Notes: generated by a model from the letters alone, not told the origin. A DNA stretch of 38,755 bases from Acetobacteraceae bacterium (GCA_027459285.1 DAIDIQ010000089.1:1-38755); one strand, 5' to 3'; shown: positions 1-38,755, counted from the first letter of the stretch. Numbers and translations: made by a program.

Positions 1-2919
1 AACACCGGCACGATCGAGGGTGGCGCCGGCGCCTACTACAAGCCTGGTGCGTTCTTCACCGCCACGGGCGGTACCGGCCTGTCCAACCTGTCTTTCGTCG
101 GCGGCTATTTCACCAATTATGGGCTGGTGCTCGGCGGCACCGGCGCCTCGGGGCCTGACGCGGCCGAGCGCGGCGGCATCGGGGCTGATACGACTGGCCT
201 TACCGCCAATCACGGTCGGATCACCGGCGGCGCCGGCGGGTCGCTCACTGCCGGCGGCACCGGCCAGGGCGGCACCGGCGGTGACGGCGCCTTGGGCGAC
301 AACCTGAATAATACCGGCACCATCACCGGCGGTGCGGGCGGTCAGGGCTATATCGGCGGCCAGGGCGGCACCGGCGTGCAAATCACCGGTATAATGAATA
401 ACAGCGGCCGTATCGTCGGCGGCCAGGGCGGCATCGGCACGCACACGCCAGGCGCTGGCGGCGCCGGCGCCGCCATCATCGCCTACGGCACCCTCACCAA
501 TACCGGCACCATAACCGGCGGCGCCGCCGCCAGTGGCCAGGGCGGCATAGGCGGCGTGGGCGTTGTTCTCTCCGCCGGCACCTTGCTCGATCAGGGCGGC
601 CTGATCGCCGGCTATGGCGGCGCCGACGCCGTGCAATTCCAAGGCCAGGCTACCCTGGCGCTGTATGCCGGCGCCCATTTCATGGGCCAGGTCGCCGCCG
701 ATGCTGGCCAGAGCGACGTACTCGACCTTACCGGCACCAGCGCCGGCACGCTCTCCGGCCTTGGCACCGAATATACCGGCTTTGCCACGCTCGATTTCGC
801 CGCCGGCAGCGCCTGGACTGTCGCCGGCACTTATACCGGGTTTTCCTCCGGCATCGCCATCGACAATCTCACCGCCTCCGACACGCTCGTGCTCGATGGT
901 TTCCTGGCCACCAGCGAAACCTATGTCGCAGGTCAGGGCCTCGAACTGTCCAACGGCAGCAAGACCATCACACTCGATATCACCACCGCTACCCCGCATG
1001 GGGAATTCAAGATCACCGATAACGGTAGCAACACCATCGTCACTTTCTACCACCCTGAAATCAGCGTCATCGCCTCCGATTTCACCAGTCCCGTCACCGC
1101 CGGCGCCAACTACTACGCCGCCAACCTCACCATCACCGCGACCGGTGCCATCACCCCCACCAGTTTCGCCGCCTATGCCCTCACGCTCGGCATAAACACC
1201 TCGGCACTGAATTACGGCAATATTCTCGGCTATAATTCCGCCAGTGAGTTTCAAAACGGGGCCGTTGCTGTTTATCAATCCGGCGGCACCCTGACCAGCC
1301 ACGGCCAGATCGCTGGCGGCAGTGGCGTCGCGGCCAGCTTCGGTGTCCAGTCATCCTCCGGTGGCGAAGGCGTCAAATCCGAAGCGGGCGTTCTCGTCAA
1401 CATCGGTACCATCGCCGGCGGCAATGGCGGCAATGGCGGCACCGCGTCTTACCGAAGCGGCAATGGCGGCATCGGCGCCTTCATTGCGGGGGTGGCCCAA
1501 AACACCGCAACCGGCACCATTCTTGGCGGCACCGGCGGCGAAAGCAGCTATAACGGGTTTTTCGGCGATTTCGGGTCAGGCGGAAGTGGCGGCGATGGCG
1601 CTTATGTCGGCTACGATTTTGCCCAGTTCGCCAGCGGCACGCTCACTAATAGTGGCACCATTCTCGCCGGCGCCGGCGGCTATGGCAGCAGCCGGGGTGG
1701 CATCGGCGGCATCGGCGTTTTCGTCTCCGGCGGTAGCCTGATCAATTCCGGCACCATCGCCGGCGGCCAAGGCGGCGCCAGCCCCGGCACCGCGGGCATC
1801 GCCGGTGTCGGCCTCGATCTGGTCTACGGCAATGCCGATAATTCCGGCATAATCCGCGGTGGCGCGGGTGCCCCGGGCAGCGCCGGCGCTTACGGTGTCA
1901 CGCTCCGAAGCGGCACGCTCACCAATGACGGCACCATCCTCGCTGGCGCCGGTGCTGCGCCCAGCGTGGGCGTCTCTGGCTATGGCCTTGGCGAGGCGGC
2001 CGTCCTGATCGCGCAGTCCGGCCTCATCGCCGGTTATGGTGGCGGCGACGCTGTCAAACTCGGCAGCGACGCCACCCTCGAACTCTATGCCGGCGCCCAT
2101 TTCATGGGCATCGTCGCCGCGAATGGTTACAACGACACGCTCGATCTCGGCGGCCCCACCGCCGGCACGCTCGCCGGCCTTGGTACAGAATTCACCGGCT
2201 TTGGCACTCTCGAGGTCGCCGCCGGCAGCACCTGGACCCTTGCCGGCAGCAATAGTTTCTCCGGCACTGTCATCGATTCCGGCACCCTCTTTATTGCCAA
2301 GACCACGACGCTGGGCGGCCCCATCCAGGGCCATGGCGCCCTTGATATCGCCGCCCACGCCACCCTCGCCCTCACCAATGGCGGCAATTTCGGTCTCACC
2401 ACCAGCGGTCCTGGAAGGCTTGATTTCGCCGCCGGTAACTGGAGCATCAGCACGCCACAATCCGTCAGCCAGTTGGAAATTTCATCCGGCGCAACCCTTA
2501 CCACCAGCGCCAGCCTTACCGCTAATCTCGGTAATTTCGGCATGCTCGACGCCACCGGCAGCGCGCTGACCTTCTCCGGCGTGCTGATCGGCTCGGGCAC
2601 CACCACACTCGGCGCCAACACCACCCTCAGCTTCAAGAAATCCGTCGCCGCCCAGCAGACCGTTCAATTCCTTGCTGTCGGGACCCTCGCCCTTGCCGAT
2701 CCTTCCCAGTTCGCCGCCCACATCGCCGGTTTTGCCAGCGGCGATGTCATCGACCTGCTCAAGACCACCGTCACCGGCGGCGGCTTCGCCAACAACACCC
2801 TGACCCTCACTAATAACGGCACCATTGTTGCCGCGCTCCACTTCACTGGCAATTACACCGCATCCGACTTCGCCGCGTCATCCGACGGCCACGGCGGCAC
2901 CGACATCACCTTCGTCTGA
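1..2919 (+). CDS. Glycine-rich beta-strand-repeat surface/secreted protein, 3' part
   Basis: The frame is open from the first base, so the N-terminus lies outside the window; about 972 codons remain. The protein consists of irregular repeats built around N-T/S-G-T-I-x-G-G-x-G-G, as in autotransporter passengers and other beta-helix adhesins. A larger module with a YAGAHFMG box followed by L-D-L, GTLxGLGTE and a WT(V/L)AG strand occurs twice (boxes near 661-690 and 2083-2109). The segment around 2233-2310 (TLAGSNSFSGTVIDSGTLFI) fits the passenger-associated transport repeat of autotransporters. The C-terminal stretch of about 75 residues ends in GHGGTDITFV and shows no outer-membrane beta-barrel, so classical type V autotransport looks unlikely; a C-terminal type I-like signal is possible but unproven. 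A closely similar broken paralogue follows. Function is inferred as cell-surface or matrix adhesin. Confidence 0.75.
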   Translation, partial: NTGTIEGGAGAYYKPGAFFTATGGTGLSNLSFVGGYFTNYGLVLGGTGASGPDAAERGGIGADTTGLTANHGRITGGAGGSLTAGGTGQGGTGGDGALGDNLNNTGTITGGAGGQGYIGGQGGTGVQITGIMNNSGRIVGGQGGIGTHTPGAGGAGAAIIAYGTLTNTGTITGGAAASGQGGIGGVGVVLSAGTLLDQGGLIAGYGGADAVQFQGQATLALYAGAHFMGQVAADAGQSDVLDLTGTSAGTLSGLGTEYTGFATLDFAAGSAWTVAGTYTGFSSGIAIDNLTASDTLVLDGFLATSETYVAGQGLELSNGSKTITLDITTATPHGEFKITDNGSNTIVTFYHPEISVIASDFTSPVTAGANYYAANLTITATGAITPTSFAAYALTLGINTSALNYGNILGYNSASEFQNGAVAVYQSGGTLTSHGQIAGGSGVAASFGVQSSSGGEGVKSEAGVLVNIGTIAGGNGGNGGTASYRSGNGGIGAFIAGVAQNTATGTILGGTGGESSYNGFFGDFGSGGSGGDGAYVGYDFAQFASGTLTNSGTILAGAGGYGSSRGGIGGIGVFVSGGSLINSGTIAGGQGGASPGTAGIAGVGLDLVYGNADNSGIIRGGAGAPGSAGAYGVTLRSGTLTNDGTILAGAGAAPSVGVSGYGLGEAAVLIAQSGLIAGYGGGDAVKLGSDATLELYAGAHFMGIVAANGYNDTLDLGGPTAGTLAGLGTEFTGFGTLEVAAGSTWTLAGSNSFSGTVIDSGTLFIAKTTTLGGPIQGHGALDIAAHATLALTNGGNFGLTTSGPGRLDFAAGNWSISTPQSVSQLEISSGATLTTSASLTANLGNFGMLDATGSALTFSGVLIGSGTTTLGANTTLSFKKSVAAQQTVQFLAVGTLALADPSQFAAHIAGFASGDVIDLLKTTVTGGGFANNTLTLTNNGTIVAALHFTGNYTASDFAASSDGHGGTDITFV

Positions 2920-2948
2920 CTGCAACCACAGCCACGGGGCTCCGCTCC

Positions 2949-2989
2949 GTTGCCGCCCCAGCTCGAACCAGTGGCGCCAGGGCGGCAAC
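2949..2989 (+). terminator. Hairpin after the first repeat-protein gene
   Basis: Perfect 10-bp inverted repeat: arms GTTGCCGCCC at 2949-2958 and GGGCGGCAAC at 2980-2989, separated by 21 nt and starting 30 nt after the stop codon. No T tract follows, so it may be an mRNA 3'-end stabiliser or a factor-dependent terminator rather than a canonical intrinsic terminator. Confidence 0.4.
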
Positions 2990-3078
2990 CCCCGCCGAGG
3001 GCAGCAACCCCGGACCCGTATACCGGGAATACAATCGTGTGACCTCATAATGTCATCGTAATTACCATGGACAGGGAC

Positions 3079-3107
3079 TTGCCCGCCGAAGCGGCAAAGG
3101 TTAATAT
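3079..3107 (+). promoter_or_regulatory. Sigma70-type promoter for the second repeat-protein gene
   Basis: TTGCCC at 3079-3084 and TAATAT at 3102-3107 are separated by exactly 17 nt, in an AT-rich island within GC-rich DNA. Transcription would begin near 3114, 24 nt before the first ATG (3138) and 78 nt before the alternative ATG at 3192. TTGCC (3079-3083) and GGCAA (3093-3097) also form a short inverted repeat over the -35 box and spacer. The assignment rests on sequence match only. Confidence 0.5.
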
Positions 3108-3137
3108 AACGTTATTTCCTCCGTCGCCAAAATAGCC

Positions 3138-5839
3138 ATGCTGCCTCCAAGCACGCCCGAAAACGGAGCCAGACCGGAACAAGGCCCCAGCATGACCGAC
3201 CGTAGCGGCTCCCCCGACGGTGCGGATTTCGCGCCGGGTCTTTATGCCCTGACCGGCGCGGACGAATTGGCGCCGCACCATGGCGCCGCCACCTCTTCGC
3301 CCTCGGGCCAGATCAGCACCATCACCGGCACCATCACCAATTCGGTCACCGCCGGCGCCGGCAATTACGCTCCCTATCTCACCATCACCGATACCGGCAC
3401 CGTCACGCCCTCCACCGGCGGCGGTGACGCGCTTATCCTCGGCCAGGCCTACCAGGGGTTCAATGGCGACCAGGTGTTCAATCACGGCACGCTCATTGGC
3501 GGTGCCGCCAGCAGCACCTACGCGGCCGGAGATGGCGCCTTCCTGTTCGACGGCACCCTCGCCAATTCCGGCACCATCACCGGCGGCCAGGGTGGCGCGG
3601 GCTATGGTCCGGGTGGCCAGGGCGCCGCCGGGCTTTATCAGCAACAGGGCAGCGCCAGCAATTCCGGCACCATCGCTGGCGGCGCCGGCGGGTCGAGCAC
3701 ATACGGTCAGCGCGGCGCCGGCGGCGATGGGTTGAAGCTCCGCAATGGCGTCCTCACGAACACCGGCACCATCCTCGCCGGGGCCGGCGGCATCGCCAGC
3801 GTCGGCGTCTATCTCACCAACGCCACCCTCCTCGACCAGGGCGGCCTCATCGCCGGCTATGACGGCGGTGATGCGGTGAAATTCGGCTTCAGCCCGGCCA
3901 CGCTGGAGCTTTATGCCGGCGCCCACTTCATGGGTCAGGTCGCGGCCTATGGTTTCGCCAGCGACACACTCGATCTCGCCGGCCCCACCGCCGGCACACT
4001 CTCCGGCCTCGGCACCGAATATACCGGCTTCTCGACGCTCGATTTCGCCACCGGCAGCCACTGGACCGTCTCCGGCACCTACACCGCCTTCTCGTCGGGC
4101 ATCGCCATCGACAATTTCACCGCGTCCGACACGCTGGTTCTCCAGGGCTTCCTCGCCACCTCCGCAACCTATGTCGCCGGCCAGGGGCTCGAACTCGGCA
4201 ACGGCACCACCACCATCACCCTCGATATCGGCGCCGCGCCCCCGGGCGATCACTTCACCCAAACAGATAATAACGGCAACACCACGCTGAGCCTTACCGC
4301 GGGCCAGGTCAGCGTCATTGCAACCGACCTCACCCACCCCGTCATCGCTGGCGCCGGCAATTACGCCCCCAGCCTCACCATCACATCCACCGGCGCCATC
4401 ACCCCACCGGAGTGAATTATTGCGGCGTCACCACCCTCGCGCTTGGCGACGGTAACACTGTGTTCAATTACGGCAGCATCAGCGGCGGCGGCGGCTCGGA
4501 GACCAGGCCGGGCGGCATTGGCGTGGAACAATTCGGCGGCGCGATGCTCGATGCCGGGCAAATCACCGGCGGCTATGTTGGCGGCACTGGCGTCGCCCTC
4601 GGCGATGGCACCCTCACCAATGCCGGCCTCATCACCGGCGGCATCGGTGGCGACATCGGCAGTAACGGCGGTGCCGGACTTGTGCAAAGCGGCGGCACGG
4701 CCACCAATACCGGCCTGATCTCGGTCGCCCTGGGCGGTGGCTATCAAAACCCTACCACCGGTGGTTTCGGTGGCGTCGGCGTGTTGCTCGACGACAACGG
4801 CATATTTACCAACCAGGGCACCATCCAGGGCGGCGCCGGCTATGGCGCGTACTCCGTCGTCAATGGCGGCGATGGCGGCGTAGGGATGTTCATGGCCGGT
4901 GGCACCGCCGATAATGCCGGCCTTATCCAAGGTGGCAATGGCGGAGGTCATCGCCACAGTTTATACGGCGGCACTGGTGGCGCGGGGGGGTTTCTCTCGG
5001 GTGGCATCCTCACCAACACTGGCACCATTCAGGGCGGCGCCGGGGGCATCGGCAGCGTAAACACCGGTAGCAACGGCGTCGGCGTCTATCTTGTCGGCGC
5101 CACACTGGTCGACCAGGGTGGGCTGATTTCCGGTTATGGGGGGGCCTATGCCATCGAATTCGGCGGCATTGCCGCAACCCTCGAAGTCTACGCCGGCGCC
5201 CACTTCATGGGCCGGGTCGTCGCCAATGCCGCGGCCAATGACGTGCTCGATCTCGCCGGCGTCACCGCCGGCACACTCTCCGGCCTCGGCGCCGAATACC
5301 TGACTCGACGTCACTTTCGTCAACCAGAGAACCCTCGCCGTCGATACCGGCACCCTCCTCGTCGAATCCCGCTTCCATTCCCCCGCCATCGCCCACCTCG
5401 AAATCGCCGCCGGCGCAACGCTCGCCACCTCGGCCTCGCTCACCGCGGGGCTCACCAATCTCGGCGTCCTCAATACCTCCGGTAGCCTCAGCTTCGCCGG
5501 CCCACTTTTGGCCCGGGCACCACCAATCTCGGCGCCAACACTTTCCTGACCCTCGGCAACACCGCCGGCCCCGGCCAGACACTGAACTTCCTCGCCGCCG
5601 GAACCCTCGCCCTTGCCGACCCGGGCAATTTCCAAGCCACCATCCAGGGCTTCGCCGCTTCCGACATCATCGACCTCGTCAACACCCAGGTCACGTCCGA
5701 AACCTACGCCAACAACACCCTTACCCTGTCCGATAACGGCACCCAGGTCGCCGCGCTTCACCTTACCGGCAATTACACCCAAGCCGATTTCACCCTCAGC
5801 ACCGACAATCACGGCGGCACCGACTTCACGTTCACGTGA
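3138..5839 (+). pseudogene. Frameshifted paralogue of the glycine-rich repeat protein
   Basis: The same repeat architecture as the preceding gene, spread over three reading-frame changes. The first part runs in frame from ATG 3138 (or ATG 3192) to TGA 4413-4415. Homology continues in another frame from about 4403, because a C5 tract in the upstream copy (1154-1158) is only C4 here (4402-4405). The frame changes again at about 5298-5304, where about 70 residues present in the upstream copy are also missing, and again near 5510. The last frame ends at TGA 5837-5839 with a C-terminus (NHGGTDFTFT) closely matching that of the upstream protein. YAGAHFMG-type modules lie at 3909-3935 and 5187-5213. 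No signal peptide is visible at the N-terminus. It is either a real pseudogene, a phase-variable gene at its first site, or an assembly with indel errors; three independent shifts plus a deletion favour decay. Confidence 0.7.
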
Positions 5840-5856
5840 ACAGAGTAGGGCAACTA

Positions 5857-5875
5857 CCTTTTTCTCGATAAAAGG
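5857..5875 (+). terminator. A/T-armed hairpin after the broken paralogue
   Basis: Arms CCTTTT (5857-5862) and AAAAGG (5870-5875) with a 7-nt loop, 18 nt after the terminal stop codon of the broken repeat-protein gene. There is no following T run on the plus strand. It belongs to a set of similar A/T-armed hairpins in this window. Confidence 0.35.
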
Positions 5876-5953
5876 GAGGCAAGGGAGCTCTTTCGACTTT
5901 GGGATCGTGCGTGATGGCGCGGCGGCCACCCGTCCACTGGTAATCCCTGCGCG

Positions 5954-6467
5954 ATGATGCGCACGGCGCTATCGAAATATCAGCAGTTTGCCTTTCAGTC
6001 TACGGTCAGCACTGCTTCCGCGACGCTTGCAACCCGCAATCCACGGCAATTTCGGCGCCTGTTCCGGTAGCGGACTATACCTCCGTACTCGTCACTGGCA
6101 CCGCTGCGTCCAATGCAACTGGCTCTGCCGCGGCTTTTCTCATCGTCAGCGATCATGGCTCCAGCTTCAGCACCAAGACCGGCCGGGCCAGCTATGGAAA
6201 ATTCAGTCCGGATGGGAACCGGGGCATTTTCCTTGGCAATGACGGCGCCAACCCCGCATAACTGATGGCCGGGGCGCACTTGTGCCATCGGACCAGGTCC
6301 CCGTTACCATCGTGCCTCCGACACCGTCTCGCTCGATACGAACGACCCCTCCGGTTCCGATTACGATGCCTCAGTGACGCTTCCGCCTTAACCAGAGCGG
6401 ATCGCCTCGCGGCGGAATCACGCTCAAGACTTGGATCAGCCCGACTGCCGCGGCCTTTTCCGAATGA
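5954..6467 (+). pseudogene. Decayed coding remnant, family unknown
   Basis: Protein-like sequence can be followed only by changing frame several times. One frame opens at ATG 5954 and reads MMRTALSKYQQFAFQSTVST before stopping. A second frame (about 6040-6261, TAA at 6259-6261) reads a Ser/Thr/Ala-rich stretch containing VADYTSVLVTGTAASN. A third, at about 6315-6390, reads SDTVSLDTNDPSGSDYDASV, and a fourth ends at TGA 6465-6467 after GGITLKTWISPTAAAFSE. The composition resembles an extracellular repeat protein. No intact gene can be built here. It may be debris of another surface protein next to the repeat genes, but the family is not recognised. Confidence 0.3.
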
Positions 6468-6790
6468 AATAGTGACGCTGCGACAAGGTCAGGTGTTGAT
6501 CGGAACGCCGTTTTGCCAAGTGCGCCGCATCATCGCAGCACGGTTTTTATCGTCTCGACGCGGTAGAAAACGATCCGACACCTGCCCATGTCCACCGGAC
6601 GGGTGTTTTGCCGCCTGCATCTCCTGAGGGCCAGGTGCATCGTATCTGCCCGCAAAAGCCGGCATGCGTGAGGATCGTCGCATGTCGGGCCGAACTCGGA
6701 CGCGGGTGTCCGCCCGGCCGACTATATCGATCGCGTTTACAATTGCGTTACAATTGCGTTTGAATCGCCCAGCAACGACGTGGAGCCAAC
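6468..6790. other. Non-coding stretch upstream of the small genes
   Basis: No convincing gene was seen. The only notable structure is a tandem 11-bp direct repeat, TTACAATTGCG, at 6737-6747 and 6748-6758, followed by TT. It ends 32 nt before the start codon of the small membrane protein and could be an operator or part of its promoter. A 109-codon minus-strand frame across 6489-6818 has no recognisable protein features. Confidence 0.4.
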
Positions 6791-6955
6791 ATGGACAATT
6801 ATTCACCAGACGGAGCAACTCGTCGAGCCGTGAAAACCCCCAATGCGGCTCGCCAGGCTGAGATACGCCGTCCGATGCGCTATGTGCTAACCCTTTCCAT
6901 CGTCGGTGCCATTGTCGCCCTGGCCCTTGTCTTTCTTTTTGTGCATGGAATCTAG
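6791..6955 (+). CDS. Small single-pass membrane protein (54 aa)
   Basis: ATG at 6791 is preceded by GGAG (6782-6785) with a 5-nt spacer, a good ribosome-binding site. The N-terminal half is hydrophilic and rich in Arg/Ala (TRRAVKTPNAARQAEIRR). It is followed by a strongly hydrophobic helix of about 22 residues (YVLTLSIVGAIVALALVFLF) and a short VHGI tail. By the positive-inside rule the basic N-terminus should be cytoplasmic. The next small gene starts 4 nt after its stop codon, suggesting co-translation. The family is not recognised; small tail-anchored proteins like this often modulate larger membrane complexes, but nothing here names a partner. Confidence 0.6.
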   Translation: MDNYSPDGATRRAVKTPNAARQAEIRRPMRYVLTLSIVGAIVALALVFLFVHGI

Positions 6956-6959
6956 CCCG

Positions 6960-7097
6960 ATGTCAGACACACCAAAGCAATCACCCGCCGAAATACCGAA
7001 GGACAGGCCGCCGGAACTTCCGCCCGGCCACCCTCAGGAACTTCCCCCACGCGGGCCGCAAGCGGCCTTACCGCAGTTACCCGGCACGCCAGGCTAG
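6960..7097 (+). CDS. Small proline-rich protein (45 aa)
   Basis: ATG at 6960 lies 4 nt after the stop of the small membrane-protein gene; GGAA at 6946-6949 could serve as a weak ribosome-binding site. The product is about one-third proline, with repeated PPELPPGHPQELPP-type units, so it should be extended and disordered. The open frame extends upstream to 6906, but that part overlaps the membrane-protein gene, so the later start is preferred. Function unknown; co-occurrence with the membrane protein suggests a joint role. It could be chance, since GC-rich DNA easily encodes Pro-rich frames. Confidence 0.4.
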   Translation: MSDTPKQSPAEIPKDRPPELPPGHPQELPPRGPQAALPQLPGTPG

Positions 7098-7308
7098 CCG
7101 CCCTCAAGCCACTCATCCCAAGGGGGAACGCCGCGCCATAGCCACCCTGTCGGCAAGGTCGGGTCATTCCGTTCTCGTAACGCAATGGCCGTCGGTGGTG
7201 GTGTCGCGTCATGCCGCCAGCGTCGACTGAAGCACCTGCCGCGGTGCCGCCGAATTTAGCACTCAAATGAATGTTCGTCGCGCCAAACCATCCGCGCCCG
7301 GCCGCCGC

Positions 7309-8751
7309 TCAGCCTTCCGTGAACAGGCCCCGCTTTTCCAGCCGCCGCAGCCGCTTCCATCCGCGCTTCAACGCCGCCTGCGCCAACGCCGCCTCCGCGT
7401 CGGCCCAGCCGGTCATGGCCGCCGTCGCGCCCAGCATCGCCGCCATCCGCCGCGCCTGCGTCACATCATTGCCCCGGCCAAGCGCGCGCTGCACCGCCTT
7501 GCCCGCCCGCAACCACGCGCGTGCCCCCCTTCCCGGATAAAGCGCCGCCAAAAAGCGCGCGCCCTCTTGGAATGTCTTCAGCGCCTTGCGCGCTTCGTGC
7601 CGCGCCGCCGGTCCCTGCCTTGGCAAATGCCGTGCCCGCCGCCGGAATTTCCGCCATCGCCGCGCCAACAGCGCCGGCGCCACGTCCCGCAACCGGGTCC
7701 GCGCCAAACCGGGTGCCTCGGCCCACCGCGCCAGCCCCAGCACCAACCCGGTCACGGCCGTGTCCGCCAAGTGCGCCACCAATGCCTCCCGCGCCTCGGC
7801 CCGCAGCGTCGCTGCCTTCGCCGCGCAGGCCGCGCCGGGCATGGCCGCCGCCAGTGTCTCGTCGCAAAACACGTCCCAGTCCCGCACCGCGCCCAACGCG
7901 CGCCCCAGCGCGCGCAGCCCCGCCACCTCGGCGGTCACTGCCCGCCCCGCCAACACGGGCGCAAACAAGGCCAACCCCGCCCGCAGCCACCGCGTCGCCA
8001 CCCGCATCTGGTGCACCCCTTCGGGCACCCCAGCCCGCGCCGCCGCCAAATTCCCCACCAGCCCATCCACGCCCGCCCGCAGCATGCCGGCAAACCCGGC
8101 GCGCACCGAGCAATCGCGCCGCAGCCGCGGCAGCCTCGGCGCCATCACCGCGGGCACCCCGCCCAGCGCCAAACGCCAGCCACGTTCCGCCTTCGCCTCC
8201 GGCTCAAGCCACAGGCCAAGCCGATCATTCAGCCCCTCGGCCAAACTCAGCAGCGCCTCCCGCGGCCCCGCCAGCAACTCAAGCTCGATCTCGCCCACCG
8301 GCAGGCGTCGGTCGCCCGCCTCGATCGCGCCGGTGTCAATCGCCACCGCCACCTCGGTGCCCGGCGCCACCGTCAGCACAAAGGCCCGCCGCGTCACCCG
8401 CGTTGCAAACATCGGCATCAGCGCTGCATCGCCCACAATTCGCGCCGCCGGTGTTGCCGCCAGCAGCATCGCCTCGGGTGCCGCGCTCTTTATCGCCCAC
8501 GTCCACTCGCCGCGCACGGCAAGCCCGCCCACCGGCGGCGCGCGCGTCTTCAGTGTCTGACTATGCCGTCCCGCTTCCTCGCGCACGCGCAGCGTGAACC
8601 CCGCCGCCGCCAGCGCCCCGGCTTCCGTGTCATAGTAAATCGCGTGCAGAATTTTCCCCGGGCCGCATTGGCGCAAAACCAGGTCTTGGTCTATCCGGGC
8701 CAATGTCTCCGGCGCAAAGCCAAGCTTCAGCTCGGTTTCGCGCGGTGTCAT
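7309..8751 (-). CDS. CYTH-CHAD domain protein (inorganic triphosphatase type)
   Basis: 480 aa with two domains. The N-terminal CYTH domain (about 1-200) begins ETELKLGF, the ExExK signature of the triphosphate tunnel metalloenzymes, with the alternating acidic/basic strands typical of the fold (for example AIDTGAIEAGD, VGEIELELL). The C-terminal CHAD domain (about 220-475) is alpha-helical and carries conserved His/Arg clusters in GVHQMRVATRWLRAG and RHEARKALKTFQEGARFL. Characterised members with this architecture hydrolyse inorganic triphosphate, and CHAD domains bind polyphosphate. Which substrate is used here cannot be read from sequence. The gene lies downstream of the aminotransferase gene, 63 nt after its stop, with a repeat element in the gap. 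Confidence 0.85.
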   Translation of the reverse strand: MTPRETELKLGFAPETLARIDQDLVLRQCGPGKILHAIYYDTEAGALAAAGFTLRVREEAGRHSQTLKTRAPPVGGLAVRGEWTWAIKSAAPEAMLLAATPAARIVGDAALMPMFATRVTRRAFVLTVAPGTEVAVAIDTGAIEAGDRRLPVGEIELELLAGPREALLSLAEGLNDRLGLWLEPEAKAERGWRLALGGVPAVMAPRLPRLRRDCSVRAGFAGMLRAGVDGLVGNLAAARAGVPEGVHQMRVATRWLRAGLALFAPVLAGRAVTAEVAGLRALGRALGAVRDWDVFCDETLAAAMPGAACAAKAATLRAEAREALVAHLADTAVTGLVLGLARWAEAPGLARTRLRDVAPALLARRWRKFRRRARHLPRQGPAARHEARKALKTFQEGARFLAALYPGRGARAWLRAGKAVQRALGRGNDVTQARRMAAMLGATAAMTGWADAEAALAQAALKRGWKRLRRLEKRGLFTEG

Positions 8752-8785
8752 CTCATGCCGCCAGCGGATGGTGTCTCAGTTTGAT

Positions 8786-17222: not shown

Positions 17223-17294
17223 GCCGGCACACCGGCCGGGTAGCCTATAAAGCACAACGCAATCAGTTGGTTAGTGAAAAGCCCGCACGGGCTT
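17223..17294. promoter_or_regulatory. Divergent control region with two inverted repeats
   Basis: The gap between the response regulator and the export operon holds AAGCCCG (17279-17285) and CGGGCTT (17288-17294) around CA, a perfect 7-bp palindrome 30 nt before the adaptor ATG. It also holds GCCGG/CCGGC at 17223-17227 and 17232-17236. Either could be the operator of the adjacent regulator. A possible weak promoter (TTAGTG 17271-17276, 17 nt, TATGCT 17294-17299) overlaps the first palindrome. No sigma54 -24/-12 match was seen. Confidence 0.4.
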
Positions 17295-17323
17295 ATGCTG
17301 TGTCATCCGATCGTGAGTGCGCC

Positions 17324-18643
17324 ATGACCGACACGTTCCCGCCGACCGATGCAACACGCAAGCCAGCCGCGCAGAGCGGCGCCGCGATGGACCGGCGGGT
17401 GGCGACGCCTGGCTGGGCTCGGTGGCGGCGACGCTGGCGCCTGCCGGCCCTATGCCTGGGCCTGGCTCTGGCCGCGCTGCTGCTGATACGGCTGGTGCCA
17501 GCACCTGGCACACTGGTGGTGAGCCCGGCCGATATCACCCTGGGCAGCGTAACCCAGGCCCCGTTCCTTGACTATCTGCCGGCTCGCGCAACCGTGGCGC
17601 CATTGCGCAGCGTGTTCATCGATGCGGTCTCCGGCGGGGCGGTGGCCAGCCTGGCGGTGCAGGATGGTGCGGTGGTGCGAGCCGGCCAGGTGCTGGCCAC
17701 GCTGACCAACCCGCAATTGCAGCTCGATGTTTCGGCCCGTGCCGCCGCCATCACCGGGCAACTGGGCACCGCGAGCGCCCAGCAACTGGCCTTGCAGCAA
17801 AGCCTGGCGAATGAGCGCGCGACCATTGCCGAGACTGGCTATGACCTGCTGAAGGCCCGGCGCGATCTTTCAGTGCGGCAGGAATTGCAGGCACAGGGGT
17901 TCGAATCCGACGCCTCGGTCAAGAACGCGGCCGATGATGCACGCTATTACGGCACGCGGCTGACCATGCTGAAGGCGGCCTTCGCGCATGATGCCACGCT
18001 GGCCGCCGCACAGGACCGACAGATTGCGCAGACCGCCGCCTTGTTGCGGCGCAATCTGAAGACGGTGCAGGACAGTTTGCGCGCCCTGACCATTCGCGCG
18101 CCCGTGAGCGGACGGCTGACCAACTTCCTGATCGAGCCTGGCCAGACCATCCATGTGGGGGATTCGCTCGGTCAGGTGGACAGTGTCGATGCCTACCGGT
18201 TGGATGCGGAGATCGATGAATTCTATCTCGGCCGGATTCATGTCGGCCAGACCGCCACCGCCGATCTCGATGGCCGGGCCGCGACATTGCGGGTTTTCCT
18301 GATCCGCCCGCAGGTCACGAATGGGCAATTCCAGGTCGAGCTGCATTTCGTGGGCGCGCCGCCGGCCGGGCTGCAACGCGGCCAGGGCACCGATATCCGA
18401 CTGACGCTCGGGCAGACCCGGGCCGCCCTGGTGGTGCCGAACGGGCCGTGGCTTACCAGCGGCGGGGGCGCGTATGCCTATGTGCTGAACCGCGCCGGCA
18501 CCCGCGCCACGCGGCGCCCCATCAGCACTGGCCGCCGCAACCCCGATCAGGTCGAGATAACCGCCGGCCTTGCGCCGGGAGAGCGGATCATTGTTTCGAG
18601 CTACGGGAATTTCAGGAATTTCCGTCGGCTCATCGTGCGCTGA
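17324..18643 (+). CDS. Periplasmic adaptor (membrane fusion) subunit of an FtsX-type exporter
   Basis: 439 aa from ATG 17324; the frame extends to 17174, but that part overlaps the divergent regulator and lacks protein character. One N-terminal membrane helix (about 41-57, LPALCLGLALAALLLIR) is followed by a HlyD/MacA-like fold. This comprises a lipoyl half (GAVASLAVQDGAVVRAGQVLATLTN), a long alpha-helical hairpin (about 130-240), the second lipoyl half (IRAPVSGRLTNFLIEPGQ), a beta-barrel, and a membrane-proximal C-terminus. It bridges the inner-membrane permease and the outer-membrane channel. First gene of a four-gene operon, 16 nt ahead of the ATPase. Confidence 0.9.
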   Translation: MTDTFPPTDATRKPAAQSGAAMDRRVATPGWARWRRRWRLPALCLGLALAALLLIRLVPAPGTLVVSPADITLGSVTQAPFLDYLPARATVAPLRSVFIDAVSGGAVASLAVQDGAVVRAGQVLATLTNPQLQLDVSARAAAITGQLGTASAQQLALQQSLANERATIAETGYDLLKARRDLSVRQELQAQGFESDASVKNAADDARYYGTRLTMLKAAFAHDATLAAAQDRQIAQTAALLRRNLKTVQDSLRALTIRAPVSGRLTNFLIEPGQTIHVGDSLGQVDSVDAYRLDAEIDEFYLGRIHVGQTATADLDGRAATLRVFLIRPQVTNGQFQVELHFVGAPPAGLQRGQGTDIRLTLGQTRAALVVPNGPWLTSGGGAYAYVLNRAGTRATRRPISTGRRNPDQVEITAGLAPGERIIVSSYGNFRNFRRLIVR

Positions 18644-18659
18644 CGCACGGAGCAGGCGG

Positions 18660-19370
18660 ATGACACAACATGATCACAGGAAATCCGACATGATCGCGCT
18701 GACCGACATCAACCGACTGTACCGATCCGACGAGATCGAGACCACAGCCCTGCGCGCGATCGACCTGTCGATCAACCAGGGGGAATTCGTCGCCATCATG
18801 GGACCGAGCGGATGCGGCAAATCCACCCTGCTCAATATCCTGGGCACAATCGACCGTCCGACCGGTGGCACCTACCGGTTCCAGGACGAGAATGTCACCG
18901 CCCTGTCGGATGCGAAACTGGCCACGTTCCGGCGCGACCATCTGGGCTATATTTTCCAGAATTTCAACCTGATCGATGATCTCACGGTCGAGGAAAACAT
19001 TACGCTCGGCCTTGTCTATCGGAAAATGGCGGGCAGCAGCCGGCGTGAACGCGTGGCCGAGGTGATGGACCGGGTCGGCATCGCGCATCGCGCCCGCCAT
19101 TTCCCGAGCCAGCTATCGGGGGGCCAGCAGCAACGCGCGGCGATCGCGCGCGCCATTATCGGCAAGCCGGATCTGATCCTGGCCGATGAGCCGACCGGCA
19201 ATCTCGATACCGAGAACGGCGCCCAGGTGATGGATATTCTGACGCAACTGAACAACGAGGGCGCGACCATCGTGATGGTCACGCATTCGCCGAGCCACGC
19301 TGATCTCGCCCGCCGGCGGATCGACATGCTGGACGGACGCATCGTGATTTCCGCCGAAACCATGATCTGA
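18660..19370 (+). CDS. ABC transporter ATP-binding subunit (MacB/LolD type)
   Basis: 236 aa from ATG 18660, which has GGAG (18649-18652) at 7-nt spacing; ATG 18690, with AGG at 18678-18680, is an alternative start that fits the family start MIALTDINRLYRS. All nucleotide-binding motifs are intact: Walker A GPSGCGKST, Q-loop FQNFNLIDD, signature LSGGQQQR, Walker B LILADEPTGNLD and H-loop MVTHS. The DEPTGNLD form is typical of ATPases that partner FtsX-fold permeases (LolD, FtsE, MacB). It should energise the permease encoded 13 nt downstream. Confidence 0.95.
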   Translation: MTQHDHRKSDMIALTDINRLYRSDEIETTALRAIDLSINQGEFVAIMGPSGCGKSTLLNILGTIDRPTGGTYRFQDENVTALSDAKLATFRRDHLGYIFQNFNLIDDLTVEENITLGLVYRKMAGSSRRERVAEVMDRVGIAHRARHFPSQLSGGQQQRAAIARAIIGKPDLILADEPTGNLDTENGAQVMDILTQLNNEGATIVMVTHSPSHADLARRRIDMLDGRIVISAETMI

Positions 19371-19383
19371 GCGAGATAGTATC

Positions 19384-21846
19384 ATGATCTCTCACGGTAT
19401 TCTGACGCTGTATCGCACCCTGACGCGGCACCGGCTTTATGCGCTGCTCAACCTGTTCGGGCTTGCGGCCGGCATCGCGGTGTTTCTGATCGCGCAACTG
19501 GTGGTGCGCTACGAATCCGGGTTCAACCACTGGCTGCCCGGCGTCAACCAGACCTATCGGCTCGATTCGACCTTCACCGACCCGGGCGAGCCTCCATTCA
19601 AAAATGCCGAAGCGCCTTTCGTGGCCTACAAATTCCTGAAGGCGGACTTCCCAGGAATCTCCGCGGCGACACGACAATTGACGCGCGATAGTGTGGTCCG
19701 TGTCGGCGATACACTCGACAGTGAGCCGGTAAGCTATGTCGATCCGTCGTTCCTGAATGTCATTCGGCTGCCGTTGATCTCCGGCAGCCGCGCCGAGGCG
19801 CTGGCGACCCCGTCCGATGTGGTCATCGATCAATCGACCGCGCGAAAATATTTCGGCTCGGTTCGGGCGGTGGGGCGGACACTGAGCATTGCCTATGATG
19901 GCGTTGCGCACAATTACACGGTGAGCGCGGTGATGCGCGACGTGCCACCCGACAGCACGTTCAAGGCGCGGATGCTGACGCTGCTGCGGCCAGACGTGGA
20001 AAAAGACACGCAGTCGTTCCGAAACTGGGGCAGCATGTCCGGCAGTATTTTCCTGACGATAAAATCCCCCGCGGCGGCACGCCAGATACGCGCGGGGCTG
20101 GTCAGCTTCGTCCAACGCCATGCGTCCGGCACGGGGGCAAATCAGTTGGGGCCGAATGCCGAGCAGGTGTTGCACCTCGTGCTGGTGCCATTCACCACGG
20201 CGCATTTCCACGATGTCGACGTCGAATCAGAGGTTCCGGGTGTAGACCGGCGGGTGGTGTTGAGCCTGGCGGCGGTGGGGTTGATGGCGTTGCTGACCGC
20301 GGCGATCAATTACGTCAATCTGGCAACCGCGCGGGCGGGGTTGCGCGCGCGGGAAGTGGCGGTGCGCAAGGTGGTGGGCGCTTCGCGCGAAGCGTTGCTG
20401 TGGCAATTCCTGGGCGAGGCAGTGGCTTTGACGGCTTTTGCCGGACTGATCGGGCTTTCCGCGACCGAACTCGCGGTGCCACTGATCAATGCGCTTGGCG
20501 GTTGGGCGATGCCGATCGATTACCTGACGATCGTGCCGTGGCTTATACTGATCGTGCTGGTGGTGGGGTTGGGGGCGGGCGCTTATCCGGCCTTGATGCT
20601 GGCGAATTACCGGCCGGCGAGCGTGCTGGCGTCCTCACGCACGCCGGCCGGCGGGCGGATGGGCACGCGGCTGCGGAATTTGCTGGTGTTGGCGCAATTC
20701 ATCAGCGCGATTGCATTCGCGATCTGCACGCTGGTGATAGATGCCCAGGCGAGTTTTCTGCGCAACGCCGACCGGGGGTTCGACCGGCACGGGCTGATTA
20801 TCGTCAGAAGCCTGTTGGAGAAGAACCTTCTGCCACGACAATTGGATTTGCTGACACGGTTGAGCCAGGTGCCGGGCGTGGTTTCGGCGACACTTTCCGA
20901 CCGGGAACCGGCGAGCAACAACACCGAAAACACGGGTATCCGCATTCCCGGAAGAGCCGACGATACGCCTTCGGTCACGATCGAGACGGTGGGTCGGAAT
21001 TACATGAAGACCTATGGCATTCATCTGATTGCCGGGCGGTGGTTTGATGCAAGCCACGGGCGCGACGATCTGGCGGGCAAGGACATCGGCACCTCCGAGC
21101 AGAACGCGGTGATCAACCAGGCGGCGCTGCGGGATTTTGGCGTGACCGATGCACGGGCTGCGATAGGCAAGAGTTTTCGACTGGACGATCCGGGCGGCAA
21201 TGACCAATCCGAACTGCATATCATCGGCGTGGTGGCCGATGTGCGGTTCATGTCGCCGCGCAGGCCGGTTTCGCCGCAACTGTATTTTTACAACAGCCAT
21301 GCCATCGCCTATGGCCAGGGCGCCATTCGCTATGAAGGCGTGAGCAGCGCCGAGATGCTGTCGCGGCTGCGCACGGCCTGGCACACGGCGGCACCGGACC
21401 AGCCGTTCCAGGCAAAGACCGCGGATCAGCGGCTGGTCGATTTCTACAAGCCCGAGCAGCAACGGGCACAATTGTTTTCAGCGGGCGCGGTGCTGGCGGT
21501 GGCAATTGCCTGCATCGGGTTATACGGGCTCGCATCCTTCGCCGCGGCGCGGCGCATGCTCGAAATCGGCATACGCAAAGTGCTGGGCGCATCGACGCGG
21601 AATGTGCTGGTGCTGCTGGTAGGGCAATTCGTGCGGCCGGTGATTATCGCCAACCTGATCGCCTGGCCGATTGCCTATGCGGTGATGCGAAGCTGGCTTT
21701 CCGGGTTCAACCAACGCATATCGTTATCCCCGCTTTACTTTCTGGCGGCAGGTGCTGGCGCGTTGCTGATTGCGGTGTTGACGGTGCTGGGCCAGGCCTG
21801 GCGGGTTGCGCGCGCCGAGCCGGCGCGGGCGCTGCGTTATGAATAA
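19384..21846 (+). CDS. FtsX/MacB-family ABC permease with duplicated core
   Basis: 820 aa. An N-terminal helix (about 17-43) and large periplasmic MacB-like domain (about 45-275) lead to three helices (about 285-415). A fourth helix, QFISAIAFAICTLVIDA (about 437-453), starts the second periplasmic domain, and three final helices follow (about 700-810). The duplicated FtsX signature is visible in AREVAVRKVVGASREALLWQF and MLEIGIRKVLGASTRNVLVLL. This doubled eight-helix form is known from putative macrolide/peptide exporters. It works as a mechanotransmitter with the adaptor and outer-membrane channel. Substrate unknown. The stop overlaps the TolC-like start by 8 nt. Confidence 0.92.
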   Translation: MISHGILTLYRTLTRHRLYALLNLFGLAAGIAVFLIAQLVVRYESGFNHWLPGVNQTYRLDSTFTDPGEPPFKNAEAPFVAYKFLKADFPGISAATRQLTRDSVVRVGDTLDSEPVSYVDPSFLNVIRLPLISGSRAEALATPSDVVIDQSTARKYFGSVRAVGRTLSIAYDGVAHNYTVSAVMRDVPPDSTFKARMLTLLRPDVEKDTQSFRNWGSMSGSIFLTIKSPAAARQIRAGLVSFVQRHASGTGANQLGPNAEQVLHLVLVPFTTAHFHDVDVESEVPGVDRRVVLSLAAVGLMALLTAAINYVNLATARAGLRAREVAVRKVVGASREALLWQFLGEAVALTAFAGLIGLSATELAVPLINALGGWAMPIDYLTIVPWLILIVLVVGLGAGAYPALMLANYRPASVLASSRTPAGGRMGTRLRNLLVLAQFISAIAFAICTLVIDAQASFLRNADRGFDRHGLIIVRSLLEKNLLPRQLDLLTRLSQVPGVVSATLSDREPASNNTENTGIRIPGRADDTPSVTIETVGRNYMKTYGIHLIAGRWFDASHGRDDLAGKDIGTSEQNAVINQAALRDFGVTDARAAIGKSFRLDDPGGNDQSELHIIGVVADVRFMSPRRPVSPQLYFYNSHAIAYGQGAIRYEGVSSAEMLSRLRTAWHTAAPDQPFQAKTADQRLVDFYKPEQQRAQLFSAGAVLAVAIACIGLYGLASFAAARRMLEIGIRKVLGASTRNVLVLLVGQFVRPVIIANLIAWPIAYAVMRSWLSGFNQRISLSPLYFLAAGAGALLIAVLTVLGQAWRVARAEPARALRYE

Positions 21847-23140
21847 GCGGAATTTGACCGGCGCGCTGGCCGGCACCGTGCTGCTGTGCGCCGCATCGGC
21901 GCGCGCCGAGACATTGCGCGATGCGATTGCCACCGCGTATCGGACCAGCCCGGTGCTGCACGGGCAACAGGCGTTGCAACGCGCCACGGCGGAAAATGCC
22001 GTGCAGGCGCGCGCCGGTTGGCGACCGACGATCGCCATCAACGGCAGCGGCGGCTATCAACGCCTGCCCTATGACACGTTGAATTTCAGCTATGGCGCCG
22101 TGGACAGCAACCAGGCTCAGGCGGCACTGGCGGTGACGCAGCCGCTTTACACAGGCGGACGCGTCAGCAGCGCTGTGCGGGCGACGGATGCGCGCACCCA
22201 GGCCGGCCTGGCCGGGTTGCATGCAACCGAGGAGACGGTGTTTCAATCCGTCATCGGCGCCTATATGGATGTGCTGCGCGATACGACAATTCTTGGCATT
22301 CGGAAGGCGGATTTGCAAACGCTCGCGCGCCAGGTTTCGAATACGGCGGCGCGCTTCAGGCTTGGCACCGGCGTCACCCGCACGGACGTGGCGCAGGCCA
22401 AGGCACAACAACAGGCGGCACAGGCGGCATTGCTGGCCGCCGAGGCGCAACTGGCGGCAAGCCGGGCCAACTACATCGCCATTGTCGGCGCCGCGCCCAT
22501 TGATTTGACCGACCCCGGCAACTTACCCGACCTGCCGAAAACCCTGCACATGGCGCTGGACCGGGCCGCGGTGGCCGACCCGCTGGTGGCACAAAGCCGG
22601 CTGGCTGCGCTGGCTTCGGCTGAGGATATCGCATCAGCCCGGGCGGCCACGATGCCAAGCGTCGAACTACAGGCCTCGATCGGCAGCATCGGACCCGCAT
22701 CGCCCCTGCATACCGGACAATACCAGTCCCAGGCGAGTGCGATAATTTCGGTGACGGTGCCAATTTATCAGGGCGGACTGATCGCATCACAGATTCGGCA
22801 GGCCAAGGACAAGAACGAAGCGGCTGAAGACGCCGCAAATAATACCACACGCCAGGAAGTGCAGATAGTGATGACCGCATGGAGTGCCACTCAGGCCGGG
22901 CTTGCAGCGATCAAGGCCAATAGCGCGCAAGTCGCCTCTGCCACCATGGCATTGCGTGGCTATCAGGCGGAATACGGCTATGGCCTGCGAAGCACACTGG
23001 ACGTGCTGATCGCGGACGAAAACCTGCGCGCGGCACAGATTAGCCTGGCACAAAGCCGAGACGATACACTGGTGGCAGAGGCCCAATTACTCGCCGCGAC
23101 CGGCGATTTGCGGTTTGGGACGTTGATGCAGGGGAGATGA
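21839..23140 (+). CDS. TolC-family outer-membrane efflux channel
   Basis: 433 aa from ATG 21839, overlapping the permease stop; the frame runs up to 21806, but only the later ATG gives a signal peptide (MNKRNLTGALAGTVLLCAASARA, cleavage before ETLRD). Two OEP repeats typical of TolC are visible. Each has a long helical hairpin, with AQAALAVTQPLYTGGRV in the first half and ISVTVPIYQGGLIASQIRQAKD in the second, plus RLGTGVTRTDVAQAKAQ and EYGYGLRSTLDVLIADENL. It provides the outer-membrane exit of this tripartite exporter. Last gene of the operon. Confidence 0.93.
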   Translation: MNKRNLTGALAGTVLLCAASARAETLRDAIATAYRTSPVLHGQQALQRATAENAVQARAGWRPTIAINGSGGYQRLPYDTLNFSYGAVDSNQAQAALAVTQPLYTGGRVSSAVRATDARTQAGLAGLHATEETVFQSVIGAYMDVLRDTTILGIRKADLQTLARQVSNTAARFRLGTGVTRTDVAQAKAQQQAAQAALLAAEAQLAASRANYIAIVGAAPIDLTDPGNLPDLPKTLHMALDRAAVADPLVAQSRLAALASAEDIASARAATMPSVELQASIGSIGPASPLHTGQYQSQASAIISVTVPIYQGGLIASQIRQAKDKNEAAEDAANNTTRQEVQIVMTAWSATQAGLAAIKANSAQVASATMALRGYQAEYGYGLRSTLDVLIADENLRAAQISLAQSRDDTLVAEAQLLAATGDLRFGTLMQGR

Positions 23141-23336
23141 TGGAAGACGCGAAAAATGAAACGACACACCAAAAAGGGTCACGCGATAACCTTACCTGAT
23201 TTTGGGTTGGCGGCTTGCAGCACGGGTCGGGTTTCAGCGGGAAGAGGAGAAGGTCTGGGCGCCACTGCCACGGCACGCGTGTCACAACGGTATCCAGATC
23301 TGTTTTCCTCAAAAAAAGAACAATGCTGTGCCACGC
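23141..23336. other. Intergenic region between convergent tolC-like gene and dinB
   Basis: 196 nt without a gene. Near the dinB side, the minus strand reads a run of seven T residues (23312-23318 on the plus strand as A7), preceded by no stable GC stem, so only a weak terminator can be proposed. Nothing else notable. Confidence 0.4.
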
Positions 23337-24623
23337 TTATTCCCGCCGTATCCCCAAACCGCGTCCGCGCCGCACCGCATTGGGACCGAATCGTTCGGCA
23401 AGCCGGTCGATCGCCGCCTGCCGGCTGGCGCGGCGGGGTGTTTCGGTGTCCAGCAAATCGCCCTTGTCCGCCTGGTCGGCGGGCAGCAGGGGGGCGGCGG
23501 CAAGCCCGATCAGGCGGAAGGCCGTGCCGTCAAGCTCCGGGCCGAGCAGCGTGATGGCGTGATCGAACAGCGTATCGGGCAGTGTGGTTGGCGCAGTGAG
23601 GCGCAACGTGCGCGTGCGCAGGGCGAAATCGGCGTTTTTCAGCTTCAATGTCACCCCGGACGCGGCCAGATTTGCCGTGCGCAGCCGGCGCGCCAGCTTT
23701 TCGCAGAGTGGCCAGAGCGCGTCCGACAGCGCCGCGGCGTCCGCGCGGTCCTGGGCGAGGGTGGTTTCGGCGCTGATCGACCTGGTCAGGGCGTTCCGGT
23801 GCACGTGGCGCGGATCCTCGCCCCGGGCGCGCGCGGCCAGCAGCGGCCCCTCCGGCCCGAGCAAAGCGCGGCTGGCCGCGTCGGTCATCGATTGAAGCTG
23901 GACGAGCCGGGTTATGCCGCGCGCCGCCAGCCTGGCGGTTTGCGCGGGGCCAATGCCGGGTAACAGCGAGACCGGCTGCGGCCCCAGCCACGCCGGTGCT
24001 TCCGTGCCCAGCACCGAAAAGCCGCGTGGCTTGCCCCGTTCCGCCGCGAGCTTGGCCAGCATGCGGTTGCCTGCCAGTCCGATGGACAAGGTGATGCCGA
24101 TATCGTGCTCCACCCGCCGTGCCAGCCGCGCGAGGCTGACCGCGGGTGGAGCGCCGTGCAGCGCCTCGGTGCCGGACAGATCGAGCACGGCTTCGTCGAT
24201 TGAAAGCGGTTGCACCAACGGCGTCAGTGTTTCGAACAAGGTCCGTAATTGCCCGGCCACGGCGCGGTATTTGTTGAAATCAGGGGCGATCACCACCGCG
24301 TGCGGGCACAGGCGGCGGGCGGTTGCCATGGGCATGGCGCTTTTCACGCCGCTGAGCCGCGCGATGTAGCAGGCGGTGGTCACGACCCCGCGCATGCCGC
24401 CGCCGACGATGACCGGCTGTGCCGCCAGTTCCGGCCGGTCGCGCTTCTCGACGCTGGCGTAGAAGGCATCACAATCCACATGGGCGATGGCGAGCCGGGT
24501 TAATTCGGGGTGGCGCACCACGCGGTGACCTGGCGCGCAGGCACGCACCAGCCTGGCGCAGTCCAGGCAGAGCCCGGTTTCGTCCGCCCCCGCCTTGTTC
24601 GGCTCCGCGCCACGATCCATCAT
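23337..24623 (-). CDS. dinB: DNA polymerase IV (Y-family)
   Basis: 428 aa from the double ATG at 24618-24623; the frame runs further up to 24851 but crosses the divergent tusA gene. A Cys-containing N-terminal extension (CLDCARLVRAC, about 17-27) precedes the polymerase, as seen in several alphaproteobacterial DinB proteins. Catalytic motifs: IAHVDCDAFYASVEKRD (metal-binding Asp), SIDEAVLDLSGTE (Asp-Glu pair), and SIGLAGNRMLAKLAAERGKP. A helix-hairpin-helix thumb (LLPGIGPAQTARLAARGI) and a little-finger domain follow. The C-terminus lacks an obvious beta-clamp motif. It performs translesion synthesis. Only 6 nt separate its start from that of divergent tusA. Confidence 0.93.
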   Translation of the reverse strand: MMDRGAEPNKAGADETGLCLDCARLVRACAPGHRVVRHPELTRLAIAHVDCDAFYASVEKRDRPELAAQPVIVGGGMRGVVTTACYIARLSGVKSAMPMATARRLCPHAVVIAPDFNKYRAVAGQLRTLFETLTPLVQPLSIDEAVLDLSGTEALHGAPPAVSLARLARRVEHDIGITLSIGLAGNRMLAKLAAERGKPRGFSVLGTEAPAWLGPQPVSLLPGIGPAQTARLAARGITRLVQLQSMTDAASRALLGPEGPLLAARARGEDPRHVHRNALTRSISAETTLAQDRADAAALSDALWPLCEKLARRLRTANLAASGVTLKLKNADFALRTRTLRLTAPTTLPDTLFDHAITLLGPELDGTAFRLIGLAAAPLLPADQADKGDLLDTETPRRASRQAAIDRLAERFGPNAVRRGRGLGIRRE

Positions 24624-24629
24624 GCCAGC

Positions 24630-24881
24630 ATGGCCGAAACCGTGCTGGACGTTAAGCAGTTGAAATGCCCGCTGCCGGTGCTGCGCGCGAACCGGGCGCT
24701 GCGGGGTCTTGCCGCCGGCGAGACGCTGCGCGTGCTGGCCACTGACCGCGCCTCGGTTGATGATTTCAAGGTATTCTGCCGCGAAACCGGCCACGCCCTG
24801 CTGGCCAGCGCTGAGCAGGATGGCGTGTTCAGCTTTCTGATCCGCAAGCACGCGAAGCCGGATGATGGGGCGGCGGCATGA
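24630..24881 (+). CDS. tusA: TusA-family sulfurtransferase
   Basis: 83 aa from ATG 24630 (MAETVLDVKQLKCPLPVL); the frame extends to 24510, but that part overlaps dinB on the other strand. The defining CPxP motif is present with the persulfide-carrying Cys13. The rest of the small alpha-beta fold is clear (GETLRVLATDRASVDDFKVFCRETGHALL). TusA proteins relay sulfur for tRNA thiolation, molybdenum cofactor synthesis or sulfur oxidation. No dsr/hdr genes are adjacent, so the partner cannot be named. Its stop overlaps the next start (ATGA). Confidence 0.93.
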   Translation: MAETVLDVKQLKCPLPVLRANRALRGLAAGETLRVLATDRASVDDFKVFCRETGHALLASAEQDGVFSFLIRKHAKPDDGAAA

Positions 24882-25810
24882 CCGTTACCTTGTTCACCCA
24901 CCCGGATTGCCTGGCGCACGACCCCGGCCCAGGCCACCCGGAGCGGCCGGAACGGCTGCGCGCGATACTGGCCGCGCTGGATGCGCCCGACTTCGCCACG
25001 CTGGACCGGCGCGAGGCGCCCTTGGCCGATGCGGCGGCGCTGCGGCGCGCGCACAGCCCGGCCTATGTCGAGGCGATTTTCGCCGCCGCGCCACCGCCGG
25101 GCACGCGCGTGACCCTGGACCCCGACACGCATATGTCCGCCGGCAGCCTGGATGCCGCGCGCCGCGCCGCTGGCGGGGCGATGGCGGCCGTTGACGCGGT
25201 GCTGAGTGGCGCGGCACGGCACGCTTTCGTGGCCACCCGCCCACCTGGTCACCATGCCGAGCCTGGCCAGGCCATGGGGTTTTGTTTGTTCAACAGCGTG
25301 GTGGTGGCGGCGCTGCACGCGCGCGCGGCGCACGGCATTGCGCGTGTGGCCGTGATCGATTTCGACGTGCACCATGGCAACGGCACCCAGGCCATGGCGT
25401 GGGACGATGCCGACCTGTTTTATGGCAGCACCCATCAGATGCCCTGCTACCCCGGCACCGGCGCGGCGGAAGAGCGGGGTGCGTTTGGCACCGTACTCAA
25501 CGAGCCCCTGCCGCCCGGTGCCGGCGGCGCCACCTTTCGCGCTGCCTTTGATGCCGTGCTGGACGGGATGCGCGCCTTCGGACCTGAGCTGGTGCTGGTT
25601 TCCGCGGGCTTTGATGCGCACCGCGACGACCCGCTGGCCTCCCTGATGTTGGACGAGACGGATTTCGCCTGGGCTGCTGGCCGCCTGATCGAGGTGTCGG
25701 GGGGGCATCTGGTCTCGGTGCTTGAAGGCGGCTACGACCTGGACGCGCTGGCGGCCAGTGTGGCTGCCTATCTTCGTGTCATCATCGCACAGGATGCCGA
25801 ACATGGCTGA
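24878..25810 (+). CDS. Histone deacetylase-family amidohydrolase
   Basis: 310 aa, an arginase/deacetylase fold enzyme of the class II HDAC / acetylpolyamine amidohydrolase group. Zinc-site and catalytic residues are present: RPPGHHAEP (His pair), VIDFDVHHGNGTQ (Asp and His zinc ligands), SAGFDAHRDDPL (second Asp ligand), and LEGGYDL. The start overlaps the tusA stop by 4 nt, and the end overlaps the xseB start by 8 nt, so all three are coupled. Bacterial members deacetylate small molecules such as polyamines or acetoin-related compounds; the substrate here is unknown. Confidence 0.93.
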   Translation: MTVTLFTHPDCLAHDPGPGHPERPERLRAILAALDAPDFATLDRREAPLADAAALRRAHSPAYVEAIFAAAPPPGTRVTLDPDTHMSAGSLDAARRAAGGAMAAVDAVLSGAARHAFVATRPPGHHAEPGQAMGFCLFNSVVVAALHARAAHGIARVAVIDFDVHHGNGTQAMAWDDADLFYGSTHQMPCYPGTGAAEERGAFGTVLNEPLPPGAGGATFRAAFDAVLDGMRAFGPELVLVSAGFDAHRDDPLASLMLDETDFAWAAGRLIEVSGGHLVSVLEGGYDLDALAASVAAYLRVIIAQDAEHG

Positions 25811-26036
25811 GCCGCAACCGATCGGCGCCCTATCGTTCGAGGACGCGTTGGCCGAGCTGGAGCGCATTGTGAAGGCGTTGGAGTCTGGCCAGCAGAAGCT
25901 GGAGGACGCCATTGCCGCCTATGAGCGCGGCGCGGCGCTGCGCCGCCATTGCGAGGAAAAACTGCGCCAGGTGGAAGCGCGCGTGGCGGCCATTGTGCAG
26001 ACCGAGCAGGGCCCGACGCTGCGCGATGTGGAATAG
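25803..26036 (+). CDS. xseB: Exodeoxyribonuclease VII small subunit
   Basis: 77 aa. Family core SFEDALAELERIVKALESGQ and LEDAIAAYERGAALRRHCEEKL is clear, forming the helical bundle that binds XseA. Exonuclease VII degrades single-stranded DNA in repair. The start at ATG 25803 lies inside the end of the deacetylase gene. In many proteobacteria xseB is followed by ispA and dxs and then tlyA; here tlyA follows after 12 nt with ispA and dxs absent. Confidence 0.95.
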   Translation: MAEPQPIGALSFEDALAELERIVKALESGQQKLEDAIAAYERGAALRRHCEEKLRQVEARVAAIVQTEQGPTLRDVE

Positions 26037-26048
26037 CCGCGCCCTGCC

Positions 26049-26819
26049 ATGAAGCCGCGCGCGGATGCGCTGCTGGTGGCGCGCGGCCTGGCCGAAAGCC
26101 GCAGCCAGGCACAGGCGTTGATTTTGGCCGGCAAGGTTTTCCGTGGCGAACAGCGGATCGAGAAGCCTGGCCAGACACTGGCCGAGGATGCGGCCTTGCA
26201 GGTGCGCGGCGAAGCTCATCCGTGGGTTTCACGCGGGGGGGTAAAACTTGCGCACGCCATGGAATTTTTTGGACTGGGCGCGACCGGCCGGACATGCCTC
26301 GATATCGGCGCCTCGACCGGCGGCTTTACCGACGTGTTGCTCACGAATGGCGCCGCCCGGGTGCACGCGGTTGATGTGGGGCACGGCCAACTGGCCTGGA
26401 AACTGCGCAACGACGCGCGCGTTGTGGTGCACGAAAAGACCAATGCGCGGCACCTGACGCCGGCGATTATTCCCGACCCGATTACTGCCCTCGTATGCGA
26501 TGCGAGCTTTATCGGCCTGCGCACCGTGCTGCCGGCGGGGCTTGGCTTGTGCCGCCCCGACGCCTGGGCGGTGGCGCTGATCAAGCCGCAATTCGAGGCG
26601 GGGCGCGACCATGTGGGCAGCAAGGGCGTGGTGCGCGACCCGGCGGTGCACGCGGCGATTTGCGCAACCATCAAAGCCTGGTGGGAGAACCTGCCGGGAT
26701 GGACGGTGCTGGGAATTGAACCAAGCCCGATCAAGGGACCGGAAGGGAATATCGAGTTTCTGATTGCCGCGACATATACAGTATTCCAGGGCACTGCCAT
26801 GGACCCGCCGGGGACGTGA
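26049..26819 (+). CDS. tlyA: TlyA-family rRNA 2'-O-methyltransferase (S4 plus FtsJ domains)
   Basis: 256 aa. An N-terminal S4 RNA-binding domain (about 1-60, RADALLVARGLAESRSQAQALILAGKV) is followed by a Rossmann methyltransferase of the FtsJ type. The SAM motif LDIGASTGGFTDVLL (about 80-94), VCDASFIGLRTVLP, and LIKPQFEAGRDHVGSKGVV supply the expected Lys-Asp-Lys-Glu catalytic set. Mycobacterial TlyA methylates cytidines in 16S and 23S rRNA and affects capreomycin sensitivity; other members have been annotated as haemolysins. Last gene of the tusA operon, convergent with the TPR/ATP-grasp gene. Confidence 0.93.
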   Translation: MKPRADALLVARGLAESRSQAQALILAGKVFRGEQRIEKPGQTLAEDAALQVRGEAHPWVSRGGVKLAHAMEFFGLGATGRTCLDIGASTGGFTDVLLTNGAARVHAVDVGHGQLAWKLRNDARVVVHEKTNARHLTPAIIPDPITALVCDASFIGLRTVLPAGLGLCRPDAWAVALIKPQFEAGRDHVGSKGVVRDPAVHAAICATIKAWWENLPGWTVLGIEPSPIKGPEGNIEFLIAATYTVFQGTAMDPPGT

Positions 26820-26838
26820 GGCCCCGGTACCCGTGACG

Positions 26839-28338
26839 TCAGCCAGCGTGCGCCCGACCGGCAATGGCTTTCAGCATCGCGGCAAACGCGTTCTGAATTT
26901 CCGTAACCGCCTGGTTGCGATAGGCGAAAGGTCCGTCCGCCGGCTCGGGGTGGACCAGCATCGCGGCATTCGCCTCGAACACGAGCACCTGGCCTTCCTG
27001 AGTTAGGGAAAAATCTATCCCGGCATAGTCGAGATCGAGCCGTTGCCCGATTGCCTCGATCGCGGCGGCGGCGTTTGGGCCGAGCACGCCGCGCCAATCG
27101 GCCAGGAAGCGCCGCTCCTCGTCGCGCCTCGTGGCATCATGCTCCATGCCGGCGGTGCAATGATGCACCAGCCAATGCGGGCTGATGGCCAGATGCAGGG
27201 GATAGGGCCGCCGATCGACGAAGATGACACGGTATTTGCGCCAAAACCCGTCCGGCGCGCGGAAATCATGAAAGCGTGTCAGCACCGCGGGAAAATCCGG
27301 GAGCGCCGCAAGCTGTTGCGCGCTTTCGATCAGACGCAGCCCGTTGCCGCCATGCGTGCCGCGTGGGCGCACCAACAGCGGAAAGCCGATTGCCGCCGCC
27401 GCCACGCGATCGAGCCCAACCGCGGGCACGATGATGCCGTCGATGCCGGCCAACAGTGCCGGCAACGCATCACGCGTGGTGCGTGCCACTTGCGCCGGCG
27501 GGTTGAGCAGACGGTCTGCCTGGTTCGTCAGGCGGGCGCGCACGCATGCGGGCAGGACAGGGGCCAGTTCCGGTTCACCGATCGCGTTGAAAATAAGATC
27601 GTATGGTGGCAAGGCGTCGCCCGGCTCGGCATATTCCACGTACCAGAAGATAAGGGTTATGTGCTGGCGGTCGAACAGGTGGCGCAGTGGCGTGTTGGCG
27701 AGGTCGGCCGCGGCCAGCACCAGCACGCGCCGTTGCGTGAACGGCGCCTCGGTCACGAAGATATGCTGGCGCTTATAGGCGGCGTCCCGGTGGGCGCGGG
27801 CGGCTGGGGGGTCTGCCTCGGCCAGAATGGCGCTCATGTTCTGGTGGGCGGCGACCAGATCGGGGTCGTTGACCAGGGCGGCGCGGCATGGCAGCTCGGC
27901 CTCGGCCAGCTTGCCGCGCCGCACCAGCACCGAGGCCAGATTGGCCAGCGCCGGCGTGCAATCTGGCGCCAGCGCCACCGCGCGGCATAGCACCCGCTCC
28001 GCCTCCTCGAGCCGGTCAAGCTCCATCAACGCGCTGGCCAGGCTGACCAGCAGGCGCGGCCGGCCTGGGGTCAGCGCGGCGGCGCGCGCGTAGGCCATGG
28101 CGGCGGCTTCATGCGCGCCCTGACGGGCATGACTATCGGCCGCCACCAGCAATGCCGGCACACACTCTGGCGCCAGGGCCAAACAGGCTGTCGCCTCGTG
28201 CAGCGCGTCATCCAGCTTGCCGGCCGCCAGCAGGCTCTCGGCCAGACTTGCCCGCAGCGCGGGGGTCGCGGCATCGCCGACCATGCGGGCCAGCGCGGCC
28301 AGCGCCGCGGCCTCGGGCGTGGGAATGGCGAGGCTCAT
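26839..28338 (-). CDS. TPR / ATP-grasp fusion protein, copy 1
   Basis: 499 aa. Residues about 25-190 are four to five tetratricopeptide repeats (for example KLDDALHEATACLALAPE, EEAERVLCRAVALAPD). Residues about 200-470 look like an ATP-grasp ligase: a conserved entry region with YVEYAEPG and NAIGEP, a glycine-rich loop LLVRPRGTHGGNG (about 321-333, Arg where the first ATP-binding Lys is usual), RKYRVIFVDRRPYPLHL (Lys369), and a metal-site strand YAGIDFSLT...VLVFEANAAM with Asp442, Glu456 and Asn458. The protein is probably cytoplasmic. It overlaps the upstream paralogue by 4 nt and is closely related to it. ATP-grasp enzymes join a carboxylate to an amine or similar; the substrate is unknown. 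Confidence 0.75.
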   Translation of the reverse strand: MSLAIPTPEAAALAALARMVGDAATPALRASLAESLLAAGKLDDALHEATACLALAPECVPALLVAADSHARQGAHEAAAMAYARAAALTPGRPRLLVSLASALMELDRLEEAERVLCRAVALAPDCTPALANLASVLVRRGKLAEAELPCRAALVNDPDLVAAHQNMSAILAEADPPAARAHRDAAYKRQHIFVTEAPFTQRRVLVLAAADLANTPLRHLFDRQHITLIFWYVEYAEPGDALPPYDLIFNAIGEPELAPVLPACVRARLTNQADRLLNPPAQVARTTRDALPALLAGIDGIIVPAVGLDRVAAAAIGFPLLVRPRGTHGGNGLRLIESAQQLAALPDFPAVLTRFHDFRAPDGFWRKYRVIFVDRRPYPLHLAISPHWLVHHCTAGMEHDATRRDEERRFLADWRGVLGPNAAAAIEAIGQRLDLDYAGIDFSLTQEGQVLVFEANAAMLVHPEPADGPFAYRNQAVTEIQNAFAAMLKAIAGRAHAG

Positions 28339-29642
28339 GCGTGGGCCATCGGCATGGCCCGGGCCAGCAGCATGGCCTGGGCGGCGTTCAGCGCGCGCGC
28401 CATGGCCCGTGCCCGCGCCGGCGGCACGTCACCCGGGCGGGGCGGCAGCAGGGTCATGGCCGCATTGGCCTCGAACACCAGCAGCATATCATTTCCGGTC
28501 AGGGTAAAATCGATGCCGGCATAATCCAGTCCCAGCCGATCGGCGATGGCGGCCAGTGCCCGCATGCGGCGCGGGCCCAGCACACGCGGCATGGCGGACA
28601 GGAAGGCTGCTTCCTCCGCGCATTGGGCCGGGCTTTGCGGCGGGGCCGAAAACCCATGCACCTTCCAGCTTGGCGCATGCACGAGGTGAATGGGATAAAA
28701 CGCCCCGCCGATCAGCATGACGCGGTATTTGCGATGCAGCCCGTCCGGGCCGCGGGTTTGCAGCGCGCTGATGGCGAACACCGTCTGCCTGCCGGCCACG
28801 CGGCGAAAGGCACGCAGATCAGCCGCGGTCTCGATCCGGTCGAACATCTGGCCGGCGTGCAGCCCGATCTGGCGCAGCAGATACGGCATTGGCCGCGCTT
28901 CCAGCCCCGGATGGTCCGCTGGCACGGCTTCGATGTCCGGCACGACGACACCATCGAGCCCGCGCAGCCGCGCCGCCATGTCAGCGCGGCCAGTGTGCCG
29001 CACCCGGTCCGGGGGGTTGAGGACCGGGGCGCGGCGGCCAGCCAGCAAAGCCCGCGCCTGGGTGAGCGCGGCCGCGCCGGCATCGGCATCGGCGATCGCA
29101 TTGAGTACCAGCGCATGCGGCGGCAAGGGTTGGCGTGGCCTGGCGTATTCGACATAGAGCGCGCTGACGGCAACACGCGCCGGGTCCAGCAATGCGGCGG
29201 TGACCAGGTTGATGGCGTGCACCGAGACCAGCAGCAGCACCGGCACATGCGGCCCCGCGCCATGCGCGGGCAGCACCTCCAGCGCGCCATGAGCGAAGCC
29301 GCGCCGCAAAGCCGCCTCGGCCGCCGCCGCCTCGTTCAGGGCAAGCAAGGCGGCGCCCAGGCCGCGCCAGGCGCCCACATGGCCTGGCGCGCGCGCCAGC
29401 GCCGCGCAAAACACGTCCCGGGCGGCGGCAAATTGCCGATCCGTCAGCAGGACATGGCCAAGCTGCACGGGAATATCAGCGTCATGTGGGGCGAGCGCGG
29501 CCGCCCGATGCAGCGCGGTGCATGCCGCCTGCCGAAAGCCCTGTCGTCCCGCACTGGCGGCGAAGTGCCGCAAGGCAGTCAGATCGTCCGGGTTGGCCCG
29601 AAGACACGCCAGATCAGCAACAGGCGCGGATGCGTTTTGCAT
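28335..29642 (-). CDS. TPR / ATP-grasp fusion protein, copy 2
   Basis: 435 aa from ATG 29642 (MQNASAPVADLACL); the frame extends to 29741 with sequence unlike the family, and no strong ribosome-binding site helps decide. It has a shorter TPR region (about 20-120) and the same C-terminal half as copy 1: YVEYARP, NAIADA, VLNPPDRV, GLDGVVVPD, RKYRVMLIGGAFYPIHL (Lys305) and LDYAGIDFTLT...LLVFEANAAM (Asp378, Glu391, Asn393). The glycine loop is altered (YLLRQIGLHAGQ), so nucleotide binding may differ from copy 1. The two may act as a pair, one catalytic and one structural, or on different substrates. Downstream of the glycosyltransferase gene by 123 nt. Confidence 0.7.
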   Translation of the reverse strand: MQNASAPVADLACLRANPDDLTALRHFAASAGRQGFRQAACTALHRAAALAPHDADIPVQLGHVLLTDRQFAAARDVFCAALARAPGHVGAWRGLGAALLALNEAAAAEAALRRGFAHGALEVLPAHGAGPHVPVLLLVSVHAINLVTAALLDPARVAVSALYVEYARPRQPLPPHALVLNAIADADAGAAALTQARALLAGRRAPVLNPPDRVRHTGRADMAARLRGLDGVVVPDIEAVPADHPGLEARPMPYLLRQIGLHAGQMFDRIETAADLRAFRRVAGRQTVFAISALQTRGPDGLHRKYRVMLIGGAFYPIHLVHAPSWKVHGFSAPPQSPAQCAEEAAFLSAMPRVLGPRRMRALAAIADRLGLDYAGIDFTLTGNDMLLVFEANAAMTLLPPRPGDVPPARARAMARALNAAQAMLLARAMPMAHA

Positions 29643-29740
29643 CGGGGCACGACTTTCGCGGTTTTTGCCGCGGGCAGGGTGACGGGGATGCGTTACGAAA
29701 CGGTTGATGCAAGCAGCCTGTTTTTTGTTTCTTCCTCTCA

Positions 29741-29760
29741 AGACAAAATAATTTTTGTCT
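29741..29760. terminator. A/T-armed hairpin between glycosyltransferase and TPR/ATP-grasp genes
   Basis: Arms AGACAAAA (29741-29748) and TTTTGTCT (29753-29760) around TAAT, perfect 8-bp stem. It lies 6 nt beyond the stop of the minus-strand glycosyltransferase. There is no T tract beyond the stem on the minus strand, so termination would be partial and readthrough into the TPR/ATP-grasp genes is possible. Confidence 0.45.
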
Positions 29761-29765
29761 CCCCC

Positions 29766-31232
29766 TCATCTAGCCCCGTCGGCCAGTGTCGGCGTTGGCA
29801 GCGTGCGCCGGCTGCGGGCGCCCCAGTGCATCTGCCGGGTCAGCAGCGAAACCCAACCCAGGCTCGCGCCCAGATGGCGCAGCAATTGGAACGTGAACGG
29901 CTCGATCAGCGCGCCCAACAAAGCCGACCCATAGCTGACCCGCCCGGAGGTGCCGACCCAGCGCCGATACAGATGCACCGACCACAAATAAAAGCCAAAA
30001 TCGAACAGCAATTTCGCGCCAATGACTGCGCCGGCGCCGAGCACCACCGCGGCACGGCCGGTCAGCAGATAGTAGAACAACAGAAATATCGCGGTCAGGC
30101 CGTAAATTGGCTGCATGGTATCCGCCGCCTTCACCGGCAGCATGCGCGTGCCCAGATGTCCGAAACGGGCATTGCCCACCATGTCCCGGTACCACATCTG
30201 GGTCTGCAGAAACCCGCCGAACCAGCGCCGCCGCTGCCGCAGAAAAGCGCCGATCGTCGAGGGCGCCTCGGTGCTGGCGCGCGCATCGCCCAGCACCGTG
30301 GTGGTCCAGCCCAACCCGTGCAGCACGCTGACGCGGCGCAGCCGGTGGATCAGCTCATAATCCTCGACCAGGCAATCCGGGTCGAACCCGCCCACGCGCA
30401 GCAGGGCCGCGCGCCGGAAGCCGGCAAAAGCCCCCGAAATCAAAAGCAGCCCGTCCTGCCGGGCCCAGGCCGCGCGTGACAGGAAATTTCGCAGATATTC
30501 ATGGGTCTGGAACCACTGCATCACCCGCCCGGCCAGGCTGGTGTCGCACACCGGGACGAGAATACCGGTTGCCGCCACCAGCCCCGGGTTGTTGGCGAAT
30601 GCCCGCCGCATGGCCGCCACCGCGCCGGCCTCGAGCAGCGTGTCGGCATCGACCGTCAGCACGATGTCGGTCTCGATTTGCGAGAGCGCCCGATTCAGCG
30701 CCCGCGCCTTGCCGCCGTGCGGCAGGCGCAGCCAGGTCAGCCCGTCGCCCCCCCGCGTGGCAGCACCCACCGCCGGGGTGGCCAGCCCCATGCGCGCCAG
30801 CACGGCACCGGTATCATCGTCGGACCCGTCATCCACCACCACGATCTCATCCGGCACATCGCTGCCCGCCCGCAAAGCCCCGATCGTCGCCGCCAACACC
30901 GGCGCCTCGTTATGCGCGGCAATCAGCACCCCCAATGTGGGCCAGGTCGCAGGCCGGGTTGCGGCCGGCGCATCCGACCCCTTATGCAGCGCTGACCGTT
31001 CATGCAGCAGCGGCAACGTATTGAAGAACGTGAACACCAGCAGAGCCGTATCGTATAGCACATACACAATGCCCACCGCCCAGGCCCCCGCCACGTGCGC
31101 GCCGAACGCGCGCAGGAACAGCAGCAGCCAAAGGCAGGCCACCCCGCCATGGATCAGCACGGTGGCCGCCGGTGTGGCGGGCTTCGTGTATCGCGGCGAG
31201 ACCCGCCGCAGGGTGGTTTCCAGCGCCTGCAT
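29766..31232 (-). CDS. Processive family 2 glycosyltransferase, membrane-bound
   Basis: 488 aa from ATG 31232, chosen because GAGG (31237-31240) sits 4 nt upstream; ATG 31298 is possible but would leave only 6 nt to the divergent cytochrome gene. Two N-terminal membrane helices (about 22-41 and 50-70) precede a GT-A domain: LIAAHNEAPVLAATIGAL, VVVDDGSDDD, GGKARALNRAL and DXD-type TVDADT (Asp195, Asp197). The acceptor-site LVEDYEL and the QxxRW-type RQRRRWFGG mark the processive cellulose/chitin/PgaC-like subgroup. Several C-terminal helices follow (YGLTAIFLLFYYLL, LGAGAVIGAKLLFDFGFYLW). It should polymerise a beta-linked glycan at the inner membrane; the sugar is unknown. No PilZ domain or BcsB-type partner is nearby. 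Confidence 0.88.
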   Translation of the reverse strand: MQALETTLRRVSPRYTKPATPAATVLIHGGVACLWLLLFLRAFGAHVAGAWAVGIVYVLYDTALLVFTFFNTLPLLHERSALHKGSDAPAATRPATWPTLGVLIAAHNEAPVLAATIGALRAGSDVPDEIVVVDDGSDDDTGAVLARMGLATPAVGAATRGGDGLTWLRLPHGGKARALNRALSQIETDIVLTVDADTLLEAGAVAAMRRAFANNPGLVAATGILVPVCDTSLAGRVMQWFQTHEYLRNFLSRAAWARQDGLLLISGAFAGFRRAALLRVGGFDPDCLVEDYELIHRLRRVSVLHGLGWTTTVLGDARASTEAPSTIGAFLRQRRRWFGGFLQTQMWYRDMVGNARFGHLGTRMLPVKAADTMQPIYGLTAIFLLFYYLLTGRAAVVLGAGAVIGAKLLFDFGFYLWSVHLYRRWVGTSGRVSYGSALLGALIEPFTFQLLRHLGASLGWVSLLTRQMHWGARSRRTLPTPTLADGAR

Positions 31233-31304
31233 GCGCCTCACATCAGTCACCCCGGCGGCGTTGCAAGGCTCGGCGCCGGATATTTCCAGATAGGCCATTG
31301 CCCG

Positions 31305-31868
31305 ATGACACCGCCGTCCCGCTATACGCGCCCCGCAATTATCCTGCATTGGCTGATCGCGGGCCTGATCATAACCGCGGTGGCGCTCGGCTGGCTTGCC
31401 AATTTCCTGCCGGGCCCGGCGGTGCGCCCCACCATCGATGCGCATAAATCGGTCGGCATCATCGTGTTCGGCCTCGTCGTGCTGCGCCTGCTCTGGCGGT
31501 TCGGCCACAAACCGCCAGCCATGCCAGCGCGCTACAGCCGGGCCGAAATCCGCGCCGCGCATATCGCGCATTGGGTGCTGTACGCCCTCATGCTGCTATT
31601 GCCGATCACCGGCTATCTGCACGATTCGGCATTCAAACTGGCCGCCGAACATCCGCTGCGACTATTCTGGCTGGTCCCGTTTCCGCGTCTGCCGATCATC
31701 GCGCACATGGCCCCCGCGGCCAAGCAGGTGTTTCATGACCGGCTGTTCGCGCTGCATGTCTGGCTCGGCTACGTGCTTTATGCGGTGTTCGCCCTGCATG
31801 TCGCCGGTGCGCTGAAGCACCAGATACTCGACCATGAGGCGGAATTGCAGCGCATGTCGTTGCGCTGA
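31305..31868 (+). CDS. Cytochrome b561
   Basis: 187 aa from ATG 31305; the longer frame starting at 31095 overlaps the divergent glycosyltransferase. Four membrane helices carry the expected haem ligands: IILHWLIAG (helix 1), DAHKSVGIIVFG, IAHWVLYALMLLLPITGYL, and FALHVWLGYVLYAVFALHVAGALKH. Length and pattern fit the YodB/CybB family of two-haem quinol-superoxide or electron-transfer proteins. Followed, 12 nt later, by the convergent cutA gene. Confidence 0.92.
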   Translation: MTPPSRYTRPAIILHWLIAGLIITAVALGWLANFLPGPAVRPTIDAHKSVGIIVFGLVVLRLLWRFGHKPPAMPARYSRAEIRAAHIAHWVLYALMLLLPITGYLHDSAFKLAAEHPLRLFWLVPFPRLPIIAHMAPAAKQVFHDRLFALHVWLGYVLYAVFALHVAGALKHQILDHEAELQRMSLR

Positions 31869-31880
31869 TCGCCGCCGCCG

Positions 31881-32216
31881 TCATGGTGGCGGCTGGCATT
31901 CCTGCCTGACCCAGTCGCAATAGGGCGCGTGCCCCTCGGCAATCGGCCACGCGACGATGCAGGGCAGGGTATAGCTGTGCTCCGCCACAATCAGGTCGCG
32001 CAACGCCGCAAGGCACCCGCCCACGGTCTTGATCATCAGGCCGGCTTCCGGGGCGATCCGCACCGCGCCCTCCCAGCGGAAAATCGCCTCATGCGCGCGG
32101 ATATTGGCGCAGGCGGCAAGGTGCCGTGTCACCGCCAGCGCGCCAATCCTCCGGGCCTCCGCCTCGGTCGCGCAGGTCACGTAAACCAGCAGAATCGCGC
32201 CTGGCTCAGCAGCCAC
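31881..32216 (-). CDS. cutA: Divalent-cation tolerance protein CutA
   Basis: 111 aa, a ferredoxin-like trimeric protein of the CutA1 family. Characteristic segments: LVYVTCATEAEARRIGALAVTRHLAACANI, IFRWEGAVRIAPEAGLMIKT and HSYTLPCIVAWPIAEGHAPYCDWV. The role in metal tolerance comes from E. coli genetics and the precise biochemistry remains debated. The start overlaps the 3' end of the EipB-like gene by 11 nt, implying co-transcription. Confidence 0.93.
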   Translation of the reverse strand: MAAEPGAILLVYVTCATEAEARRIGALAVTRHLAACANIRAHEAIFRWEGAVRIAPEAGLMIKTVGGCLAALRDLIVAEHSYTLPCIVAWPIAEGHAPYCDWVRQECQPPP

Positions 32217-33003
32217 GCCGGCCCAATTTCAGCCGCGTCATGGCGCCATCCATGATGAAATCGCCGAAATTCATCGTCAGGTCATCGGCAACCCCGTTGC
32301 GCCAATAGCGCATCGCGGTCGCGTAATCCGGCTCGGCATCGGGGCTGTCATGGTCATAAAAGGCGATGTTCACGGTCGTGCTCGGCAGCTTGGCGAGTGC
32401 CGCGAACCTGTCCGAGCCCGGCGCCGCCCTGCCGGTCACCACCACGAACGTGTCCTCGGCCCCGGTATCGCTCGACCCGTCGAAAAGTGGCAGGGCAAGG
32501 AATTTCTCACCCATGTCGGCCAGCGCCAGAATATGCGCGGTATGCGCCATGGGAAACAGCGTGCCCACCGGCAGGGCGATGGTCCTCTTGCGTGGCGCGG
32601 TATAGTGAACATAGCCCCGGCCGTCCCGCATTTCCGCCTGCCCGGCAATATCGCTGGTCGTCTCGCCGTCCGTCGTCTCGCGCAGCCGGAACCTGAGAAG
32701 GCTGCCGTTCTTTGCCTCATAGGTGGTAAAGTCCGACACGATCCGGGTGGCCTCGCCCCGGTTGGTCAGAACCTCCAGCACCAGCCGCTGCTGCGTGGTC
32801 CAGGCATCGCAGGCATCGAACACGCGGTAATCCATGCTCCCGCTGCCGCTCAGCACACTGCCATCCGGGCTGCCGCCGAAGCTCAGCCGATACACGGCTT
32901 GGTGCGGCGCCAACTGCGCGATGGCGGCGGCGAAATCCGGCTGGTTGGCAGCCCAGGCCGGCACCGCCAGCACAAGGGCGACGAGGATCGTCAACGCGCG
33001 CAT
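32206..33003 (-). CDS. eipB: EipB-family cell envelope integrity protein (DUF1849)
   Basis: 265 aa from ATG 33003, which is preceded by GGAGG at 8-nt spacing; the frame up to 33150 is spurious. Signal peptide MRALTILVALVLAVPAWA, cleavage before ANQPDF. The mature domain starts LAPHQAVYRLSF, typical of EipB, and holds a Cys in FDACDAW and a second Cys as its last residue (RLKLGRRGC). This matches the conserved disulfide joining the two ends of the beta-spiral protein in Brucella EipB. It acts in the periplasm, where EipB loss sensitises cells to envelope stress. Overlaps cutA. Confidence 0.85.
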   Translation of the reverse strand: MRALTILVALVLAVPAWAANQPDFAAAIAQLAPHQAVYRLSFGGSPDGSVLSGSGSMDYRVFDACDAWTTQQRLVLEVLTNRGEATRIVSDFTTYEAKNGSLLRFRLRETTDGETTSDIAGQAEMRDGRGYVHYTAPRKRTIALPVGTLFPMAHTAHILALADMGEKFLALPLFDGSSDTGAEDTFVVVTGRAAPGSDRFAALAKLPSTTVNIAFYDHDSPDAEPDYATAMRYWRNGVADDLTMNFGDFIMDGAMTRLKLGRRGC

Positions 33004-33091
33004 CACGCCTGCCTCCAGCTCACGCCCGTCGAAGCATGGCGCCCATTGCCTGCCGCGCCAAGCCAATTCGCGCCGTGCCCGCCCCCTGGCA

Positions 33092-33685
33092 TCAAACCGC
33101 GCGGCGGGTGCGCAACGCCGCCGCCAACGTGCCCTCGTCCAGGGTCTCAAGGCTGCCGCCCATCGGCACGCCCTGGCTCAGTTGCGTTATCACCACACCA
33201 AATTCGCGCAGCCGCTCGGACAGAAAATGCGCGGTGGTCGCGCCATCCACCGTCACCGGCAACGCCAGCACAATCTCGCGCACCTCGCCGCCGGACAGCC
33301 GGCTCAGCAACGGCGTCAGGTTCAGCGTCTCGGGCGTGGTGCCCGCCAATGCCGACAGCACACCTCCCAACACATGATAGCGGCCCCGATGCACGCCCGC
33401 CCGCTCCAACGCCCACAAATCCGCTACCGTTTCGACCACGCAAATCAGCCCGGTTTCGCGCCGCGGGTCACGGCACAGGCTGCACGGGTCCACGCTGTCC
33501 AGATTGCCGCACAGCCCGCACACCCGCGTGGTCTTGGCCGCGGCCTCCAACGCCCGTATCAGCGGCGCGAGCCGCGCCTCCGGCTGCTGCAATAATCTCA
33601 ACACGGCACGCCGGGCGCTGCGCGGGCCCAGACCCGGCAATCTGGCAAACTGCCCGATCAGTTGCTCGATTTCCGGGCCACCCAT
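33092..33685 (-). CDS. recR: Recombination protein RecR
   Basis: 197 aa, full family length. N-terminal helix-hairpin-helix region (FARLPGLGPRSARRAVLRLL), zinc finger CGLCGNLDSVDPCSLC with four Cys, and a Toprim domain starting ICVVETVADLWALE. RecR forms the clamp that loads RecA with RecF/RecO at single-strand gaps. ybaB lies just upstream as in many bacteria, but dnaX, usually the first gene of that set, is not in this stretch. Confidence 0.97.
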   Translation of the reverse strand: MGGPEIEQLIGQFARLPGLGPRSARRAVLRLLQQPEARLAPLIRALEAAAKTTRVCGLCGNLDSVDPCSLCRDPRRETGLICVVETVADLWALERAGVHRGRYHVLGGVLSALAGTTPETLNLTPLLSRLSGGEVREIVLALPVTVDGATTAHFLSERLREFGVVITQLSQGVPMGGSLETLDEGTLAAALRTRRAV

Positions 33686-33875
33686 CAGCGGCTCATGCCC
33701 TGGCGAAAGACAGCAGGGTCTTTTTTGAAAAACAGAACCAAAAAACGTTTGTCACCCGAACAAAGCCCGTCTTAAAATCCCACACCAGCGCAGCATCCTC
33801 CAGCTTTGGCCAAAACGCCCAGGATCAAACGTTTTTTGCGCGACTTTTTTGCAGAAAAGTCGCCGCTTGCTTCAC
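33686..33875. other. A/T-rich spacer between ybaB and recR, with hairpin
   Basis: 190 nt with several A and T runs unlike the rest of the window (T6 at 33721-33726; A6 at 33740-33745; T6 at 33832-33837). GCGACTTTT (33840-33848) pairs with AAAAGTCGC (33855-33863) in a perfect 9-bp stem, 12 nt from the ybaB stop. It probably ends or attenuates ybaB transcription before recR. Confidence 0.5.
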
Positions 33876-34199
33876 TCAGAACGGTAGCTTCAGCCCCGGC
33901 GGCAAATTCAGCCCGCCGGTCGCCTTCTGCATCTCGCTCTGCGCCATCGTCTCGATTTTCGCCTTCGCGTCCTGGTGCGCGGCGATGATCAGGTCCTGCA
34001 GCATCTCCATCTCGGCCGGGTCGGCCAGTTTCGGGTCTATGCTCAGGCCGCGCAGTTCGCCCCGGCCGGTCATGCGCACCCGCACCATGCCGGCGCCCGA
34101 GCTACCCTCCACCTCGGTGGCATCCAGCCTGGCCTGCATTTCCTCCATCTTGGACTGCATTTCCTGGGCCTGTTTCATCAGCCCGGCCAGATTCTTCAT
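33876..34199 (-). CDS. ybaB: YbaB/EbfC nucleoid-associated protein
   Basis: 107 aa from ATG 34199 ([22 protein letters not shown]), with GGAGG at 7-nt spacing upstream. The fold has long N- and C-terminal helices around a beta-sheet ([19 protein letters not shown]). The protein is a dimeric DNA-binding nucleoid protein. The C-terminus [13 protein letters not shown] is typical of alphaproteobacterial members. Confidence 0.95.
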
Positions 34200-34305
34200 C
34201 GCCAACCTCCATCACGCACCGCCCGCAAATAGCCCGGCTTGCCCCGGCGCGAAACCCCGGACCCGGCCCGGAAATGCCTCCGTTTGAGGTCCGCCGCCGA
34301 CCGGC

Positions 34306-34899
34306 CTATTTCTGGCCGGCCATGGCCAGTAATTCTCGGCGCGTGCTGGCATCGTCGCGGAAGGCGCCGAGCATGCGGCTGGTCACCATGCTCACCCCGC
34401 GCTTGTGCACCCCACGCGTGGTCATGCACTGATGCACCGCCTCGATGATCACGGCGGTGCCGCGTGGTTGCAGCACCTCATTGATGGTGTTGCAGATCTG
34501 ACTGGTCATCTTTTCCTGAATCTGCAATCGCTTGGCGTAGGCATCGACCACCCTGGCCAGCTTGCTGATGCCGACCACGCGCTTATGCGGCAAATAGGCC
34601 ACGTGCGCGCGGCCAATGATCGGCGCCATGTGATGCTCGCAGACGCTCTCGAACTCGATATCGCGCAGCAGCACGATCTCGTCATAGCCCTCCACCTCCT
34701 CGAACGTCCGCTCGAGCAACTGGAACGGGTCGACCCGGTAGCCGGCAAACCACTCCTCATAGGCGCGCGCCACCCGCGCGGGTGTATCGATCAGCCCCTC
34801 GCGGGTCGGGTTGTCGCCGGCCCAGCGCAGCAGGGTGCGAATGGCATCCTCGGCCTGTTCTCTGGTCGGGCGGGCAAGCTGCGCAGTCTGGACAGTCAC
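34306..34899 (-). CDS. folE: GTP cyclohydrolase I
   Basis: 197 aa. Converts GTP to dihydroneopterin triphosphate, the first step of folate (and queuosine-precursor) synthesis. Zinc and active-site residues are clear: [21 protein letters not shown] (Cys and His pair), [27 protein letters not shown] and [14 protein letters not shown] (second Cys). Single-domain, decameric form. Encoded 27 nt downstream of apaG on the same strand. Confidence 0.96.
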
Positions 34900-34926
34900 T
34901 GATCGGTCCTTTGCCGGACGGTTATG

Positions 34927-35331
34927 TTAGTGCAACTTGGTGTTGGCGTGCGGGCTGTCCAGGCTGAAGCTCGGTATCGCGACGTCGAAGGTCTCGCCGG
35001 TCTCGGTCTCGATCATATGATACGCCCCGGTCATGAACCCGGACGGTGTATCCAGCGGCGTGCCGGACGTGTATTCAAACGCCTCGCCTGGCTCCAGCAC
35101 CGGCTGTTCGCCAACCACCCCCGGTCCGTGCACACGCTGCACCCGCCCCACGCCATTCGTGATGCGCCAGGTCCGGCTGACCAGTTGCACCGTCCGCTGG
35201 CCGACATTCGCGATCGTCACCTTATACGCCCAGACGAACTGCCCCTCATCCGGGTCCGACTGATCCTCGAGATAGAACGGGCGCACCCGCACCTCTATGC
35301 CCCGCGTCGTCGCACTATAATACGCGGTCAC
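34927..35331 (-). CDS. apaG: ApaG protein
   Basis: 134 aa, a fibronectin-III-like fold known as ApaG/DUF525. Signatures: [53 protein letters not shown]-like [13 protein letters not shown], and [18 protein letters not shown]. Its biochemical role is not settled, although it affects Co2+ resistance and Ap4A levels in Salmonella. The metZ-apaG order is common in alphaproteobacteria; here only 11 nt separate them. Confidence 0.96.
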
Positions 35332-35342
35332 GACCGCTCCTT

Positions 35343-36539
35343 TCAGCCAATGGCCCGGCCCGCCTGGTCCAGCGCCTGGCTCAGATCATCCGCCAAGTCG
35401 GCCACATCCTCGATCCCCACCGATAGCCGGACCGCGCCATCACCAATGCCAAGCCGCGCGCGCTCCTCCGGGCCGATACGCATATGGGTAGTGGTGGCCG
35501 GATGCGTTATCAACGATCGGCTGTCGCCGAGATTATTGGAAATCGCCACCAGCCGCAGCGCGTTCATGAACGCGAATGCCGCCGGCTTGCCACCCCGCAG
35601 CGTCGCACTCAGCATCGTGCCGCCGCCCTGCATCTGCCGCGCCGCCAGGGCATGCTGCGGATGGTCCGCCCGGCCGGGATAGCGCACCTGCGCCACCATC
35701 CGATGCCCGGCCAGATGGTCCGCCAGCATCGCCGCGTTGCGCGTCGCCTGCGCCACCCGCAACGGCAGGGTCTCCAGCCCTTTCAACAAAACCCACGCGT
35801 TGAAGGGTGACAGGCTGGCGCCGATATTGCGCAGAAACGGCTGCAAAACATCCTCGATCCAACCGCGCCGGCCCAGCACCGCGCCACCCAGCACCCGCCC
35901 CTGCCCATCAATATGCTTTGTGCAGGAATAAACCACCACGTCCGCGCCAAGCCGCAAGGGCTGCTGTTGCAAGGGGGTCGCGAACACATTGTCCACCACC
36001 AGCATCGCCCCCGCCGCGTGCGCAAGCTCGGCGATGGCCGCCAGGTCCAGAATGTCCAGCATCGGGTTCGAGGGAGATTCCACCAGCACCAGCCTGGCCG
36101 GCCGCGCCAACGCGCGGCGCCAATCGTCCAGGTCACACCCATCGACGAATTCGCTTTCAATGCCAAGGCGCGGCAGCAGGGTGGAGACGATCCAGTGGCA
36201 CGACCCGAACAAGGCCCGCGCCGCCACCACCCGGTCCCCCGCGGTCAAGTGGCTCAGCAATGCGCCATGCACCGCCGCCATGCCGGTCGCGGTCACGCGG
36301 CACGCCTCCGCCCCCTCCAGCATCGCCAGGCGGTCCTCCAGCATGGTCAGGTTCGGGTTGCCGAACCGCGTATACTGGTAATGCTCGGCGGCACCCGTAA
36401 AGGTCGCCTCCGCCTGCTCGGCACTGTCGTACACAAAACCCGAGGTCAGAAACACCGCCTCGCTGGTTTCACCGAACTGGCTGCGCTGCGTGCCACCATG
36501 CACCAACCGCGTGGCAAGCCCCATCGTCTCCAACGCCAT
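35343..36539 (-). CDS. metZ: O-succinylhomoserine sulfhydrylase
   Basis: 398 aa from ATG 36539, with GGGAG a few nucleotides upstream; the frame to 36623 is not family-like. A Cys/Met metabolism PLP enzyme (cystathionine gamma-synthase fold). Features: [25 protein letters not shown], the PLP Lys in [20 protein letters not shown] (SxTKxxxGHxxxxGG type), and NPMLDILDL. It incorporates sulfide directly into O-succinylhomoserine to give homocysteine. The assignment to MetZ over MetB/MetY rests on the [12 protein letters not shown] stretch and the linkage to apaG. Confidence 0.92.
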
Positions 36540-36645
36540 TGCTGGCTCCCTGATCATGCCCCTGGCCCCATGCCTCTTGCCATCCGCGCGCTTGAATGGT
36601 TCACCCTTCCGCGACGCGGCCACGCATCATGGCAGCGCCAGGCAG

Positions 36646-36719
36646 GCGGGTGTAGTTCAATGGTAGAACGGCAGCTTCCCAAGCTGCATACGAGGGTTCG
36701 ATTCCCTTCACCCGCTCCA
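36646..36719 (+). tRNA. tRNA-Gly (anticodon CCC)
   Basis: 74-nt tRNA including an encoded CCA. Acceptor arms GCGGGTG (36646-36652) and CACCCGC (36709-36715) pair perfectly, with discriminator T36716 and CCA 36717-36719. The D-arm TAGTTCAATGGTAGAAC is canonical. The anticodon stem GCAGC/GCTGC encloses the loop TTCCCAA, giving anticodon CCC (36678-36680) for GGG. The T-arm is AGGGTTCGATTCCCT. It sits on the plus strand between the minus-strand metZ and aspS genes. Confidence 0.95.
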
Positions 36720-36741
36720 GGCCGCTGAAAAGCAAGCGACG

Positions 36742-36758
36742 TTCCTGAAAATCAGGAA
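36742..36758 (+). terminator. Hairpin 3' of tRNA-Gly
   Basis: TTCCTGA (36742-36748) and TCAGGAA (36752-36758) form a perfect 7-bp stem around AAA, 22 nt after the tRNA. No T tract follows directly. Possibly a 3'-end element of the tRNA transcript. Confidence 0.4.
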
Positions 36759-36774
36759 GAAATGTTGATCGCAG

Positions 36775-36799
36775 GAAAAAAGACAGAGTCTTTCTTTTT
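36775..36799 (-). terminator. Intrinsic terminator for aspS
   Basis: On the minus strand, AAAGAC-TCT-GTCTTT is followed immediately by a T run, with additional A/T pairing outside the 6-bp stem. It lies 14 nt beyond the aspS stop. The stem is A/T-rich and short, but the trailing U-run makes it the most canonical terminator in this window. Confidence 0.5.
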
Positions 36800-36812
36800 G
36801 CCCTCGTAGAAC

Positions 36813-38603
36813 TCAGCCGGGTTTTGCCACCGGCGGCAGGTCCACCCGCAAATGCAGTTCGCGCAGCCGCGCGGCCGAAACTTCCGCCGGTGCCTGCATC
36901 ATCAGATCCTCACCCTGTTGATTGAGCGGGAACAGGATCACCTCGCGAATATTCGGCTCATCGGCCAGCAGCATCACCATGCGGTCAATGCCGGGGGCGC
37001 TGCCGCCGTGCGGTGGCGCGCCATAGCGGAAGGCGTTCAGCATGCCGCCAAACCGCGCCTCCACGTCGGCCGCGGTATAGCCGGCAATCTCGAAGGCGCG
37101 GATCATGATGTCGGGGCGGTGGTTGCGGATCGCGCCAGACGACAACTCGATCCCGTTACAGACGATGTCGTACTGAAACGCCTTGATCTCCAGCGGGTCG
37201 CGGCTGTTCAGCGCCTCCAGCCCGCCTTGCGGCATCGAGAACGGATTGTGCGAGAAATCGATCTGCCCGGTCTCCTCGTTCAATTCATACATCGGGAAGT
37301 CGACGATCCAGCAGAACCGGAACGAATCCGCCTCGACCAGGTTCAATTCCTCGCCCAGCTTGCCGCGCACCGCGCCGGCGAATTTCGGTGTCGTGTCACG
37401 CGCGCCGGCGGCAAAAAACACCGCATCCCCCGCCTCAAGCCCTGCCGCCCGCCGGATCGTCTCGATCCGTTCGGGTTGCAAATTGCGCGCGATCGGCCCC
37501 TTGGCGCCATCCGCCTCGAAAATAATATAGCCGAGCCCGCCCGCCCCCTGCTCCCGCGCCCAGCCGTTCAGCCTGTCGAAAAAGCTGCGTGGCTGACCGG
37601 CGGCACCCGGGGCGGGAATGGCGCGCACCATGCCGCCCTTGGCCGCGATGCCGGCAAACAGCCCGAAGCTCGACCCGGCGAAGGCCTCGGTCACATCCAC
37701 GATGCGCAGCGGGTTGCGCAGATCCGGCTTGTCGGAACCGAATTCCAGCATCGCCCGGTCATAGGCGATGCGCTCGAACGGCGGCCGGGTCACGGCCCGG
37801 CCACCCGCGAATTCCTCGAACACCCCGGCAATCACCGGCTCGATCGCGGCAAACACGTCTTCCTGCGTCACAAAGCTCATCTCGAAATCGAGCTGATAGA
37901 ATTCCCCCGGTGAGCGGTCGGCCCGGCTCGCCTCGTCGCGGAAGCATGGCGCGATCTGAAAATACCGGTCGAAGCCCGCCACCATGGCCAATTGCTTGAA
38001 CTGCTGCGGTGCCTGCGGCAGGGCATAGAATTTACCCGGGTGCAACCGCGCCGGCACCAGAAAATCCCGCGCACCCTCCGGGCTGCTCGCGGTCAGAATG
38101 GGGGTCTGGAATTCGGTGAAGCCCTGCGCCACCATCCGCCGGCGCAGGCTCGCGATCACCTGGCTGCGCAGCATGATATTGCGGTGCACCCGCTCGCGCC
38201 GCAAATCGATATACCGGTAACGCAGGCGCAATTCGTCCGGATAGGTCTCGCTGCCCGCCACCTGCAAAGGCAACACCTCGGCCATCGATTGCACCGCGAT
38301 CTCCTGCACCCGCACCTCGATCTCACCGGTCGGCAGTTTCGGGTTGATGGTGCCGGGTTCGCGCGCCACCACCGTGCCGGTGACGGTCACGACACTCTCG
38401 ACACGCACCTGATCCGCTACCGCCAGGGCCGGGCTGCCGGCCAGGAACACGCATTGCGTGATGCCGTAATGATCCCGAAGGTCAATGAACAACAAGCCGC
38501 CATGGTCGCGCTTGCTGTGCACCCACCCGGACAGGCGCACGGTCTGGCCAACCTCCGCCGCGCGCAAGGCGTCACAAACATGAGTCCGATAGGCGTGCAT
38601 CAT
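36813..38603 (-). CDS. aspS: Aspartyl-tRNA synthetase (non-discriminating signature)
   Basis: 596 aa from the double ATG at 38598-38603, where the family start [13 protein letters not shown] begins; the open frame upstream to the window edge comes from the tandem repeat. N-terminal OB-fold anticodon domain ([18 protein letters not shown]), class II catalytic core with motif 2 [22 protein letters not shown], the bacterial insertion (GAD) domain (about 290-420), and motif 3 [13 protein letters not shown]. The residue after RD in the anticodon domain is His, as in non-discriminating AspRS of Pseudomonas, rather than Leu as in E. coli. Such enzymes also charge tRNA-Asn and need GatCAB to finish Asn-tRNA. 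Confidence 0.95.
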
Positions 38604-38690
38604 CGACGATCCCGGAATTTCGCCGGCAAACCGCCGGAACTGCCAGAATAAGTCAAGGTGCGGGGGCATTGGGTCGTGTCTTAGTCTGGA

Positions 38691-38755
38691 GTCCGGCACC
38701 GGCCCGCACCCCCAACATGCTTGGCCAAGTCCGGCACCGGCCCGCACCCCCACCC
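38691..38755. repeat. 38-nt tandem repeat, copy B (one full unit plus at least 27 nt)
   Basis: GTCCGGCACCGGCC at 38691-38704 and 38729-38742, again exactly 38 nt apart; the second unit runs off the window end. Units share GCACCCCCA(A)CATGCTT with copy A at 8786. It lies 88 nt upstream of the aspS start, and the repeat explains the false N-terminal extension of the aspS frame (CGPVPD residues). Confidence 0.75.

Follow-up and report, generated by a model that had tools for sequence, protein, structure and literature searches.

Overlapping genes for two TPR/ATP-grasp fusion proteins in an Acetobacteraceae bacterium represent a widespread family of putative RimK/LysX/ArgX-type ligases

The window analysed here is the whole 38,755-nt stretch DAIDIQ010000089.1:1-38755 from the Acetobacteraceae bacterium assembly GCA_027459285.1. 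On its minus strand, a gene for a processive-type family 2 glycosyltransferase (GT2) precedes copy 2 and then copy 1 of a protein that an earlier note on this DNA had described as a pair of paralogues, encoded by adjacent overlapping genes and fusing tetratricopeptide repeats (TPRs) to an ATP-grasp-like domain; both open reading frames are where they were reported, and structural models confirm the fold (Table 1). The ATGA junction between the two genes suggests their translational coupling. The copy 2 frame is open over 28335-29741 (-), reaching back to a TTG at 29741, and the first ATG in frame is at 29642; alignment of the TPR region with its relatives runs from this ATG, which is taken as the best start. 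Between the GT2 stop codon and this ATG lie 123 bases, which include a perfect 8-bp AT-rich palindrome (AGACAAAA/TTTTGTCT) at 29741-29760 in GC-rich surroundings; situated just past the GT2 stop codon, it could be an operator or a terminator-like element. The GT2 frame itself is open over 29766-31571 (-), with a likely start at about 31232. Downstream of copy 1 runs a convergent gene for a TlyA-type methyltransferase (26049-26819), and the flanks further hold a histone deacetylase-family protein (24878-25810) and an EipB-like protein (32206-33150), both ordinary by Pfam. A phage or defence origin was considered and rejected, as nothing matched in the phage collection, PHROGs or PADLOC.

Table 1. 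Genes, modules and junction of the TPR/ATP-grasp locus, in window coordinates.
Feature	Position	Strand	Evidence
Copy 1, TPR/ATP-grasp putative ligase, 499 aa	26839..28338	-	ORF; Pfam TPR; AlphaFold pLDDT 95.6; RimK/ArgX fold match
Copy 1 TPR superhelix, residues 1-191, 11 helices	27766..28338	-	Pfam; DSSP of model; MamA and OGT TPR match
Copy 1 ATP-grasp module, residues 203-497	26848..27732	-	AlphaFold model; fold match; residue table
Copy 1 module elements: pre-ATP-grasp strands, R324PxxxHxG loop, DGxxRKYR strand, D442 and E455-A-N457 metal site			
Copy 2, TPR/ATP-grasp putative ligase, 435 aa	28335..29642	-	ORF; AlphaFold pLDDT 93.2; ArgX/RimK fold match
Copy 2 TPR region, residues 1-115, 7 helices	29298..29642	-	Pfam; model; fold match
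Copy 2 ATP-grasp module, residues 133-431, catalytic-type residues retained	28350..29246	-	Fold match; residue table
ATGA overlap of the copy 2 stop codon with the copy 1 start codon, 4 bases	28335..28338	-	Sequence
GT2 processive-type glycosyltransferase	29766..31232	-	Pfam Glyco_tranf_2_3, E=1.7e-25; neighbour, judged outside the system

Pfam recognizes TPRs significantly in copy 1 (TPR_16, E=1.2e-12) and more weakly in copy 2 (best E=5.7e-5, with no TPR model above its own cut-off). No Pfam ATP-grasp model attains its cut-off on the window proteins, the matches to CPSase_L_D2 (E=0.0035) and ATPgrasp_ST (E=0.036) both falling below it; NCBIfam rimK_fam yields E=0.24 and 0.21 for the two copies, under the curated cut-off, and PF08443 is matched by 5 of 42 family members even at E<=0.05. 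Judged by these sequence scores, the proteins fall outside the RimK family as delimited by PF08443 and rimK_fam. Because all library scores for the catalytic module are sub-cut-off, the ATP-grasp call made in the earlier note went beyond library annotation. The very confident AlphaFold models of copy 1 (pTM 0.92, alignment of 80 sequences) and copy 2 (pTM 0.89, alignment of 69 sequences) each feature a TPR superhelix followed by a complete ATP-grasp fold, with the pre-ATP-grasp region and both lobes, and their best non-TPR matches are RimK, ArgX and LysX, end to end, with Z of about 18-20. Residues 203-497 of copy 1 superpose on RimK 7qys with Z 18.3 and an rmsd of 3.6 over 255 residues (ArgX 3vpb, Z 18.0; LysX 3vpd, Z 17.6), and residues 133-431 of copy 2 on ArgX 3vpb with Z 20.5 and an rmsd of 3.8 over 258 residues (RimK 5zct, Z 20.1; LysX 3vpd, Z 20.0; glutathione synthetase 1gsa, Z 17.6). 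VIA/Foldseek searches with the models likewise return RimK, ArgX, LysX and Ddl as members of the ATP-grasp superfamily, and since the VIA list for copy 1 consists mostly of TPR chains, no conclusion follows from the ATP-grasp families that it lacks. On the evidence of these models, in which both C-terminal halves fold as ATP-grasp modules, the assignment is right for both copies, even though no library supports it at its cut-off. At the other end, tandem 34-residue helix pairs forming a superhelix are found by Pfam in copy 1 and in the models of both copies; the N-terminal helices match TPRs of MamA, YrrB and O-GlcNAc transferase (OGT), with copy 2 superposing on those of OGT at Z of about 19 and copy 1 resembling them in sequence as well (phmmer E about 1e-23).

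ATP-grasp enzymes normally have two lysines at the nucleotide. In a residue table of 144 family sequences (copy 1 numbering), R289, R324, H329, G331, D363, R367, K368, R370, H382, D442 and E455 are invariant or nearly so, N457 is invariant in the TPR forms, and copy 2 retains every one of these residues. The shared blocks VEYA, NAI, LNPP, RKYRV, YAGIDF and VFEANAAM, pointed out previously, all recur in both proteins, and the same holds for the metal-site Asp/Glu/Asn that the earlier note had also reported: the Asp and ExN motif characteristic of the superfamily is present in each copy as D442, E455 and N457, with the Asp and Glu invariant across the 144 sequences. At the strand-2 position of an ATP-binding lysine the family features an arginine, the near-invariant R324, which the profile aligns with the IIRP and VVRP segments of carbamoyl-phosphate synthase, where strand 2 also contributes an Arg. 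The invariant R289 sits at or beside the position of the linker lysine, the profile alignment to LysX being off by one there, and it may be the exact counterpart of that residue. As arginine in place of the strand-2 lysine is unusual among RimK-like enzymes, nucleotide use may differ in this family.

Of the 397 genomes sampled from the window's taxonomic family, which includes Acidiphilium rubrum, 90 encode at least one family member, and a GTDB scan of contigs from species-representative genomes, based on a 10-sequence alignment, returned 305 confirmed stretches; recurrence on this scale places the observation beyond chance. The best 79 of the 305 loci come mostly from Acetobacteraceae/Acidocellaceae, Caulobacteraceae, Burkholderiales and other Betaproteobacteria, together with three Acidobacteria records. 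The family is thus widespread in Alpha- and Betaproteobacteria, usually as a single copy. Its members currently carry such database names as tetratricopeptide repeat-containing protein, RimK family alpha-L-glutamate ligase or hypothetical protein. Phylogenetic trees resolve an A-like group rich in TPRs; a B clade (100% SH-aLRT), to which copy 2 belongs and whose sampled members are all from the same taxonomic family as the window; a C clade, in which TPRs are not clear; and a D clade, which is small. As the C clade has no recognizable Pfam TPR, the family does not depend on the repeat scaffold. A third paralogue without recognizable Pfam TPR lies on another contig of the window's genome (C169; L030:6464-7726), near apparent acetyl-CoA synthetase and FdhD-like genes and with no pyridoxal phosphate (PLP) enzyme beside it.

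A-like and B genes are found together in seven sampled genomes, in tandem in three of them (the window's own, G000, as well as G008 and G099) and on separate contigs in the remainder (G082, G083, G158 and G206). Gene order is B then A in G008, as in the window, and A then B in G099, and a 4-base overlap joins the genes in all three tandem pairs. Other clades contribute tandem pairs of their own in Herbaspirillum (L054, L073), Bordetella (L077) and Elstera (L075) metagenome-assembled genomes (MAGs), and in most of the G008, G099, Herbaspirillum, Bordetella and Elstera records the tandem paralogues belong to different clades. Many sampled genomes have B genes without any A gene, some of which could be hidden by draft assembly. 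Pairing is therefore recurrent yet not obligatory, and an obligate pair is not borne out by homologues that are mostly single. That operons bring ATP-grasp ligases together in pairs is already known from other families (PMC4431377).

Fold and conserved residues are best explained by a model in which copies 1 and 2 are two separate and probably active RimK/LysX/ArgX-type ligases, with TPRs that bring in a protein or peptide; to this reading we give about even confidence. By analogy with RimK, LysX and ArgX, each copy would use ATP to convert a carboxylate into an acyl-phosphate, which would then be joined to an amine to give an amide or peptide bond, and the N-terminal TPR superhelix would most likely bring the protein or peptide, be it substrate or partner, to the ligase. 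Since the ATGA overlap would render the two ligases co-translated in the window's genome, they probably act in one process, sequentially or as partners. RimK, ArgX and LysX each attach an amino acid to the carboxylate of a protein, and the TPR superhelix of OGT recruits protein substrates. With the closest structural relatives acting on protein carboxylates, and given the TPRs, a protein or peptide substrate is favoured over a free metabolite. LysX and S6 modification have been placed within a peptide-bond-forming assemblage (PMC4431377). The earlier proposal of carboxylate-amine ligase paralogues on a TPR scaffold holds up as plausible; of the glycan or peptide modification that it envisaged, the link to a glycan is not supported. 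Against the model stand the C clade, which does without recognizable Pfam TPRs, and the neighbourhoods of TPR-type homologues, which in most genomes adjoin unrelated genes (release factor, TauE, MFS, UvrD, cytochrome bd and others).

Gene neighbours in other lineages keep a metabolite alive as the product. In 11 Burkholderiales loci, 8 of them with both genes on one strand, the family gene has a SerC-like class V transaminase gene as its neighbour; these loci are close kin and represent few independent events. In a Bordetella MAG (L060:1-3534), genes for a C-clade ATP-grasp protein, a SerC-like transaminase and a TPR ATP-grasp protein overlap head to tail on one strand, and on a plasmid of Paraburkholderia FT54 a C-clade ATP-grasp gene overlaps the serC that follows it. 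A Rhizobium tumorigenes plasmid (NZ_CP117260.1, L150:7680-12431) encodes in a row a C-clade ATP-grasp protein, a class V-like protein, which has no Pfam match and whose class V-like lysine motif was read by eye, and a PLP decarboxylase; relatives of the latter adjoin an ATP-grasp gene in L056, L053 and L145. Considered jointly, the SerC-like and PLP decarboxylase contexts point to amine or amino-acid chemistry, which under the protein or peptide reading, too, would agree with an amine or amino acid as substrate. The family could accordingly comprise small-molecule ligases making an amide-bonded metabolite or dipeptide, with a PLP enzyme supplying or trimming the amine and the TPRs only holding a complex together, and all of these arrays would fit such a role. 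The PLP links, however, come from other clades or lineages and not from near relatives of copies 1 and 2; no PLP gene lies beside either copy, beside the third paralogue or beside most same-family homologues, and a long TPR superhelix would be left unexplained, so that we consider this alternative possible but rather unlikely. Two features of these arrays merit separate mention. The Bordetella locus unites both family branches, the C clade and the TPR form. The Rhizobium row resembles a pathway for amines or amino acids that has yet to be described, and its C-clade protein (L150:7680-9392) is extended at the C terminus by about 150 aa (DDC...GHAVFW...DPG) that recall papain-like C39 peptidases, without Pfam confirmation.

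A further question concerns the catalytic status of copy 2, the earlier note having pointed out a difference in the glycine-rich ATP loop between the copies and allowed for one ligase as a possible pseudo-enzyme partner. The difference between the copies is in part a clade trait: the loop of copy 2 reads RQIGLHAGQM, with HAG where most members of its clade have HTG (Ala for Thr at position 330), against a background of unusually fast drift. Copy 2 lies on a long branch in both trees (1.04 versus a median of 0.26, and 0.98 versus 0.36), and it has lost M398 by deletion and R405 by substitution to Cys, both of which the rest of its clade keeps. These departures would suit a copy 2 that has lost catalysis and serves to regulate copy 1. 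Such a role is nonetheless improbable, given that the ATP- and metal-type residues conserved family-wide are all intact in copy 2, that its model retains the whole fold, and that many genomes have a member of its clade but no A-type gene, so that it would work alone there. To judge from its sequence, copy 2 appears to have undergone fast drift and not loss of the catalytic set, and drift is all that speaks for a pseudo-enzyme.

That the ligases might cross-link a small precursor peptide encoded nearby, as in graspetide systems, is suggested by the ATP-grasp nature of graspetide ligases and the TPR proteins present in some such loci (PMC8939145). We regard this as very improbable: there is no room between the window genes, and a survey of about 110 loci found no conserved short ORF near the family, except shadows of larger genes or plain synteny, and hence no linked conserved precursor gene. 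Several large neighbour communities and short-ORF families in these data proved to be shadows that real genes cast on the antisense strand or in an alternative frame, and they were left out of the evidence; L120:7297-8769 and L044:527-1867, antisense to GGDEF/EAL genes, appear to be of the same kind.

A processive-type GT2 gene, recognized as such by Pfam, does lie upstream on the same strand, as described previously, and the association with the ligases that had been built upon this position does not persist in other genomes. Relatives of the GT2 gene in four of these (G001, of the same genus and with 75% identity, G120, G110 and G007) lie beside a gene for a divergent cytochrome b561, an arrangement also present in the window, with no ATP-grasp gene adjoining; in G110 a D-clade gene situated about 10 kb away was judged to be there by chance. 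Conversely, clustering of about 110 loci revealed no recurring GT2 neighbour family beside the surveyed homologues. The GT2 is probably a bystander, unrelated to the ligases. Joint modification of a glycan by polysaccharide synthase and ligases, the pathway envisaged earlier from their adjacency on one strand, is largely refuted and barely credible, with GT2 keeping to cytochrome b561 elsewhere and 123 bases including the palindrome separating it from the copy 2 ATG. The GT2-cytochrome b561 pair (window 29766-31868), conserved in four genomes, may mark a functional unit of its own.

The reading of copies 1 and 2 as TPR-guided ligases can be extended to the family as a whole, which would then constitute an undescribed class of protein or peptide ligases with a strand-2 arginine, tagging or extending proteins with amino acids in many Proteobacteria, with paralogues paired and, in some lineages, a PLP enzyme of the same operon making the attached amine; in this full form we hold the idea to be speculative and unlikely. 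The recurrent PLP-enzyme link offers a concrete biochemical entry point. No named system with such a layout had been recognized in the earlier note, and the libraries indeed contain no named family; the open literature searched holds no description of TPR and ATP-grasp fusions, and the family may figure in earlier genomic surveys of ATP-grasp systems. The superfamily and its chemistry are already known; the fused, arginine-bearing family is undescribed in the libraries and open literature searched. With its 305 stretches, this confident ATP-grasp ligase family fits no Pfam or NCBIfam model.

Among characterized enzymes, RimK (ribosomal protein S6:glutamate ligase and poly-alpha-glutamate synthetase) shares the whole module fold (Z 18.3 for copy 1 and 20.1 for copy 2, about 255-260 residues) and, with the TPR forms of the family, the D, E and N metal ligands; it differs at 13-17% identity, in that the family has Arg for the strand-2 Lys, the RKYR strand and the TPR fusion, and reaches neither the Pfam RimK nor the NCBIfam rimK_fam cut-off. 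LysX and ArgX, which ligate amino acids on the LysW carrier protein, also match in fold (Z 17.6-20.5), and the EVNHTM motif of LysX aligns with EANATM of the family, whereas identity is 12-16%, the TPR fusion is particular to the family and no LysW-like gene lies beside the copies in the window. The ATP-binding domain of the large subunit of carbamoyl-phosphate synthase (CPSase_L_D2) is the best sequence-profile match (E=3.2e-5 in PDB) and has the Arg in its glycine-loop strand, but the match is partial, covering about 100 residues, and the overall architecture differs. Graspetide and R2K peptide ligases belong to the same superfamily and include operon-linked ligase pairs (PMC4431377), with the distinction that no precursor peptide was found near the family; R2K enzymes lack the linker Lys and keep that of strand 2, whereas in the family the strand-2 Lys is replaced by Arg. 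Finally, OGT likewise places a TPR superhelix directly ahead of its catalytic domain, with a TPR sequence similarity that is generic, and its catalytic domain is a glycosyltransferase where that of the family is an ATP-grasp ligase. If the TPRs do guide the family to proteins, it would represent a bacterial counterpart of OGT in layout, forming amide bonds instead of glycosides.
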